A stretch of DNA of 64,000 nt, taken from Bacteroidota bacterium. GTDB lineage: Bacteria; Bacteroidota; Bacteroidia; 2-12-FULL-35-15. The stretch is from contig CANJPX010000001.1 in assembly GCA_947476185.1 (NCBI GenBank), positions 124,001 to 188,000 on the forward strand. Direction: 5' to 3'. This document shows, piece by piece, positions 1-64,000 of the stretch (within the stretch, counting starts at the first letter, position 1; each line of letters opens with the position of its first letter). A program made the translations under genes and the position numbers. Below the pieces are notes generated by a model. That model made no database searches. It had not been told where the DNA came from and saw only the letters and a program-made list of their open reading frames with translations.

Positions 1-1507
1 TTTTGAAGTATTCATTTTTTAATTGATCATTTTTTTCAGCATCAGCTATAGTTAAGTACAGTGTTACCATACTCTGGCAGGCACCTGAATTATTCGGATA
101 TATTTTAAGACTACGCTCACCGTAATAAATTGCTTTTTTGAAGTATTCCTTTTTTAATTGAGCATTAGTATCTGCGATGGCTTTTGATAAATAAAGTATT
201 GTTACATACTGATTTGTTCTAACGCTGTTTGGAGCAGTTATTATATCCGCTAAATAAATGGTTTCATTATTCTTCCATTCAGCATTCCTTGAATATGTTT
301 TTATTGAAAACAATATTAATATAATAAATAAAATAGTGTTTGCCAGCACTCTTCTTTTTTTTTGTGCTTTTAAAAAAAATAATGCCAAAACTATACAGAA
401 CGCAAAGGATGGCTGAAATAAAAGTCGCTCGGATAAAGGAGTGCCAATATCGACTACAAAATTTGAGACAAGTGAAATTGTGATCATAAAATATAAGATG
501 CAGAAAGAGATAAGATTTTTTCTTTTAAGCGTCCAAATTGCGTAAACCAATAAACTTATCAAAACGATAAATGAAATAAAAGATGTTAATGAGAATAATT
601 TTATATATGGTATTTGGTTATATCCATAATCCAAAGATAATGGATGTGGGAATATTAATAATCCTAAATATTTTAAAAGAATAAATATTTTAGTAGCAAA
701 AGCTTCTGTTGCTGTGGCATATAAAAAGGGGAAATTTAAAATATCCTCAGTTGCCATTGAATTTTTAATGCCTATTATCGAAATACGTAATGACATATAT
801 GCGAGAAAGACAGCAACTAACGGTATAGAAAACTGAAGTGATTTATTGAATTTTTGATTGTAGAAGAAGTATAAAATCAAGGGCGCTATTCCAATAAAAG
901 TAACAGCGCTTTCTCTAGTCAGAAGGGCAAGAAAAAAAGAAGTGGAGGCAATTCCAAGCCTAATAAGTGATTTGGTTTCTGTGTATTTGATAAAAGAAAT
1001 TAAGGAGAGGGTAATTAGTAAAAAGGTAATGAGTTCATCTCGACTTTTTACGTTCGCAATTACTTCTGTATGTATTGGGTGCGCTACAAATAACAAGCAA
1101 GAAAAAAATGCTAAATATTGGTTCTGTTTTTGAAAGAGTTGTGTTTGTAATAATTTATAAAGGGCAGCGATTAAAAATATAAAAAATAAAATATTAGTCA
1201 AGTGGCTAATAATTGGATTTGCTCCAAAAAACTGATGTTCTAAAGCAAAAACAACTAAGGAAAAAGGTCGGTATCGAGCCTCCGATAAATTGTTTACATT
1301 TTGCTTGAAGCCATAAAATAGTTCAGTTGATAGTATTTCAGGAATTCCTTTAACCCCTTTTGCAACTAAAGAATTTTCCGCCATCATGGGATTATCATCA
1401 ACAGCATATTCATTAGAGAGTGTATTTACATTTAAGCAAAATGCTAAAATGATCAATATTATTAACTGATATTTTGTGTTTAAATAAAAATTTTGAAATA
1501 TCTTCAT
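1..1507 (-). CDS. TMTC-like membrane glycosyltransferase with TPR tail, 3' end cut by window edge
   Basis: The frame stays open from ATG at 1507 to base 1, giving about 502 residues with no stop, so the C-terminus lies outside the window. It begins with a hydrophobic segment, then YAVDDN, a run of membrane segments, and HPIHTEVIANVKSRDE. This is the layout of GT-C type TMTC proteins, which transfer sugar from a polyprenyl-phosphate donor on the outer side of the membrane. Near the window edge TPR units start, including YFKKAIYYGERSLKIYPNN. It is a close paralogue of the gene just upstream, 6 bp away, so the pair is a tandem duplication and probably one transcript. Donor and acceptor are unknown; O-mannosylation of exported proteins is only inferred from the family. 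Confidence 0.75.
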   Translation of the reverse strand, partial: MKIFQNFYLNTKYQLIILIILAFCLNVNTLSNEYAVDDNPMMAENSLVAKGVKGIPEILSTELFYGFKQNVNNLSEARYRPFSLVVFALEHQFFGANPIISHLTNILFFIFLIAALYKLLQTQLFQKQNQYLAFFSCLLFVAHPIHTEVIANVKSRDELITFLLITLSLISFIKYTETKSLIRLGIASTSFFLALLTRESAVTFIGIAPLILYFFYNQKFNKSLQFSIPLVAVFLAYMSLRISIIGIKNSMATEDILNFPFLYATATEAFATKIFILLKYLGLLIFPHPLSLDYGYNQIPYIKLFSLTSFISFIVLISLLVYAIWTLKRKNLISFCILYFMITISLVSNFVVDIGTPLSERLLFQPSFAFCIVLALFFLKAQKKRRVLANTILFIILILFSIKTYSRNAEWKNNETIYLADIITAPNSVRTNQYVTILYLSKAIADTNAQLKKEYFKKAIYYGERSLKIYPNNSGACQSMVTLYLTIADAEKNDQLKNEYFK

Positions 1508-1513
1508 AAAAAT

Positions 1514-3292
1514 TTATTTAGAAAATTCTGTCATATCAAATTTATGATTCGGTTCTAAAATTCTTACCTTTTGCCAAGCCTTCATTCCATTTGTTGTATC
1601 ATTTATCAGAAGATAGCATCCACCTATATTGTACCATGCTTCGGAATTATTTGCATTCAAATTCACTGCTTCCGTATAAAGGTTAATGGCTGTAGATATT
1701 TTCTGCTGATCAAGAAATTTGTTTCCTTCCTTATAAAAAAAATCACTTAAAAGAGTTGCCCAATTTTTTACATCCTGATCATTTGGTTCAATTGTTTGTG
1801 CGGTTTCAGTGAGTTTAGCTGACTTCTGAAATTCTCCTTTATGGTAGTATGCAATGCTTAGTCTCAAGTAGGAATAGGCGAATTCCGAATGTATTTGTAA
1901 TGACATCTTTCCATATTGAATGGCCTGGTCGAGAAGCATGTTTCTTTTTTCTGCATCACTCTCATTGTTGGCTTTTATTATCAATTGTTCACAGGCATAT
2001 AAATTTAATCTGGCACAATCCGGGGATGATTTTACATCTGTTAAAAAAAGTGTTTCGTTGTTTTTCCATGCATTATTCCGTGCGATGGTTTTAATTGAAA
2101 ATACGATTGAAATTATTCCGGTTAGAAAATAGGTCAGGACTTTTTTATAGTTGAATAACTGAATAATCAAAATTGCAGAAAGAATGGAAAATGCTAAGGA
2201 GGGTATAAATAGCATCCTTTCAGCCATCGTTGTACCAAGGTCAATAATAAGATTTGTGCCTAGTGAAATAGTTATGAAAAAAAAGAAAATGCAAAAACTG
2301 AGCATTTTTCTTTGTTTAAAATCAGCTATTGCCACAAAAATTAAACTTGCAAGTACCAGGAACGAAATGATAAACGGAAACGAAAACAAATTGATATATG
2401 GGATCTGGTTATAACCATAATCTGAACTTAGCGGAAAAGGAAAAAAGAGTAGCGAAATATACTTGAATAGGATATATGTTTTTGTGGCAAAGGATTCTGT
2501 GGTTGTAGCGTAGATATAAGGCGAATTCGTGACATCATTTACCGGATGATCATTTAAGCCAACAATAAAATATCGAAGACACATATATCCTGCAAAAATA
2601 AGAATGTACGGAATGGTTATAACAAAAGATCTTTTAAGTGTTTGGTTCAAGAAGAAATAGATGACCAATGGAATGACACCTAGAAATGTGACTGCACTTT
2701 CTTTTGTAAGTAGTGCTAAAACAAAGAATATCAATGATGCAAATAAATTTTTGGTAGCAGAATTTTCAAAATAATTTACTAGTGTGAGCAATGATAATAT
2801 GAGAAAAATAGAGGTGATGATCTCATCCCGGCCTTTCACATTTGCGATTATTTCGGTATGAATCGGATGTACTGTGAAGAAAAGACAAGTAATGAAAGCA
2901 AGCAAATTGTGTTGTCCTTGAAATACAACTTGCTTTAGGAATCGGTAGAGAATATAAATGAGAAGTGCAAAAAGAATAATATTTATCAGATGACTGACAA
3001 ATGGATTGGCACCAAAAAACTGATATTCCAGTGCGAAAATTATTAGTGAAAAAGGTCGATACCGAGCACCAGTAAGAATATTTTCTTGTTTTGAATACCC
3101 GGCAATATAATCTGTAGTTAATATTTCGGGAATACCTTTTATTCCTTTTTTAACATAATTGTTTTCTGTGAGAACAACAATATCATCTAAGGCGTAATCA
3201 TGGAAAAGTGTGTTTGCATTTAATCCAAGAGCGATAAAAACCAATAAAATAATTTGATATTTGGTCTTAAATATAAAGCTTCTCGATTTCAT
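1514..3292 (-). CDS. TMTC-like membrane glycosyltransferase with C-terminal TPRs
   Basis: A 592-residue protein. The N-terminus has a membrane anchor followed by YALDDIVVLTEN, where the acidic pair matches the catalytic loop position of GT-C enzymes. About ten hydrophobic segments follow, with HPIHTEIIANVKGRDE around residues 141-156. From about residue 410 the protein becomes soluble and helical, with TPR-like units (AYSYLRLSIAYYHKGEFQKS; SEAWYNIGGCYLLINDTTNG). The family is typified by eukaryotic TMTC protein O-mannosyltransferases; bacterial members are usually annotated only as TPR proteins. It shares its whole architecture with the following paralogue. It lies 134 bp downstream of the FNR-like gene. 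Substrate unknown; exported glycoproteins, possibly the nearby cytochrome, are speculation. Confidence 0.75.
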   Translation of the reverse strand: MKSRSFIFKTKYQIILLVFIALGLNANTLFHDYALDDIVVLTENNYVKKGIKGIPEILTTDYIAGYSKQENILTGARYRPFSLIIFALEYQFFGANPFVSHLINIILFALLIYILYRFLKQVVFQGQHNLLAFITCLFFTVHPIHTEIIANVKGRDEIITSIFLILSLLTLVNYFENSATKNLFASLIFFVLALLTKESAVTFLGVIPLVIYFFLNQTLKRSFVITIPYILIFAGYMCLRYFIVGLNDHPVNDVTNSPYIYATTTESFATKTYILFKYISLLFFPFPLSSDYGYNQIPYINLFSFPFIISFLVLASLIFVAIADFKQRKMLSFCIFFFFITISLGTNLIIDLGTTMAERMLFIPSLAFSILSAILIIQLFNYKKVLTYFLTGIISIVFSIKTIARNNAWKNNETLFLTDVKSSPDCARLNLYACEQLIIKANNESDAEKRNMLLDQAIQYGKMSLQIHSEFAYSYLRLSIAYYHKGEFQKSAKLTETAQTIEPNDQDVKNWATLLSDFFYKEGNKFLDQQKISTAINLYTEAVNLNANNSEAWYNIGGCYLLINDTTNGMKAWQKVRILEPNHKFDMTEFSK

Positions 3293-3426
3293 TGCTATTA
3301 ATTAGAATCTGAACTTAAATATAGAGATTAAAAGCAAAAAATATCAAATAATTATAATGTATATGCAAAGAAACATATGGGAATTTGGAAGAAAAAATTC
3401 AAGATATCAAGATGTTCAAATAATAA

Positions 3427-4131
3427 TTATTCGATTTTGTAATCGCGAACAATGTTTTTTATACCCCTTTCATTAAGGATCTGTATTTCCCTTTTATTTC
3501 TGAAAATTAATTTTTCATCTTCAAAATCGCTTAACTGTCTTGAAACCTGCTCTGGTGTTGTCCCTGCGATATCCGCAATTTCTTGTCTGCTCAATTCGAT
3601 ATTTAATGTTTTTGTTTTTGGATTCGTTCCAATTGTTTCATTTAGATAAACAAATGCTTCTGCCACCTTTTCGCGAATGTTCATTTGAGCATGATATTTT
3701 ACTCGCAATTCTGTTCTTCTTAATTCAAGTGCATAAAAAAGGATCAAATGATACGCAAATGAAGGGCTATTCATGCATGTTTCTTCAAAAATGCTAGTCT
3801 CCAAAAAGCATATATTAGAATCCATCATGGCAATTGCATTAAAGTAGTATTTGTCATTTCCAAGCACACGATGGCCAAGAATATTGCCATCATTAGCCAA
3901 CCGGACTACCTGCTCTCTTCCGTTCAAATTTGGCGTTACAACTTTTACTACTCCTCGCTGAATGAAGTGGATTCCAAGCATTGTATTTCCTTCCCTGAAA
4001 ATCGAATCGCCTTTTTTATAGAAGTTTTGATTCTTGCTATTGGAAATTTTTTCTAAATATTCTTCAGGACAATATTGTTTAACAAAACATTTGAGGCTAT
4101 TACAATTATGACATTCAATTCTTTGTTTCAT
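3427..4131 (-). CDS. CRP/FNR-family transcriptional regulator, FNR-like cysteine set
   Basis: A 234-residue regulator with an N-terminal cNMP-binding beta-barrel (about residues 25-140) and a C-terminal winged helix. The recognition helix reads TTPEQVSRQL, giving the ExxSR signature of FNR-type proteins rather than RExxxR of CRP. The N-terminus carries Cys7, Cys10, Cys15 and Cys21, with more cysteines at 108 and 119. E. coli FNR binds its oxygen-labile 4Fe-4S cluster through three N-terminal cysteines and one internal cysteine, so an Fe-S oxygen or NO sensor is plausible here. It sits between a multiheme cytochrome operon and downstream of a heme operon with hemN, which fits control of anaerobic or heme metabolism. 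The cluster itself is inferred, not shown. Confidence 0.85.
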   Translation of the reverse strand: MKQRIECHNCNSLKCFVKQYCPEEYLEKISNSKNQNFYKKGDSIFREGNTMLGIHFIQRGVVKVVTPNLNGREQVVRLANDGNILGHRVLGNDKYYFNAIAMMDSNICFLETSIFEETCMNSPSFAYHLILFYALELRRTELRVKYHAQMNIREKVAEAFVYLNETIGTNPKTKTLNIELSRQEIADIAGTTPEQVSRQLSDFEDEKLIFRNKREIQILNERGIKNIVRDYKIE

Positions 4132-4186
4132 AATAGGGCGATCTAATTATTAATTTAAGATACAATTTGGTTGTTGCGGATTTACT

Positions 4187-5854
4187 CTAATATAGCGAAT
4201 TTATGTGATCATGTTTGTGACAGGACAGGTTACATGTTCCATGTCCCGGTGAATTTTTAGTGTAATTAAGTATTCCAAGAGAATTTTTAGTGACAATATT
4301 TGTGAAATTGATTAAATAGCTGTTATTAACCGAATTGCCCTGAGAAACACTTACTCCGTGTGGATCGTGACAAGTATTGCAAGACGTTAGTCTGCCATGA
4401 GTTTGTGTTCCACTGAATGCATTATGGCTATTTGTAGTTGCTGATTGATCATGACATTGATAACACAATTCATATGCTGACCGGTTGTCAGCGAAGTTTG
4501 CCGATCTATCATAATTATATTTAAGGATCTGTGGATACATTGAGCCATGCGGACCGGCTGGTGAGTTCTGACCGTTGCTTGCATGACAGTCTGTGCAGTA
4601 AATCATACTGGATGCTGTTAACGGTGCTATCAGTCCGGAAATACTTGTATTTTTCCCGACAGCAGCTATAGGATGAAAGGAAGGATTTACAGGATCAAAT
4701 TCTAATCGAACATTATTTTGAACTATTTGTCTTGCGGAAGGACTTGCTGTTAAAGCGTTATCAGCATGGCAACGATAACATATTTCATATTCATATTTTA
4801 CAGAATTTACAGCTATTCCACCTTGATTTATTCCTTTCACCCCTACGTTCGGGCCTCTCACGACAGGGGCTTTTGTATTGTCCTGCGCTTTTGTTGAAGC
4901 ATGTGAATTATGGCAATCAACACATTCAACGTGTTTGGTAGTAACAGTTACATCTTCTGTTGGATCATGGGCACCCGTGTAGGCATAAACATCATGCCTG
5001 TATGTTTTTGTAAATTCTGCCTGAATATTTTTAGAAGCAGCATTGCCATTATGACAATCGAGACAATTATCTTCCTCTGCAGGATATTTTAATAAACGTT
5101 TCAACCCACCTGAATTATGGGGGTTGTGGCAGTTTTCACAAGCGTTTTCTGCTACAGTAGTCCATGGAGTGTATGGCCAGGGATTTGGCAAAACTTTGTT
5201 CCAAGTTTTTTCTGAAGTGTTATGACTGCTTGTGACCCATGTTTTATTGTCGTGGCAAATAATACATAATTCTGATTTTTTGGTTGACGCAACTAAGAAA
5301 TCAGAATTAATATTCTTATGAGGATCATGACAGGATGTGCACTGTAATTGATTGTTTTCCAATTTCACTTTGGAACCGAGATTTGAAGGGTCTTTAAGTT
5401 GGCCATTAGATTTTGCAAGGTCATTATCATAAAGGAAAGAAATCGGATGGTCATTCCTAAGATCAGTTGCGAGATTGCTTTTTCCAGCAGGCATGGCAAC
5501 CGTATTCGCAAAGCTAATTATTTTTGGCCTACTTAATACACTGCCTAAAGCGATAGTTCCATCGTGACAGGAAAGACATAAAATAGAGGAACCACTTGGT
5601 TGACCGGGTAATGCTTTCATGGTTGAACTATTGTAAATAGTATATTGTGCCCCCGAACTTTTTCTATTCCAAAGAGGAGCTGCGGGGGAACTGTTATGAT
5701 TTGTGTGGCAGAACAAGCATATTTCTGTTTCGCTAGTCGCCTTAACATTTCCTGGCCCACCGATTGATAAATTATGCTTTGTAGTGATAATCGACTGAGA
5801 ATTTATAATTGTCGGAATTACGATTAAAATAATCAAATGAATAATTTTTTTCAT
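4187..5854 (-). CDS. exported dodecaheme c-type cytochrome
   Basis: A 555-residue protein with signal peptide MKKIIHLIILIVIPTIINS and no later membrane segment or lipobox, so it is expected in the periplasm or secreted. It has eleven CxxCH heme c sites (CLFCH, CLSCH, CTSCH, CIICH, CENCH, CLDCH, CVDCH, CYRCH, CTDCH, CYQCH, CNTCH) and a final CNLSCH, a CxxxCH variant, for twelve possible hemes. Many additional histidines could act as distal ligands. The spacing resembles the doubled-CXXCH multiheme families used in respiratory and extracellular electron transfer. Its ATG overlaps the stop of the NHL gene upstream (ATGA), so the two are translationally coupled. The redox partner is unknown. Confidence 0.88.
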   Translation of the reverse strand: MKKIIHLIILIVIPTIINSQSIITTKHNLSIGGPGNVKATSETEICLFCHTNHNSSPAAPLWNRKSSGAQYTIYNSSTMKALPGQPSGSSILCLSCHDGTIALGSVLSRPKIISFANTVAMPAGKSNLATDLRNDHPISFLYDNDLAKSNGQLKDPSNLGSKVKLENNQLQCTSCHDPHKNINSDFLVASTKKSELCIICHDNKTWVTSSHNTSEKTWNKVLPNPWPYTPWTTVAENACENCHNPHNSGGLKRLLKYPAEEDNCLDCHNGNAASKNIQAEFTKTYRHDVYAYTGAHDPTEDVTVTTKHVECVDCHNSHASTKAQDNTKAPVVRGPNVGVKGINQGGIAVNSVKYEYEICYRCHADNALTASPSARQIVQNNVRLEFDPVNPSFHPIAAVGKNTSISGLIAPLTASSMIYCTDCHASNGQNSPAGPHGSMYPQILKYNYDRSANFADNRSAYELCYQCHDQSATTNSHNAFSGTQTHGRLTSCNTCHDPHGVSVSQGNSVNNSYLINFTNIVTKNSLGILNYTKNSPGHGTCNLSCHKHDHINSLY

Positions 5855-6858
5855 TTTTTAGCGTCTTTTAATAGTTGAAAAACTTGTATTCTTGAATTAT
5901 AGCTATCTGCAACATATATTTTATCTGCATCATCAATGTATATCCCAGAAGGCATCCAAAACTCCCCTTGACCTTGACCTTGAGTTCCGAAGGTGTATAA
6001 AAAATTCCCATTGATATCAAAGATCTGAACGGCATTAAATAGTGCATCAGCCACATAAATATTACCATTTGAGTCGGTAGCAATTCCTTTAATGCTCGAA
6101 AAATATCCTGTTGAATTACCATTTGATCCAAAAACAGAAAGAACAGCACCATCTTTATTAAATACTTGTACTCTGAAATTCATGGCATCGGATACATATG
6201 CATTTCCTTTTTTATCGATCCAGATATGAGTAGGGAAATTAAATTCTCCTTTCGCTAACCCTCTTGAACCTATTTTTTTTATTATCTCTCCTTTGTCATT
6301 TAAAATTACTATTCTGTGTTCCCCTGTCTCCAATACCCATATTTCATTGCTGATTGAGGAATAAGCAATGCCTGTTGGTTTATTGAGTTTCAAAGAATCA
6401 TTCAAAACGGTTAATTCTTTTTTATCAGTATCAACAAGAAAGATCTTATTCAAATACGAATCGGTAAAAAGCATTTCATTTTTATGGAAATTACAAATAC
6501 CCACCAATGAAGAAAAGGAATAATCTTTCTTATCGATAAAATGATGCGTTGTAGCCAGCCTGTCGCTTACCTGAAAAACTTCATTATTTCCTTGGTCCAG
6601 GAACCAAAAAGAATTTTGATCTGTGGCAATAACAGAAACAGGGCGACTTGGTTTTAATGCCTTTTTCCCAACAATGAAATCTTTGATCTTGTATTTTAGA
6701 GCCTTGTTTTGGTTTTCAGAAAATGACCACTGACTCATCCATTGGATTTCTGATTGTTCTGTGCTTGCAGAGGTTTGAATATGGGATGTATCCTGAGCAT
6801 GACCGGTAGTATTATATAAAAAAATAATTACCAGGGAAATAAAAAAGGAGTAGTTCAT
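5851..6858 (-). CDS. exported NHL-repeat beta-propeller protein
   Basis: The chosen ATG at 6858 gives 335 residues and places signal peptide MNYSFFISLVIIFLYNTTG at the N-terminus; an upstream TTG (6924) or ATG (6879) would add an unlikely extension. About six NHL blades are visible, the clearest being KGEFNFPTHIWIDKKGNAYV, SSIKGIATDSNGNIYVADAL and EFWMPSGIYIDDADKIYVAD. NHL propellers are protein- or ligand-binding scaffolds and are often encoded beside multiheme cytochromes in metal-reducing bacteria. The gene ends inside the cytochrome start codon (ATGA overlap), so equal production of the two proteins is likely. A role as cytochrome scaffold or interaction partner is inferred from coupling only. 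Confidence 0.8.
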   Translation of the reverse strand: MNYSFFISLVIIFLYNTTGHAQDTSHIQTSASTEQSEIQWMSQWSFSENQNKALKYKIKDFIVGKKALKPSRPVSVIATDQNSFWFLDQGNNEVFQVSDRLATTHHFIDKKDYSFSSLVGICNFHKNEMLFTDSYLNKIFLVDTDKKELTVLNDSLKLNKPTGIAYSSISNEIWVLETGEHRIVILNDKGEIIKKIGSRGLAKGEFNFPTHIWIDKKGNAYVSDAMNFRVQVFNKDGAVLSVFGSNGNSTGYFSSIKGIATDSNGNIYVADALFNAVQIFDINGNFLYTFGTQGQGQGEFWMPSGIYIDDADKIYVADSYNSRIQVFQLLKDAKK

Positions 6859-7035
6859 ATTTCTAAAATGAGCAATCATGCTTATGCTGTTTTTACCGAA
6901 TAAAAATAATGATAAATAAAACAATAATTCATGATGAAAAGCATAGTTTTAGAAATAGCAACTGTTTCCTGCATTAACACATAAATTCATCATGGTGCCT
7001 TAAGTGTAAAAAAATGTATATCAATATTTTACCCT

Positions 7036-8400
7036 CTAAATAGACTTGCTGAACATGTTTCCTTCTGTCTTTTTTCTTCGCATGCGAGCATCCAAAGTGG
7101 AGCTGATATTGCGAATAAATAAACTGCCTTTTTCTGTGACGGTGATTGAATTGTTTTCCAATTTCAATAGGCCGTCTTCTGCCAACAAGGAAAGTTCGGC
7201 CTTAATATTTTTCAGGGAAATCGGATCAAATGTTTTTTCGTCAATTGTTGTATTCCCTCTGCACATCAGATCGAGAATGTTTTTACGAATAACAAGATCT
7301 TCTTCTGTCAATAAATGCCCATTCACAAGTGGGAATTGACCATGCGAAATTTTTTCCTGGTACTCTTCCACATTTTCTTCGTTTTGTGCAAAAGCTGTCC
7401 AGGCATCACCAATACTTGATGCCCCTAGTGCAATAATAAGTTTTGAGTCGGTGGTTGTATACCCCATAAAATTCCTATGCATGGTGCCGTTAGAAACAGC
7501 ATCAAATAATTTATCATTTGGCAATGCAAAATGATCCATGCCTATCGCTTTGTATCCTTGGGCTAATAAAAGTTTTTTACCAAGCTGATACATTTTCCAT
7601 TTTTCATTTGCCTTTGGCAGATCCTCCTTTGTGTATCTGCGTTGTCCTTTACTTTTCCATGGAACAAAAGCGTAAGAGTAAAAAGCGATCCTATCGGGTT
7701 TTAGTTCTTTTATTTTCTTTATTGTAAAGTCGATGCTTTCAACAGTTTGTTTTGGCAGTCCATAGATCAGGTCAATGTTGATGCTGTTATATCCGTGTTT
7801 GCGGGCCCATTGAACCACTTCATTTGTAGTTTCAAATGACTGAACACGATTTATAATATACTGGACCTCCGGGTCGAAATCCTGAACACCTAAACTGATC
7901 CGGTTAAAACCAACAGTGGCTAATTGTGCCAAATGCTCTTCACTGGTGTAATTTGGGTGAACCTCAATACTAAATTCATGTTCTGGAGAGACTTTCGAAT
8001 CTTTAGTAATCCCTTTGATTAGTCGTACCAGATTTTCAGGACTGAAGAATGTCGGTGTTCCGCCACCAAGGTGTATCTCACGAATGACCGGAGCGGATGG
8101 CAATAAAGCACGGTACATATCCCACTCTTTTAAAACAGTGACCAAATACGGTTCTTCAACTTTGTGATTAGTTGTTATGCGTTTATTGCAAGCACAAAAA
8201 GTACACAGATTTTCGCAGAAAGGTAAATGAATGTAGATACACAATTCTCCATTTTCTTTTTTGAAAGTTTCAACTACAGCTTTTGACCAGCTCTCATTTG
8301 TAATACTTTCCTTTTCCCAGTATGGAACTGTTGGATAGCTCGTGTAGCGAGGAAGAGGAAGGTCGTATTTGTTAAGTAAAGGTAAAATATCTTCGTTCAT
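7036..8400 (-). CDS. hemN: oxygen-independent coproporphyrinogen III oxidase HemN
   Basis: A 454-residue radical SAM enzyme that decarboxylates two propionates of coproporphyrinogen III to give protoporphyrinogen IX without oxygen. The cluster motif is CENLCTFCAC (Cys62, Cys66, Cys69, Cys71), the CX3CX2CXC pattern of true HemN rather than HemW. EIHLGGGTPTF and GFNRISLGVQDF are the usual SAM-binding segments. The N-terminus (LLNKYDLPLPRYTSYPTVPYW) starts as in classical HemN. It is the last gene of the heme operon, 10 bp after hemL. Choosing the oxygen-independent enzyme, together with the FNR-like gene downstream, suggests heme synthesis at low oxygen. Confidence 0.95.
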   Translation of the reverse strand: MNEDILPLLNKYDLPLPRYTSYPTVPYWEKESITNESWSKAVVETFKKENGELCIYIHLPFCENLCTFCACNKRITTNHKVEEPYLVTVLKEWDMYRALLPSAPVIREIHLGGGTPTFFSPENLVRLIKGITKDSKVSPEHEFSIEVHPNYTSEEHLAQLATVGFNRISLGVQDFDPEVQYIINRVQSFETTNEVVQWARKHGYNSINIDLIYGLPKQTVESIDFTIKKIKELKPDRIAFYSYAFVPWKSKGQRRYTKEDLPKANEKWKMYQLGKKLLLAQGYKAIGMDHFALPNDKLFDAVSNGTMHRNFMGYTTTDSKLIIALGASSIGDAWTAFAQNEENVEEYQEKISHGQFPLVNGHLLTEEDLVIRKNILDLMCRGNTTIDEKTFDPISLKNIKAELSLLAEDGLLKLENNSITVTEKGSLFIRNISSTLDARMRRKKTEGNMFSKSI

Positions 8401-8410
8401 TTCGATTAAT

Positions 8411-9688
8411 TTAAAATTTGTTTAAGGCCTCTAAAGTAATCACAATATCATCGTCAGACAAGGCATTATTTAAAAACCAGCTTTCGTAGGCAGATGGAGG
8501 TAAATAAATTCCCTTTGAAAGCATGTGATGAAAGAAACGGTTAAAAAATGGAATATCACATTTGGATGCTGTCTCAAAATTATTCACTTTGTGTTCACCA
8601 AAATGTACACTTATCATACTTCCAATCTGATTAATGGTATGCGCGATCCCTTTTGCAGAAAGGGTTTTATGTAATCCATCTTTCAATGAATTTGTTTTGC
8701 TATCAAGATTCTGATAAATTTTAGGGTCATTTTTTAATATACTTAGGGTTGTAAAACCGGCTATAGTTGCAACAGGATTTCCACTCAATGTTCCTGCCTG
8801 ATAAACATTTCCCAAAGGAGCAATGTGTTCCATAATTTCTTTTTTGCCGCCAAAAGCCCCGACAGGCATTCCTCCGCCAATAACTTTTCCATAGGTTACC
8901 AAATCCGCATCAATGTTTAGACGTTGCTGTGCACCACCGGGTGCAAGACGGAAACCTGTCATTACTTCATCAAAAACAAAAACAATTTTATGTTGAGTAC
9001 AGATTTTTCTTAAGCCTTCCAGATATCCGGGCTCCGGCAAAATACAACCCATATTTCCTACAACAGGTTCAATAATGATTGCTGCAATTTCTCCTGCATT
9101 TTCTTTAATTAATTTTTCTACCGCAGGTAGATCATTGTAGGGAGCAACCAGTGTATCGCAAGCTACACCCTTTGTTACACCAGGTACAGTTTGAATATTG
9201 AAGGTTGCAAGTCCGCTCCCTGCTTTAACTAAAAAGGAATCAGCGTGGCCATGATAGCAGCCATCAAATTTAATTATCTTGTCTTTGCCTGTATAGCCTC
9301 TAGCTAATCTGATCGCACTCATACACGCTTCCGTTCCGCTGCTAACCATACGCACCAGATCTACATTTGGAGCCATGCTTGTGATCAGCTCGGCCATAGA
9401 GATTTCTAATTCTGTTGGAGTGCCAAAAGAAATGGCTTCACTAACTCTTTGTTGAACAGCACGAACAACATCTTCATGGCAATGCCCCAATATCATAGGT
9501 CCCCAAGAACTGATATAATCTATGTATCTGTTTCCATCCACATCAAAAAGATAAGCGCCTTTTGCACTTTTCATGAAAACAGGATTTCCTCCGACACTTT
9601 TAAAAGCCCGTACAGGTGAGTTTACGCCTCCGGGAATAGTTGATTGAGCTCTTTTAAATAATTTTTCGCTTTGTTGATATGTGTTCAT
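8411..9688 (-). CDS. hemL: glutamate-1-semialdehyde 2,1-aminomutase
   Basis: A 425-residue, fold-type I PLP enzyme that converts glutamate-1-semialdehyde to 5-aminolevulinate, the second dedicated step of the C5 pathway. The PLP lysine is Lys268 in VTYGKVIGGGMPVGAFGG. NSPVRAF, SSGTEACMSAIRLARG and FDEVMTGFR are HemL signatures. Length equals the family norm. It lies 16 bp after hemE and 10 bp before hemN. Together with hemA it shows that the organism makes ALA from glutamyl-tRNA and not by the glycine/succinyl-CoA route. Confidence 0.96.
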   Translation of the reverse strand: MNTYQQSEKLFKRAQSTIPGGVNSPVRAFKSVGGNPVFMKSAKGAYLFDVDGNRYIDYISSWGPMILGHCHEDVVRAVQQRVSEAISFGTPTELEISMAELITSMAPNVDLVRMVSSGTEACMSAIRLARGYTGKDKIIKFDGCYHGHADSFLVKAGSGLATFNIQTVPGVTKGVACDTLVAPYNDLPAVEKLIKENAGEIAAIIIEPVVGNMGCILPEPGYLEGLRKICTQHKIVFVFDEVMTGFRLAPGGAQQRLNIDADLVTYGKVIGGGMPVGAFGGKKEIMEHIAPLGNVYQAGTLSGNPVATIAGFTTLSILKNDPKIYQNLDSKTNSLKDGLHKTLSAKGIAHTINQIGSMISVHFGEHKVNNFETASKCDIPFFNRFFHHMLSKGIYLPPSAYESWFLNNALSDDDIVITLEALNKF

Positions 9689-9704
9689 AATTGAAAATTA
9701 TTAA

Positions 9705-10736
9705 TTATAGAGACTTGTAATTTTTAACTGCGTCTACAAAAGCCTTGGCATTTTCAACCGGAATATTTGGCAAAATACCATGACCCAAATTTGCAATGTA
9801 TCTGTCCACTCCAAAAGCATCTATCATCTCTTTTACTTCCTGTTGGATCTGTGGAATAGAAAGTAATAATTTACATGGATCAAAATTTCCCTGTAATGTT
9901 TTTTTGTTCTGAGTAAGTTCTCTGGCAAGTTTCGGAGTAATGCACCAATCGATGCCAATCGCAGAGGCAGAGGATTTGCTTAATTCCTCTAATGCATACC
10001 AACTTCCCTTAGGGAAAAGAATGACAGGAACTCTTGCACTTAAACTGTCGGAAATTTTATTTAAATAGGGGAGCGAAAATTGATTAAAATCTTTTGGAGC
10101 CAACATTCCGCTCCAACTGTCGAAAACCTGAATTACATCTGCACCCGCATTTACTTGTTCGTGCAGATAAGCGATTGTTACGTCAGTTATCTTATTGAGT
10201 AATTGATGGGCCAATTCCGGTTGAGAAAAACAAAATTGTTTAGCCTTGTCAAATGTTTTACTTCCTTTCCCTTCCACCATATAACAAAGGATGGTAAAAG
10301 GAGCTCCGGCAAATCCGATCAGCGGCACACGATCATTCAATTCTTTTTTGATCAGTTTTATTGCTTTGTTTACATAATCGAGGGAGGCAACAGCATCTTC
10401 ACCAACAAGCAAGGCATCAATATCCTTTTGCGTATTTATTGTTTTAGGTAAAAAAGGCCCTTTGTGCTCTAAAAGCTGCACTTCGAGACCCATTGCTTGA
10501 GGGATCACTAAAATATCAGAAAACAATATTGCAGCATCTACTCCGATGTGGTCAACAGGTTGAATGGTAATTTCACATGCTAACTCAGGTGTTTGAACGC
10601 GAGTAAAAAAATCATATTTGTTTCTTAATTCGATGTATTCCGGCAAATATCTTCCCGCTTGTCTCATCATCCATACAGGAGGCCTTTCAACCTTTTCGCC
10701 TTTTAATGCTTTTATAAAAAGATGCTCTTTATTCAT
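9705..10736 (-). CDS. hemE: uroporphyrinogen decarboxylase
   Basis: A 343-residue cytosolic enzyme that removes four carboxyl groups from uroporphyrinogen III to give coproporphyrinogen [19 protein letters not shown] near the N-terminus and the [16 protein letters not shown] segment are diagnostic; the catalytic Asp lies in [13 protein letters not shown]. Length matches the family. It follows hemC after a 136-bp spacer and precedes hemL by 16 bp. In many relatives hemD sits in the space between hemC and hemE, but here no recognisable uroporphyrinogen III synthase fits. Confidence 0.96.
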
Positions 10737-10872
10737 ATTATTTTATTTAGTTCTTTGTAAATTTTCGCTGTCCGGGAATTTATTATCCCAAAGGAGATTT
10801 TGATGCGATCCTCTTTGATATTAATTATTAGATCAATATCTGTTTTGCCGGAAGAAATTGTGGCAAAATATT

Positions 10873-11799
10873 TTATTCTGTCATAAAACTTTTTAGCTCC
10901 TGAGCAATCTTATCGCCCCCATTTGCAAGCAACTTCAACGCTGCTAACTTTCCGGCATTTTCATAATTTTCTAATTCAAAATCCATTTCAACTTCAACTT
11001 TACGAACGCCATCCAGTGAAAGAATATTTCCGGTGAAATGAATTTTGTTATTGTCAGCAATTGCCAGAGCGGCTATAGGTATTGAACATCCGCCTTTCAG
11101 ATTTCTTAAAAAGGATCTTTCGATTCCGGTGCAAACTGCTGTTTCATGATGATTAAGGGTTTTACAAATTGCCTCAACCTCCGGATCATCTTCTCTGCAT
11201 ACTATACCCAATGCGCCTTGTGCAGGAGCCGGGAGCATCCAATCCAATTCTAATTTGTTTGGTACATTTAATCCGATCCTATCAATACCTGCCGAAGCAA
11301 ATAATGCTGCATTCCAATGTGTTGTACTTCCAAGTTTTTCTAATCGGGTATTGATATTTCCCCGTATTGATTCAATGGTATGATTCGGGTATTTGTTCAG
11401 CCATTGCGCTTTTCTTCTTAAACTGCTGGTAGCAATGGTTATTCCCTCTCTTTCAGAAACTTTAAATGTCGGATCCTGATAAACCAAAGCATCTTTTACA
11501 TTTGCCCTTTTGGGAATGGCTGCAATTTTTAAATTCTTTGGTAATTGTGTGGGAACATCCTTAAGGGAGTGAACAGCGATGTCTATTTTGTTTGACAGCA
11601 AGGCGCTGTCAAGTGTTTTTGTAAAAATACCCTGAACGCCCATTTCATATAATGGAACCGTTAGGTTAATATCTCCTTCACTTTTTACAAGGGTGATTTC
11701 TGTTTTTATTCCTTGTTTATTTAATAAATTTTCGATGAATTTTGCTTGCCATAAAGCCAAATTGCTGTCTCTCGATCCTATTCTAATTAGCCTGTCCAT
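10873..11799 (-). CDS. hemC: hydroxymethylbilane synthase (porphobilinogen deaminase)
   Basis: A 308-residue enzyme that polymerises four porphobilinogens into hydroxymethylbilane. RIGSRDSNLALWQAKF at the N-terminus, AVHSLKDVPT and SSLRRKAQW are family motifs. The dipyrromethane cofactor is attached through Cys238 in LKGGCSIPIAALA. The start overlaps the end of hemA by 17 bp, so the two are coupled. The product cyclises to the wrong isomer without HemD, which is not encoded in this operon and must be elsewhere. Confidence 0.96.
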   Translation of the reverse strand: MDRLIRIGSRDSNLALWQAKFIENLLNKQGIKTEITLVKSEGDINLTVPLYEMGVQGIFTKTLDSALLSNKIDIAVHSLKDVPTQLPKNLKIAAIPKRANVKDALVYQDPTFKVSEREGITIATSSLRRKAQWLNKYPNHTIESIRGNINTRLEKLGSTTHWNAALFASAGIDRIGLNVPNKLELDWMLPAPAQGALGIVCREDDPEVEAICKTLNHHETAVCTGIERSFLRNLKGGCSIPIAALAIADNNKIHFTGNILSLDGVRKVEVEMDFELENYENAGKLAALKLLANGGDKIAQELKSFMTE

Positions 11800-12979
11800 A
11801 ATGCATGAATTTACTCAAAATCTTCTCAGGTTCAAATTTCAAATTTTTATTTTGTTTCAAACTTACTACAAAGGATTGAATTGTTTTATTAACCATTTCT
11901 TCTTTAACAGCATCTTCAAGTTTTGCCAAATGAGGACAGCCCTGACTAGCATCAATCAGCATTTTTTTCAATTCTACAATTTGATTTCTTTTTTTATAAA
12001 AATCATTCCAGTCAACAAATGTAGCAATATGTGCATTTATTATCTCATTTGCGATTGGCAGATATGTTTTTCTGTTTGCAAGCGATTTGTCCAAGATAGC
12101 AGAAATTGTATCGATATCAAGAACTTCCACATTGTTATTTGTTTTGCAATCAGGGTGAACCGTTTGCGGAATTGAAAGGTCAAGAATTAATTTTATTTTA
12201 GAGTTTACCAGGTGCTGAGGAGTAACGATATACTGCTCGGAAGCTGTACTTAAAATTATGACCTCAAAATTTTGCAGATTTTCATCGATATTCTCATATG
12301 GTAATAATGAAAAACCATGCGTCATGGCGATATCCAAAGCAGTTGTGTAAGTTCTGTTTGAAATGGTCAAATCGAAATTCGGTAAATAATGTTTGATGTT
12401 CTTAGAAATATTGTTTCCAAATTTACCTGTTCCTATCAATAAGCATGTTGTAGGCTTCTCTCCAATTTTTTCTTTTAATATTTCAATTGCAGCGTAGGAT
12501 GCAGAAACGGTTCCTTTACTTAGATCTGTTTTTGTTTTTATTTCTTTCGAAGCCTGAATACAAACATTTGCCATTCTTTCAAAGACAGGACCCAATAACC
12601 CATTTTCTTTGGATAGTTTACAAGCATTTTTAAATTGCCCTAAAATTTCATAATCCCCTAATATCTGGGAATCAAGTCCTGAAGCAACCTGAAAAATATG
12701 TCCCAAAGCTTCTTCCGAAGTTTTTACAAATTTGTACGCGTCAAACAGTTCCTTGGATTGATTACAAACTGTGGTAATGATTTGTTCTGCAAGTTCAACA
12801 GAGCCCAAACCATATATCTCTGTCCTGTTACATGTGCTTAATACCACAAAATCGTTGAACTTTAATTCTTTTGCCAAATTATAACATTCAACTTGCTTTT
12901 CAGCATTAATTGAAAAAGCACTTCGAGTGGTGATGTCAGCATTCTTAAACGTTATTCCTATTACAAATGTACTTTCCAT
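11783..12979 (-). CDS. hemA: glutamyl-tRNA reductase
   Basis: An enzyme that reduces glutamyl-tRNA(Glu) with NADPH to glutamate-1-semialdehyde, the first and usually regulated step of C5 heme synthesis. Starting at the ATG at 12979 gives 398 residues and places the catalytic cysteine at Cys50 in VVLSTCNRTEIYG, its usual position; a TTG two codons upstream is less likely. GQFKNACKLSKENGLLGPVF and an NADPH-binding LLIGTGKFGNN segment follow. It is the first gene of a five-gene operon (hemA-hemC-hemE-hemL-hemN). An FNR/CRP-type palindrome lies upstream at 13053-13066. Confidence 0.95.
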   Translation of the reverse strand: MESTFVIGITFKNADITTRSAFSINAEKQVECYNLAKELKFNDFVVLSTCNRTEIYGLGSVELAEQIITTVCNQSKELFDAYKFVKTSEEALGHIFQVASGLDSQILGDYEILGQFKNACKLSKENGLLGPVFERMANVCIQASKEIKTKTDLSKGTVSASYAAIEILKEKIGEKPTTCLLIGTGKFGNNISKNIKHYLPNFDLTISNRTYTTALDIAMTHGFSLLPYENIDENLQNFEVIILSTASEQYIVTPQHLVNSKIKLILDLSIPQTVHPDCKTNNNVEVLDIDTISAILDKSLANRKTYLPIANEIINAHIATFVDWNDFYKKRNQIVELKKMLIDASQGCPHLAKLEDAVKEEMVNKTIQSFVVSLKQNKNLKFEPEKILSKFMHYGQAN

Positions 12980-13052
12980 AATCAAAAATTTATGTTAATT
13001 ACCTGTTAGCAATTTCATATAACAAATGTCTGTACATATATTTAAACCAATT

Positions 13053-13066
13053 ATGACAACTGTCAT
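13053..13066. promoter_or_regulatory. CRP/FNR-type palindrome upstream of hemA
   Basis: The sequence is ATGACAACTGTCAT, a perfect inverted repeat that fits the 5-4-5 layout of CRP/FNR-family operators (ATGAC-N4-GTCAT). If the weak box complementary to 13023-13030 is the hemA -7 element, transcription would begin near 13018 and the palindrome centre would be at about -41.5, the classical class II activator position. An FNR-like gene is encoded at 3427-4131. The link between the two is inference. Confidence 0.5.
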
Positions 13067-13398
13067 AGCGGTGCATGTATTAATATTTAAACAAATATGC
13101 GAAAACGCAAAAATTTTCAAAAACGGAAAAAACCCGAAAGAGTAATTTAATTAGGTCTTTTAAGAGAAAAAATATTTTTCAAATTTTTTTATTTTGATAT
13201 TTTTATCATGTTTTTTTTACCTTTTATGTGAGGAAAGTCAGTTTTTGTCATTAGAAATTTAAAATAGGAGTTGTCTTTAGGTGCCATTATTTTCTATGAC
13301 GAACCCTTAAACAGATGGGGAAATGGGACCTAAATTGAATAATGAAGAGATCTGTCTAACTGATCGGTTGAAATCCATTCTAAAGCCTATTTTTTATC

Positions 13399-13406
13399 TA
13401 CCTTTG
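13399..13406 (+). promoter_or_regulatory. promoter -7 box (TACCTTTG) for comEB
   Basis: Matches the Bacteroidota sigma factor -7 consensus TAnnTTTG. The expected transcription start is about 13411, only 8 or 17 bases before the ATGs at 13419 and 13428, so the longer upstream frame cannot be translated from this promoter. No clear -33 TTTG at the ideal distance. Confidence 0.55.
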
Positions 13407-13427
13407 TTTCCTGAAAAAATGCAGTAT

Positions 13428-13898
13428 ATGAAGAAACCTAGTTTTGATGAGATCTATATGGAGTTGGCAGAAAATTTGGCCAAGCGTTCACATTGTGTGA
13501 AAGCCCAAGTTGGTGCAGTTTTGACAAAAGAAACGCGTATTGTATCGTTGGGTTATAATGGTCCACCTGCAGGAACTCATAATTGCGATATAGAATGGCC
13601 GGAACAAGGTTGTCCGCGCGATAGCAAAGGGAGCTGTTCTTTAGCATTGCATGCCGAGCAAAATGCTATTCTTTATGCATCAAAAAATAATGTTACAATG
13701 GAAGGCGCTACTCTATACGTAACACTTTCACCATGCATTTCTTGCGCCAGAGTAATATATACTATGGGGATTAAGAAGGTATATTATTTGAATTCCTATG
13801 CTGATTTTAAAGGCTTAAAAAGCGATGAAGGTGTTGATTTCCTTCAAAAATTCGGAGTAGAAGTTGTCAGATATACAAAACCTTTGCCTACCATTTAA
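13428..13898 (+). CDS. comEB: deoxycytidylate (dCMP) deaminase, ComEB-like
   Basis: A zinc cytidine-deaminase-fold enzyme that converts dCMP to dUMP for thymidylate synthesis. HAEQNAILYA supplies the zinc His and catalytic Glu, and SPCISCA gives the two zinc cysteines. RSHCVKAQVGAVL and GYNGPPAG are typical of dCMP deaminases. The ATG at 13428 (MKKPSFDEIYM) gives 156 residues; an ATG three codons upstream (13419) is possible. A longer frame back to 13323 is rejected because the promoter box lies inside it. The next gene, ctpA, starts 15 bp downstream, probably in one operon. Confidence 0.92.
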   Translation: MKKPSFDEIYMELAENLAKRSHCVKAQVGAVLTKETRIVSLGYNGPPAGTHNCDIEWPEQGCPRDSKGSCSLALHAEQNAILYASKNNVTMEGATLYVTLSPCISCARVIYTMGIKKVYYLNSYADFKGLKSDEGVDFLQKFGVEVVRYTKPLPTI

Positions 13899-13913
13899 TT
13901 TCCCGTTGAAAAG

Positions 13914-15515
13914 ATGAATCGTCCTAAATTTTATGTTTACCTTCCTATTGTTTTTGCCCTGGTATTGATCCTAGGAATCCTTATTGGCAGTACATTCAGT
14001 ACAAAAAATCCGAATGGAGCCATGGCCATTGACGGCAATAATCAATACAGTAAAATAGATCAGATAATTAAATATATTGAGGATCAGTATGTAGATACTA
14101 TCAAAACAAAGGACCTGGTTGATAATACGATTGTTTCCTTGCTGTCTACATTAGATCCGCACTCTAGTTATATTTCTGCAGATGAACTTACTGCCAGCAA
14201 TGAACCATTACAAGGTAATTTTGAAGGAATTGGTGTGGAATTTAATATTGTTGATGACACGATACGTGTTATTTCTGCTATTCAGGGCGGACCTTCAGAA
14301 GCGGTTGGGGTTCAGGCAGGAGATAAAATAATAAAGGTTGATGGGAAAGTTGTTGCAGGTGTTAAGATCACGAACAAAAAAGTGATGGAAAACCTTAAGG
14401 GTAAAGGAGGAACAAAAGTGAAGGTAAGTATTATGAGGAGAGGGAAAGGGAAATTGCTTGATTTCACTATTACCCGTGGCACCATTCCGATTTACAGTAT
14501 CGATGTAGCCTATATGGTAAGCCCTAAAATCGGATATATAAAGATCAGCCGGTTTGGTGCAACAACATATGATGAATACATGCAGGCTTTTGAAAAGTTG
14601 CAATCCAAAGGAATGCAAGAGTTGATCATTGATCTGCGTGGAAATGGCGGCGGATTTTTGAATACAGCAGTTGATATCGCGGATGAATTTTTGGGAGACG
14701 GGAAGGAAATAGTTTATACAATTGGAAAGGCCCGTCCACGCAAGGATTATAAAGCAACAAAAAAAGGTGATTTTGAAAATGGAAAGTTAACGGTTTTGAT
14801 CGATGATGGTTCGGCATCCGCAAGTGAGATCTTAGCCGGTGCCTTGCAGGATAACGACCGGGCTACAATTATTGGAAGACGCTCATTCGGAAAAGGACTG
14901 GTGCAGGAACAAAGTGAATTTTCAGATGGTTCTGCTATCCGTCTGACAATTGCCCGTTATTATACCCCGACCGGTCGGTGTATCCAAAAATCATATGCAG
15001 CGGGTGTAGATGCTTATTACGAGGAAGAGAATAATCGATTTGCAAAAGGCGAGTTAGAAAATGCAGATAGCATTAAAATTTCTGATTCCCTGAAATTTAC
15101 AACACCTGCAGGTAAGGTTGTTTACGGTGGTGGTGGAATAGTTCCCGATATTTTTGTTGCATTGGATACTTCGGGGCGATCACTATATTTGACGGAGGTG
15201 TTGTATACAGGTCTGGTAAATGATTTTGCATTTGAATATTCTGATAAAGAACGACAGAATTTAAAAGGATATAAAACGATTGAGAATTTTAACCGATCCT
15301 TTGTTATCACCCCGGCCATTATTGACGAGTTTGTTAAATATGCCGAAAAAAATAAGATCAAGCGAAACGAGAAAGAAATTGTGCACTCAGAGAGTATTCT
15401 TAAAAATCAATTAAAAGCGTTGATAGCTAGAAATATTTTTAATGGTGAGGGATTTTATCAAGTGATACAAAGCCAGGACAACGTTTTGAAAAAAGCTGTT
15501 GAACTGTTGAAATAA
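13914..15515 (+). CDS. ctpA: carboxyl-terminal processing protease, S41 family
   Basis: A 533-residue periplasmic serine protease anchored by one N-terminal membrane segment (YVYLPIVFALVLILGILIG). A PDZ domain spans about residues 90-175 (IGVEFNIVDDTIRVISAI) and the tail-specific protease domain about 190-375. The catalytic Ser is in DDGSASASEILAG and the catalytic Lys in RRSFGKGLVQ, the Ser/Lys dyad of the family. These proteases trim or degrade envelope proteins with exposed hydrophobic C-termini. About 150 further residues beyond the core are common in Bacteroidota members. It is in an operon with comEB and ends at a strong hairpin terminator. Confidence 0.93.
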   Translation: MNRPKFYVYLPIVFALVLILGILIGSTFSTKNPNGAMAIDGNNQYSKIDQIIKYIEDQYVDTIKTKDLVDNTIVSLLSTLDPHSSYISADELTASNEPLQGNFEGIGVEFNIVDDTIRVISAIQGGPSEAVGVQAGDKIIKVDGKVVAGVKITNKKVMENLKGKGGTKVKVSIMRRGKGKLLDFTITRGTIPIYSIDVAYMVSPKIGYIKISRFGATTYDEYMQAFEKLQSKGMQELIIDLRGNGGGFLNTAVDIADEFLGDGKEIVYTIGKARPRKDYKATKKGDFENGKLTVLIDDGSASASEILAGALQDNDRATIIGRRSFGKGLVQEQSEFSDGSAIRLTIARYYTPTGRCIQKSYAAGVDAYYEEENNRFAKGELENADSIKISDSLKFTTPAGKVVYGGGGIVPDIFVALDTSGRSLYLTEVLYTGLVNDFAFEYSDKERQNLKGYKTIENFNRSFVITPAIIDEFVKYAEKNKIKRNEKEIVHSESILKNQLKALIARNIFNGEGFYQVIQSQDNVLKKAVELLK

Positions 15516-15531
15516 ATATAATACAATAAAA

Positions 15532-15575
15532 AAACCTCTCATTCTGAAATTTCAGAATGAGAGGTTTTTTTATAA
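15532..15575. terminator. bidirectional intrinsic terminator between ctpA and lipoprotein gene
   Basis: A perfect 17-bp stem (15532-15548 with 15551-15567, around AACCTCTCATTCTG) flanked by A-tract on the left and T-tract on the right. It lies between convergent genes and can stop transcription from both sides. Confidence 0.9.
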
Positions 15576-15586
15576 ATTAATTCAAA

Positions 15587-15796
15587 TTACTTTGCTGGTG
15601 TTGCAACAACAGAATCTTTAGTAGCTGTAGAATCTTTCATTGCAGAATTTAATCCTGCAGCAGCGATTTTTTCAACTGAATCCATTTGTGACTTCACCAA
15701 AGCAGCTGCTTTTTCAGCGTCTTCTTTTGATGGACCACCGCATGACACGATGCTTAATGCACCAGCAACGATAATTAAAGAAAATAATTTTTTCAT
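15587..15796 (-). CDS. small lipoprotein of unknown function
   Basis: A 69-residue protein with a lipoprotein signal peptide, MKKLFSLIIVAGALSIVSC, whose cysteine would be lipidated. The mature part (CGGPSKEDAEKAAALVKSQ) is short, polar, probably helical, and ends in an Ala/Thr/Val-rich tail. No enzyme or domain is recognisable. The start is the ATG at 15796: the frame extends upstream to 15841, but that start would lie upstream of the predicted transcription start. It is a single-gene unit with its own promoter and a shared terminator. Confidence 0.82.
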   Translation of the reverse strand: MKKLFSLIIVAGALSIVSCGGPSKEDAEKAAALVKSQMDSVEKIAAAGLNSAMKDSTATKDSVVATPAK

Positions 15797-15838
15797 TTTG
15801 TTAGTTTTTGTGTTGTGAATAATACTAGTATCTAGCGG

Positions 15839-15868
15839 CAAAGATAGCCAAAAATCAAGGTTGACAAA
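15839..15868 (-). promoter_or_regulatory. promoter of the small lipoprotein gene
   Basis: On the minus strand a TTTG element is followed after 18 bases by TATCTTTG (complement of 15839-15846). This is an excellent match to the Bacteroidota -33/-7 consensus. Predicted start near 15834, giving a leader of roughly 38 bases before the ATG at 15796. Confidence 0.75.
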
Positions 15869-16029
15869 ATTGAATAAAGCCTTATAGCATTATTCTATAA
15901 ACAATGCAATGTTAAGAACCACTCCAAAACGGTGACTTAAATCAAGAAAAATTTAGAAAAAACCGTACAATATTTCCTATCTTTACACCTCTTAATGAAT
16001 CAAAAAATTAACCTCTAAATTTATATAAA

Positions 16030-16635
16030 ATGGCTTTCGAATTACCAAAATTACCTTATGCTTATAATGCCTTAGAACCTCATATTGACGCTCTAACCAT
16101 GGAGATTCATTTTTCAAAGCATCATCAGGCTTACGTTAATAACCTTAATGCAGCTATTGCCGGTTCAGAAACTGAAAAATTGAGCATTGAAGAGATCTGT
16201 AAGAATATTTCAAAATATCCAATGGCAGTGCGCAACAATGGTGGCGGACATTTTAATCATTCTCTTTTTTGGACTGTGATGGCTCCAAATGCTGGTGGTG
16301 AGCCGACAGGAGAGCTTGCTGCTGCCATAAACAGTGCATTCGGCTCTTTTGCCGATTTTAAAACTCAGTTTGCAGCTGCCGGTGCTACCCGTTTTGGTTC
16401 AGGATGGGCATGGCTGATAGTGAAAGAAGGAAAACTTGTTGTTTGTTCAAGTCCGAACCAAGATAATCCCTTAATGGATGTTGCAGAAGTGAAAGGTGTT
16501 CCAATTTTAGGAATGGATGTTTGGGAGCATGCGTATTATTTAAAATACCAGAACAAACGACCTGATTATATTGCCGCTTTTTGGAATGTGATCAACTGGA
16601 ATGAAGTTACTAGACGTTTTAATGAAGCAAAATAA
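16030..16635 (+). CDS. sodA: Fe/Mn superoxide dismutase
   Basis: A 201-residue cytosolic enzyme that dismutates superoxide to peroxide and oxygen. The four metal ligands are His27 ([13 protein letters not shown]), His77 ([10 protein letters not shown]), Asp163 and His167 ([15 protein letters not shown]). Iron and manganese forms cannot be separated reliably by eye; the [10 protein letters not shown] segment is the type common in Mn or cambialistic enzymes. A weak box (TATCTTTA, about 15979-15986) lies upstream. It is followed by its own terminator, so it is monocistronic. Confidence 0.96.
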
Positions 16636-16649
16636 TTGCTGTTAATTTC

Positions 16650-16683
16650 AAAGGGGATGCGTTTAAAACATCCCCTTTTTTTA
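16650..16683 (+). terminator. intrinsic terminator after superoxide dismutase
   Basis: Ten-base-pair stem AAAGGGGATG / CATCCCCTTT (16650-16659 with 16669-16678), nine-base loop, followed by a T run. Confidence 0.88.
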
Positions 16684-16696
16684 TTCTGTAAAGGTA

Positions 16697-17125
16697 GTGG
16701 GTACACCAAAATTGTTTTTCTTTTTTACTTTGGTTTTTATGCTTTGGAAAGTCTCGCTGGCTGAAACTCCATATAAGAAGCAGTTCCCAGATGAGCCCAA
16801 AGCTATTTCATTTAATGTTCCTGTTGTTCAAATTCTGAACAGAAAGGAATTTTCTTGTGATACGATCATAAAAAAAACTGAAACTAAAAAGTTTAAGAAC
16901 AGGGAAAAGTTGCTTTCTGCATTTTTTGCTTTTCCTTTTCCTTTAGGATTTATTGGGGCACATCGTGTGTTGCTTGGAACAAAACCTTGGGTTCCCATTG
17001 TTTATGTTGCTACATTTGGAGGATGCTTTGGTGTTCTGCCTTTGATCGATTTTTTTGTAATTGCATTCAGCAAGGATATTGAACAGTATGAAAATAATCC
17101 TCATATCTTTATGTGGGTAAAGTAA
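16697..17125 (+). CDS. TM2-domain membrane protein with signal peptide
   Basis: About 142 residues starting at GTG (16697), which gives a hydrophobic signal-like N-terminus (LFFFFTLVFMLWKVSLA); the first ATG is at 16739. The C-terminal half is a TM2 domain: two short membrane helices around FPLGFIGAHRVLLGTKPW and GGCFGVLPLIDFFVIAF, with the characteristic Gly-rich first helix and an acidic residue in the second. TM2 proteins are small membrane proteins of mostly unknown function. The stop lies 8 bp before the nadD start, so the two are probably co-transcribed. The exact start is uncertain. Confidence 0.72.
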   Translation: MGTPKLFFFFTLVFMLWKVSLAETPYKKQFPDEPKAISFNVPVVQILNRKEFSCDTIIKKTETKKFKNREKLLSAFFAFPFPLGFIGAHRVLLGTKPWVPIVYVATFGGCFGVLPLIDFFVIAFSKDIEQYENNPHIFMWVK

Positions 17126-17133
17126 TTTTGACA

Positions 17134-17709
17134 ATGAAAGTAGGTTTATTTTTCGGTTCCTTTAATCCAATACATGTTGGTCATATGGTTATAGCCAATC
17201 ATATGTTGGCATTTACCGATCTTGACAAGATATGGTTTGTGGTTTCTCCGCATAATCCATTGAAACAAAAACAAACCTTACTTCACGAAAGGCAGCGCCT
17301 GCAAATGGTTACTTTAGCTATTGGCGATAATAATAAGATGAAAGCGAGTAACATCGAATTCAAGCTGCCACAGCCATCCTACACAATAAACACCCTTACC
17401 TATTTGAAAGAGAAATATCCAAACAATGATTTTGTTTTGATAATGGGAAGCGACAATTTAGACAGTTTTCCAAAATGGAAAAATTATGATGAGATCCTGA
17501 AAGAATACGAGCTCTATGTTTATCCACGGCCGGGGTTTAAGGAAAATAAGTTTTCCGATCATAAAAAGGTTAAAATTATAAATGCTCCATTGATGGAATT
17601 GTCCTCAACAGTAATCAGAAATGCAGTGAAAGAAAAAAAAGATATTCGTTATTTTCTGCCTTCAGCAGTTTGGGAGTATTTGAAAGAGATGCATTTTTAT
17701 GAAAAATAA
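17134..17709 (+). CDS. nadD: nicotinate-nucleotide adenylyltransferase
   Basis: A 191-residue enzyme that adenylates nicotinate mononucleotide to deamido-NAD, a universal NAD synthesis step. GSFNPIHVGHMVIA gives the nucleotidyltransferase HxGH motif, and LSSTVIRNAV is the C-terminal ISSTxIR motif. The ATG at 17134 (MKVGLFFGSFNP) is chosen over a GTG seven codons earlier that overlaps the TM2 gene. A stem-loop follows directly. Confidence 0.94.
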   Translation: MKVGLFFGSFNPIHVGHMVIANHMLAFTDLDKIWFVVSPHNPLKQKQTLLHERQRLQMVTLAIGDNNKMKASNIEFKLPQPSYTINTLTYLKEKYPNNDFVLIMGSDNLDSFPKWKNYDEILKEYELYVYPRPGFKENKFSDHKKVKIINAPLMELSSTVIRNAVKEKKDIRYFLPSAVWEYLKEMHFYEK

Positions 17710-17712
17710 AAA

Positions 17713-17740
17713 ACGCCCCTGCATTTTGTTGCAGGGACGT
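17713..17740. terminator. hairpin between convergent nadD and hypothetical gene
   Basis: ACGCCCCTGCA and TGCAGGGACGT pair around a TTTTGT loop, with A-rich sequence on the left and T/A-rich sequence on the right. It lies between convergent genes and is probably bidirectional. Confidence 0.75.
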
Positions 17741-17766
17741 CATTTAAAAATTTTAATTACAGCTCC

Positions 17767-18132
17767 TTAGTTCGAAGAACCCAAATCGAATTTTAATGCA
17801 TCTTCAAAGGCCATTTCTGTTTCGCCTTCAGCGACAATTCCATTTCCTATTGTTAAGCCGGTTTCTTTTGCAGGAATCACCTTTTTGTTTGCCTTAAGGC
17901 TTGCAACAGATGTAACGCTGAGTCCGTTCAACTCCAGTTTCAGTTCTTTTAAACACATACCTAAAGCAATTGCTTTTTTAGTATTTGTTACAATGAACTC
18001 CAGATCAAAATCATCATTTGATTTCGATCTAAGGGTAAAGTCGATCTTGTTTTCAATGCAATATTCAATCAATGTAGAAATATTTTTTTTCTTCACTGTA
18101 ACGGTTGGAGTAGCTTCGTTCATAAAACTCAT
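17767..18132 (-). CDS. hypothetical protein
   Basis: A 121-residue, soluble, acidic protein that I do not recognise. It has no signal peptide, membrane segment or metal motif. The N-terminal half (KKNISTLIEYCIENKIDFTL) looks like a mixed alpha/beta fold; a Ser/Val/Lys linker leads to an acidic C-terminus. ATGs at 18132 and 18123 are both possible. Coding is supported by the intact frame ending at the shared terminator and by codon use like its neighbours. It is monocistronic, with purQ upstream on the same strand 238 bp away. Confidence 0.65.
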   Translation of the reverse strand: MSFMNEATPTVTVKKKNISTLIEYCIENKIDFTLRSKSNDDFDLEFIVTNTKKAIALGMCLKELKLELNGLSVTSVASLKANKKVIPAKETGLTIGNGIVAEGETEMAFEDALKFDLGSSN

Positions 18133-18370
18133 GGCAAATTTTTAAATCGTTTAATACTTGTATTTAATAACCACAATAAAGTTAAGGTATTAATTTATAG
18201 AAACGAAGGCCAAAATATGAACAGGTATTATTAGAATTGTTGATGAATTGTTAGTAATAGATAAGGATTAAAAACTCAATAATCGGACAAAAATGACGTA
18301 AAAAATGTAAAAAAATGACAAAAGCTAGTGTTTTTTGCTGTTTTTTTGAATAAAGACGGTTTTTTGGATA

Positions 18371-19066
18371 TTAGTTTTTAACTAAGCTGAGAAGAGAGTC
18401 AAAGATCCAGCGGCCATCAATATTACTTAGTTCTCCATCAGTTGCTCTTTCGGGATGAGGCATCATTCCAAAAACGTTTTTTCCTGCATTACAAACGCCG
18501 GCAATATTTTCTGTAGAGCCATTTGGATTTGCGGCATCAGTGACATTTCCATTTTCATCGCAATAGCGGAAAATGATCTGACCATTTGCATTTAATTGTT
18601 TGATGGTTTCAGCATCAGCATAATATTTTCCCTCGCCATGGGCAATAGGGATTTTCAGAGCTTTTTCTGTTGGGATCTCTGAAGTGATAAGTGTCGAATT
18701 GTTTTCAGCTTTGATGAATACATTCTTGCAAATAAATTTTCTTTCGTTGTTGTGTAACAAGGCCCCCGGTACCAATCCGGCTTCACAAAGGATTTGAAAT
18801 CCATTACACACACCCAACACATAACCGCCTTTATTCGCAAATTCAATGACCTTTTCCATAATAGGAGAAAAACGTGCAATTGCTCCGGAACGTAAATAAT
18901 CTCCATAGGAAAACCCTCCGGGAAGGACGATAAAATCGCATCCTTTTAAGTCTGTATCCTTATGCCATAATTCAACTACTTCTTGTCCCATGATATCTCT
19001 TAAAACATAGATCATATCTTGATCACAGTTAGATCCCGGAAAAATAACGACTCCAAATTTGCTCAT
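18371..19066 (-). CDS. purQ: phosphoribosylformylglycinamidine synthase, glutaminase subunit PurQ
   Basis: A 231-residue class I glutamine amidotransferase that supplies ammonia for conversion of FGAR to FGAM in purine synthesis. The nucleophile is Cys87 in YVLGVCNGFQIL, and the His/Glu pair is in MMPHPERA. GSNCDQDMIYVLRD at the N-terminus is PurQ-specific. A free-standing PurQ implies the three-part PurS/PurQ/small-PurL enzyme rather than the fused large PurL; neither partner is in the window. A weak box (TAACTTTA) lies upstream. Confidence 0.95.
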   Translation of the reverse strand: MSKFGVVIFPGSNCDQDMIYVLRDIMGQEVVELWHKDTDLKGCDFIVLPGGFSYGDYLRSGAIARFSPIMEKVIEFANKGGYVLGVCNGFQILCEAGLVPGALLHNNERKFICKNVFIKAENNSTLITSEIPTEKALKIPIAHGEGKYYADAETIKQLNANGQIIFRYCDENGNVTDAANPNGSTENIAGVCNAGKNVFGMMPHPERATDGELSNIDGRWIFDSLLSLVKN

Positions 19067-19149
19067 AATAGTTGCTTAAAAATGTTGAGGTGTAAAGTTA
19101 GAAATAAAACTAGCGTAAATATGCTTTATTGATAGATTGTTCAAAAAAT

Positions 19150-20124
19150 CTAGGCCAACAAATTTAAAATGAGGGAGGAAAGGAGCAGGAGAAATAAAAA
19201 TTCGGCCCACCATTCTTTTTTTATGTTGGCAAAATAATTAGAGCAAAATACTGCTGCAGGAATTGCCAATGCCGAAAAATATTTGGTTGAAATTTCGGGC
19301 GCAAGTGAAATTGATAATGCAGATAAAAAGAAGAACCAAACCAAAAAAATGATGGACTTTTTTGTCCGTTGCGAGCCAATGCCCTCTCCTAATATGATTT
19401 TCCAAAGGGAAACTATGATGAGCATCCATCCAATCCCAATCATAAAATAAAAATTATTGGAAAGAGTTGAAATGGTTTTTTCCCTTATCAATGCATAAAA
19501 GATTTTATCATAAAACAGTTGGTCCAGCCGGTCATTCCAAAAATAATAAGTAAGAATAAAAATAAACGGAACAGCTGCTCCCAGGAACGAAATGATCCAT
19601 TCCCGCCAATTAAATGGACGGAACAGAATTAACCCAACCCCAAGTAATGGTAAAAAAATAAAATAAGGTAGGTAAAAAAGGGTGGCAATTGAGATAAGCA
19701 AGCCGGCATCGAAGGCATTCGAAAAAGCCTTGTCTTTGCGGTAAGAACTCATCAGCTTTTGAAGGGCAAATAATATAAATAAATTCCCGAATAACAGAGG
19801 ATGTAGGGTAAGCATCGCTTTATTGTTACTCATGAAAACAATATAAAATAGAGCCGGAAGGTAAGTTTGTTTATTTGAGATCTCATTTTCATTTACTATA
19901 AAATTCAATAAAAAGGCTTCTCCTATTACCAATAAAAGTCCAATAGCTGTGGATAGCCAGGGAATATTAATGAAGATACCTGCTATCAATTCATATAGAG
20001 GCATAGCCTGTTTAACAGGTAGGATGGTTGGAGAAATAAATCCAAAAGCCCAAATTGCGATAGCAATTAGAGGTAAAAAAAGCAATGCAGTGGCATTGTT
20101 GGATTTAAAAAATCGTATAAACAT
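19150..20124 (-). CDS. polytopic membrane protein, DUF6427-like
   Basis: A 324-residue protein with about ten hydrophobic segments and a basic start (MFIRFFKSNNATALLFLPL). The middle segment FYLPYFIFLPLLGVGLILF followed by RPFNWREWIISFLGAAVP resembles the conserved core of the DUF6427 family, which I recall from Bacteroidota. Function is unknown. The gene is divergent from a 61-residue membrane protein only 86 bp away; a similar pairing beside purine genes occurs in relatives, from memory. No catalytic motif is apparent. Confidence 0.75.
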   Translation of the reverse strand: MFIRFFKSNNATALLFLPLIAIAIWAFGFISPTILPVKQAMPLYELIAGIFINIPWLSTAIGLLLVIGEAFLLNFIVNENEISNKQTYLPALFYIVFMSNNKAMLTLHPLLFGNLFILFALQKLMSSYRKDKAFSNAFDAGLLISIATLFYLPYFIFLPLLGVGLILFRPFNWREWIISFLGAAVPFIFILTYYFWNDRLDQLFYDKIFYALIREKTISTLSNNFYFMIGIGWMLIIVSLWKIILGEGIGSQRTKKSIIFLVWFFFLSALSISLAPEISTKYFSALAIPAAVFCSNYFANIKKEWWAEFLFLLLLSSLILNLLA

Positions 20125-20156
20125 AATTTCAGTGCTAAAATTAGCTTAAAAAATTA

Positions 20157-20184
20157 TTGATTTTGAATAAAATTTGTACATTTG
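20157..20184 (+). promoter_or_regulatory. promoter of the small membrane protein gene
   Basis: TTG at 20157-20159, then 17 bases, then TACATTTG at 20177-20184, a full match to TAnnTTTG. Predicted start near 20189 with a 22-base leader to the ATG at 20211. It shows that the frame upstream of 20211 is not translated. Confidence 0.7.
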
Positions 20185-20210
20185 AGGTCAATAAAATAAA
20201 AATCAATAGC

Positions 20211-20396
20211 ATGAATTGGACAGATATTTTTAATGGATTAGGTCATTTTTTTCAATGGACATTTAAAATCGTTAAGCATTTAGGTGGAACGCCAAACATA
20301 TTTTTTTGGGTGATCATTGTTTCATTGATCTTTGTTTGGTTGTATATGCAAGGTAAATTTAACAAAGCAGCGAAAGCGAAAGGCTCTCTAAAATAA
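20211..20396 (+). CDS. small single-pass membrane protein
   Basis: A 61-residue protein: an amphipathic aromatic N-terminus (NWTDIFNGLGHFFQWTFKI), one membrane helix (IFFWVIIVSLIFVWLYMQG), and a basic tail ending KAAKAKGSLK. It resembles the short proteins encoded beside DUF6427 genes in related genomes, but I cannot assign a family with certainty. Start at 20211 is set by the promoter box at 20177-20184. A hairpin follows the stop. Confidence 0.75.
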   Translation: MNWTDIFNGLGHFFQWTFKIVKHLGGTPNIFFWVIIVSLIFVWLYMQGKFNKAAKAKGSLK

Positions 20397-20414
20397 TCAA
20401 GATATTTTTAACAG

Positions 20415-20455
20415 ATATCCCCAAATCGATACTTCGGTTTGGGGATATTTAGTTT
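20415..20455. terminator. hairpin between small membrane protein and purD
   Basis: ATATCCCCAAA (20415-20425) pairs with TTTGGGGATAT (20438-20448), extended inward by a few more pairs. The following tract is moderately T-rich. It lies between convergent genes. Confidence 0.75.
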
Positions 20456-20466
20456 CTTGGAAATCA

Positions 20467-21753
20467 TTATCTGAAATAAACTTCCAGATCTTTTCCTATA
20501 TCCTTTCTGTAATATTTGTTTTTATATTGAATATGCTCAGCATTTGTGAAGGACTTTTTTAAGGCTTCCTTCATTGTGGTTCCAAAAGAAGTAATAGCAA
20601 TCACTCTCCCTCCGTTTGTTACAATGTCTTTTCCGTCTTGTTTTGTCCCTGCATGAAACGCAAGACTTCCATCTACTAATTCTAACCCGGTTATAATATT
20701 TCCCTTTTCATATTCTTCCGGATATCCACCTGCAACAAGCATGACGGTTGTAGCAAAACGATTATCTACTTCAAATGTTTTCTCATGTAAATTTCCATTT
20801 CCCACACCTTCAAACAAATCAAGAAGATCAGATTTAATACGCGGTATTACCACTTCTGTTTCAGGGTCTCCCATTCGAACATTATATTCGATCACTTGGG
20901 GATTACCATTGTTGTTCATCAATCCGATAAAGATAAATCCCTTATAAACAATTCCTTCTTTTTTTAATCCGTTTATGGTAGGAATGATCACACGTTCTTC
21001 AACTTTTTTTATGAAAGCATCATCAGCAAATGGAACCGGAGAAATTGCCCCCATTCCTCCTGTGTTCAATCCTGTATCGCCTTCTCCAATTCGTTTGTAA
21101 TCCTTTGCCGAAGGCAATATTTTGTATGAGTTACCATCTGTAAGGACAAATACAGATAGTTCGATACCTTTCAAAAATTCTTCAATGACCACTTTTGCTG
21201 ATGCGACACCAAATTTTGCATTGGCAAGCATTTCCGTCAATTCTATTTTTGCTTCTTCTAATGTATTCGGAATAATAACTCCTTTGCCTGCTGCAAGTCC
21301 ATCTGCCTTCAGAACATAAGGAGCTTCCAGTGTTTCTAAAAATTTCAAACCATCAGCTAACGTGTCTTTTGTAAAAGTTTCGTAACGTGCAGTTGGAATA
21401 TTATGACGGATCATGAATTTTTTTGAAAAATCTTTGCTGCCTTCTAATTGTGCACCTGCTTTTTGCGGACCAATAACAGGGATATTTTTTAATTGAACAT
21501 CAGCTATAAAGAAATCATAAATTCCTTTAACCAAAGGATCTTCCGGTCCTACAATAACCATATTTACAGCATTCTCCAAAACAAATTTCTTTATTCCGTC
21601 AAAATCCGTTACCGAGATCGCCACATTTGTCCCGAAATTTGCGGTTCCTGCATTGCCGGGAGCAATAAACAATTTACCTAATTTTTTACTTTGTGATAAT
21701 TTCCATGCAAATGCATGTTCACGTCCGCCCGAGCCAAGAATTAAAATGTTCAT
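20467..21753 (-). CDS. purD: phosphoribosylamine--glycine ligase
   Basis: A 428-residue ATP-grasp enzyme that joins glycine to phosphoribosylamine to give GAR. The N-terminus [18 protein letters not shown] and APGNAGT are PurD hallmarks; the ATP-grasp loop is around [15 protein letters not shown] and the metal site in [13 protein letters not shown]. The ATG at 21753 is used; a TTG six codons upstream is not needed. It is divergent from pgeF across a repeat-like spacer. Confidence 0.95.
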
Positions 21754-21785
21754 TAGAAAATATTTTTGCAAAGAAACGAAAAAAA

Positions 21786-21905
21786 GTTACCACTAAGGCA
21801 CTAAGGACACTTAGTTTCGCTAAGAAATATTTTGTTCCGGAGCCTTATCCCTTCTCCAAATGGAGAAGGTGTCCTCAGGACGGATATGGCGAGGTAAGGG
21901 GGGGA
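21786..21905. repeat. cruciform-forming intergenic repeat-like sequence
   Basis: The spacer between purD and pgeF holds two repeat-like parts. The first is ACCACTAAGGCACTAAGGAC followed by an inverted CTTAG. The second (about 21843-21899) contains CCTTCTCC-AAAT-GGAGAAGG, the palindrome GTCCTCAGGAC, and an outer pair CCTTATCC / GGTAAGG. From memory, similar strings are scattered between genes in many bacterial genomes. No frame of interest crosses it. Confidence 0.5.
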
Positions 21906-21931
21906 GGATCTGTGGCTGAGGTCTTTTGGAT

Positions 21932-21939
21932 TATATTTG
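21932..21939 (+). promoter_or_regulatory. promoter -7 box (TATATTTG) abutting pgeF
   Basis: A full TAnnTTTG match ending 4 bases before the ATG at 21944. With the usual spacing, transcription would start at or next to the A of the start codon, which predicts a leaderless mRNA. Confidence 0.6.
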
Positions 21940-21943
21940 CAAC

Positions 21944-22678
21944 ATGATTCTGCAACCAAAAATATTCGATCCCTCAACAATTATCGCTGCACAAAGCACT
22001 CGAATAGGTGGAGTGAGCCCCGAGCCTTTTAATTCAATGAATTTAGGGTTGTCTGTCAATGATGCAGAGCAAAATGTTTGGAAGAACAGAGCGTTGTTTT
22101 TTGGTAGTTTAGGAATTGAATTATCACAGGTGTCAAGATGTTATCAGGTTCATGGAAACCATGTGTTGGTAATAAAAACACCTGTAACAAATGAAAAATT
22201 TGATGCACAGATCACAAATAAACCGAATGTGTTTTTAGCAGTTTCTGTTGCCGATTGCACTCCAATTTTAATTCATGATACAAAGAACAATGCTGTTGCT
22301 GCTATCCATGCAGGTTGGAAAGGAACTGTAGGAAAGATCGTTTTAAATGCATTACAATTAATGGGAGAGCAATATGGAACGGAAGGAAAAGACTGTAAAG
22401 CATTTATAGGTGCTTGCATTTCCTATGAAAATTTTGAAGTAGGAGAAGAGGTTGCAACACATTTTGATTTTTCACAAAAGCGGTTTGATGAGCAAAAACA
22501 AAAATGGTTTGTCGATCTGAAAAAAGCGAATCTCCGGCAATTGCTTGATTTCGGATTAGAGGAAAGAAACATTGAAATTTCTGATTTTTGTACAGTGAAA
22601 AACAATAACACTTTTTTCTCTCACAGGAAAGAAAAAGGTGTTACAGGCAGAATGATGGCAGTGATAGGGTTAAAATAA
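21944..22678 (+). CDS. pgeF: peptidoglycan editing factor / multicopper-like YfiH family
   Basis: A 244-residue protein of the laccase-domain DUF152/YfiH family. The metal-binding residues are visible in SVADCTPILIHD (Cys), AAIHAGWKGTVGKI (His) and NHV in CYQVHGNHVLVI. Members were called polyphenol oxidases but remove wrongly incorporated residues from peptidoglycan precursors or act as purine nucleosidases. Start ATG 21944 matches the family N-terminus. Ends at a perfect palindromic terminator. Confidence 0.9.
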   Translation: MILQPKIFDPSTIIAAQSTRIGGVSPEPFNSMNLGLSVNDAEQNVWKNRALFFGSLGIELSQVSRCYQVHGNHVLVIKTPVTNEKFDAQITNKPNVFLAVSVADCTPILIHDTKNNAVAAIHAGWKGTVGKIVLNALQLMGEQYGTEGKDCKAFIGACISYENFEVGEEVATHFDFSQKRFDEQKQKWFVDLKKANLRQLLDFGLEERNIEISDFCTVKNNNTFFSHRKEKGVTGRMMAVIGLK

Positions 22679-22712
22679 AAGAACGCAATAAAATTTTATT
22701 GCGTTCTTATTA
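22679..22712. terminator. bidirectional terminator between pgeF and pccB
   Basis: A perfect 30-base palindrome (22679-22708): AAGAACGCAATAAAA followed by its exact reverse complement, then TATTATTTC. It lies between convergent genes. Confidence 0.88.
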
Positions 22713-22727
22713 TTTCTGATAAATATT

Positions 22728-24272
22728 TTATAAAGGAATATTCCCGTGTTTCTTCTTCGGTAACTTAGCAACTTTATTTTTAAGCATGCTAAATGCCTTT
22801 ATAAGCTTCTCGCGAGTGTCCTCCGGTTTGATCACTTCGTCAACATAACCTCTTTCGGCAGCACGGTATGGATTTGCAAAATGCAATATGTATTCTTTTT
22901 CTTTTTCTGCAAGTTTCTCTGCCGGATTTTTTGCTGTCGCAATTTCATTTTTAAAAATAATTTCAGCTGCCCCTTTTGCACCCATTACAGCGATTTCTGC
23001 AGATGGCCACGCATAATTCATGTCAGCTCCAATGTGTTTGCTATTCATTACATCATAAGCGCCACCATATGCTTTACGGGTAATCACAGTAACACGTGGA
23101 ACAGTAGCTTCACAGAAAGCGTATAATAGTTTCGCCCCGTTGGTAATAATTCCGTGCCACTCCTGATCTGTGCCGGGCAGGAATCCTGGAACATCTTCAA
23201 ATACCAATAAAGGAATATTAAAGCTATCACAGAAACGTACAAATCGGGCAGCCTTTGTTGACGAATTTATATCCAATACTCCGGCTAAAAATGCAGGCTG
23301 ATTAGCAACAATACCTATGCTTTTTCCTGCTAACCGCGCAAATCCGACAACAATATTCTCCGCAAAATTTTTATGTACTTCTAAGAATGTGTCGTTATCA
23401 ATAATCCCACAGATCACGTCACGCATGTCGTATGGTTGATTTGGATTTTCAGGGATAATTGCGTTTAGGCCGGGGCGTTTTTCATTCCCGTTACTTTCAT
23501 AGGCTACACTTGGTGCATCATCTTCGCAATTTTGAGGCATATAACTCAACAATGCTTTGATATTATTGATACATTCAATTTCATTTGCACATGAAAAATG
23601 TGTTACACCGGATTTGGTAGAGTGAGTAGAAGCGCCTCCTAATTCTTCAGAAGTTACCTCTTCGTGAGTCACTGTTTTCACAACGTTTGGACCTGTAACG
23701 AACATATAGGATGTGTTTTCCACCATCATTATAAAATCAGTAATAGCGGGCGAATAAACAGCCCCGCCTGCACAAGGTCCCATGATCGCGGAAAGTTGAG
23801 GGACAACCCCTGACGCTAAAGTATTTCTATAAAAAATATCGGCATAACCGCCCAAGGAAACAACTCCTTCTTGGATACGAGCGCCACCACTATCGTTCAA
23901 GCCAATTACCGGAGCTCCGTTTTGCATAGCTAGGTCCATTATCTTGCAAATTTTTTCAGCATGAGTTTCAGATAACGATCCTCCGAATACTGTAAAATCC
24001 TGAGAAAAAACATATACTAAACGTCCATTAATATTGCCGTATCCTGTGATGACACCATCTCCTAAATATTTTTCGCGTTCCAAACCAAACTCTGTTGAAC
24101 GGTGAGTGACTAACATTCCAATTTCTTCGAACGTGCCTTCATCCATCAAAAAATGAAGACGTTCACGGGCCGTTAATTTTCCTTTTTTATGCTGTGATTC
24201 AATACGTTTTTCGCCCCCACCCAATTGGGCTTCTGCGATCTTTATTTCCAGGTCCTGAATTTTATTTTTCAT
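22728..24272 (-). CDS. pccB: acyl-CoA carboxylase, carboxyltransferase (beta) subunit
   Basis: A 514-residue carboxyltransferase of the propionyl-CoA carboxylase / methylmalonyl-CoA decarboxylase group. It moves CO2 between biotin and an acyl-Co[21 protein letters not shown] and [16 protein letters not shown] form the N-domain oxyanion hole, and [10 protein letters not shown] with [11 protein letters not shown] the C-domain one. Neither a biotin carboxylase nor a biotin carrier gene is nearby, so its exact complex cannot be read from this window. It is divergent from an Lrp-family regulator, a frequent sign of local control. Confidence 0.92.
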
Positions 24273-24306
24273 AGTAAAAAAGTGTTCGGGTTTATTATAA
24301 GCGTAC

Positions 24307-24314
24307 CAAAAGTA
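24307..24314 (-). promoter_or_regulatory. promoter -7 box (TACTTTTG) for pccB
   Basis: The complement of 24307-24314 is TACTTTTG, a TAnnTTTG match. It implies a leader of about 30 bases for pccB. It lies only 31 bases from the divergent lrp-type box, so one regulator could control both. Confidence 0.5.
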
Positions 24315-24344
24315 GCAAAAATTACAGGTTCTTTTTTATTTTTT

Positions 24345-24352
24345 TAACTTTG
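24345..24352 (+). promoter_or_regulatory. promoter -7 box (TAACTTTG) for lrp-type gene
   Basis: A TAnnTTTG match 17 bases before the ATG at 24370, predicting a short leader of about 13 bases. No clear -33 element. Confidence 0.55.
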
Positions 24353-24369
24353 AATAAATAACCTATTCA

Positions 24370-24840
24370 ATGAACTATAATCTAGATAAATTAGATCTGA
24401 AAATACTTAAGATCCTTCAGGAAAATGCGAAGATCACCAATTTGCAATTATCCGGTGAAATAGGTCTTTCTCCTGCTCCAACTTTAGAGCGGGTAAAAAA
24501 ACTGGAAAATGCCAAACTTATCAAAGGGTATTATACCGAAGTGAATGAAGAAGCGCTTGGTATTGGAATAAAGGCGATCATTCAGATAACCTTAACCCGT
24601 CAAATTGAAAATGCAATTTCGAATTTCAAAAAGGAGATCAATAAGATCCCTGAAATTATGGAATGTTATCAGGTAACGGGGAATGCGGATTATATATTAA
24701 TAGTTATGCTAAAAGATATTCGTGATTTTGAATCTCTTATTTCGCAACGTTTGAGCAAGATGGAAGAGATCGGGCAAATGCAAACCATGGTGGTACTTTC
24801 GAAAATTAAAGATTCTAAATTGTTACCGAATAATTACTAA
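24370..24840 (+). CDS. Lrp/AsnC-family transcriptional regulator
   Basis: A 156-residue regulator. The N-terminal winged helix-turn-helix (DKLDLKILKILQENAKITNL, then GLSPAPTLERVKKLE) is followed by the ligand-binding RAM domain (MECYQVTGNADYILIVMLKD). Such proteins form octamers and respond to amino acids. It is divergent from pccB and may control it; propionyl-CoA arises from branched-chain amino acid and methionine breakdown, which would fit, but this is inference. YjbR-like gene follows 24 bp later. Confidence 0.92.
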   Translation: MNYNLDKLDLKILKILQENAKITNLQLSGEIGLSPAPTLERVKKLENAKLIKGYYTEVNEEALGIGIKAIIQITLTRQIENAISNFKKEINKIPEIMECYQVTGNADYILIVMLKDIRDFESLISQRLSKMEEIGQMQTMVVLSKIKDSKLLPNNY

Positions 24841-24864
24841 GACTGTTGAACGATCTGGAACTAA

Positions 24865-25230
24865 ATGAATATTGAAGAGATAAGAGATTATTGTAATTCC
24901 AAAAGTTGTGCAGAGGAAGGTTTGCCTTTTGGACCTGATATTTTAGTGTTTAAAATAATGGGGAAAGCTTTTTTATTAGCAGGGTTGGATAGAACACCGA
25001 TGCAGATAAATATTAAGTGCGATCCTGAAAAAGCCATAGAATTGCGAGAACAATTCCCATTCGTAATTCCGGGTTACCATATGAGTAAAAGACATTGGAA
25101 CACTGTTATTCTTGATGGTTCTGCAACTGAAGAACAATTGAAAGAATGGATAAGTGATTCCTACGAACTTGTTATTTTTGGCCTTCCAAAGACACAACAA
25201 AAGAAGCTTGCAGAAATGATTGGTAAGTAA
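24865..25230 (+). CDS. MmcQ/YjbR-family protein
   Basis: A 121-residue protein of the YjbR (DUF419) family, a small double-wing fold suggested to bind DNA. EEGLPFGPDILVFKIMGKAF, CDPEKAIELREQFPFVIPGY and SKRHWNTVILDG are the usual conserved blocks. No signal peptide. It follows the Lrp gene by 24 bp and is probably co-transcribed. The function of the family is not established. Confidence 0.9.
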   Translation: MNIEEIRDYCNSKSCAEEGLPFGPDILVFKIMGKAFLLAGLDRTPMQINIKCDPEKAIELREQFPFVIPGYHMSKRHWNTVILDGSATEEQLKEWISDSYELVIFGLPKTQQKKLAEMIGK

Positions 25231-25245
25231 GCATAATTTAATGAC

Positions 25246-25253
25246 TACTTTTG
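25246..25253 (+). promoter_or_regulatory. promoter -7 box (TACTTTTG) for the DUF502 gene
   Basis: A TAnnTTTG match with TTG at 25220-25222, 23 bases upstream. The predicted start near 25258 lies downstream of the ATG at 25241, which supports translation from 25277. Confidence 0.5.
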
Positions 25254-25276
25254 TAAAAAAACAGTTTATTCATCAG

Positions 25277-25855
25277 ATGAAAAAGATCTTAATTTATTTT
25301 GTTCAGGGACTTATCATTACAGTTCCTGTTGCAATTACCGCATATGTTCTTTACAGAGTTATTTCATTGATAGGCTCATTTGTCCATATTTTCGGCACAA
25401 TCGTCAGTCCGCTTGTCGACCCATTTATTGTAATTGCCATTGCTTTAGTTCTTGTTTTTTTAATGGGATTGCTGGGTTCTTCAATTATTTTACGTCCTCT
25501 ATTCAATTTGTTCGATTATACTTTGGAACATACGCCTGTTGTGAAAACTATTTATTCGTCCATCAAAGATTTTTTATCTGCATTTGTGGGTAGCAAAAAA
25601 CGATTTAATAAGCCTGTGCTGGTTACAATAAATAAAGAAAATAGTATTCAGCAATTGGGTTTTATTACGCAGGAAGATCTTAGTGAACTTAAACTTGCCA
25701 AAGGAACAATGGCTGTCTACGTTCCTTTATCCTATTCTTTTTCTGGAAATTTATTGATTGTTCCTGTCGATCATATTACACCTGTTGATTCCTCCTCTGC
25801 TGAAGTTATGAAATTCATTATTTCAGGTGGCGTGACAGATCTTGATGACGAATAA
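25277..25855 (+). CDS. DUF502 inner-membrane protein
   Basis: A 192-residue protein with two N-terminal membrane segments (IYFVQGLIITVPVAITAYVL and FIVIAIALVLVFLMGLLGSS), then a cytosolic beta-rich domain. KTIYSSIKDFLSAF and FITQEDL are typical of DUF502. Start is ATG 25277, which matches how family members begin (basic residues, then YFxxGL); longer frames run back to 25241 or a TTG at 25220. Function is unknown. Confidence 0.85.
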   Translation: MKKILIYFVQGLIITVPVAITAYVLYRVISLIGSFVHIFGTIVSPLVDPFIVIAIALVLVFLMGLLGSSIILRPLFNLFDYTLEHTPVVKTIYSSIKDFLSAFVGSKKRFNKPVLVTINKENSIQQLGFITQEDLSELKLAKGTMAVYVPLSYSFSGNLLIVPVDHITPVDSSSAEVMKFIISGGVTDLDDE

Positions 25856-25930
25856 AATAAATTTCGTGATTCATTTTTTATTTTGGAGAGATTTTTGTAT
25901 CTTGTAGATTCAATTTTAAAATCTATAGAA

Positions 25931-26599
25931 ATGAAAAAAATTCTCTCTTTCGCTTTTGCTATTGCAATCGCATTATCAGCTTCTTCTCAAAAAATTAAAG
26001 TAAAACAATCAACTGAAAATATTGGTGGAGGGAGTCATAATGCACTTTCTGTTACGTTATATGGAATCAGTCCTTCTGAAGCTGAAGACGCTTTTCGTTC
26101 CTTTATGAAAACATATGATGGTAAAAGATCTTCCAAGGACGGAGGGGTCTTTATTGATCATGCAATGATTAAAGAAATGGGTAATAATACAATTGATATT
26201 TATGGAAAAGCTCTTGGAAAAAAAGGCGATCCTGAAATTAATTTTGTTGTTGCATTTGATCTTGGTGGAGCATTTTTAAATTCCGGTGATCATAAAGATC
26301 AATACAATGTGGCTGAAAAGATTGTAAAAGAGTTTGCAGTAAAAGCAACAAAAGATGCGATTGAACAACAATTAAAAGATGCTCAAAAGATAGAATCTAA
26401 TTTTGAAGATGAGCAAAAATCATTAGAAAAGGATAATAAGAATCTGAATGGAGATATTGATGATTATAATAAAAAAATCAAAAAAGCACAAGAAGATATT
26501 GTAAAAAATAAATCTGATCAAGACAAGAAAAAGGGGGAGATCGAGGCCCAGAAAAAAGTGGTTAGTGATATTGATAAAAAATTGAAGTCTGTAGAGTAA
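25931..26599 (+). CDS. exported coiled-coil protein of unknown function
   Basis: A 222-residue protein with a cleavable signal peptide (MKKILSFAFAIAIALSASSQ). A globular part of about 130 residues with GKRSSKDGGVFIDHAMIKEM is followed by a long Lys/Asp/Glu-rich coiled coil from about residue 135 to the end (KIESNFEDEQKSLEKDNKNL). No lipobox. The ATG at 25931 is used because the frame upstream to 25883 breaks the signal peptide pattern. It is followed by a hairpin terminator. I do not recognise a named family. Confidence 0.75.
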   Translation: MKKILSFAFAIAIALSASSQKIKVKQSTENIGGGSHNALSVTLYGISPSEAEDAFRSFMKTYDGKRSSKDGGVFIDHAMIKEMGNNTIDIYGKALGKKGDPEINFVVAFDLGGAFLNSGDHKDQYNVAEKIVKEFAVKATKDAIEQQLKDAQKIESNFEDEQKSLEKDNKNLNGDIDDYNKKIKKAQEDIVKNKSDQDKKKGEIEAQKKVVSDIDKKLKSVE

Positions 26600-26627
26600 A
26601 ATTTACAGCTTGAAGACTTGGAAAAAT

Positions 26628-26663
26628 AAACTCTTGTTTCGTAAGAAGCAGGAGTTTTTTTTA
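26628..26663 (+). terminator. intrinsic terminator after coiled-coil protein gene
   Basis: AAACTCTTGTTTC (26628-26640) pairs with GAAGCAGGAGTTT (26645-26657) at 11 of 13 positions, and an eight-T run follows. Confidence 0.8.
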
Positions 26664-26755
26664 TGTTCGATTGGATTTCTTCTGTTCACGACTTTATTCG
26701 TAAGGGCTTTACTTGTATGCTCAGTCGGGGTGGGCACGGGACAAATCTTTTAAAT

Positions 26756-27853
26756 CTAGTTTAATCTGTACATTTTACCCGGCAAGGATTTTACAATTCC
26801 TGAAAATTCAAGGGTTAATAATAGTGACGAAACTTTACTCATAGGCATTTTTGCTTGGAGACAAATATCATCAACGTTCATGCTTTCTTTTTCTTTTAAC
26901 AAGGATACTAAAATATCTTCCTCCGGTTTTAATTCAATAAATAATTGTTTTTGAATCGGAGCCTTTTTAATTGTTTGCTCCCAGCCCAGAATATAACTTA
27001 TATCGGCAGCCGATTGAATTAATGCTGCCTTATTTTGCTTTATTAAGTTATTACACCCTCTCGAACATTCGTCATTTACACGTCCGGGAAAGGCGAAAAC
27101 ATCTCTGTTGTAGCTATTGGCGATATCTGCAGTAATTAAGGAGCCTCCGTTTATTTTTGATTCTATCACAATTGTTGCATCCGACATACCGGCAACAATT
27201 CGGTTTCTTCTTGGAAAATTTTCTCTGTTCGGAATAACATTACTTGTAAAGTCGGTTAACCACCCCCCATTTTCCAACATTTTTGTTGCAGCTTGGGTAT
27301 GGATGGCAGGATATATTTTATCTAACCCATGAGCCAATCCACAAATTGTGGTAAGGTTATTCTCCATGGCTGCCTTGTGTGCACAAATATCGATTCCATA
27401 TGCGAGTCCGCTAACGATGATTGGGTTGTAGATAGCCAGGTCTGCAATTAATTTTTCACATTGTTGTCTTCCATAATCTGTCGCTTCGCGCGTTCCAACA
27501 ATGCTGATCACCTTTTCGGAATTCACATTTGCTTTACCCTTAAAATATAAAATAACAGGGCTATCTTCACAATGCGTTAATCGTTTAGGGTATTCTTTAT
27601 CGAGATAAAACAAAGGGGTGATTTCATTTTTTTCTATAAATTTTATTTCTTCCTCTGCCCGTTTAAATACCTTCTGATTTACAACTGCTTTAGAGATAAT
27701 TTCACCTATACCTGGTATTTTTTCTAAGGCAATTTTCTTTTCTTCAAACACAGCTTTTGCACTTCCACAATATGAAATAAGCCTTTTTGCCAGAACATCA
27801 CCAATGTTGGGAACAAGGCTGATTGCAATTTTATATTTCAAATTTTCATCCAT
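26756..27853 (-). CDS. dprA: DNA processing protein DprA
   Basis: A 365-residue protein that loads RecA on incoming single-stranded DNA during transformation. An N-terminal SAM/HhH-like part (about 1-70, KIPGIGEIISKAV) precedes the Rossmann DprA domain with ISIVGTREATDYGRQQCEKL, VSGLAYGIDICAHKAA and FPRRNRIVAGMSDATIVIES. The C-terminal 65 residues are the winged-helix DML1-like domain (EKESMNVDDICLQAKMPMSK). Other competence genes are not nearby. Confidence 0.94.
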   Translation of the reverse strand: MDENLKYKIAISLVPNIGDVLAKRLISYCGSAKAVFEEKKIALEKIPGIGEIISKAVVNQKVFKRAEEEIKFIEKNEITPLFYLDKEYPKRLTHCEDSPVILYFKGKANVNSEKVISIVGTREATDYGRQQCEKLIADLAIYNPIIVSGLAYGIDICAHKAAMENNLTTICGLAHGLDKIYPAIHTQAATKMLENGGWLTDFTSNVIPNRENFPRRNRIVAGMSDATIVIESKINGGSLITADIANSYNRDVFAFPGRVNDECSRGCNNLIKQNKAALIQSAADISYILGWEQTIKKAPIQKQLFIELKPEEDILVSLLKEKESMNVDDICLQAKMPMSKVSSLLLTLEFSGIVKSLPGKMYRLN

Positions 27854-27985
27854 AATTTTTAATTTGTATATTGCACAAGCTCTTTTTACAAATCTATTAA
27901 ATTATATATATTTCAAGCTGTATTTTATAGTTTAATTCATTCGTGTCGAGCACAAAAAAGATTTTTCGAATCGTAAACATATTAA

Positions 27986-30286
27986 ATGAAAAAAATTCTT
28001 ACTCCGATTTTTTTATTTCAGATTTCTGTGTCCTTATACGGACAAAGCGCCTATTTAAATGGGAAAATCTCTGATTCTAAAAGCAAAGAAACAATTGTTG
28101 GCGCATCCGTTGTTATAGATGATAGCACAGGAATAGTAACCGATATTGATGGTAAATATTTTTTTAAGACCACTGCAGGAAAACATAAGGTCGAAATAAA
28201 ATCTCTGGAATTCAAGAGTCAGTTTAAAACGATTGAGCTAAAATCAAACGATACCATTTTAATGGATATTGCTCTGGAGAGCGAGTCAAAGCAGCTTGAT
28301 ATTGTTGTAATTTCTGCTGGAAAATTTGAACAAAACCTTTATGAGGTGACGGTTTCGATGGAGGTTTTAAAACCCTCATTAATTGAAAATAAATGTATTC
28401 AATCAATTGACAATGCCATTGATCAGGTGCCAGGTGTAAATATAATTGATGGTCAGGCAAACATTCGTGGGGGGAGTGGATTTAGTTATGGTGCAGGTAG
28501 TAGAGTGTTAGTTATGGTTGATGAAATGCCAATGTTAACTGCTGATGCAGGAGATGTGAAATGGTCGTTTTTGCCGGTTGAAAATTGTGAACAGATAGAA
28601 GTGATTAAAGGAGCGTCATCTGCTTTGTTCGGTTCATCAGCAATGAATGGAGTTATTAATTTTAGAACTGCTTACGCAAAAGAGGAGCCTGAAACGAAAA
28701 TCAATTTTTATGGTGGTGTATATGATAAACCAAAACGTAAAGAAATGGTTTGGTGGCAGGATGGAAATCCCACCTATAGCGGGCTCAATTTTTTTCATGC
28801 TCAAAAAATAAATAAATTTGATTTGGTCCTCGGAGGAAATTTGTATAACGATGACGGCTATAGATATCTTGAAACAGAGCAACGATATCGTGCAAATGCA
28901 AATTTACGTTATCGTTTCGGTAAAAAATTGCAGGGTCTACAAGTTGGTTTAAATGCAAATACGATCCGTACTAAAGGCGGGCTTTTCCTGATATGGCTGG
29001 ATGCCGATTCCGGTGCATATCGACCTGCCGGTAATGATTTGAGTCACTATACAACTTATCGCACTAGTGTGGACCCTTTTGTTACCTATAATTCAAAGAA
29101 TAATTCCCGTCATACTTTACGAGGCCGGTTTTTCAGAACAAAAAATTTGAATAACACTAATCAGGAATCTACTGGTGATGTTTACTATTCGGAATACCAA
29201 TTTCAAAAACATTTTGAGAAGGGTTTAACATGGACCGCCGGAATGGTTTATAATTATAATGAAGTTCATTCCGGTCCGCTCTATGGGACGCATTTTAGTA
29301 CCAACGCTTCTTTGTTTACGCAGATAGATAAAAAATGGGACAAGTTGTCCGTTTCGTTTGGAGCGCGCGGAGAATATTTTAAAACCGATTCGGTTGAAAC
29401 ACGCGAAGATATTTATTTATTCATGGATAATTCCAAGCCTATAGCAAAGCAATCCAAAGTAAAACCTGTTCTGCGTGCAGGATTAAATTATCATTTATTT
29501 AAAGCGACATACGTTAGAGCTTCATTCGGACAAGGATTCCGTTTTCCGTCAGTTGCCGAAAAATATATCAAAACAAGTGCAAGTGGATTGGATATTTATC
29601 CCAATGATAGTCTGAGTCCGGAAAGCGGATGGAGCAGTGAAATAGGAGTAAAGCAAGGACTTAGATTTGGCGATTGGAAAGGATATTTGGATGTCGCTGC
29701 TTTTTGGACCGAATATCACAATATGATGGAGTTTACTTTTGGATTGTATGGACCATTTGCCCCTCCAACCTATGGGGTTGGCTTTCAATCTCAGAATATT
29801 GGTAATACCAGAATTAGTGGAATCGATGTTTCTCTTCTCGGACAAGGTAAGATGGGACCCATCACTGCAAATCTTTTATTAGGCTATACTTATATTGATG
29901 CGATACAAACTGATTTTAATTTGGAGAGGGACTCTGCTTTTAATACTTCAAAAAATAATCTTTTAAAATACAGATATAAACATACTGGTAAAGCCGACAT
30001 TGAATTAGGTTATAAAAAAGTGAGTTTTGGAATGAGTATGCGTGCAAATAGTTTCATGGAAAATGTTGATTCATACTTTGTTGTATTTTTTCCTGGTATG
30101 ACAGAATATCGGAAAGAACATGATCATGCAGATGCCATTATTGATGGACGCCTCTCCTATCAGTTAAATAAGACGGCAAAGATTGCGTTCATTGTAAATA
30201 ACGTATTAAATCGAGAAGTAATGGGAAGACCAATGGATATTCAGCCTCCTCGTGTATTTGCATTGCAGTTAACCGTAAAACTTTAA
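27986..30286 (+). CDS. TonB-dependent outer-membrane receptor
   Basis: A 766-residue receptor with signal peptide (MKKILTPIFLFQISVSLYG), then a CarboxypepD_reg-like domain (about 22-105, LNGKISDSKSKETIVGASVV), a plug domain (PGVNIIDGQANIRGGSGFSY; IEVIKGASSALFGSSAMNGV) and a 22-strand barrel ending in aromatic PPRVFALQLTVKL. It takes up a bulky ligand across the outer membrane with TonB energy. The ligand cannot be told; no SusD partner is present, so glycan uptake is less likely than a metal complex, vitamin or peptide. It is followed by 3-hydroxyanthranilate dioxygenase after 40 bp. Confidence 0.92.
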   Translation: MKKILTPIFLFQISVSLYGQSAYLNGKISDSKSKETIVGASVVIDDSTGIVTDIDGKYFFKTTAGKHKVEIKSLEFKSQFKTIELKSNDTILMDIALESESKQLDIVVISAGKFEQNLYEVTVSMEVLKPSLIENKCIQSIDNAIDQVPGVNIIDGQANIRGGSGFSYGAGSRVLVMVDEMPMLTADAGDVKWSFLPVENCEQIEVIKGASSALFGSSAMNGVINFRTAYAKEEPETKINFYGGVYDKPKRKEMVWWQDGNPTYSGLNFFHAQKINKFDLVLGGNLYNDDGYRYLETEQRYRANANLRYRFGKKLQGLQVGLNANTIRTKGGLFLIWLDADSGAYRPAGNDLSHYTTYRTSVDPFVTYNSKNNSRHTLRGRFFRTKNLNNTNQESTGDVYYSEYQFQKHFEKGLTWTAGMVYNYNEVHSGPLYGTHFSTNASLFTQIDKKWDKLSVSFGARGEYFKTDSVETREDIYLFMDNSKPIAKQSKVKPVLRAGLNYHLFKATYVRASFGQGFRFPSVAEKYIKTSASGLDIYPNDSLSPESGWSSEIGVKQGLRFGDWKGYLDVAAFWTEYHNMMEFTFGLYGPFAPPTYGVGFQSQNIGNTRISGIDVSLLGQGKMGPITANLLLGYTYIDAIQTDFNLERDSAFNTSKNNLLKYRYKHTGKADIELGYKKVSFGMSMRANSFMENVDSYFVVFFPGMTEYRKEHDHADAIIDGRLSYQLNKTAKIAFIVNNVLNREVMGRPMDIQPPRVFALQLTVKL

Positions 30287-30326
30287 AGCAATAATTACAT
30301 TCAGTTTATATTTATTTTCTATAACA

Positions 30327-30860
30327 ATGATACACCCTTTGAATTTCAAGAAATGGATCGATGAAAACCGACACTTGTTAAAGCCTCCCGTTGGTAATAA
30401 AGTGGTATTTGAAAACACTGAATTTATAGTGATGGTTGTTGGTGGACCGAATGCAAGAAAAGATTATCACTACAATGAAAGTGAAGAGTTTTTCTATCAG
30501 TTGGAAGGAGATATTGTAGTTAAAATTCAGGAAGATGGAAAAGCTGTTGAGGTTCCTATCCTAGAAGGAGACATCTTTTTATTGCCTCCTAAAGTTCCTC
30601 ACAATCCGGCTCGTGGTGCAAATACAATTGGTTTGGTAATGGAGCGTAAACGCAGAGATGGAGAGCAAGATGGCTTGATGTGGTTTTGTGAAAAATGCAA
30701 TCACCCTTTGTATGACAAAAAATTTATGCTCACCAATATCATGACACAGTTTCAAGAGACATTCGAATATTTTTATGGGAATATTGAATTACGGACATGC
30801 AAAAAATGTGGGCACGTAATGGAACCGCCTGTTTTGCAAAACGAAGAGAACGCACATTAA
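30327..30860 (+). CDS. nbaC: 3-hydroxyanthranilate 3,4-dioxygenase
   Basis: A 177-residue cupin enzyme that opens the ring of 3-hydroxyanthranilate to give 2-amino-3-carboxymuconate semialdehyde. The catalytic iron ligands are in DYHYNESEEFFYQL (His, Glu) and the second cupin His in PPKVPHNPARGAN. MERKRRDGEQDGLMWFCEKC is highly characteristic. A second, rubredoxin-like iron site is formed by FCEKCNHPL and CKKCGH near the C-terminus, as in bacterial enzymes. The next enzyme of the pathway (ACMSD-like) is at 50010-51029. Confidence 0.95.
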   Translation: MIHPLNFKKWIDENRHLLKPPVGNKVVFENTEFIVMVVGGPNARKDYHYNESEEFFYQLEGDIVVKIQEDGKAVEVPILEGDIFLLPPKVPHNPARGANTIGLVMERKRRDGEQDGLMWFCEKCNHPLYDKKFMLTNIMTQFQETFEYFYGNIELRTCKKCGHVMEPPVLQNEENAH

Positions 30861-30861
30861 T

Positions 30862-30898
30862 AAAAAAGTCCTGAAAATTATTTTCAGGACTTTTTTTA
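30862..30898. terminator. bidirectional terminator between nbaC and glmS
   Basis: A perfect 16-bp stem, AAAAAAGTCCTGAAAA with its complement (30862-30877 with 30881-30896), three-base loop, T-tract after it. It serves convergent genes. Confidence 0.9.
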
Positions 30899-30916
30899 AT
30901 CAAAATTATTTTATTG

Positions 30917-32758
30917 TTATTCTACTGTAACGGACTTCGCTAAATTTCTAGGTTGATCAACATTGCAGCCTCGCATTACTGCTATGTGATAAGAAAGTAA
31001 TTGCAAGGGAACAACTGAAACCAGAGGAACTAAAATTTCATCCGTCTCCGGAATTTCAATTGTATAATCCGCCATCTCTTTTACTTGTGTATCACCTTCA
31101 GTTACAATTGCAATAATCTTTCCTTTTCGGGCCTTTACCTCTTGAATATTACTTACAACTTTTTCATAGGATGTGCCTTTCGTTGCAATTACAAATACAG
31201 GCATTTCTTCATCGATTAATGCAATCGGACCGTGTTTCATTTCTGCAGCAGGATAACCTTCTGCATGTATGTATGAAATTTCTTTTAATTTCAATGCGCC
31301 TTCTAAAGCAACAGGAAAACTATATCCGCGTCCGAGATATAAGGCATTGCTAACATTTTTATATATGTCGGCAATGAATTTTATTTTATCATTTGTTTTT
31401 AATACGCGTTCAATTTTTGCAGGAATCGCTTCTAACTCACTTATCAATGTATGAAAACGGGAGTTTGATATTGTACCCTTCATGTAGGCAACTCTTAATG
31501 CCATTAATGTGAGAACAGTAACTTGTGCTGTAAAAGCTTTTGTTGAAGCAACGCCAATCTCAGGTCCGGCATGTGTGTATGAGCCGGCATGTGTTGCACG
31601 TGCGATGGTTGAACCAACCACATTACAAACTCCAATTATTGTTGCACCTTTTGATTTGGCAAGTTCTATTGCTGCTAATGTATCCGCTGTTTCTCCTGAT
31701 TGTGAAATTGCGATCACCACATCGTCTTCATAAACAATCGGATTACGATAGCGGAATTCAGAGGCATATTCCACCTCAACAGGTATGCGTGCAAGGTCTT
31801 CAAATAAGTATTCAGCTACCAATCCTGCATGCCACGATGTGCCGCAAGCAATGATAATTATTCGTTTTGCGTTTAAAAACTTTTGTTCGTACTCGGTGAT
31901 CCCACCAAGATTTACAACTCCTTTTTCTGAACTTAATCGCCCACGCATACTATCTTTTATAGAACGAGGTTGTTCGTAGATCTCCTTGAGCATGAAATGG
32001 TCGTAGCCACCTTTTTCCAATGCTTCCAGTTTCAATTCCAACTCCTGAACATAAGGCGTTTTCGCTTTGTTCTTTATGGTTTTTATTTTTAAATCTTTAC
32101 CACGTTCAATAAAAGCAATTTCTTCATCTTCAAGATACACAACATTTTTTGTGTATTCAACAATTGGTGTTGCATCGGAAGCAATGTAAAATTCATCCAC
32201 TCCAATTCCAATGACCATTGGACTGCCTTTTTTTGCAGCGAATAATTCGTCCGGATTATTTTTTGATAAGATAACGATCGCATAGGCACCCACCACTTGG
32301 TTCAGGGCAATTCGAATTGCCTCACCAAGACGTACATTTTCTTTTTCCTGAATGTCTTCAATCAAATGGATCAATACTTCAGTATCAGTATCACTTAAAA
32401 AAATATGTCCGCGTTTCATTAATTCCGCTTTTAACGGACCGTAATTTTCAATGATACCATTATGGATCATTACCATATTTTTAGAAGCAGAATAATGAGG
32501 ATGCGCATTTACATCATTCGGAACACCATGCGTAGCCCAGCGTGTGTGACCAATACCGATTGTGCCTTTTATGTTTTTATCACTGATAAAATTATGCAGG
32601 TCAACAACTTTACCTTTACACTTGTATACATTTAATTTGTTATCATCGAGTAATGCAACTCCTGCACTGTCGTAGCCTCTGTATTCAAGTCGTTCTAATC
32701 CTTTAATTAAAAAAGGATACGCTTGTTTATTTCCGATATATGCAACTATTCCACACAT
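30917..32758 (-). CDS. glmS: glutamine--fructose-6-phosphate aminotransferase
   Basis: A 613-residue enzyme that makes glucosamine-6-phosphate for cell wall and LPS. The N-terminal glutaminase domain starts MCGIVAYIGNKQAYPFLIKG with Cys2 as nucleophile, followed by HTRWATHG and HNGIIENY. Two SIS sugar-isomerase domains follow (IACGTSWHAGLVAEYLFE; RGYSFPVALEGALKLKE) and the C-terminus ends NLAKSVTVE. It is 3 bp downstream of the DUF4270 gene and shares its transcript. Confidence 0.97.
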   Translation of the reverse strand: MCGIVAYIGNKQAYPFLIKGLERLEYRGYDSAGVALLDDNKLNVYKCKGKVVDLHNFISDKNIKGTIGIGHTRWATHGVPNDVNAHPHYSASKNMVMIHNGIIENYGPLKAELMKRGHIFLSDTDTEVLIHLIEDIQEKENVRLGEAIRIALNQVVGAYAIVILSKNNPDELFAAKKGSPMVIGIGVDEFYIASDATPIVEYTKNVVYLEDEEIAFIERGKDLKIKTIKNKAKTPYVQELELKLEALEKGGYDHFMLKEIYEQPRSIKDSMRGRLSSEKGVVNLGGITEYEQKFLNAKRIIIIACGTSWHAGLVAEYLFEDLARIPVEVEYASEFRYRNPIVYEDDVVIAISQSGETADTLAAIELAKSKGATIIGVCNVVGSTIARATHAGSYTHAGPEIGVASTKAFTAQVTVLTLMALRVAYMKGTISNSRFHTLISELEAIPAKIERVLKTNDKIKFIADIYKNVSNALYLGRGYSFPVALEGALKLKEISYIHAEGYPAAEMKHGPIALIDEEMPVFVIATKGTSYEKVVSNIQEVKARKGKIIAIVTEGDTQVKEMADYTIEIPETDEILVPLVSVVPLQLLSYHIAVMRGCNVDQPRNLAKSVTVE

Positions 32759-32761
32759 CTG

Positions 32762-34162
32762 TTAATGTAATTTTGTAAATGTTATGTTTAATTTCATTGG
32801 ACGAATACTGCCGGCAGCACCTCCGCTTATTACAGCCCTGTTGCCAAATACAGCACCATTGGATGCAATGATATACAACCCATTATTATTTCTGTCGCCA
32901 TCAAGTACTTGTTGGATATAGCGGGCAATGTTAAAACGGTACTGCACAGCTCCTGTGAGGAGTGTTCCACCAAAATAAGTTGAGCCTTCAAAGGCGTCGG
33001 GAATGACATACGATGTTCCGTCATCATTTATTCCAAACAGAATTAATGCAGAGGGTGCAGCAAAAGTGTCGATGTTGTATGTAACAACACTGGTATCCAC
33101 ATTGATCACTAATTCCGCTTTGTTTATTCCAATACCTCCGTCTTTAACCCAGTTCATCAAATTTGGGAATTCTATTTTTGTTTTAACACCGGCCATGGAT
33201 TGAACATAAACGGTGTTGTTTTGTAATGATGTTGACGAATTGATCTGTGTAGAAAGATCTGAAATTGCACCTGTATAGTCGTGTTCAAAATGATTGAAAC
33301 GGGCTACACTTCCTAAACTGAAATCATAAAAAAGAGAATCATTATTTGTTGCATTACTGTTGTGATAATATAATCTTATTGTGGATTCCCCCATTTTAAA
33401 ATGAAGGATGTTTCCTTCTTCTGATGCTAATCCGGTTGTGTTTTCAGTAGTAATATAAATTCCATTAAATAAACTTTGAAAGGCAGCATTGTCCGATAGA
33501 TTTCCTGCAACCCCATTATTTAATAGCAATTGCCCGAATGTATTGTCAAGCAGTGTTCTTAGTTGTGGTTTTAATCTTAGCCCTCCAACAGTGGTTACAC
33601 TATCTGTAGGGCGAGGATAAAATAAATATCCATTAGACGCAGTAAGGTCTGTTGAACTTTTGCTTAACGTGTTATTTGAGTGATAGGTAGCTCCTGTACT
33701 AAGTGCTTCGGTAACCTGATAAACATTTAGCTTTTGTTGCTTCTTATCCTTTTTCCCATAGGCTGTTCCTTCGTAAACCAAAGAAAGAATAACAGAATCG
33801 CAAACTGGCGAAGTTCCAAATGATATAGAGGTAAGATTACTTGGTAATCGCACCTGTGTATACATGGAAGCAGTTGAAGTACCAAAAACAGGATCGATAT
33901 ATTTACCGATCAAGCCGATACCGGTGGTGATCAATGATTCATCGGTGATCAGTGAATCGCCTTTTACTGTTCTGGTAAAAATTGTTGTTGTATCTTGATA
34001 GCCTACGTTCAAAAGATCGTGTTCCGGTTGAACATCTAATCCGACAACGCTTGATTCATCGCAGGAGGTAAAACAAATACTAACACCAATAGATAGTATA
34101 TAAAAAAATTTTGTCCCGATTGCTCGAGACAAAATCTGAGGTATGCTGTTCTGTATATTCAT
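32762..34162 (-). CDS. DUF4270 lipoprotein
   Basis: A 466-residue protein with a long lipoprotein signal peptide (FFYILSIGVSICFTSCDES, cysteine about residue 34). The start of the mature protein (VVGLDVQPEHDLLNVGYQDT) and the VFGTSTASMYTQVRLPSN segment match the DUF4270 family, which is restricted to Bacteroidota and probably sits in the outer membrane. Function is unknown. It lies between a GT5-type half-protein and glmS, a gene order I recall as conserved in the phylum, which hints at a link to envelope glycan metabolism. Confidence 0.85.
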   Translation of the reverse strand: MNIQNSIPQILSRAIGTKFFYILSIGVSICFTSCDESSVVGLDVQPEHDLLNVGYQDTTTIFTRTVKGDSLITDESLITTGIGLIGKYIDPVFGTSTASMYTQVRLPSNLTSISFGTSPVCDSVILSLVYEGTAYGKKDKKQQKLNVYQVTEALSTGATYHSNNTLSKSSTDLTASNGYLFYPRPTDSVTTVGGLRLKPQLRTLLDNTFGQLLLNNGVAGNLSDNAAFQSLFNGIYITTENTTGLASEEGNILHFKMGESTIRLYYHNSNATNNDSLFYDFSLGSVARFNHFEHDYTGAISDLSTQINSSTSLQNNTVYVQSMAGVKTKIEFPNLMNWVKDGGIGINKAELVINVDTSVVTYNIDTFAAPSALILFGINDDGTSYVIPDAFEGSTYFGGTLLTGAVQYRFNIARYIQQVLDGDRNNNGLYIIASNGAVFGNRAVISGGAAGSIRPMKLNITFTKLH

Positions 34163-34171
34163 AAAAAAATT

Positions 34172-35008
34172 TTAGTCAACCATTTCTGCTACTTCTTCCA
34201 ACACAGCATCATAAAATGCGGAGTATGCATCAATGTATTCGTTATTTTCTCCGGCAACAAAATCCAAATACGGTTTGCCTGATTTTTTGATGTGTTTTTC
34301 CACATCCGAATTAATTTTTGCACTTCCCTTAATGATACCATCTGAAAAATCGATGGCAGCTTTACTTATGTTCACAAAGGTAGGATTTTTATAATGTTCC
34401 AGATCAGTTTTTTCAACACCTTCGTGAATTACTTTTTTAGCGAAATCTTTGTTTAATGCTGTCGGAAACTCATCGTCATAAACAGAATAAACAATTTTCG
34501 TTTCAGCAAACAAAGGATTGTCTTTAAAGGATTTTTTCAAATAAAGAGCTGTTAAACTTGTCATCCAGCCATTAAGGTGGACAATATCAGGCGACCAGCC
34601 TAATTTCTTAACTGTTTCAATAACTCCTCTGCAAAAGAAAATTGCGCGTTCGTCATTGTCAGCAAAGTGATCACCTTTTTTGTCGGTTAAAACATGTTTG
34701 CGCTCAAAATACTCTTGATTATCAATAAAATAGACCTGCATACGAGCGGCCTGAATGGAGGCGACTTTAATAATTAACGGGTGATCATTGTTGTCGATGA
34801 TAAGATTCATCCCGGATAAACGAATTACTTCGTGTAATTGATTTCTTCTTTCATTAATGATTCCAAATTTTGGCATGAATAATCTGATTTCTTTGCCTCG
34901 TTCCTGAATTCCTTGTGGTAATTTTCGTCCGATAACACTCATAGGTGTTTCATCTAAATACGGGGTAACTTCTTGAGATACAAAAAGAACTCTAGCTTTC
35001 TTCTTCAT
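34172..35008 (-). CDS. glycogen/starch synthase N-terminal (GT5) domain protein
   Basis: A 278-residue protein with the GT5 N-terminal Rossmann domain: RVLFVSQEVTPYLDETPMS, GIQERGKEIRLFMPKFGIIN, HFADNDERAIFFCRGVIE and PDIVHLNGWMTSL. Full glycogen synthases have about 480 residues and a second domain that binds ADP-glucose; that domain is absent here. Such half-length forms are widespread in Bacteroidota beside DUF4270, so this is not a recent truncation. Whether it is catalytic is unclear. It is the first gene of the minus-strand operon with DUF4270 and glmS. Confidence 0.82.
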   Translation of the reverse strand: MKKKARVLFVSQEVTPYLDETPMSVIGRKLPQGIQERGKEIRLFMPKFGIINERRNQLHEVIRLSGMNLIIDNNDHPLIIKVASIQAARMQVYFIDNQEYFERKHVLTDKKGDHFADNDERAIFFCRGVIETVKKLGWSPDIVHLNGWMTSLTALYLKKSFKDNPLFAETKIVYSVYDDEFPTALNKDFAKKVIHEGVEKTDLEHYKNPTFVNISKAAIDFSDGIIKGSAKINSDVEKHIKKSGKPYLDFVAGENNEYIDAYSAFYDAVLEEVAEMVD

Positions 35009-35043
35009 AAGATCGAATTAAGGTTAGGTTTTTAAAAAGTATA

Positions 35044-35075
35044 CAAAAGTAAGCAAAAATTTCCGTAATTTCAAA
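35044..35075 (-). promoter_or_regulatory. promoter of the GT5-DUF4270-glmS operon
   Basis: On the minus strand TTTG (complement of 35072-35075), 20 bases, then TACTTTTG (complement of 35044-35051). Both elements match the Bacteroidota consensus. Predicted leader about 30 bases. Confidence 0.7.
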
Positions 35076-35085
35076 GTATTAATAT

Positions 35086-35093
35086 TAGATTTG
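35086..35093 (+). promoter_or_regulatory. possible -7 box (TAGATTTG) for panC
   Basis: A TAnnTTTG match in the divergent spacer, 67 bases before the panC start. No good -33 element was seen, so confidence is moderate. Confidence 0.4.
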
Positions 35094-35160
35094 GCCACTT
35101 TTATCGGAAAAAGGAGGGTGTTTATACTCATTTCGCTAATGATAACATGTGTTTGGATAA

Positions 35161-36048
35161 ATGATCGTTATTAATTCAATAGAACAACTTAAAATTCACC
35201 TGATTAGTATGCAGGACCAAAAAAAAATAATTGGTTTTGTTCCTACTATGGGAGCACTTCATGCAGGTCATATTTCTCTTATAAATAGGGCTAAAGCAGC
35301 GTGCGATGTTGTGATTTGCAGTATTTTTGTGAACCCGACCCAATTTAATGATCTTTCCGACCTTGATAAATACCCCAGAACGGTGGAAACAGATTGCCGG
35401 ATGCTTGAAAAGGCTAATTGCGATATTGTTTTTGTTCCTGAAGTAATGGAAATGTATACAGAAAAGGAATTAGAGCTAAAACGTCAAAAAGTAGAGGATA
35501 AAAGTTGGGCAGAAGGGAAAAGGATTGATTTCGGACCACTGGAAAAAGTAATGGAAGGCGCTCATCGTCAGGGGCATTTTAATGGAGTGGCTCAAGTAGT
35601 CAGTAAATTGTTTCGGATAGTTCAGCCGCAAAAGGCTTATTTCGGACAAAAAGACTTTCAGCAACTGGCAATAATAAAAAGTATGGTAAAGCAGCTGGAT
35701 ATGCCTATTGAGATAGTTTCATGTGCTATTATACGGGAACCCAATGGATTGGCCATGAGCTCCAGAAATGAGAGGCTTACAGCCAAAGAAAGGGAAATAG
35801 CTTCAATTATCTCTAAGACCCTTTTTATGATCAGAGAACATTACCAATCAAAGCAATTTAAGGAGCTAATGGCCGATGCTGAAGCCCTAATCTTAAAAGA
35901 ATCCTCGATAAAGCTTGAATACCTTGAAATTGCCGATGCCGAAACACTACAGCCTGTTAACGATTTGAATAAGGGTAAAAATGCTGTGGCTTGTATTGCT
36001 GCTAAGATCGGAGAGGTGAGATTGATCGATAATGTTGTTTTGTATTAA
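35161..36048 (+). CDS. panC: pantothenate synthetase
   Basis: A 295-residue ATP-dependent ligase that joins pantoate and beta-alanine. The nucleotidyltransferase motif is in FVPTMGALHAGHISLINRA; FVNPTQFNDLSDLDKYPRT and YFGQKDFQQLAIIK bind substrate; GLAMSSRNERL carries the KMSKS-like loop. Followed by panD 66 bp downstream, which has its own promoter-like box. Confidence 0.96.
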   Translation: MIVINSIEQLKIHLISMQDQKKIIGFVPTMGALHAGHISLINRAKAACDVVICSIFVNPTQFNDLSDLDKYPRTVETDCRMLEKANCDIVFVPEVMEMYTEKELELKRQKVEDKSWAEGKRIDFGPLEKVMEGAHRQGHFNGVAQVVSKLFRIVQPQKAYFGQKDFQQLAIIKSMVKQLDMPIEIVSCAIIREPNGLAMSSRNERLTAKEREIASIISKTLFMIREHYQSKQFKELMADAEALILKESSIKLEYLEIADAETLQPVNDLNKGKNAVACIAAKIGEVRLIDNVVLY

Positions 36049-36098
36049 TAAATCTGTCTTCCGTCTAAAAACCTACCGCTCAATTAAATTTATTTATT

Positions 36099-36106
36099 TA
36101 GTTTTG
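36099..36106 (+). promoter_or_regulatory. promoter -7 box (TAGTTTTG) for panD
   Basis: TAGTTTTGCACCC matches the extended -7 form seen also before acpP. The ATG follows 9 bases after the box, so the leader would be only about 4 bases. Confidence 0.6.
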
Positions 36107-36114
36107 CACCCATT

Positions 36115-36465
36115 ATGCAAATAGAAGTTTTAAAATCGAAAATACATCGCGTAAGTGTTACTCAAGCCGATCTGGATTATATTGGTTCTGTAACGATTGA
36201 CGAAAACTTAATGGAAGCCGCAAACCTGATTGAGAACGAGAAGGTGGATATATTTAATTATAACAATGGAGAACGCTTTACTACCTATGTGATAAAAGGA
36301 GATCGAGGTTCCGGAGTAATTTGTTTGAATGGTCCTGCATCCTTAAAAGTAAAAGTCGGACATCAGGTGATCATCGTTTCTTATGCCATGATGGATTTTG
36401 AAGAAGCAAAAAAATATAAGCCTACAGTCATTTTCCCCGATACAAAAACAAATACCTTACGATAA
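36115..36465 (+). CDS. panD: aspartate 1-decarboxylase
   Basis: A 116-residue pro-enzyme that makes beta-alanine from aspartate for pantothenate. Self-cleavage occurs between Gly24 and Ser25 in YIGSVTIDE, creating the pyruvoyl cofactor. [12 protein letters not shown] and [11 protein letters not shown] are conserved. Together with panC it supplies pantothenate for coenzyme A. A membrane protein gene starts 17 bp downstream. Confidence 0.96.
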
Positions 36466-36482
36466 GTATTTTGAAAAATCAA

Positions 36483-37487
36483 ATGCTCAACATATTAAAA
36501 TTCCTGCTCTTTTTAGGATTAGGGGTTGCTTTAATATGGCTGGCGCTTAGAAATACAACGGATGAGGAATTTACGAATATTAAGATCTCCCTAGCGAATG
36601 CAAATTATTTCTGGATCTTTCTTTCTATTATATTAAGCGGATTAAGTCACCTGTTCAGAGCCCTTCGCTGGAAAATACTTTTAAATCCTTTGGGTTATAA
36701 TCCTAAAACATCAAACACTTTTTTTTCTGTGATGGTTGGTTATCTTGCAAATTTTGCTCTGCCTCGCTTGGGTGAAATATCCCGTTGCGGCTTGATGACA
36801 AAATATGAAAAAGTGCCTTTCACGACAGGTTTCGGAACAGTGATCTCAGAGCGGGCCTTAGATGTGGTTTGTCTGATCCTTATCTTTTTTGCAGCCTTAG
36901 GAATAGAATTCAATCGTATTTCCGGAATCGCAAATGATCTGATATTTAATACTGTTGCCGAAAAGTTTCATGCACTGATGCAAAAACAAATGTTTGTGAT
37001 CGTTGCGTCTCTTACACTTCTTATAATAGCAGTTGCCTTTTATTATTTTCGTAAAAAAATTCAAACCCTTGTTTCAGGAAAGGTAATGGGTTTTATCAGA
37101 GGATTGTGGTCGGGTTTAGTAAGTATCAAAAACGTGAACCAACCTGTTTGGTTTGTTATTCATACCATTCTTATCTGGATCATGTATATCCTTCAAGTGT
37201 ATGTTTGCTTTTTTGCTTTTGAAGGAACAAACCAACTTTCAGTGATGGTTGCAATAGTAATTGTAGTGTTTGGTAGTCTTGGTGTGATCGCGGTTCCCGG
37301 GGGCACAGGTGCTTATCAGCTAATTGTAATTCAAATTCTCACAACTGTTTATTTGATCGGGAAACCTGTTGCCTTTGCCTTTGCATGGGCTGTTTGGACC
37401 TCTCAATTTGTTCTCATCATGTCGCTGGGCCTCCTCTCATTAATTCTTTTAGCTGTTTTGAATAAAGAATCAAAACAGAATATATAA
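36483..37487 (+). CDS. lysylphosphatidylglycerol synthase-like membrane protein (UPF0104)
   Basis: About 334 residues with roughly eight membrane helices. The FRALRWKILLNPLGYNPKTS, LANFALPRLGEISRCGLM and VPGGTGAYQLIVIQIL segments identify the AglD/YbhN-like flippase half of LPG synthases; the cytosolic aminoacyl-transfer domain of MprF is absent. These proteins are thought to move or export lipids or polyprenyl-linked sugars. ATG 36483 is used; a TTG at 36471 would add four residues. It lies in the panD-radA gene run. Confidence 0.82.
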   Translation: MLNILKFLLFLGLGVALIWLALRNTTDEEFTNIKISLANANYFWIFLSIILSGLSHLFRALRWKILLNPLGYNPKTSNTFFSVMVGYLANFALPRLGEISRCGLMTKYEKVPFTTGFGTVISERALDVVCLILIFFAALGIEFNRISGIANDLIFNTVAEKFHALMQKQMFVIVASLTLLIIAVAFYYFRKKIQTLVSGKVMGFIRGLWSGLVSIKNVNQPVWFVIHTILIWIMYILQVYVCFFAFEGTNQLSVMVAIVIVVFGSLGVIAVPGGTGAYQLIVIQILTTVYLIGKPVAFAFAWAVWTSQFVLIMSLGLLSLILLAVLNKESKQNI

Positions 37488-37527
37488 TTTCATATTTTTA
37501 TTTTCAATTAATATTTTTACTTTCAAA

Positions 37528-38067
37528 ATGGTTCCCTTTATACAAAAACTTCCTGCATTGGAAATTATTCAAGCCAAAATTTTTACTTTGGAAACTGCCT
37601 CAATTCCTTTAATTGTATGGCGATTTAAAGGGGATAAAATAGTTTTTACAAATGGGTGTTTTGATATTATTCATCGTGGACATATCGATTATCTTGCGAA
37701 AGCAAGCGATTTGGGAGGGAAACTTATAGTTGGAATTAATAGTGATGCATCTGTAAAAAGATTAGGGAAAAGCAATTCGCGTCCTTTGCAGGATGAACAA
37801 ACACGTGCACTTATAATAGCATCATTACATTTTGTAAGTGGAGTCATTATTTTTGATGAAGAAACTCCTCTGGAATTGATCAAACTTGTTAATCCTCATG
37901 TATTGGTTAAGGGTGCAGATTATGATGCAAATGAAAAAAATAAAGAAAGTAAAAAATATATTGTAGGTTCCGATAGTGTGAAAGCAAATGGAGGAGAAGT
38001 GAGAACGATCGAATTTTTGGAAGGATTTTCAACAACAGCAATTGAGAATAAAATAAAAAATGGCTAA
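37528..38067 (+). CDS. rfaE2: D-glycero-beta-D-manno-heptose 1-phosphate adenylyltransferase
   Basis: A 179-residue nucleotidyltransferase that activates heptose-1-phosphate to ADP-heptose for LPS core. FTNGCFDIIHRGHIDYLAKA contains the HxGH-type motif; GINSDASVKRLGKSNSRPLQ and VKGADYD are typical. The kinase half (HldA-like) of bifunctional HldE is absent here, so it must be a separate gene elsewhere. Its 3' end overlaps the radA start by 8 bp. Confidence 0.9.
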   Translation: MVPFIQKLPALEIIQAKIFTLETASIPLIVWRFKGDKIVFTNGCFDIIHRGHIDYLAKASDLGGKLIVGINSDASVKRLGKSNSRPLQDEQTRALIIASLHFVSGVIIFDEETPLELIKLVNPHVLVKGADYDANEKNKESKKYIVGSDSVKANGGEVRTIEFLEGFSTTAIENKIKNG

Positions 38068-39433
38068 AACGAAAACATCTTTCTTTTGTCAAAACTGCGG
38101 AACACAATCCGCGAAATGGATAGGTAGATGTCCTTCTTGTAATGAGTGGAATACCTATGTGGAAGAAGTTGTATCCAAAGGTGACGATGTTAAAACTCCG
38201 GGTATTGCAAGTACAAGCACACAGCGTGCTTCAAAACCTCAATTGGTAACAGAAATAAATTTATCGGAACACTATCGCATTCCTATCTATGATAAAGAAT
38301 TGTCGCGTGTGCTTGGTGGCGGTTTGGTTCCCGGATCATTAACATTGTTTGGTGGAGAACCCGGAATAGGAAAATCCACACTTATGCTGCAGGTTGCAAT
38401 AAACATGAAGGATTTAAAAGTACTTTATGTTTCGGGTGAAGAAAGTGAACAGCAGATCAGAATGCGTGCCGAACGTATCGGAATGAATAATCCGAATTGT
38501 TATATTTTAACGGAGACATCGACGCAAAATATTTTTAAGCAAATAGAAGTTCTTGAACCGAATTTTGTGATCATCGATTCTATTCAAACATTACACTCTG
38601 CACATATCGAATCTTCGCCGGGAAGTGTTTCACAAATTCGCGAATGTACTGCCGAACTATTGCGTTACGCAAAAGAAAGTAGCACACCTGTTTTTTTAAT
38701 TGGTCATATTACAAAGGATGGAAGTTTAGCCGGACCAAAAGTTTTAGAACATATGGTGGATACCGTACTTCAATTTGAAGGAGACCGAAATCATGTGTAT
38801 CGTTTATTAAGAACTGCAAAAAATCGTTTTGGCTCAACAAACGAATTAGGGATTTACGAAATGCAAGGAAGCGGATTGAGAGAAGTAAGTAATCCATCCG
38901 AAATATTAATTACTGCAAGAGAAGAATTGGTTAGCGGAGTAGCAATTGCTGCTACTATGGAAGGAATGCGACCAATGTTAATTGAGACACAGGCATTGGT
39001 GAGTAGCGCTGCTTATGGTACACCACAGCGTTCATCAACTGGTTTTGATCTACGAAGGCTGGCGATGTTATTGGCAGTTTTAGAAAAAAGATGCGGATTC
39101 AGATTGGGAGTAAAAGATGTTTTCCTGAACATTGCAGGTGGAATAAAGGTGGAAGATCCCGGGATCGATCTGGCACTTGTTTGTGCTGTTCTTTCCAGCA
39201 ATGAAGATATGCCCATTTCTCCGAAAGTTTGTTTTGCAGGCGAAGTTGGACTGAGTGGAGAGATCCGACCTGTAAACAGAATAGATCAGCGTATTTCAGA
39301 AGCTGAAAAATTAGGCTTTGAACATATTTTTATTTCTAAGTATAACAAAAAAGGACTCGACCTGAAAAGTCATCACATCAAAATTACCATGGTTGGTAAA
39401 ATTGAAGAGGTGTTTAGTTTATTATTCGGGTAA
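38060..39433 (+). CDS. radA: DNA repair protein RadA (Sms)
   Basis: A 457-residue branch-migration ATPase in recombination. The N-terminal C4 zinc finger uses Cys10, Cys13, Cys24 and Cys27 (FFCQNCGTQSAKW, GRCPSCNEW). Walker A is GGEPGIGKSTLM, and the RadA-specific KNRFGSTNELG motif is present. The C-terminal Lon-protease-like domain (GGIKVEDPGIDLALVCAVLS) lacks protease activity in the family. Start overlaps rfaE2. Confidence 0.96.
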   Translation: MAKTKTSFFCQNCGTQSAKWIGRCPSCNEWNTYVEEVVSKGDDVKTPGIASTSTQRASKPQLVTEINLSEHYRIPIYDKELSRVLGGGLVPGSLTLFGGEPGIGKSTLMLQVAINMKDLKVLYVSGEESEQQIRMRAERIGMNNPNCYILTETSTQNIFKQIEVLEPNFVIIDSIQTLHSAHIESSPGSVSQIRECTAELLRYAKESSTPVFLIGHITKDGSLAGPKVLEHMVDTVLQFEGDRNHVYRLLRTAKNRFGSTNELGIYEMQGSGLREVSNPSEILITAREELVSGVAIAATMEGMRPMLIETQALVSSAAYGTPQRSSTGFDLRRLAMLLAVLEKRCGFRLGVKDVFLNIAGGIKVEDPGIDLALVCAVLSSNEDMPISPKVCFAGEVGLSGEIRPVNRIDQRISEAEKLGFEHIFISKYNKKGLDLKSHHIKITMVGKIEEVFSLLFG

Positions 39434-39450
39434 AAAAATTTCATCTTATT

Positions 39451-39458
39451 TATTTTTG
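39451..39458 (+). promoter_or_regulatory. promoter -7 box (TATTTTTG) abutting the SDR gene
   Basis: A TAnnTTTG match ending four bases before the ATG at 39463, the same geometry as pgeF and purN. A leaderless transcript is predicted. Confidence 0.5.
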
Positions 39459-39462
39459 AAAC

Positions 39463-40251
39463 ATGAATTTAGATCTTACAGGTAAAACAGCAATGGTGTG
39501 CGGAAGTACACAAGGTATAGGAAAAGCATCAGCGGTGGAATTGGCATTGCTCGGAGCAAATGTTGTTCTGGTTGCGCGTAATGAGGAATCCTTAAAAGCG
39601 GCTCTTAAGGATCTGGATATTTCTAAAGGACAAAAACATAATTTCCTCTGTGCGGATTTCCAACAATCAAATCTACTAAAAGAAAAGCTTGACAATTTTG
39701 TTGCAACACAAGGCGACATTCATATTCTTGTCAATAATACGGGAGGCCCGCCTAGCGGACTTATTCAAAATGCTAAAGTAGATGAGTTCTTGCAGGCCTT
39801 TAATAATCATTTGATCTGTAATCACATTTTAGTTCAGGCATTATTGGAGGGAATGAAAAAAGCGCAATACGGAAGAATAATTAATATCATTAGCACTTCT
39901 GTAAAAATGCCATTGAAAAATTTGGGAGTTTCAAATACCATCCGTGCTGCGGTTGCCAACTGGAGTAAAACCTTGGCAAACGAAGTGGCTTCCTATGGAA
40001 TCACTGTAAACAATGTGCTCCCAGGTGCAACACTTACCGGAAGATTGAAAAGTATAATTGAAAATAAATCGGTTAACACGGGAGAGTCGCTAAACGAAAT
40101 TAAAAATGAAATGGAAAGTGAAATTCCATTAGGACGTTTTGCTGACCCTTCGGAAGTAGCGAATGCTGTTGCGTTTTTGGCTTCACCGGCAGCTTCCTAT
40201 ATTACAGGTATAAATGTTCCTGTGGATGGTGGGAGAACAGGATGTTTATAA
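39463..40251 (+). CDS. short-chain dehydrogenase/reductase lacking the usual catalytic Tyr-Lys
   Basis: A 262-residue Rossmann protein. The cofactor motif is CGSTQGIGKASA, and NNTGGPP replaces the usual NNAG. The expected active site Ser is present in INIISTSVKM, but where YxxxK should follow the sequence is LGVSNTIRAAVANW, so Tyr and Lys are replaced. I recall a subfamily with SNxxR at this place. It ends with GINVPVDGGRTG, the normal SDR tail. The reaction is unknown; a binding or altered-chemistry role is possible. It faces rnhA with 3 bp between stops. Confidence 0.85.
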   Translation: MNLDLTGKTAMVCGSTQGIGKASAVELALLGANVVLVARNEESLKAALKDLDISKGQKHNFLCADFQQSNLLKEKLDNFVATQGDIHILVNNTGGPPSGLIQNAKVDEFLQAFNNHLICNHILVQALLEGMKKAQYGRIINIISTSVKMPLKNLGVSNTIRAAVANWSKTLANEVASYGITVNNVLPGATLTGRLKSIIENKSVNTGESLNEIKNEMESEIPLGRFADPSEVANAVAFLASPAASYITGINVPVDGGRTGCL

Positions 40252-40254
40252 AAA

Positions 40255-40707
40255 TTAAATAGAATCTTCATACCCCTTATCCACTTTGAGGTGACTTCCC
40301 ATTGCCGCCTCAACGGCTAACTCATCGCAACGATTATTTTCTATGTTGGATGCATGCCCTTTTACCCAAACAAATTTTATTTTGTGTTTACGGTATATTT
40401 TTAAAAAACGGATCCACAGATCAGGATTCTTTTTGTCTTTGAAATTTTTTTTCTCCCAACCAAATACCCATTTTAGTTCTATAGAATCTACGACATATTT
40501 TGAATCGGAATAAACGGTGGCTGTTGTATCTTCTTTTTTCAAGGATTCCATTGCAACGATAACGCTCAATAATTCCATTCTGTTATTGGTAGTCATTCTG
40601 AAGCCTTCAGAAATTTCTTTACGTAATGCACCATACAACATAACAACTCCAAATCCGCCCGGACCAGGGTTTCCACGGGAAGCACCATCTGTATATATTT
40701 TGATCAT
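40255..40707 (-). CDS. rnhA: ribonuclease HI
   Basis: A 150-residue enzyme that cuts the RNA strand of RNA-DNA hybrids. The four carboxylates are Asp7 (IYTDGASRGNPG), Glu45 (NNRMELLSVI), Asp68 (VYSDSKYVVDSI) and Asp128 (NNRCDELAVEAA), and the KGHAS loop carries the His. Length and order match bacterial type 1 enzymes. Its stop is 3 bp from the stop of the convergent SDR gene. Confidence 0.95.
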   Translation of the reverse strand: MIKIYTDGASRGNPGPGGFGVVMLYGALRKEISEGFRMTTNNRMELLSVIVAMESLKKEDTTATVYSDSKYVVDSIELKWVFGWEKKNFKDKKNPDLWIRFLKIYRKHKIKFVWVKGHASNIENNRCDELAVEAAMGSHLKVDKGYEDSI

Positions 40708-40813
40708 TTTTATTATTAAACTATTTTAGATTCCTTTGTTCTCGATACATTTTTGTTGCACAAAAACACTCGAACGGACTGGCTTCAATCTTTCCAAATG
40801 AATCTTCCGTTAT

Positions 40814-41380
40814 TTATAATCCTATATGCGTTTTAAATAATTTCACGGCAATCGCTAAAAGAATTATTCCAAATACTTTTCTCAGAATATTAATTCCTCC
40901 TACACCAAGTATTTTTTCTAAGCGATAAGTATTTTTAAGAACAGCATATACAAAAACCAAGTTGATCAATATTGCAACAATAATATTTTGGTCAGCGTAT
41001 TCAGCACGGATTGATAATAAAGTGGTTAATGTTCCTGTTCCTGCAATCAAAGGAAATGCAATAGGAACAACTGATGCAGTTGCTGCTGTTTCTTCTTTGT
41101 AAAATTTTACTCCTAAAATCATTTCTAACGCTAAGAAAAAAATTATGAAAGAACCGGCAATCGCAAATGAGTTAACATCAATACCGATCAAATTTAAAAT
41201 TTGTACGCCCACAAACATAAAAACGATCATGATCGCTCCTGAAACAAGTGTTGCTTTTTCCGATTGTATTTTACCGACCTTACTTTGCAGATCAAGCAAT
41301 ATAGGTAAGGACCCGATCACATCTATCACTGCGAACAGGATCATGGTTACGGTGGCTATTTGTTTAAAATCGAAGTTCAT
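40814..41380 (-). CDS. MarC-family integral membrane protein
   Basis: A 188-residue protein with six hydrophobic segments. VIDVIGSLPILLDL near the start and PIAFPLIAGTGTLTTLLSI in the middle are the two MarC/UPF0056 signature blocks. Despite early claims of antibiotic resistance, no transport substrate is established for this family. It is monocistronic on the minus strand. Confidence 0.9.
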   Translation of the reverse strand: MNFDFKQIATVTMILFAVIDVIGSLPILLDLQSKVGKIQSEKATLVSGAIMIVFMFVGVQILNLIGIDVNSFAIAGSFIIFFLALEMILGVKFYKEETAATASVVPIAFPLIAGTGTLTTLLSIRAEYADQNIIVAILINLVFVYAVLKNTYRLEKILGVGGINILRKVFGIILLAIAVKLFKTHIGL

Positions 41381-41448
41381 GTGGTAATTAAAATACGTTT
41401 ATTTGGTTAATTAACTAAATGGGCTAAGACTGAGTTAACCCGTTTAAC

Positions 41449-42021
41449 TTATTTTACTTGTAACAATTTTTCAATGGCTTTTGGAAAATGATCCTGCTCG
41501 AGCTGATGAATTTTTTGTGCTAAAATTTCAGCGCTATCATTTTCAGAAATAAAGCAAGTGTGCTGTTCAATTATTTTTCCTTCATCATATTTTTCATTCA
41601 CAAAATGAATGGAGATACCACTTTGCTTTTCTTTAGCCGCTATAACAGCTTCATGAACCTTCATTCCGTACATTCCCTTTCCGCCATATTTTGGTAATAA
41701 GGAAGGGTGGATATTAACGATCTTATCAGGAAAAGCGTTGATCAAATTCTCCGGGATCATCCATAAAAATCCGGCAAGTACGATCAGATCAATTTTAAGA
41801 TCTTTAAAATAATCAACAAAAGTGTTACTTTCAAAGAATGTTTTTTTATCCAGTATCAATGTTGGAACATTATTAGCCTTTGCACGATTTAAAACATTAG
41901 CAGCTGGTTTATTGGAAACTATCAAGGCAATTTTTATGAGATCGGACGATTTAAAATGGTCCATCATATTTTGAGCGTTTGTTCCTTCACCCGAAGCAAA
42001 AATTGCAATATTTTTAGTCAT
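41449..42021 (-). CDS. purN: phosphoribosylglycinamide formyltransferase
   Basis: A 190-residue enzyme that transfers a formyl group from 10-formyl-tetrahydrofolate to GAR. IFASGEGTNAQNMM binds the phosphate; LAGFLWMIPENLINAFPDKI, NIHPSLLPKYGGKGMYG and SGISIHFVNEKYDEG contain the catalytic Asn, His and Asp. ATG 42021 is used: the frame is open to 42114, but a promoter box lies between the two and ends four bases before ATG 42021. It is divergent from acpP, as in many Bacteroidota. Confidence 0.93.
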   Translation of the reverse strand: MTKNIAIFASGEGTNAQNMMDHFKSSDLIKIALIVSNKPAANVLNRAKANNVPTLILDKKTFFESNTFVDYFKDLKIDLIVLAGFLWMIPENLINAFPDKIVNIHPSLLPKYGGKGMYGMKVHEAVIAAKEKQSGISIHFVNEKYDEGKIIEQHTCFISENDSAEILAQKIHQLEQDHFPKAIEKLLQVK

Positions 42022-42025
42022 GGTA

Positions 42026-42033
42026 CAAAAGTA
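42026..42033 (-). promoter_or_regulatory. promoter -7 box (TACTTTTG) abutting purN
   Basis: The complement of 42026-42033 is TACTTTTG, followed by TACC and then the ATG. With usual spacing the transcript would begin at the start codon, again leaderless. Confidence 0.6.
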
Positions 42034-42354
42034 GTATTTTACAAATGACAATAGTTCAAATGCTGAAAACAGTTCGAGCCTTGAATTATCACAAATAATC
42101 TTTTCCCGCTTCATGTTTTCCCGGTTCGATTTAAGGATTATTCAACCTGATACCATTTGAATTAGAGAGAAGTCTCACGAAATCAGATAGTTCAGTGCTT
42201 GTTGCAACATTATGACACCTATATTAAGGGAAATTAAGTACTTTTTTGCGTTAATAGATAAAAAGCGCTAAAATAAACATACAAGTTATTGGTATTCAGT
42301 AAAATAAGCTCTGTTGTGTTGCAGTTTGTTGTGAATAATTACCTTATTCTTTTG
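42034..42354. other. gene-free divergent spacer purN / acpP
   Basis: About 390 bases separate purN from acpP (42022-42411). Apart from the promoters at each end I see no gene, repeat or clear hairpin here. The sequence is A+T-rich. Confidence 0.55.
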
Positions 42355-42380
42355 TATTTATGCATATAACTATATCTTTG
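42351..42380 (+). promoter_or_regulatory. promoter of acpP-fabF-rnc
   Basis: TTTTG near 42351-42355, 18 bases of spacer, then TATCTTTG at 42373-42380 followed by CACCC. This is the best -33/-7 match in the window. Predicted leader about 27 bases. Confidence 0.8.
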
Positions 42381-42411
42381 CACCCAAATTAACCCAAAAA
42401 CATTTAAAAAA

Positions 42412-42648
42412 ATGTCAGACATTGCAACAAAAGTAAAAGCTATCATCGTTGATAAATTAGGTGTAGACGAAAAAGAAGTAACACCAACAGCGAGCTTTAC
42501 AAATGATTTAGGAGCAGATTCTTTGGATACTGTGGAATTGATCATGGAGTTTGAAAAAGAATTCAACATCGCTATCCCTGATGATCAAGCTGAAAAGATT
42601 GGTACTGTAGGTGATGCAATTTCGTATATTGAAGCGAACGCAAAATAA
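42412..42648 (+). CDS. acpP: acyl carrier protein
   Basis: A 78-residue acidic carrier of growing fatty acids. Phosphopantetheine is attached to Ser37 in [20 protein letters not shown]. Length is standard. A strong promoter precedes it and fabF follows 21 bp later, the classical acpP-fabF pair. Confidence 0.97.
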
Positions 42649-42669
42649 TTCTCACAAAAGATTTATTTA

Positions 42670-43926
42670 ATGAAGTTTAGACGAGTAGTAGTAACAGGTC
42701 TTGGTGCTATAACACCACTTGGGAATAATGTTTCCGATTATTGGAATAATCTTCTCAATGGAGTTAGCGGAGCTGCTCCTATTACTCGTTTTGATGCTTC
42801 TAAGTTTAAGACTCAATTTGCTTGTGAAGTAAAAGGATTTAATCCTGAAGATTACCTCGATCGTAAAGAAGCCCGTAAGCTCGACCCGTTTTCCCAATAT
42901 GGTTTATGTTCCGCAATTCAGGCAGTTAAAGATGCCGGTTTAGATGGAGAAAACGCATTTGATCCGGATAGAGCAGGTGTTATTTGGGGTTCAGGTATCG
43001 GTGGATTACAAACCTTTCAAGACGAATGTTTTGGATATGCTAAAGGCGATGGAACTCCTCGTTTCAACCCTTTCTTCATTCCTAAAATGATCGCTGATAT
43101 TTGTTCCGGACATATCTCAATCCGCTTTGGAATGCGTGGTCCTAACTTTACTACCGTTTCTGCATGTGCTTCCTCTACTAATTCTTTAATTGACGCAGCT
43201 ACCTATATCAAATTAGGAAAAGCAGATCTTATTGTTGCCGGTGGTTCTGAAGCAGCTGTGTGTGAAGCAGGTGTAGGTGGATTTAATGCAATGCATGCTC
43301 TTTCTACCCGTAATGATTCACCTTCAACAGCCTCGCGTCCATTTGATCTGGATCGTGACGGATTTGTATTAGGTGAAGGTGCAGGTTGTTTGATTTTAGA
43401 AGATCTTGAACATGCATTAAAGCGCGGAGCGAAAATTTACGCTGAAATTGTTGGTGGGGGAATGACTGCTGATGCAAACCATATTACTGCTCCGCATCCG
43501 GAAGGATTAGGTGCTTTGAATGTTATGCGTAATGCTTTGCAGGATGCAGGAATGAACCCTGAAGATATCGATTATGTTAATGTTCATGGTACATCCACTC
43601 CATTAGGTGATGTTGCAGAAACAAAAGCAATAAAAGGTGTTTTTGGTGAACATGCATATAAACTGAACATCAGTTCAACTAAATCAATGACAGGCCACTT
43701 ATTAGGTGCTGCCGGTGCAATTGAAGCCATTGCTTGTGTTTTGGCTTGTCAAAATGATATTGTCCCTCCGACTATTAATCACGTTACCGACGATCCTGCG
43801 TTGGATAATAAATTAAATTTTACATTTGACAAACCTCAAAAACGAATTGTACGTGCTGCACTAAGTAATACTTTCGGTTTTGGTGGACACAATGCGTCTG
43901 TAATTGTAAAAAAATATATCGCTTAA
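42670..43926 (+). CDS. fabF: beta-ketoacyl-ACP synthase II
   Basis: A 418-residue condensing enzyme of fatty acid elongation. The active-site triad is Cys166 (TVSACASSTNS), His306 (NVHGTSTPLGD) and His343 (SMTGHLLGAAGA). It is full length, between acpP and rnc in one operon. Confidence 0.97.
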   Translation: MKFRRVVVTGLGAITPLGNNVSDYWNNLLNGVSGAAPITRFDASKFKTQFACEVKGFNPEDYLDRKEARKLDPFSQYGLCSAIQAVKDAGLDGENAFDPDRAGVIWGSGIGGLQTFQDECFGYAKGDGTPRFNPFFIPKMIADICSGHISIRFGMRGPNFTTVSACASSTNSLIDAATYIKLGKADLIVAGGSEAAVCEAGVGGFNAMHALSTRNDSPSTASRPFDLDRDGFVLGEGAGCLILEDLEHALKRGAKIYAEIVGGGMTADANHITAPHPEGLGALNVMRNALQDAGMNPEDIDYVNVHGTSTPLGDVAETKAIKGVFGEHAYKLNISSTKSMTGHLLGAAGAIEAIACVLACQNDIVPPTINHVTDDPALDNKLNFTFDKPQKRIVRAALSNTFGFGGHNASVIVKKYIA

Positions 43927-43935
43927 TTTACTCGA

Positions 43936-44661
43936 TTGCCAATATTTACAAAACCAATAAGGGTGTATTTTTCGCCCGACAAAAAACTGCACGAATCCCT
44001 GCGTAATATCCTTGGATTTTATCCAACGCATATCTCCTTATATAAACTGGCATTTCGCCATAGTTCAGCTGCTCAGGTAATAAAAAAAGGTGTAAAGGAC
44101 AGTAACGAACGACTGGAATTTTTGGGAGATTCGGTTATCGGAACCGTCGTTGCAGATTATCTTTTTAAAAAATTTCCATTTAAAGATGAAGGATTTTTGA
44201 CCAAGATGAGGTCGAAAATGGTGAGCAGGCAAAAACACAATCAACTGGCAATAAAATTAGGACTGAATAATTTTATTGAAGTGAATAATGAACGACATGG
44301 AAACAAAACCAGCTCAATTAATGGAGATGCTTATGAGGCTTTGATCGGAGCAATCTACCTGGATAAAGGATATACTTTTGCACAACAATTTATTTTGACG
44401 CGTATTGTGAATGTTCACATCGATATGGATGAAGTGGAAACAAAAGAGGTGGATTTTAAAAGTAAAATTATTGAATGGGCTCAAAAGGAAAAAAAGGAAT
44501 TTCGTTTTGACGCCATTGTTGATGGTGCATCTTCCGAAGACAAACAATATAGTATACAACTTCTGGTTGATAATGTTGCAGTTGGAAATGCACAACACTT
44601 CTCAAAAAAACGTGCTGAGCAATTAGCATCAGAACACGCTTGCACAGTTTTAGGAATCTGA
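43936..44661 (+). CDS. rnc: ribonuclease III, TTG start
   Basis: A 241-residue double-stranded-RNA endonuclease. The catalytic signature NERLEFLGDSVIGTVVADYL lies at about 57-76, with the second acidic site in SINGDAYEALIGAIYLDKG. A dsRNA-binding domain covers about 170-241 (KKRAEQLASEHACTVLGI). No ATG or GTG exists before the catalytic domain; TTG at 43936 gives an N-terminus (MPIFTKPIRVYFSPDKKLHE) like that of relatives, so a TTG start is likely. It follows fabF by 9 bp. Confidence 0.93.
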   Translation: MPIFTKPIRVYFSPDKKLHESLRNILGFYPTHISLYKLAFRHSSAAQVIKKGVKDSNERLEFLGDSVIGTVVADYLFKKFPFKDEGFLTKMRSKMVSRQKHNQLAIKLGLNNFIEVNNERHGNKTSSINGDAYEALIGAIYLDKGYTFAQQFILTRIVNVHIDMDEVETKEVDFKSKIIEWAQKEKKEFRFDAIVDGASSEDKQYSIQLLVDNVAVGNAQHFSKKRAEQLASEHACTVLGI

Positions 44662-44737
44662 TAACATAAAAATAATTCCGTTTTACTGGTATTGTGAATA
44701 TAGATTTTTAAATTTACCATTGTTATAAAATTAGGCT

Positions 44738-45157
44738 TTGGGAAAATATACCCTTGAAATAGAATATGATTATGATTTTGTGTTGATAGGCATTTCTTCA
44801 CACGAAAAGGACTATCGTATTTGTTGGGCCCTAAATAATAAATTGGGTTTAAACTTGGTTAAAACCGACCCGCTGGAAATTAAAGATAAAAAGCAAGAGG
44901 AGCCCTCGCATTTCTCTTTGTTTAGCTTTGAGCAACCGGATGCTTTTATGGAATATTTTATAATTGCAAATAGAAGTGAAAAAGGATTACTGATTTCCGA
45001 ACAAAAACAAGTCGATTATTTTTTTATCATTCGCGGTGAGATCGAAAATGAAGATGTCATGGAAATGGTTCGACAAATAAAAGAAAGTAATTTGGTGCAA
45101 ACCGCATTTAGAATAGATGTTAATGCACTTAAATCAAAACAGAATTTAATATTATAA
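44738..45157 (+). CDS. IPExxxVDY-family protein, TTG start
   Basis: A 139-residue soluble protein. EYDYDFVLIGISSHEKDYRI and LLISEQKQVDYFFIIRG identify the Bacteroidota family named for the IPExxxVDY motif; here the motif reads ISEQKQVDY. Function is unknown, but the gene commonly sits next to rnc and pyk, as here. TTG at 44738 gives the expected N-terminus; no ATG occurs until well inside the conserved part. It is 76 bp after rnc. Confidence 0.82.
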   Translation: MGKYTLEIEYDYDFVLIGISSHEKDYRICWALNNKLGLNLVKTDPLEIKDKKQEEPSHFSLFSFEQPDAFMEYFIIANRSEKGLLISEQKQVDYFFIIRGEIENEDVMEMVRQIKESNLVQTAFRIDVNALKSKQNLIL

Positions 45158-45161
45158 ATGC

Positions 45162-45295
45162 ACCACGGATTGCTTAGATTAAAACAGATTATTTGTTTTA
45201 AAATTTGTAAGAAGGGTAAAAACAAACTAAAAAATAAACTCGCAGCAAAGAGCAATAACGGAAATTTATCTGTGAAAATTTGAGTAATCTGTGGT
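45162..45295. repeat. 134-bp element with 30-bp imperfect terminal inverted repeats
   Basis: The left arm (45162-45191, starting ACCACGGATTGCTTAGATTA) and the inverted right arm (45266-45295, read on the minus strand as ACCACAGATTACTCAAATTT) agree at 22 of 30 positions. The 74-bp interior is A+T-rich and non-coding. From memory, strings like ACCACAGATTACTCAGATTT are scattered between genes in many environmental bacteria. It lies just upstream of pyk. Confidence 0.6.
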
Positions 45296-45307
45296 AAAAA
45301 ATAAAGT

Positions 45308-46741
45308 ATGAAAAGAACAAAAATTGTAGCAACGCTTGGACCAGCATCATCATCTGCTGAGGTGATAGAAGAAATGGTAAAGGCGGGTGCTGACGTTTGC
45401 CGGATCAATTTTTCACACGGGTCCTATGAGGTAGTGCTTGATCAGATAAAAAGTATTCGGTCTATAAATAAAAAATTAGGGACCCATACTGCGATCCTTG
45501 CCGATCTTCAAGGACCGAAATTACGAATCGGATTAGTTGAAAATAACGGTGTTGAATTGGTTGCCGGAAAAGAAATAATTATCTCGACAACAGAATGTGT
45601 TGGAACGGCAGAAAGAGTTTACATTACCTATCCTCAGTTTCCGAAAGATGTAAAAGCAGGTGAGAATATTTTGATCGATGATGGAAAATTATTGTTGACT
45701 GTGGTTTCTACCAATGGAAAAGATGAAGTGGTAGCGGTTGTGAGTCATGGCGGAATATTATCTTCAAAAAAAGGAGTGAACTTGCCAAACACAAAAATAT
45801 CATTGCCTTGTTTAACGGAAAAAGATCTGAAGGACCTTGATTTTGCTTTGGCACAAAGAGTTGATTGGGTAGGACTTTCATTTGTACGTTCAGCTGCAGA
45901 TATTATTGAATTAAAGCATTTGATCCAAAACTTCGATCACAAAGTAAGAACAAAAGTGGTCGCAAAAATTGAGAAACCCGAAGCCATTTCTGATATAGAT
46001 AATATTATTAAAGAGTCGGATGCAATTATGGTGGCTCGTGGTGATCTTGGTGTTGAGGTGCCAATGCAGGAGGTTCCGGTAATTCAAAAAATGTTGGTTC
46101 GCAAATGTTTGGCAGCTTCAAAGCCTGTTATCATTGCAACACAAATGATGGAAAGCATGATCACAAATATTAGTCCTTCTCGGGCTGAGGTGAATGATGT
46201 TGCGAATAGTGTGATGGATGGTGCTGATGCGGTAATGTTAAGCGGCGAAACATCGGTAGGAAATCATCCTGTAAAAGTTGTGGAAGCAATGACAAAAATT
46301 ATTGAGCATGTTGAAGCCAATAGTGATATTTATAATAGAGGTAATGAGGCTCCGGAAGTTGATATGCGTAACGACCGGTTTTTATCAGATTCAATTTGTT
46401 ACACTGCCGCAAAAATGGCACAACGTACAAGTGCCGCAGCTATTGTAACAATGACACATTCCGGATATACTGCATTTAAATTAGCAAGTCATCGCCCAAA
46501 GGCAGATATATTTGTTTTTACAGACAATTACGATATTCTTACCACGCTAAATTTGGTTTGGGGAGTGAGGGGTTTTTATTACGATAAAAATATAAGTACA
46601 GATCATACCATCGCAGATATTAAATTTATTTTAAAGAAAAGTGGGAAAGTGAATTTGAATGACCTGGTAATAAATATTGCGAGTATTCCTTTAAGTGAAA
46701 AAGGGAAAGCAAATATGATCAAGTTGAGTGCAGTGGAATAG
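45308..46741 (+). CDS. pyk: pyruvate kinase
   Basis: A 477-residue glycolytic enzyme that makes pyruvate and ATP from phosphoenolpyruvate. KIVATLGPASSS and CRINFSHGSYE are N-terminal motifs; KIEKPEAISDIDNII carries the catalytic Lys, ARGDLGVEVP binds metal, and ATQMMESMITNISPSRAEVN is the signature loop. The C-terminal regulatory domain is present. Start is ATG 45308, 13 bp after the inverted-repeat element. Confidence 0.96.
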   Translation: MKRTKIVATLGPASSSAEVIEEMVKAGADVCRINFSHGSYEVVLDQIKSIRSINKKLGTHTAILADLQGPKLRIGLVENNGVELVAGKEIIISTTECVGTAERVYITYPQFPKDVKAGENILIDDGKLLLTVVSTNGKDEVVAVVSHGGILSSKKGVNLPNTKISLPCLTEKDLKDLDFALAQRVDWVGLSFVRSAADIIELKHLIQNFDHKVRTKVVAKIEKPEAISDIDNIIKESDAIMVARGDLGVEVPMQEVPVIQKMLVRKCLAASKPVIIATQMMESMITNISPSRAEVNDVANSVMDGADAVMLSGETSVGNHPVKVVEAMTKIIEHVEANSDIYNRGNEAPEVDMRNDRFLSDSICYTAAKMAQRTSAAAIVTMTHSGYTAFKLASHRPKADIFVFTDNYDILTTLNLVWGVRGFYYDKNISTDHTIADIKFILKKSGKVNLNDLVINIASIPLSEKGKANMIKLSAVE

Positions 46742-46744
46742 GTG

Positions 46745-46935
46745 CAGATAAAACGCCCTTCGACTCCGCTCAGGGTGACCAAGGAGAAGCAGAATTTTGT
46801 GTGCTGTCATGTTGAGCCTGTCGAAATATGTGAGTAGGCTTTCAGACCTTCTCTTGATAGTGAATTTACGAATCTGTGTGTAATTATAATCGTAGCTGAA
46901 TGCATTCCTCTTGAGAGGGGCAGAAGGGTGTAAGA
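46745..46935. repeat. degenerate dispersed-repeat fragments between pyk and arsC-like gene
   Basis: The spacer holds CCCTTCGACTCCGCTCAGGG (from 46756), TGTTGAGCCTGTCGAAA (about 46810-46826) and CCTCTTGAGAGGGGCAGAAG (about 46907-46926). These three strings are familiar as intergenic repeats in many Bacteroidota and other genomes; this is recollection, not a search. The pieces are degenerate and non-coding. Confidence 0.5.
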
Positions 46936-46963
46936 AAATGTTGATTATAAATTAATATATAGT

Positions 46964-47314
46964 ATGAAAAAAATATTTTACCTCAGTTCTTGTTCTACTT
47001 GCTCCAGGATTATTTCAGAACTAGGTTTAAAGAATAGGAAGTTTGAATTTCAGGATATAAAATCAGAAATGATAACGTTTGATCAATTGGCCGAAATGAA
47101 AAAGCTGTCGGGGAGCTATGAATCTTTGTTCAGCCGTACTGCATTAAAATACAGGTCTCTGGGTTTGGATAAAATGGAGCTTACGGAGGACGATTATAAA
47201 AATTATATTTTGAAAGAATACACTTTTCTGAAACGACCGGTCATCATTATCGGAAGCAAAATATTTATCGGAAATTCTAAAAATACAATAGCTGCAGTAA
47301 AAACTGAATTATAA
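46964..47314 (+). CDS. ArsC/Spx-like thioredoxin-fold protein
   Basis: A 116-residue protein of the arsenate reductase / Spx / YffB group. It starts MKKIFYLSSCSTCSRIISEL with Cys10 and Cys13 in CxxC, and ends with TFLKRPVIIIGSKIFIGNS, the conserved KRPV region. No other arsenic genes are nearby, so a general redox or Spx-like role is as likely as arsenate reduction. A transporter gene starts 6 bp later. Confidence 0.85.
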   Translation: MKKIFYLSSCSTCSRIISELGLKNRKFEFQDIKSEMITFDQLAEMKKLSGSYESLFSRTALKYRSLGLDKMELTEDDYKNYILKEYTFLKRPVIIIGSKIFIGNSKNTIAAVKTEL

Positions 47315-47320
47315 TTCATA

Positions 47321-48223
47321 ATGAATAAAACGCTGCAAGCACACTTTTCTTTGATCCTGGTTAACGTTATTTATGCGGCTAATTTTTCTATTGCCAAAGA
47401 AGTAATGCCGTCTCATATTCAACCCTTTGCATTTGTATTGATGCGTGTTGTCAGTGCTCTAATTCTTTTCTGGCTGGTAAGTACTTTTTTTATTAAAGAA
47501 AAAGTTGATAAAAAAGATCTTCCGTATATGGCGATGCTGGGTGTTTTTGGAGTTGCACTCAATCAATTACTTTTTCTTAAAGGACTTAGTATTACCAGGC
47601 CAATAAATGGAGCGATAATCATGACGTCCAATCCGATCATTGTGATAATCATTGCAGCAATATTTTTGAAAGAAAAAATTTCCCCTCAAAAGATGATCGG
47701 TATCATCAGTGGAGCTGTCGGAGCTCTGATCATGCTGTTGTATGGTAAAAATTTCGCTTTCGGGTCAGATACAATTTTAGGGGATATGCTCATTCTTATC
47801 AATTCTTTTTCCTGGGCGCTATACATTGTTTTGGCAAAACCATTAATGAAAAAATATAACACCTTTACAGTTGTAAAATGGGTTTTTCTATTTGGCTTTT
47901 TATACGTATTGCCATTCGGATTTTCTGAATTCCAACAAATAGATTTTGCTTCTTTTTCACCGGTCATTTGGCGTGATGTTTTGTTTGTAATTATCGCCAC
48001 CACCTTTTTTGCATACATTTTTAACACCTATGCTTTAAGAGCATTAAGCCCTTCTGTGGTGAGTATTTACATTTATTTACAGCCCTTTTTAGCAACGCTT
48101 ATTGCAGTTTATATTTATAAGAATGATGAGCTTGACTTCAGAAAAATAACGGCAGCCGTGCTTATAGTATTTGGGGTTTACCTGGTAAGTTTTCCTTTAA
48201 AAAAGCTAAAAAAAATCGACTGA
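47321..48223 (+). CDS. EamA-family (DMT) transporter
   Basis: A 300-residue protein with ten predicted membrane helices in two EamA repeats; the second begins near DMLILINSFSWALYIVLAKP. NFSIAKEVMPSHIQPFAFVL and LKGLSITRPINGAIIMTSNP are typical of the drug/metabolite transporter superfamily. The substrate is unknown; efflux of amino acids or metabolites is common. It follows the ArsC-like gene by 6 bp. Confidence 0.9.
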   Translation: MNKTLQAHFSLILVNVIYAANFSIAKEVMPSHIQPFAFVLMRVVSALILFWLVSTFFIKEKVDKKDLPYMAMLGVFGVALNQLLFLKGLSITRPINGAIIMTSNPIIVIIIAAIFLKEKISPQKMIGIISGAVGALIMLLYGKNFAFGSDTILGDMLILINSFSWALYIVLAKPLMKKYNTFTVVKWVFLFGFLYVLPFGFSEFQQIDFASFSPVIWRDVLFVIIATTFFAYIFNTYALRALSPSVVSIYIYLQPFLATLIAVYIYKNDELDFRKITAAVLIVFGVYLVSFPLKKLKKID

Positions 48224-48264
48224 TTCTTCTTTCCTGCCTTTCCACAATAATAAAGGAAAAACCT

Positions 48265-48272
48265 TACATTTG
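48265..48272 (+). promoter_or_regulatory. promoter -7 box (TACATTTG) for yicC
   Basis: A full TAnnTTTG match. The predicted transcript starts near 48277, so translation must begin at ATG 48297 or 48303 and not at the upstream TTG of 48270. Confidence 0.6.
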
Positions 48273-48296
48273 TTATTCATAAATAAAGCAGATAAA

Positions 48297-49175
48297 ATGC
48301 AGATGAAATCAATGACCGGGTTTGGGAAAGCCATTGGAGAAATTCCAGGAAAAAAAGTAACAGTTGAGATCCGTTCACTTAACAGTAAACAGTTGGATTT
48401 AAATTTGCGCCTTCCTTATTTGTATAAGGAGAAGGAGTTAGAATTGCGCTCTGATATTTCCAAACAAATAGAGCGAGGAAAAGTGGATATAACAGTTTTT
48501 ACTGAATCAACACTTGATGTGCTGCCTGTTTCAATAAATAAATTGTTGGCAAAAAATTATTACAAGGAATTAAAAACATTGTCAAAAGAACTGGAAGAAG
48601 GAGATCAGAATTTATTAGCATTGGTTTTGAAAATGCCTGATGTGATGAAAGCTGAGCGGGAAATAGTGGAATTGGATGAAACGGAATGGAAGCAAGTAAG
48701 AACAACTGTTGATAAGGCTATTGAAGCGTTTCAAAAATTCAGAAGCGATGAGGGGAATACGTTGGCGAATGAGTTTGTAAATCGAATTGCATTAATTGAC
48801 AATCTACTTTCCGAAGTTATTAAAATGGATGCTCCTCGAGTGGAAAATATCCGTACACGTATCAAAAATAATCTGGCAGAAGCAATTGAAAAAGAAAAGA
48901 TTGATCAAAATCGTTTCGAGCAAGAACTTATTTATTATATCGAAAAATTAGATATCACGGAAGAGAAGTTGCGTTTAAAAACACATATCGATTATTTTAT
49001 CATTACGATGAAGGAGCCTGGCAGTGGGCGAAAACTTGGGTTTATTACGCAGGAGATTGGGAGAGAAATAAATACGATTGGCTCCAAAGCAAATGATGCC
49101 ATTGTGCAGAAACTTGTAGTTCAAATGAAAGATGAATTGGAAAAAATAAAGGAACAGCTATTGAACGTTTTATGA
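48297..49175 (+). CDS. yicC: YicC-family endoribonuclease
   Basis: A 292-residue protein. KSMTGFGKA at the N-terminus, EIRSLNSKQLDLNLRLPYLY and the C-terminal EIGREINTIGSKANDAIVQK are YicC hallmarks. E. coli YicC is a stress-linked endoribonuclease that affects RyhB. Its neighbour gmk is the usual partner in many bacteria. The ATG at 48297 follows the promoter box by 24 bases; ATG 48303 is equally possible. Confidence 0.92.
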   Translation: MQMKSMTGFGKAIGEIPGKKVTVEIRSLNSKQLDLNLRLPYLYKEKELELRSDISKQIERGKVDITVFTESTLDVLPVSINKLLAKNYYKELKTLSKELEEGDQNLLALVLKMPDVMKAEREIVELDETEWKQVRTTVDKAIEAFQKFRSDEGNTLANEFVNRIALIDNLLSEVIKMDAPRVENIRTRIKNNLAEAIEKEKIDQNRFEQELIYYIEKLDITEEKLRLKTHIDYFIITMKEPGSGRKLGFITQEIGREINTIGSKANDAIVQKLVVQMKDELEKIKEQLLNVL

Positions 49176-49311
49176 TCTGTTAAAAATAAATAATGCCTAA
49201 GAACAATCCTGTAAATTTTAAAATAGTTGCAGGTAGAAAATGGTATAACATAGATTAAAAAGGAAAAAATAAAAAAAACGACAACCTCTAGCTTTAGTTA
49301 ATCAATAAATT

Positions 49312-49875
49312 ATGCAAGGAAAACTCATCATATTTTCTGCACCATCAGGAGCCGGTAAGACAACGATTGTTCAGCATTTACTGAAGAAGGTTCCTTTGTT
49401 GGAGTTTTCTGTTTCTGCCTGCAGCAGACCGATGCGAAAAGACGAAACTCAAGGCGTTGATTATTATTTTATTTCAGTTGATGAATTCAAAATAAAAATT
49501 ACTAACAACGACTTTGTTGAGTGGGAAGAAGTTTATAAGGATAATTTTTATGGAACTTTAAAATCTGAAATTGAGCGCATCTGGAAAAAAGGACACCATA
49601 TTATTTTTGATATGGATGTTGTAGGAGGATTGAATTTGAAAAAACAATTTGACAAAAATGCCTTGGCAATATTTGTAATGCCTCCGAGTATCCAGCATCT
49701 TGAAAATCGTCTAAAAATGCGTGAAACGGAGACTTCTGAAAGTATTGCTAGACGATTAGGGAAAGCCGAAGTGGAGTTGCAAACAGCAGAACAGTTTGAT
49801 AAAATTATTTTGAATGATACGCTTGAACATGCGTTTATTGAAGCAGAAAAGGTGGTAAATGAATTTCTTTTATAG
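49312..49875 (+). CDS. gmk: guanylate kinase
   Basis: A 187-residue kinase that phosphorylates GMP to GDP. The P-loop is SAPSGAGKTTIVQHLL; SACSRPMRKDETQGVDYYFI and FDMDVVGGLNLKKQF bind GMP. It lies 136 bp after yicC in the common yicC-gmk order. Confidence 0.95.
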   Translation: MQGKLIIFSAPSGAGKTTIVQHLLKKVPLLEFSVSACSRPMRKDETQGVDYYFISVDEFKIKITNNDFVEWEEVYKDNFYGTLKSEIERIWKKGHHIIFDMDVVGGLNLKKQFDKNALAIFVMPPSIQHLENRLKMRETETSESIARRLGKAEVELQTAEQFDKIILNDTLEHAFIEAEKVVNEFLL

Positions 49876-50009
49876 TTCATCGACTGGAAATTCAAAATGC
49901 AAAACTTTTTGAATCGATGTATTGAATTAACGTATACGCACTATGTATTCCACCCTTGATAATTTTTAGGGTTTGTGAAACGAATAAGAATTAAAGAAGT
50001 AAATTAAAT

Positions 50010-51029
50010 ATGGCAAAAATTCTTACAATAGATATTCATACGCATATTCTACCGGAGCACATTCCAAATTGGAAAGAAAAATTCGGCTATGGTGGATTTG
50101 TACAGTTACAGCATCATAAACCGTGTTGTGCAAATATGATATTGGATGATGGTAAGTTTTTTCGGGAGATAGAAGATAATTGTTGGAGTGCAGAGAAACG
50201 TATGAATGAATGTGATCAGCATCATGTGGATGTTCAAGTGCTGTCAACTGTTCCTGTGATGTTTAACTATTGGGCAAAGCCGGCAGATTGTTTAGAGTTA
50301 TCAATTTTTTTGAATGACCATATTGCAGATATCGTGAAACGTTTTCCGAAACGTTTTCTTGGTTTGGGAACCATTCCATTGCAGTCGCCGGAATTGGCAA
50401 TTCAAGAATTGAAAAGATGCAAAGAGATTGGGCTAGTGGGGGTGCAGATTGGTTCTCATGTGAATGATTGGAATTTAAGCGATGCCAATTTATTTCCGGT
50501 TTTTGAAGCTTGTGAAAAATTAGACCTTGCTGTATTTGTTCATCCTTGGGATATGATGGGGCAAGATAAAATGCAAAAATATTGGTTGCCTTGGTTGGTT
50601 GGAATGCCAGCGGAAACTTCGCTGGCAATATGCTCAATGATCTTTGGAGGTGTATTTGAGCGTCTTCCTAATTTGAGAGTAGCTTTTGCACATGGTGGAG
50701 GTTCTTTTCCTGCCACGATTGGACGTATTGAGCACGGATTTAATTGTCGCCCTGATCTTGTTGCGGTTGATAACAAAATAAATCCCAGGGAATATTTAGG
50801 CAAATTTTGGATCGATAGTTTGGTACATGATGATACAATGTTGGATTTTGTAGTTGGGATGTTTGGTGCCGATAAAGTTGCGTTGGGAACCGATTATCCT
50901 TTTCCTTTAGGTGAATTAGAGCCCGGAAAACTTATTAAAGATATGCCGTATGAGCGCGAAGTGAAAGAATTGTTGCTGAATGGTGCGGCGTTGAAATGGT
51001 TGAATTTAAAGAAAGAGAAGTTTTTATAG
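50010..51029 (+). CDS. nbaD: 2-amino-3-carboxymuconate-6-semialdehyde decarboxylase-like amidohydrolase
   Basis: A 339-residue metal-dependent TIM-barrel protein of the ACMSD group. DIHTHILPEHIPNW carries the two N-terminal zinc His; HPWDMM and AFAHGGGSFP give further ligands, and LGTDYPFPLGE the catalytic Asp. ACMSD diverts 2-amino-3-carboxymuconate semialdehyde away from quinolinate/NAD toward full oxidation. The enzyme that makes this substrate is nbaC at 30327-30860. The match in substrate supports the assignment, but other decarboxylases share the fold. Confidence 0.88.
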   Translation: MAKILTIDIHTHILPEHIPNWKEKFGYGGFVQLQHHKPCCANMILDDGKFFREIEDNCWSAEKRMNECDQHHVDVQVLSTVPVMFNYWAKPADCLELSIFLNDHIADIVKRFPKRFLGLGTIPLQSPELAIQELKRCKEIGLVGVQIGSHVNDWNLSDANLFPVFEACEKLDLAVFVHPWDMMGQDKMQKYWLPWLVGMPAETSLAICSMIFGGVFERLPNLRVAFAHGGGSFPATIGRIEHGFNCRPDLVAVDNKINPREYLGKFWIDSLVHDDTMLDFVVGMFGADKVALGTDYPFPLGELEPGKLIKDMPYEREVKELLLNGAALKWLNLKKEKFL

Positions 51030-51084
51030 GTTTTTAACTTGATGCTAATTCAACAGAATAGGAGTTGTTAGCCTTCTTATCGAA

Positions 51085-52644
51085 TTAGTGCATATGGGCA
51101 TTTGAGGCCTCATTCGACATTAACTGATTAAATTTTTGTTGTTTTATCGCCATAAAACTTTTTTTCTCAATTTTGCTTTCCAGCCAGGATATCAAGTCGA
51201 ATAAATTCAGAGCATTTTTTTCAACCTTATTTGTTGTCAGTTCTTCAATATTGTTTTTTAGTTTAACGAAATCATTTATCAGCGATAATGATGAGCGATC
51301 TTTTCCTTGCGTATTTTTAAAGAATGAAATAATTTGCTTTTCAAACTGATGTAGTTTGTTACGTTTCAGCAATAGGCGGTAGGTGGAACGGATGCGTTTT
51401 TCCATCATATCCTGATCATCCAATTCAAAATAAATAATTAGACTTAAAATGTGCGCGAAACAAAAAAGATCACTTCTAAAATCTAGATCTGTGTTATGCA
51501 AAAGAAGATTGATATTTTGATTAGCAAGTTTATATTCTCCTAATCCTATATAAATATATGCAAGTGCATAATGATGTAATTGTTTTTCCTTTTGCAGACT
51601 TTTTGTTTGTGGAAGAAGCTCATATATTTTTTCTAATTTTTTTGCAATTTCCAATGCTTTATTGAATTCCCCTGTTGGGATATATACAAATAATTTTAAA
51701 TTTTCAGTGAGTAACTCAAAATTTCGATTTAGATGACCATATTGTTTTACGAAGCGATCCATTCGATCCAACGTTTTGAATAGATCAGAATAAAGCATGA
51801 GTGAAAGTTCATTTACCGCTTTGTTTCGCAATAATCCAATGTATGTGAATGGTTTTAATTCCAGCATGTGTTTGTTTTGATCTAAGAGATCCACATTCTT
51901 TTTTAAAATTCCATTTGCTTGCTCTTGCTCATTGATAGTAAATAAAAAGTTGGCTTGCATCAAATTACGGTAGTATTGTGCATTAAAAGTATTCAGCAAT
52001 TTTTTGTCATTCCTTTTTGCTTCATCTGCAATTTTTTGAAATTCAATAACATCTTCATCATTTCTGGCTAGGCCAGTATATAAAGCTTTTGCACGCAATT
52101 TTTGATAGAGATGTTTGTAGCCGATTATGATTTTCTTTTTTTCTATAGTCCCATATAATTCTTCAAAATATTTATTTACCAATTTTAAATAATTTTCAGG
52201 GGTAGCCTCTTCCACTAGTAGTATAATTTCCCAATCAATGAACTCTTCCATAAATTCGTATAATTCATATTCAAGAGCAATAGCTTTTGATTTCAGGATC
52301 ATTTTTTTAGCAACTGTCGGAAGATTTTTATTGTAAAGAATCTCTATTTGATTCAAGGAACTGCGAAGTTCACTTTTCACATTGTTATTATAAGATTCCA
52401 GAGATTTTAAAATAAACTTGAATAAATAGTTTTTGGCAACAGCAAAATTATTGTTTGTTGGTACTCCCTTAAATTTGCGTATGATCTCCTTTTCATCGTA
52501 TACTTTTTGTTTGTCGATGGCGTCAAAGATCTTTATGTATTTATTTTCAGACCCAATTACATGAAGCAAAGCCTGTTTTTTTATATACCCCTTTTCAGGA
52601 GCAGATAAAGACTTAATTAGTTGGTGCAAAGGATTGGCCGACAT
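51085..52644 (-). CDS. large all-helical protein of unknown function
   Basis: A 519-residue soluble protein with no signal peptide. It opens with NPLHQLIKSLSAPEKGYIKK and VIGSENKYIKIFDAIDKQKV, which I associate with uncharacterised Bacteroidota proteins, and continues in helical pairs of TPR/alpha-solenoid appearance (YALAYIYIGLGEYKLANQNI). It is Lys/Glu/Leu-rich with no catalytic motif. A scaffold or protein-binding role is likely from shape alone. A -7 box precedes it. Confidence 0.78.
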   Translation of the reverse strand: MSANPLHQLIKSLSAPEKGYIKKQALLHVIGSENKYIKIFDAIDKQKVYDEKEIIRKFKGVPTNNNFAVAKNYLFKFILKSLESYNNNVKSELRSSLNQIEILYNKNLPTVAKKMILKSKAIALEYELYEFMEEFIDWEIILLVEEATPENYLKLVNKYFEELYGTIEKKKIIIGYKHLYQKLRAKALYTGLARNDEDVIEFQKIADEAKRNDKKLLNTFNAQYYRNLMQANFLFTINEQEQANGILKKNVDLLDQNKHMLELKPFTYIGLLRNKAVNELSLMLYSDLFKTLDRMDRFVKQYGHLNRNFELLTENLKLFVYIPTGEFNKALEIAKKLEKIYELLPQTKSLQKEKQLHHYALAYIYIGLGEYKLANQNINLLLHNTDLDFRSDLFCFAHILSLIIYFELDDQDMMEKRIRSTYRLLLKRNKLHQFEKQIISFFKNTQGKDRSSLSLINDFVKLKNNIEELTTNKVEKNALNLFDLISWLESKIEKKSFMAIKQQKFNQLMSNEASNAHMH

Positions 52645-52676
52645 ACTTGTTTTTCAGTAAAATTTTTGGGAGCATA

Positions 52677-52684
52677 CAAATATA
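52677..52684 (-). promoter_or_regulatory. promoter -7 box (TATATTTG) for the helical protein
   Basis: The complement of 52677-52684 is TATATTTG. The predicted leader is about 28 bases. No clear -33 element. Confidence 0.5.
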
Positions 52685-52949
52685 TCATTTGATAGCAGAA
52701 AAAGTAAATTTATTTGATTTAATACTCTTTTATTTAGCTAATTCCGAATTAAAATATGGCTTCGAATACTTAATAATATGCCTACATAACATAAATGGCA
52801 AATTGATTTTAATTGTAGTAAAATCAATAGTTTTAAGAAAACTGTTGTTTTTAATTTGTCTTTTATGAGTCTAAAAAATCCCTTTCGAAATCTTATTTTA
52901 TGATGTTTTTGGTTTGGATTTAGGATTATATAGTTTCACATTTGTCATG

Positions 52950-53088
52950 TAATATTAATCATTAGTCTCCCGACTATGATTTGTTACAAAAAGCTTGTTG
53001 TTGTGAAGGAGTAGCACAACAGTGTTTCATGTTTAGTTTTATCCAAATCCCGAAGTTCTGACAAGCTCTTCGGGATTTATTTTTATCA
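52950..53088 (+). ncRNA. candidate structured RNA ending in a terminator
   Basis: A 647-bp spacer (52645-53291) holds no convincing gene but has three consecutive stem-loops. These are AATCATTAGTC with GACTATGATT (52956-52980), TGTTGTG with CACAACA (52999-53021), and AAATCCCGAAG with CTTCGGGATTT (53045-53078). The last is followed by ATTTTTATC and resembles an intrinsic terminator, though no coding gene on the plus strand ends here. A small RNA or an attenuated leader is possible. No known RNA family is recognised, and no good promoter box was found. The rest of the spacer is featureless. Confidence 0.3.
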
Positions 53089-53291
53089 AAAATCAAATTT
53101 GAAAAAACTGCTCTTGTTCCTAAGTACTTAATTTATTGCACGATCATAATAGAATACTTTTTTAGTTTAATCCATTAAATTTCGCTCTCCGTCTAACTAA
53201 CACTGCAACATTACAATGGGATGAAATATTTTCGTAAATTCGCTGTTATCCAGAATATAGTCGAAAACCAATATTAAAATCATAATTTATC

Positions 53292-55193
53292 ATGAGTGAT
53301 GCAATAAAACATGAGTGTGGAATAGCAATGATACGTTTGCTGAAACCACTGGATTATTACATCAAAAAATATGGGACTCCTTTATATGGAGTGAATAAGC
53401 TGTATTTACTCATGGAGAAACAGCACAATAGAGGACAAGATGGTGCAGGTGTTGCGAATATTAAATTTGATGTAATTCCAGGTACAAAATACATCAGCAG
53501 AACTAGAGCCGTTGGTAGTTCTGCCATAAAAGAAATATTTGGAAAAATAAATTCGCGGTTCGAAGACATCAGCAAAAGAAATCCTGAAAAATTAAAAGAT
53601 GCTATTTGGCTGAAAAAAAATCTACCCTACACAGGTGAATTATTTTTAGGCCACTTGCGTTATGGGACTTTTGGTGGAAATAGTATTGAGAATTGTCACC
53701 CTTTTTTACGTCAGAACAATTGGATGACCCGCAATTTAGTTGTTGCAGGTAATTTTAATCTGACCAATGTTGACGAGCTTTTTGATCAACTTGTGGAACT
53801 TGGACAGCATCCAAAAGAAAAAGCTGATACGGTTACTGTGATGGAAAAGATCGGACATTTCCTGGATGAGGAAAATGAAAGGTTGTTTCAGAAATTCAAA
53901 AAAGAGGGGCACTCTAACGCTGAGATATCTTCTTTGATTGCAAAACATTTGGATGTGGAGCGAATCTTAAAAGATGCAAGTAAAAAATGGGATGGTGGTT
54001 ACGCCATGGCTGGATTGTTAGGACATGGTGATGCATTCGTGCTTCGCGATCCGAGTGGTATTCGGCCGGTGTTTTATTATTCGGATGATGAGATTGTTGT
54101 TGTTACTTCTGAGCGGCCTGTAATACAAACAGCTTTTAATGTTCCTATGGGAGATGTAAAAGAATTGGCCCCGGGCAGTGCACTTATCATTAAAAAAGAC
54201 GGAACGTTTGGGCCAAAAGAAATTTTAGAACCGTTGGAGAAAACTTCTTGTTCCTTTGAACGCATCTATTTTTCACGTGGAAGCGATGCTGATATATATA
54301 TTGAGCGTCAAAAATTAGGAAGTCAACTTTGTCCTTCTGTTTTAAAATCTGTGGATTATGATTTAAAAAATACCGTTTTTTCTTATATACCAAATACTGC
54401 AGAAGTCGCATTTGGCGGTTTGATCGAAGGATTACATCATTATACAAATACAATAAAGAAACATAAGATTTTGCAAATGGGTGCTGCTGTGCATGACCCT
54501 GAATTAAGTGAAATTCTTTCTATTATGCCACGCGTTCATAAAATTGCAATCAAAGATGCGAAGCTGAGAACATTTATCACCAACGATTCTCAGCGTGACG
54601 ATATGGTGGCGCACGTGTATGATACAACTTATGGTGTAATAAAAGCAGGTATTGATAATTTAGTGATTGTTGATGATTCGATTGTCCGAGGTACTACTTT
54701 AAAACAAAGTATTTTAAAAATATTAGATCGCTTAGGTCCGAAAAAAATAGTTGTTGTTTCTTCCGCACCACAAATTCGTTATCCGGATTGCTATGGAATT
54801 GATATGGCTAAATTGGGCGATTTTATTGCTTTTCAAGCTGCAGTGCAATTGTTGAAAGATAATTTCAAAGATAATTTATTGGACGAACTTTATGAAAAAG
54901 CAAAAGCACAAGAAGGGTTGCCTAAGGAACAAATAATTAATGTTGTAAAAGAAATATACGAACCATTTACTGCAGAAGAAATTTCAGCTAAAATTTCAGA
55001 ATTACTTCGCCCTGAAGGGATAAAGGCAGAAGTTGAAATCATTTATCAGTCGATTGAAGGTTTACACAATGCGATTCCTAACCATTCCGGTGATTGGTAT
55101 TTTACCGGAAATTATCCTACTGCAGGAGGAAATAAAGTGGTGAATAAATCTTTCATCAATTATATGGAAGGGAAAAATGTGAGAGCATATTGA
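53292..55193 (+). CDS. purF: amidophosphoribosyltransferase, PurF-like paralogue
   Basis: A 633-residue, class II glutamine amidotransferase plus phosphoribosyltransferase. The nucleophile would be Cys9 in KHECGIAMIRL, after removal of an eight-residue leader; QHNRGQDGAGVAN and GHLRYGTFGG follow. The PRPP loop is NLVIVDDSIVRGTTLKQSIL. At 633 residues it is much longer than the usual 470-500, because of inserts such as about residues 85-110 and an extended C-terminus. I recall a long PurF-like protein in Bacteroidota beside a normal one, so it may be a second copy with a modified role. No other purine gene is adjacent. Confidence 0.85.
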   Translation: MSDAIKHECGIAMIRLLKPLDYYIKKYGTPLYGVNKLYLLMEKQHNRGQDGAGVANIKFDVIPGTKYISRTRAVGSSAIKEIFGKINSRFEDISKRNPEKLKDAIWLKKNLPYTGELFLGHLRYGTFGGNSIENCHPFLRQNNWMTRNLVVAGNFNLTNVDELFDQLVELGQHPKEKADTVTVMEKIGHFLDEENERLFQKFKKEGHSNAEISSLIAKHLDVERILKDASKKWDGGYAMAGLLGHGDAFVLRDPSGIRPVFYYSDDEIVVVTSERPVIQTAFNVPMGDVKELAPGSALIIKKDGTFGPKEILEPLEKTSCSFERIYFSRGSDADIYIERQKLGSQLCPSVLKSVDYDLKNTVFSYIPNTAEVAFGGLIEGLHHYTNTIKKHKILQMGAAVHDPELSEILSIMPRVHKIAIKDAKLRTFITNDSQRDDMVAHVYDTTYGVIKAGIDNLVIVDDSIVRGTTLKQSILKILDRLGPKKIVVVSSAPQIRYPDCYGIDMAKLGDFIAFQAAVQLLKDNFKDNLLDELYEKAKAQEGLPKEQIINVVKEIYEPFTAEEISAKISELLRPEGIKAEVEIIYQSIEGLHNAIPNHSGDWYFTGNYPTAGGNKVVNKSFINYMEGKNVRAY

Positions 55194-55215
55194 TAGTGTA
55201 AAAATATTTTTTTGT

Positions 55216-55252
55216 AAAAGACCTCAGATTTTAATCTGAGGTCTTTTTTTTA
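55216..55252 (+). terminator. intrinsic terminator after purF-like gene
   Basis: A perfect 15-bp stem AAAAGACCTCAGATT with its complement (55216-55230 with 55233-55247) and a T run. Confidence 0.9.
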
Positions 55253-55599
55253 TGTTTTTCTCTTTTGTCGTTCCCAAAATCTCCTTTGTCGGTTTTATTT
55301 TAACGCTTAACTAAAGAAATATTTTTAACAGATTTTTATAGTGAGGTGACGAATTGCCAGCCATTCAAAAGCATGATTTTTGTCATGAAATTAGATGCAA
55401 ACAAGAATTAAATTTGTATTACTCTCTTCAATGTTTTCATTGTAAAACTTTTAAATCTTTATTTAGTAGGCGTTTTCTGGATGAACAGATTTTCGGTTTT
55501 TTCTGTCAAAAAAAATATGCAAACATATTTTTTTTTTATATATTTAGCCTGAATTTTAATAAGAACAAAATATATTTACTATAATTTAAAATCAAAAAA
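55253..55599. other. A+T-rich upstream region of the adhesin gene
   Basis: About 350 bases without a supported gene. A 76-codon frame (55354-55584) starts with TTG, is rich in Phe, Lys and Cys, and looks random. No clear TAnnTTTG box was found. The region may carry the promoter and a long leader of the adhesin gene. Confidence 0.5.
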
Positions 55600-58500
55600 A
55601 TGAAAAAAATGTACAATTTCAGAAAAACTGTGGCGAATGTCTCGAGGCATGCAAGGTCTTTATCCCTTTTGCTAGTGATGGGTTTATTATTTGTCCCCTC
55701 TGCATTCTCTCAAGTAGTTAATAATAGCGAGTCTTTTGATGGAGCAACGTTTGTTCCAACAGGCTGGACCAATTTTTTAACTTCTGGTACAAATACATGG
55801 ACAAGAGTTACTACTGGAACTACCCCAACTTGCACCCCGCATTCTGGTGCAGCAATGGCAAAGTTTAATTCTTATACTACGAATAGTGGAGTACGTTCCA
55901 TTATTACACCTGTAATTGATTTAAGCGGACGCGGTGCCACTGCAACGAATGTTTCATTTTGGATGTATCGTGATAATAATGCAACGTATGCATCTACTGC
56001 AGATAAAATTGATGTTTTATACAATACAGCAGCTAATGTGACGGGCGCTACCTTATTAGGAAGTGTTAACCGTTCAACAACCTTGGCTCCAGTCGTAGCT
56101 ACCGCTGGTTGGTATCAGTATACCTTTGCTGTTCCTGCAGGCTTTACAGGCACCACGAATTACCTTATAATAAGAGGTACAAGTGCTTGGGGGGACAACA
56201 TCTTCGTTGATGATGTTGCTTGGCAAAGTTTCCTTCTTGCGTGTACCGGAACTCCAGCTCCTGGTAATACCCTGTCTTCTTTAAATCCAGTTTGTTCAGG
56301 AGCTTCCTTCATGCTTTCATTACAAAATGCTACAACAGGAAGCGGTGTAACTTACCAATGGCAATCTTCAGCAGATGGTATTACCTATGCTAATATTGGT
56401 GGTGCAACTTTAGCAACATATTCTACTACTCAAACTTCAGCAACCTTTTACCAATGTATTGTAACGTGTACAGTAAGTGGGTTAGCATCTACTTCAACGT
56501 TCATAAATGTGCCAATGAATCCTTTTTATTTATGTTCTTGCACTGCGATCCCTTCATCAACAGCAGACGAGGAAATAACAAATGTAACTGTTGGAAGTTT
56601 GAATAACTCTTCAACATGTGCAACAGTTGCACCTGGTCCTGGATCAATAGCAACGCGTTATGGAAATTATATGTCAGGAGTTGGTGCTCCTGCAGCTCCT
56701 GCAATCGTTAGGTCTAGTCCTACCTCTGTTTCTGTGACCGTTGGATCTTGTGGTTCTTTTAATTATACTAGCGGACTTGCTATTTTTATGGATCTTAATC
56801 ACAATGCAAGTTTTGCGGATGCTGGAGAAAAAGTATATTCAAGCGGTGCATCAGCAAGCATAAATGATATTCCTGCAACAGTTGTTCCTATTAGTATAAC
56901 AATTCCGGGAACTGCAACCTTGGGCGTTACTGCTATGCGTGTCATCAGTGATGAATCCACTTCTGGAGATGCAATTACACCTTGTATCGTTTTTACATAT
57001 GGCGAAACAGAAGATTACCTCGTTAATATTGTGGATCTTCCACCAACTCCGCCAACTCCAACACAGAGTGTAGCTGTTCCGTCTTGTTCAAGTGGTACAG
57101 ATCTTTCTGTTGCAGGTTCACCTGCAGTGGGTGATGCTTGGTATTGGCAAACAACTGCTTTAGGAACCAGTTTATCTACTCCTGTTTCTGGGCCCTATAC
57201 TGTTTTTGTAAATGGTATTTATTATGTGAGAGCTTATAATGCAACGTCTTCCGTTTGGTCTGCGGCATCCAGCTCCATCACCGTTTCCAACATTCCTGTA
57301 GCTCCATTGCCTCCAACACCAACAGCAGTTACACCGGCTTGTTTAAGCACAAGTCTTTCGGTTCCTGCTGCAAGTGGTAGTGTTACTTACTATTGGCAAG
57401 GAACAACTGCAGGAGGAACGAGTGCTTCTCTTGATGCAGCGTCTCCTTATATAGCTACAACATCAGGCACCTATTATGTTGCTGCTTACGATGCTTCAAC
57501 ATCTTGTTGGTCTAATACAAATGGTCTTGCTGTTGTTATCGACACCTATGTGCCTGCAACACCAACAACAACTACAAGCAGTTTAATTATTTGTCAAGGT
57601 TCAGCATCTGCAATTATTAATGCAGGCGCCCCTTCAGCAGCATCATTAACTGCAACTTTTGGAACAGGCTTAATATCTCCAGGAACTGCAACTAATTTTA
57701 ATATTACTGTCCCTGCAATACCAGCGGGTGCAACTATAACAAGTACACAATTACAGATCATCGGTGCAAATGCAATAAATGGATCTTGGAGAAGTGAGAT
57801 AAGAGTTGCTTTGTCGGGTTCTACAACAATGGCGGCAACTCAAATTTCAACATTAAACTCGGGAGGAATAATTACACCTGATCCTTCGATTACTGTTCCT
57901 AACTTGCCATTGGCTGGTGGTCCGGTAACATTGACCTTATCTGAATCTTGGGATGACGGAGGTGTAGACGATGCCTCATTTGCTGAGATCAAATTAGTGA
58001 TTGCGTATACGCTTCCTGCTTCAACAATTACATGGTGGGATGCAGCAACAGTTGGAACTCAGGTAGGAACGGGAAGTCCGTTTGAAACAGTTGGAACAAC
58101 TTTGTTACCAACAACTGCAACTCCTGGTACTTATACATTCTATGCACAAGCAGCATCAGGGGCTTGTTTAAGTTCTCCTCGTTTAGCAATTCCGGTTATA
58201 GTAAATCCTGTTTTGATTACATTAAATTCAATCAATGTTCTTTGTAATGGAGGAACTGATGGATCGTTTAGTTTAGGAACTGTAACTTGTGGTGTAGGTC
58301 CATTTACCTATTCTGTAAATGGCGGTGCTTTTGGAGTTATACCAACAAACTTAACTGCAGGTACATATACGATCATTGCAAAAGATTCTAATGGAGATAA
58401 TTCTTCCTCTATTTCTCTTACAGTAACTGAACCAAGCTGGACAGTTCCAACTGCTGTAGCAGGTGGACCATTCAGTATTTGTCAAAATGCAGCAAGTGAA

Positions 58501-61170
58501 ATTATTAGTGTTACCCCTGGTACCGTGGCAATTCCACAAACAGTTACTGTTCAGTTTGCATTAGCAGCGCAACCTGCTGATGGAGCTTATCCGGGTGCAT
58601 TAATTGCAAGTGCAACAATGCCTGCGTTACCTGCAGGTGCAGTTGTTACATCTGCCACTTTATATGCTCCAGGAATTTCTACTAATTCTGGTTCTTTTGA
58701 AACAGAATTTCAATTAGGTTTAACAGGCTCAGTAAACTCTGCAGCTGCTTCTGGTATCGGTGCAATATCTGGTGGAGGTATTTTTAATTATACACGACCA
58801 GTTTTACCTTCAGAAGTGAACATTTCAGGAGGGGCTCTGGATTTATTATATTATGAATCATATGATGATTACGCTGGCGCGGCTGATGCAAATTTTACGT
58901 TAGGTGCATCTTCTGTAACGTTAACGATTACCTATACTCCTGGCACATCCATCACTTGGTTTGATGCAAGTACAGGAGGAACTTCCTTAGGAACAGGAAG
59001 TACATTAGAAACCGTTGGTACAAGTGTGTTACCAACAACTGCAACACCAGGAACATATAATTTTTATGCCGAAGGCGGATACAGTGGATGTACAAGTCCT
59101 GCAAGAACATTGGTAACAGTGACTGTAAATGCTTTACCGGTTGTAACGGCATCATCATCAGCTGCTGCAGTTTGTTCGGGAACAGCTGTTACATTAAATG
59201 GTGGAGGAGCATTAACATATGTTTGGGATAATAGTATTACTGATGCAATAGCATTTACTCCTTCCGCTACAGCAACATATAATGTAATTGGGACAGATGG
59301 AAACGGATGTACAAATACTGCTTCAGCAATTGTCACAGTAAATGATTTACCTATTGTAGCAGCTACATCTACACCAGTATTGTGTAATGGAGGATCCTCT
59401 ACAATAACAGTAACTGCAACTAGCGGATCTCCTGCATATGTGGGTGAAGGTTCATTTACTCAACTTGCAGGAACTGTTGTATACACAGTAACTGATGCTA
59501 ACTCTTGTGTTGGAACAACTTCCGTATCAGTAACAGAACCGACAGCTATTGTGACTAGTTCTTCTTCAACAGCTATATTATGTAATGCAGAAACATCAAC
59601 TGTTACAATTTCTGCAACAGGTGGTACTGGTTCTTTCACAGGAACAGGAACATTTACTCAAGCTGTAGGAACAATAGTTTATACTGTAACGGATGCAAAT
59701 TCATGTCCTTCAACAATTAGTGTGGCGGTTACAGAACCAACTGCAATAGTATTGAGTTCAATTGAAACAGGTGTATTGTGTTTTGGTGGATCTTCTGCTG
59801 TTACCATTTCTGCTACTGGAGGAACGGGTGCATATACCGGAACAGGAACATTCCCTCAATCGGCAGGAACAATTACTTATAATGTAACGGATGCGAATGC
59901 TTGTCCTGCATCACTTGCTGTGGTTGTTGTTGAACCAACACTTTTAAGTGCTAGTTCTACTTCAACAGGTATACTTTGTTTTGGTGGATCGGCAACAGTT
60001 ACCGTTTCTGCGTCAGGTGGAACTGCTCCTTATACAGGTGAGGGCTCATTTGTTCAGGCACCTGGAACTGTTGTTTATAATATTTCTGATGCGAATGGTT
60101 GTACAACATCTGTTAGTGCATCTGAAACAGAACCATCTGAAATGTTCTTAGGAAGTGGTGCAACATCTATTCTTTGTAATGGAGGAGCATCAACAATAAC
60201 CATTTCAGCCATTGGTGGAACAGGTTTATACACAGGAACAGGAACATTTTCACAATTGGCGGGGACTACAAATTATATCGTAACGGATGCGAATGGTTGT
60301 TCTGCTAATACAGATGTAACAGTTACTGAACCTTCTGCAATTATTCCTTCATCTTCATTTACTGCAATTTTATGTAACGGAGGAACTTCAACCGTTACAG
60401 TAACTGCAACAGGAGGAACAGGTACACTAACAGGAACCGGAATATTTACTCAACCTGCAGGTACTGTTGTTTATTCTGTAACAGATGCGAATAGTTGTAC
60501 GGCAACTACAAGTCCTGTAATTACTGAACCAGCAGCCATTGCAACCACACAAAGTGTGAATTTATGTTCAGGTCAAACAGTAACAATTGGTACTAATACA
60601 TACTCAACACCGGGAACGTATACAGACATTATGCCTGCATTTAATACTTGTGATAGTACGGTTACTACTACAGTAACAACAACTACAATTGATGTTTCAA
60701 CTGTTTCTGCTGGATTGTTGATTACAGCGAATAGTCTTACTGGAACATTCCAATGGTTAGATTGTAATTTAGGAAGTGCTCCGATAGCTACTGAAACAAA
60801 TCAAAGTTACACGGCTGCCGGAAGTGGTGATTTTGCTGTACAAATAACAGATAATGGATGTGTTGATACATCTGCTTGCGTAAATATTAATGCAACAGGA
60901 ATCAACAACATTTCATCTCAGAATAATTTGTCGGTAAGCCCAAATCCTACAAATGGAGTATTTAACATCACAATCAACAATGCAAATTATAGTGAATTGT
61001 TAATTAGCATCTTTGATCTTCAAGGAAAAGAAGTTTTCTCTTCCATAGATCTTAATGTGACTGGTAATTATATCAAGCAAATTAATTTGGAACAGCTATC
61101 AAAAGGCGTGTACTACATTAAATTTAGTTCAGCTGCTGAGTTAAAAGTTCAAAAATTGATTATTCAATAA
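55600..61170 (+). CDS. giant T9SS-secreted adhesin with SprB-type repeats
   Basis: A 1856-residue surface or secreted protein. Signal peptide about 1-38 (LSLLLVMGLLFVPSAFSQ); a choice-of-anchor J domain about 39-210; a GEVED domain about 320-478 (AIFMDLNHNASFADAGEKVY); Ig-like/PKD-like units to about 660. Two copies of one domain follow (about 677-871 and 962-1176), each with SITWFDASTGGTSLGTGS-type motifs. One classical SprB repeat lies between them (about 878-946), and six units of about 66 residues cover about 1254-1648. The T9SS type A sorting domain (NLSVSPNPTNGVFNITINNA) ends the protein. Relatives act in adhesion and gliding. Low-complexity Thr/Ser/Ala/Gly composition is normal for this class. 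Ends at a terminator. Confidence 0.9.
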   Translation: MKKMYNFRKTVANVSRHARSLSLLLVMGLLFVPSAFSQVVNNSESFDGATFVPTGWTNFLTSGTNTWTRVTTGTTPTCTPHSGAAMAKFNSYTTNSGVRSIITPVIDLSGRGATATNVSFWMYRDNNATYASTADKIDVLYNTAANVTGATLLGSVNRSTTLAPVVATAGWYQYTFAVPAGFTGTTNYLIIRGTSAWGDNIFVDDVAWQSFLLACTGTPAPGNTLSSLNPVCSGASFMLSLQNATTGSGVTYQWQSSADGITYANIGGATLATYSTTQTSATFYQCIVTCTVSGLASTSTFINVPMNPFYLCSCTAIPSSTADEEITNVTVGSLNNSSTCATVAPGPGSIATRYGNYMSGVGAPAAPAIVRSSPTSVSVTVGSCGSFNYTSGLAIFMDLNHNASFADAGEKVYSSGASASINDIPATVVPISITIPGTATLGVTAMRVISDESTSGDAITPCIVFTYGETEDYLVNIVDLPPTPPTPTQSVAVPSCSSGTDLSVAGSPAVGDAWYWQTTALGTSLSTPVSGPYTVFVNGIYYVRAYNATSSVWSAASSSITVSNIPVAPLPPTPTAVTPACLSTSLSVPAASGSVTYYWQGTTAGGTSASLDAASPYIATTSGTYYVAAYDASTSCWSNTNGLAVVIDTYVPATPTTTTSSLIICQGSASAIINAGAPSAASLTATFGTGLISPGTATNFNITVPAIPAGATITSTQLQIIGANAINGSWRSEIRVALSGSTTMAATQISTLNSGGIITPDPSITVPNLPLAGGPVTLTLSESWDDGGVDDASFAEIKLVIAYTLPASTITWWDAATVGTQVGTGSPFETVGTTLLPTTATPGTYTFYAQAASGACLSSPRLAIPVIVNPVLITLNSINVLCNGGTDGSFSLGTVTCGVGPFTYSVNGGAFGVIPTNLTAGTYTIIAKDSNGDNSSSISLTVTEPSWTVPTAVAGGPFSICQNAASEIISVTPGTVAIPQTVTVQFALAAQPADGAYPGALIASATMPALPAGAVVTSATLYAPGISTNSGSFETEFQLGLTGSVNSAAASGIGAISGGGIFNYTRPVLPSEVNISGGALDLLYYESYDDYAGAADANFTLGASSVTLTITYTPGTSITWFDASTGGTSLGTGSTLETVGTSVLPTTATPGTYNFYAEGGYSGCTSPARTLVTVTVNALPVVTASSSAAAVCSGTAVTLNGGGALTYVWDNSITDAIAFTPSATATYNVIGTDGNGCTNTASAIVTVNDLPIVAATSTPVLCNGGSSTITVTATSGSPAYVGEGSFTQLAGTVVYTVTDANSCVGTTSVSVTEPTAIVTSSSSTAILCNAETSTVTISATGGTGSFTGTGTFTQAVGTIVYTVTDANSCPSTISVAVTEPTAIVLSSIETGVLCFGGSSAVTISATGGTGAYTGTGTFPQSAGTITYNVTDANACPASLAVVVVEPTLLSASSTSTGILCFGGSATVTVSASGGTAPYTGEGSFVQAPGTVVYNISDANGCTTSVSASETEPSEMFLGSGATSILCNGGASTITISAIGGTGLYTGTGTFSQLAGTTNYIVTDANGCSANTDVTVTEPSAIIPSSSFTAILCNGGTSTVTVTATGGTGTLTGTGIFTQPAGTVVYSVTDANSCTATTSPVITEPAAIATTQSVNLCSGQTVTIGTNTYSTPGTYTDIMPAFNTCDSTVTTTVTTTTIDVSTVSAGLLITANSLTGTFQWLDCNLGSAPIATETNQSYTAAGSGDFAVQITDNGCVDTSACVNINATGINNISSQNNLSVSPNPTNGVFNITINNANYSELLISIFDLQGKEVFSSIDLNVTGNYIKQINLEQLSKGVYYIKFSSAAELKVQKLIIQ
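59359..60543 (+). repeat. six tandem SprB-like repeats of about 198 bp in the adhesin gene
   Basis: Units start with a variant of LCNGGSSTITVTATGG and end DANSCxxxxxVxVTEPTAI. The LCxxG motif occurs near 59380, 59579, 59775, 59971, 60171 and 60370, a spacing of about 195-200 bases. Protein similarity is high, DNA similarity lower, so the array is not freshly amplified. Confidence 0.85.
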
Positions 61171-61187
61171 TTTAAATTGAAATAATA

Positions 61188-61224
61188 AAAAAACCCTCAT
61201 GCAAATAGCATGAGGGTTTTTTTA
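61188..61224 (+). terminator. intrinsic terminator after adhesin gene
   Basis: AAAACCCTCATGC pairs with GCATGAGGGTTTT around an AAATA loop, with A-tract before and T-tract after. Confidence 0.9.
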
Positions 61225-61247
61225 TTGTCTAGCTTTACAAAAGATAT

Positions 61248-61739
61248 ATGAAAATAAATAAAAATAAATATTCCAATTCTGTCAGTTATAAAATTGATGC
61301 TAAAGAAAGGGAATATTTATATATTAAGAATTCACAAATTTCGAATTCAGGCAAAGGGTTATTTACTGCCATTTACATATATAAGGATGAGGTGATTAGT
61401 TTGTTTAAAGGTGAAATAATAAATAGATTAGAAGCAAAAACCCGTTCCAAAAAAGGGAAAGATGCTTATTTTATTAATTTGTTAGATGGGTCAATATTGG
61501 ATTCTATGGAAGTGAATTGTTTTGCTAAATATGCGAATGATGCCTTAGGTATTGCAAAATCAAAGTTTAAGATTAATTCAAAAATTTCATTGGATGAAAA
61601 CGACAATGTCTGTATTGTTGCTTTGCGCGATGTAAAAAGGGGAGAAGAAATATTCTGTAACTATGGCAAACAGTACTGGGAAAATTACAAGACAAGATTG
61701 ATCTCAAAAAGGAAAATTACTGAAACACATCCACGGTAG
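61248..61739 (+). CDS. SET-domain protein (candidate lysine methyltransferase)
   Basis: A 163-residue protein, essentially one SET domain. The SAM-binding start is NSQISNSGKGLFTAIYIYKD, and the end is VALRDVKRGEEIFCNYGKQY with the catalytic Tyr. The usual NHS/NHxxxPN knot strand is changed to FAKYANDALG, so the His is replaced by Asp, as in some bacterial members. SET proteins transfer methyl groups to protein lysines; bacterial targets are mostly unknown. No pre-SET or post-SET cysteine cluster is present. The 3' end overlaps the convergent peptidase gene by 23 bp. Confidence 0.85.
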   Translation: MKINKNKYSNSVSYKIDAKEREYLYIKNSQISNSGKGLFTAIYIYKDEVISLFKGEIINRLEAKTRSKKGKDAYFINLLDGSILDSMEVNCFAKYANDALGIAKSKFKINSKISLDENDNVCIVALRDVKRGEEIFCNYGKQYWENYKTRLISKRKITETHPR

Positions 61740-62559
61740 TTCCATCAAAACTGGCATATACCATGCTTGGATGAGAATCTAAATGAAAAATAGTTCCCTT
61801 GTTGTCAATTGCAATAGCTCCAGCAAAACCATCGATTGCCTTCAATTCTGCAAAAGTTTTTTCAAAGGACTTTTCGATTGAAAAGCCATCCGTTACTCTG
61901 GTAACAATTTTTGTTGCAACAGCGGCACTTACGATATCTTCTCCAATTCCCGTGCAACTTACTCCGCAAAATTGATTAGCATAGTTACCGGCAGCAGTTG
62001 CCGAATCAGAAATTCTTCCGGGAACTTCAAATCCTTTTCCGCCTGTTGAGGTAGCAGCCGCGATATTCCCATTTGAATCTAAAGCAACACAACCAACGGT
62101 TCCCAATGATCTGCTTCCTAATTTGGCTTCGTATTCTTTTCTGCGTTGCGGAATTTCAGGATTGAAAAAATCGAAATTGTTGGCGTAAGCAAATTTTGTT
62201 GCTCCTTCACCACCAAGCACCCGGTCTTCGGTATTGAATAATTTTTCAGCAACGCGAATCGGATTTTTTACATTTTCAATATTTATTACGCCGCTGAATT
62301 TTATGCTCACGCCATCCATAATAGAAGCACTCATTCTTATTTTACCATCGCTTTGTATCTGTGATCCGATACCTGCATTGAACAATATATCGTTCTCAAG
62401 TTGTTCCACTGCAAAGGCTACTGTTTCCAGTGCAGAGTGAGTCATTAAATAATCATAAGACAAAGAGATAATATGCCTCAATGCATTTTGCTTGGCAATT
62501 TTTGTTTCCATGCTTTGCGATGATTCACTGAAAAAACCTCCGTGTATAATTATTTTCAT
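61717..62559 (-). CDS. iaaA: isoaspartyl peptidase / plant-type L-asparaginase
   Basis: A 280-residue Ntn-hydrolase that cleaves itself before Thr154 (SLGTVGCVALDSNGNIAAA), producing the active subunits. IIIHGG at the N-terminus, NAGIGSQIQSDG, STGGKGFEVPGRISDSA and CTGIGEDIV match the family. These enzymes hydrolyse beta-aspartyl dipeptides. Next to cyanophycinase, its likely substrate is beta-Asp-Arg released from cyanophycin. It is 54 bp downstream of cphB on the same strand. Confidence 0.93.
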   Translation of the reverse strand: MKIIIHGGFFSESSQSMETKIAKQNALRHIISLSYDYLMTHSALETVAFAVEQLENDILFNAGIGSQIQSDGKIRMSASIMDGVSIKFSGVINIENVKNPIRVAEKLFNTEDRVLGGEGATKFAYANNFDFFNPEIPQRRKEYEAKLGSRSLGTVGCVALDSNGNIAAATSTGGKGFEVPGRISDSATAAGNYANQFCGVSCTGIGEDIVSAAVATKIVTRVTDGFSIEKSFEKTFAELKAIDGFAGAIAIDNKGTIFHLDSHPSMVYASFDGTTVDVFQ

Positions 62560-62613
62560 TTTATTATTTTCTTTTTTATTGCCGATTATCTAATAAAGAA
62601 ATTATCCGCTGGA

Positions 62614-63486
62614 TTAAGCGTGTTGTCCGATATTTATTGTCATTTCATTTTTTTCCAGATCGTATTGATCATAATGACTCATTACATGTACCACTAAATT
62701 TTTGATTGAAATAGGAGTTCCCATTTCTACTTGTGTAAGATTCGTGTCTTTTATTTGTCGGCCATCAACTAAAATAACAAGTCCTGAACCTATTGCTTCC
62801 ATTAAGTTCCCGTTGGTAATTAATAATCCGGTGTCTTCTCCTAAACCAATTCCGAGTGTGCGGGGATTACTCACAACAGCTTGAAATAATCTTCCTATTC
62901 TTCCTCTGTGAACAAAATGTGTATCTATGATCACGTGATCAATCAATCCCAAGCCACTGGTAATTTTTATCTCTCCTTTTAATAGCGCTTCACTACTTGA
63001 TCCCTGGTAGATCATGCTGTTGGATGCTGCAGCAGCACCTGCTGAAGTTCCGGCAAAGATAAAATCTTCGTCCATGTATTTTTGTAAGAGCAAATCATGG
63101 ATTGGTGTTCCACCCAAAATGGATGTTAACCGCAATTGATCTCCACCAGTAAACATAACAACATCTGCCTTTCGGATTCGTTCAATATTATCTTCTGACA
63201 TCGCCTCATCGCGTGTTTCAATATGCAACACATGTACATTTGTAGCACCTAGATATTCCATTGCCTTAGCATATTCAGGGCCAACATCTTTAGGTATTTT
63301 AGAAGCCGTTGTGATGATCTCGATATGAGAATTTTCTTTTTGTTTTGATTCAACGATCAACCGTTTTAAAATACCCGTCTCAAAAAAGTTTAGATTTTTC
63401 TCAACTTGCTTGTCGAAATTCTTTTCTGTAAAACTGCCTTTATCGACAGCACCGCCAATTACTATTAGTTTTCCTTTTGGATTCAT
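62614..63486 (-). CDS. cphB: cyanophycinase
   Basis: A 290-residue serine exopeptidase that cuts cyanophycin (multi-L-arginyl-poly-L-aspartate) into beta-Asp-Arg dipeptides. The nucleophile is Ser148 in FIFAGTSAGAAAAS. GKLIVIGGAVDKG at the start, FTGGDQLRLTSILGGT and DTHFVHRGRIGRLFQAV are diagnostic. No signal peptide, so it acts in the cytoplasm on stored polymer. It is divergent from cyanophycin synthetase. Confidence 0.96.
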   Translation of the reverse strand: MNPKGKLIVIGGAVDKGSFTEKNFDKQVEKNLNFFETGILKRLIVESKQKENSHIEIITTASKIPKDVGPEYAKAMEYLGATNVHVLHIETRDEAMSEDNIERIRKADVVMFTGGDQLRLTSILGGTPIHDLLLQKYMDEDFIFAGTSAGAAAASNSMIYQGSSSEALLKGEIKITSGLGLIDHVIIDTHFVHRGRIGRLFQAVVSNPRTLGIGLGEDTGLLITNGNLMEAIGSGLVILVDGRQIKDTNLTQVEMGTPISIKNLVVHVMSHYDQYDLEKNEMTINIGQHA

Positions 63487-63668
63487 TCTATAAAAATAAC
63501 TTTTAAATCAATACCCGATTATTGAATTATTTCATAGTTATTAAAAGACAATTGTGCATTATTCTTTACCAAGTGAATTTTTTCTTTGATTTGAAAAAAA
63601 ATAAGTTTACCTTACATCCTATTGTGAGCCATTTTTGGATCCATAACAACCTACTCAAATTACATATT

Positions 63669-63676
63669 TAATTTTG
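63669..63676 (+). promoter_or_regulatory. possible -7 box (TAATTTTG) for cphA
   Basis: A TAnnTTTG match ending eight bases before the ATG at 63685, predicting a leader of about four bases. No -33 element at the normal distance. Confidence 0.4.
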
Positions 63677-63684
63677 TTTTTTTT

Positions 63685-64000
63685 ATGAAAATACTTAGTA
63701 TTCAAGCATTACGCGGACCAAACATTTGGAGTGTCAGAAGGAAAAAATTGATCCAGATGAGATTGGATCTTGAAACCCTGGAGGGACTTCCCACAAATAA
63801 AATTGAAGGATTCAAGGAGCGTTTAGAGGCAATGTTTCCTTCCATGATAGAGCATAGATGTTCGGAAGAGGTTAGAGGCGGATTTTTTCAACGGATTGAG
63901 CGTGGAACTTGGATGGGTCACGTAATTGAGCACATAGCCCTTGAAACACAGTCTTTGGCTGGCATGGAGACAGGGTTCGGAAGAACACGCGAAACCAAGA
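63685..64000 (+). CDS. cphA: cyanophycin synthetase, N-terminal part (runs off window)
   Basis: The frame from ATG 63685 is open to the window end (105 codons). MKILSIQALRGPNIWSVRRK, then IERGTWMGHVIEHIALETQS and GMETGFGRTRETK, are the conserved start of CphA. The full protein (about 870 residues) would continue with an ATP-grasp domain and a Mur-ligase-like domain that add Asp and Arg in turn. It is divergent from cphB with a 198-bp spacer. Confidence 0.93.
   Translation, partial: MKILSIQALRGPNIWSVRRKKLIQMRLDLETLEGLPTNKIEGFKERLEAMFPSMIEHRCSEEVRGGFFQRIERGTWMGHVIEHIALETQSLAGMETGFGRTRETK

Follow-up and report, generated by a model that had tools for sequence, protein, structure and literature searches.

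The gene at positions 4187 to 5854 (minus strand) of the window, which is the 64,000-nucleotide stretch of a Bacteroidota genome that was analysed, encodes a UetJ-like c-type cytochrome of 555 amino acids with twelve haem motifs. Together with the gene directly upstream, which encodes an NHL beta-propeller protein termed NHL2, it constitutes a genuine conserved unit. We consider it probable (roughly 0.6) that this pair is the core of a conserved cluster for an outer-membrane conduit and a nanowire, in which the dodecahaem cytochrome would join the porin conduit to a filament of tetrahaem subunits.

A cytochrome with twelve haem motifs

The cytochrome was delineated by its haem motifs, a 56-sequence alignment and an AF2 model. 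Its open reading frame contains 11 CXXCH motifs, at residues 46, 93, 172, 197, 239, 264, 311, 359, 420, 464 and 492, followed by one CX3CH motif (CNLSCH, residues 541-546; positions 4217-4234, minus strand). All 24 cysteines lie inside motifs, in agreement with the count of twelve and the terminal CX3CH given in a preliminary description of this DNA. The number of CXXCH motifs is not due to chance, because 5000 shuffles of the cytochrome composition yielded a mean of 0.05 and a maximum of 3. All 12 sites are kept across the alignment of 56 dodecahaem homologues, and in 54 of these the final site reads CX3CH, which makes it a hallmark of the family. Surveys that count CXXCH alone would overlook this site and label such a protein undecahaem.

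By inspection, the signal peptide noticed earlier is of the Sec type and has no lipobox. The cytochrome matches the Pfam family Paired_CXXCH_1 (3.7e-29), and a search of NCBIfam equivalogs found none that fits either the cytochrome or its NHL partner. A match above the cut-off to PF22113, an MtrC/MtrF domain, is read as driven by the haem motifs and was discounted, because the fold search yields OmcE alone with confidence. Phylogenetically, the window protein falls inside a clade of Bacteroidota and Chlorobiota sequences (100/99), apart from the clades of Planctomycetota and Geobacteraceae. The closest orthologue (loci L012 and L025; genome G016, a MAG from Lake Pavin) is 88-93% identical and has nine CXXCH motifs. 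About 84 of its residues (382-465) are gone in frame, which possibly reflects a real deletion or an assembly error.

An OmcE fold with an additional histidine

The cytochrome consists of an OmcE-fold tetrahaem domain fused to an octahaem extension. The tetrahaem domain (residues 21-205, haems 1-4; positions 5240-5794, minus strand) was recognized with both phmmer and Foldseek. Among solved structures, residues 1-202 have two significant phmmer matches, the OmcE nanowire 7TFS (E 6.6e-29) and 9YUQ (2e-24), and in a profile search OmcE matches the dodecahaem family at 5.6e-47. The AF2 model of the cytochrome (pLDDT 78.9, pTM 0.77) has 7tfs as its sole confident fold match (E 3.6e-11, TMt 0.73, 201 columns). 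The octahaem part (residues 206-555; positions 4190-5239, minus strand) has no solved relative, in that phmmer found no match in the PDB at E<=1.

The likeness to OmcE of Geobacter sulfurreducens (PDB 7TFS) thus comprises four haem motifs, four other conserved histidines and the fold of residues 1-202. However, OmcE ends after haem motif 4, whereas the window protein continues for 350 residues with eight more haems and an additional histidine, His211. It is therefore a fused relative of OmcE and not an OmcE orthologue.

The histidines outside the haem motifs differ between the two families in one respect. Tetrahaem proteins have four that are conserved (27, 53, 136 and 179 in the numbering of the window protein), and 36 of 38 tetrahaems finish 2-6 residues past haem motif 4, with a tail that contains no conserved histidine. 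Dodecahaem proteins have the same four plus His211, which lies ten residues after motif 4 and is present in 56/56 sequences. His27 is invariant in the dodecahaems and is common to tetrahaems and OmcE.

One haem of OmcE takes a ligand histidine from the adjacent subunit (PMC9473688), and we infer from sequence comparison that His27 is the residue that crosses this interface. The N-terminal His27 of the dodecahaem could then serve as the outgoing inter-subunit ligand for the last haem, haem 4, of a tetrahaem subunit, and haem 4 of the dodecahaem itself would be capped internally by His211. With His27 outgoing and the protein's own haem 4 capped by His211, the dodecahaem may take an end position in the filament, and the simplest such position is the base, on the porin conduit. 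The domain fusion is likewise suggestive of mechanism.

The NHL partner

NHL2 is encoded at positions 5851-6879 (minus strand), as judged by its Pfam NHL match, the starts of orthologues and its adjacency to the cytochrome gene. The Pfam NHL match has an E value of 2.3e-25 (PF01436, 87.7 bits against a cut-off of 20). The gene ends at 5851, where it overlaps the cytochrome start (AAAATGA). An exported NHL protein with this ATGA overlap had been described before and is borne out here, but its start had been placed at 6858. Translation probably begins at ATG 6879 (MIAHFRN...), giving 342 amino acids, because close orthologues begin MIAHFRN or MIAHYRN.

By inspection, NHL2 of the window has a Sec-type signal peptide and no lipobox. 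Outside Bacteroidota, nearly all sequences with a complete start appear by inspection to have a lipobox-like cysteine and are predicted lipoproteins; a strict lipobox regular expression scored just 14/58 NHL2 sequences. This anchoring bears on another reading, in which the dodecahaem is the distal tip or mineral-contact head of a filament and the propeller is a mineral-binding or surface-binding adhesin. Binding of mineral nanocrystals has been proposed for NHL proteins next to an OmcE homologue (PMC12016550), and another NHL protein of the window genome, which carries a sorting tail for Por secretion (T9SS), adjoins a cytochrome with 19 CXXCH motifs. However, NHL2 is predicted to be a lipoprotein in most phyla, which is easier to reconcile with a base anchored to the cell than with a detached tip, and we regard a role at the tip as unlikely.

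The preliminary description had proposed that the propeller docks or shields the cytochrome; gene order makes docking of NHL2 on the cytochrome plausible. Perhaps NHL2 is a dedicated partner that holds or positions the dodecahaem at the cell surface, and a second propeller, NHL1, might do likewise for the tetrahaem. A mirror-tree comparison gave a distance correlation of r 0.84-0.88 between NHL2 and the cytochrome, and values for NHL1, the barrel described below and other cluster parts were equally high. The covariation is therefore attributed to co-inheritance of the cluster and not to contact, and mirror-tree was rejected as proof of contact. Candidates for a natural NHL-cytochrome fusion (L042, L051 and L068) were also rejected; they are out-of-frame readthrough ORFs, in which the NHL protein is encoded by a separate overlapping gene.

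Distribution of the pair

Scanning one genome per species (GTDB) with peptide patterns taken from the cytochrome alone gave 60 loci in Bacteroidota, Chlorobiota, Geobacteraceae and other Thermodesulfobacteriota, Myxococcota, Planctomycetota, Pseudomonadota, Nitrospirota and tubeworm endosymbionts, with phylum names as in the submitters' titles. Adjacency was assessed at 63 loci, drawn from the scan and from the genus of the window genome, that have enough upstream sequence; some of the genus loci duplicate other records. At 62 of the 63, the cytochrome gene is preceded on its own strand by an NHL gene, which ends within about 220 nucleotides of it and in most cases within 20. The exception, L079, also has no N-terminal domain. 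Both L079 and L078 align just to approximately residues 163-549, without the OmcE domain, and were left out of family membership.

The preliminary description had proposed the pair as a unit, an idea that would fail if homologues occurred mostly without the NHL partner; when this was checked, the opposite was found. Conceivably, the arrangement could reflect ordinary co-transcription with a general envelope protein that is functionally unconnected to the cytochrome, because NHL genes are common and the mirror-tree correlation is not specific. This explanation is very improbable, given that the 62/63 adjacency spans at least seven phyla and cytochrome identity down to 35%, that it persists even where the other cluster genes lie apart, as in the window genome, and that tetrahaem genes too have an NHL neighbour, in 29/36 cases.

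The cytochrome gene is rare within the class Bacteroidia, where it occurs in 5/395 sampled genomes and 2/196 genera. In the genus of the window genome it is present in 7/36 genomes, one of which has an internal deletion. According to their records, relatives were sampled from stratified lakes (Lake Pavin among them), from groundwater and from sediments. An anoxic, iron-rich water is a likely setting because of the source sites of some close relatives.

The surrounding gene cluster

Profiles show that the recurring neighbours are an OmcE-like tetrahaem, an NHL1 lipoprotein, a pentahaem lipoprotein, a large outer-membrane barrel, NHL2 and the dodecahaem, in an order that varies between phyla. 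Among 31 surveyed loci flanked on each side by 6.5 kb or more, the barrel is found in 25, the OmcE-like tetrahaem in 22 and both in 21. At some loci (for example, L044 and L046), the pair has neither tetrahaem nor barrel within 8 kb. The barrel, the cytochromes and the pair lie in one stretch in L031, L053 and L083. The order in L031, a Bacteroidota locus, is NHL2, dodecahaem, histidine kinase, NtrC-type regulator, tetrahaem, NHL1, pentahaem, barrel and a further cytochrome.

The cluster of the window genome has the order of L031 on one strand of one contig (C1, on which the window begins at position 124001), with the remaining parts approximately 20-30 kb from the pair. The OmcE-like tetrahaem (252 amino acids, C1:108328-109086; OmcE homologue, E 9e-18) is about 20 kb away and is followed by NHL1 (C1:106869-108131), a 9-haem lipoprotein (C1:103654-106473), a 753-amino-acid orthologue of the barrel family (C1:101225-103486) and a 10-haem cytochrome (C1:100143-101222), all on the minus strand, as is the pair. 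All matches to doubled CXXCH motifs in the window genome are on contig C1, and a search of that genome for an inner-membrane partner of the NapC/NirT quinol-oxidising type had no hit. The 9-haem protein (L006:3654-6473) is a pentahaem-type lipoprotein expanded to nine haems, with a long repetitive stretch rich in threonine and asparagine and a C terminus that looks OmpA-like. A second NHL-cytochrome pair of the genome lies at G000:C1:69.6-77.7 kb. Its cytochrome (L004:9629-14935, minus strand) has 1768 amino acids, 19 CXXCH motifs and PKD domains, and is preceded by the 930-amino-acid NHL protein (L004:14957-17749, minus strand) that carries the Por secretion sorting tail.

The preliminary description had inferred a role in periplasmic or extracellular electron transfer. 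An extracellular role is supported, because the cluster combines a large outer-membrane barrel with multihaem cytochromes, the OmcE-like tetrahaem being one of them. Electrons would pass between periplasm and surface via the barrel and the cytochromes that belong to it, and the filament of OmcE-like tetrahaems would be built on the dodecahaem as its junction. The tetrahaem could also act without polymerising.

The AF2 model of an orthologue of the barrel (pLDDT 88) has approximately 28-30 strands and a C-terminal RxF, and its Foldseek matches are outer-membrane barrels, with MtrB having the best TM-score (0.41/0.42) among the matches listed. The dodecahaem might instead be a trans-outer-membrane wire inside this barrel, as MtrA is, or a periplasmic carrier; the OmcE-like domain would then be an ancestral haem scaffold and NHL2 a barrel plug or assembly factor. 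Outside Bacteroidota, barrel-NHL2-dodecahaem is indeed the tightest gene order, and the profile weakly matches MtrA (6R2Q) over residues 173-275 (4.6e-7), a short stretch around haem motifs. However, other cytochromes of the cluster (10-haem, pentahaem and trihaems) could fill the barrel, and neither the retention of the OmcE fold in full nor the invariant His27 fits a mere scaffold. A wire inside the barrel or a periplasmic carrier is a doubtful alternative to a junction between conduit and filament, although less so than a role at the tip.

Related electron-transfer systems

The Uet (undecaheme electron transfer) cluster of Tenderiales and Gallionella was reportedly described by Eddie in 2022. 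It comprises the tetrahaem UetA, the isomerase UetB, the porin UetC, the trihaems UetDEG, the NHL proteins UetHI and UetJ, which has 11-12 motifs (PMC10734462). UetJ is also reported in PMC13386937. The window genome resembles this system in its cytochrome with 11 CXXCH motifs and one CX3CH, in its NHL genes (NHL2 in the window and NHL1 outside it), in its putatively extracellular OmcE homologue, which corresponds to the extracellular tetrahaem UetA, and in the barrel, which corresponds to UetC. In contrast, the trihaems UetDEG are absent from C1:100-134 kb, where the 9-haem lipoprotein and the 10-haem cytochrome are found; no PPIase like UetB was recognized by eye among the ORFs of this region; and the locus is split by an array of TMTC-like genes. 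Moreover, the window protein has 12 sites, the last of which escapes CXXCH-only counts. Most of the Uet list is present at the gammaproteobacterial loci L054, L077, L080 and L081, which contain NHL, tetrahaem, trihaem, barrel and NHL genes and a cytochrome with 11 CXXCH motifs. Because it shares with Uet the cytochrome, the NHL proteins, the tetrahaem and the porin but not the trihaems or the isomerase, we call the window locus Uet-like and OmcE-related, and not a proven Uet member; the correspondence, including that with Tenderia UetJ (Tel_16545), is judged from gene content.

Like MtrCAB and other porin-cytochrome (PCC) systems, the cluster encodes multihaem cytochromes with a large outer-membrane barrel, a likeness at the level of genes; in the window genome the barrel and the 9- and 10-haem cytochromes are together at C1:100143-106473. 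However, the window cytochrome as a whole is not of the MtrA or MtrC type, the barrel is similar to MtrB by structure only (TM about 0.42), and the cluster has NHL partners. The match of the cytochrome to the model for DmsE/MtrA-family decahaems (TIGR03508) is partial, at 52 bits against a cut-off of 192. Geobacterales loci, including one of Geoalkalibacter that contains an OmcE homologue (PMC12016550) and L067 of Geomonas paludis, likewise have NHL genes alongside those for multihaem cytochromes, whereas the Bacteroidota version has a non-lipoprotein NHL2, an FNR-type neighbour and the TMTC array.

The pair thus belongs to an already described kind of electron-transfer system, in an unusual host group. 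To have called it uncharacterised was too strong, because UetJ with the UetHI NHL repeats is a named and predicted system (PMC10734462). Overall, the first interpretation is supported in part, for the pair and its electron-transfer role, and the OmcE domain had been missed.

Regulators and flanking genes

A Crp/Fnr-type regulator with an FNR-like cysteine set (positions 3427-4131, minus strand; Pfam HTH_Crp_2 and cNMP_binding) is encoded 55 nucleotides downstream of the cytochrome gene. Its cysteines 7, 10, 15, 21, 108 and 119 are kept in 7/7 compared sequences of close relatives, with a spacing slightly different from that of E. coli FNR, and no curated equivalog was reached. Control of the pair by this regulator, as proposed earlier, lacks support from sites: FNR-box-like sequences number 115 against 99 expected, and were rejected as evidence at this near-chance frequency. 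The gene was seen beside the pair only in close relatives of the window genome. In the window genome itself, it and the TMTC-like tandem array occupy the place of the two-component system of L031-type loci. Elsewhere the neighbours are a histidine kinase with a haem motif and an NtrC-type regulator, or other genes. In L031 (9635-11149, plus strand), L029 and other Bacteroidota loci, the histidine kinase and the NtrC-type sigma-54 regulator are directly behind the dodecahaem gene. The sensor part of the L031 kinase contains a CXXCH motif, and the two proteins are possibly a haem-based redox sensor of the cluster.

The tandem array encodes TMTC-like GT-C/TPR proteins, with one member at positions 1514-3292 (minus strand; PMT_2 1.4e-7, TMTC_DUF1736 1.5e-4, TPR) and a second at 1-1507 (minus strand) that continues left of the window. 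In all, it covers window positions 1-3292 and G000:C1:111029-124000 (L006 and L007), all on the same strand and in exactly the interval that separates the dodecahaem pair from the gene for the OmcE-like tetrahaem. TMTC copies with at least approximately 42% identity to the window member occur only in 8/36 genomes of the genus, which are those with cytochrome-cluster genes, and the best copies in the remaining 28 are near 38%. Because OmcE filaments are glycosylated (PMC9473688), O-glycosylation of the nanowire by the TMTC-like array is a testable idea.

Directly upstream of the pair is hemN (positions 7036-8400, minus strand; TIGR00538, 434 bits over cut-off), the last of a hemA-hemC-hemE-hemL-hemN series that occupies positions 7036-12985 on the same strand. 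The assignments of hemA, hemC, hemE and hemL are readings of the translations only. The hemN gene is adjacent in some relatives of the genus (L011, L012 and L075) and was not seen upstream in L008 and L010.

A candidate joint between conduit and nanowire

A limited literature search found no explanation of how cytochrome nanowires are attached to an outer-membrane conduit. A protein with an OmcE domain and eight additional haems, encoded nearly always beside a propeller gene and usually near a barrel gene, is a concrete candidate for this joint, and His27 and His211 are residues by which the idea can be tested. In a more specific form, which we put forward tentatively and with less confidence than the junction itself, the dodecahaem would be the dedicated base (nucleator or anchor) of OmcE-type nanowires, with His27 kept and haem 4 capped by His211, seated on the porin conduit and held by the NHL protein.

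OmcE/Uet-type machinery is now placed in Bacteroidota, Planctomycetota, Chlorobiota and tubeworm endosymbionts. If the specific form is true, the role of a base subunit would be conserved from Bacteroidota to Planctomycetota and Geobacterales, and in the genus of the window genome the filament would be decorated by the expanded TMTC-like O-glycosyltransferase array inside the locus.
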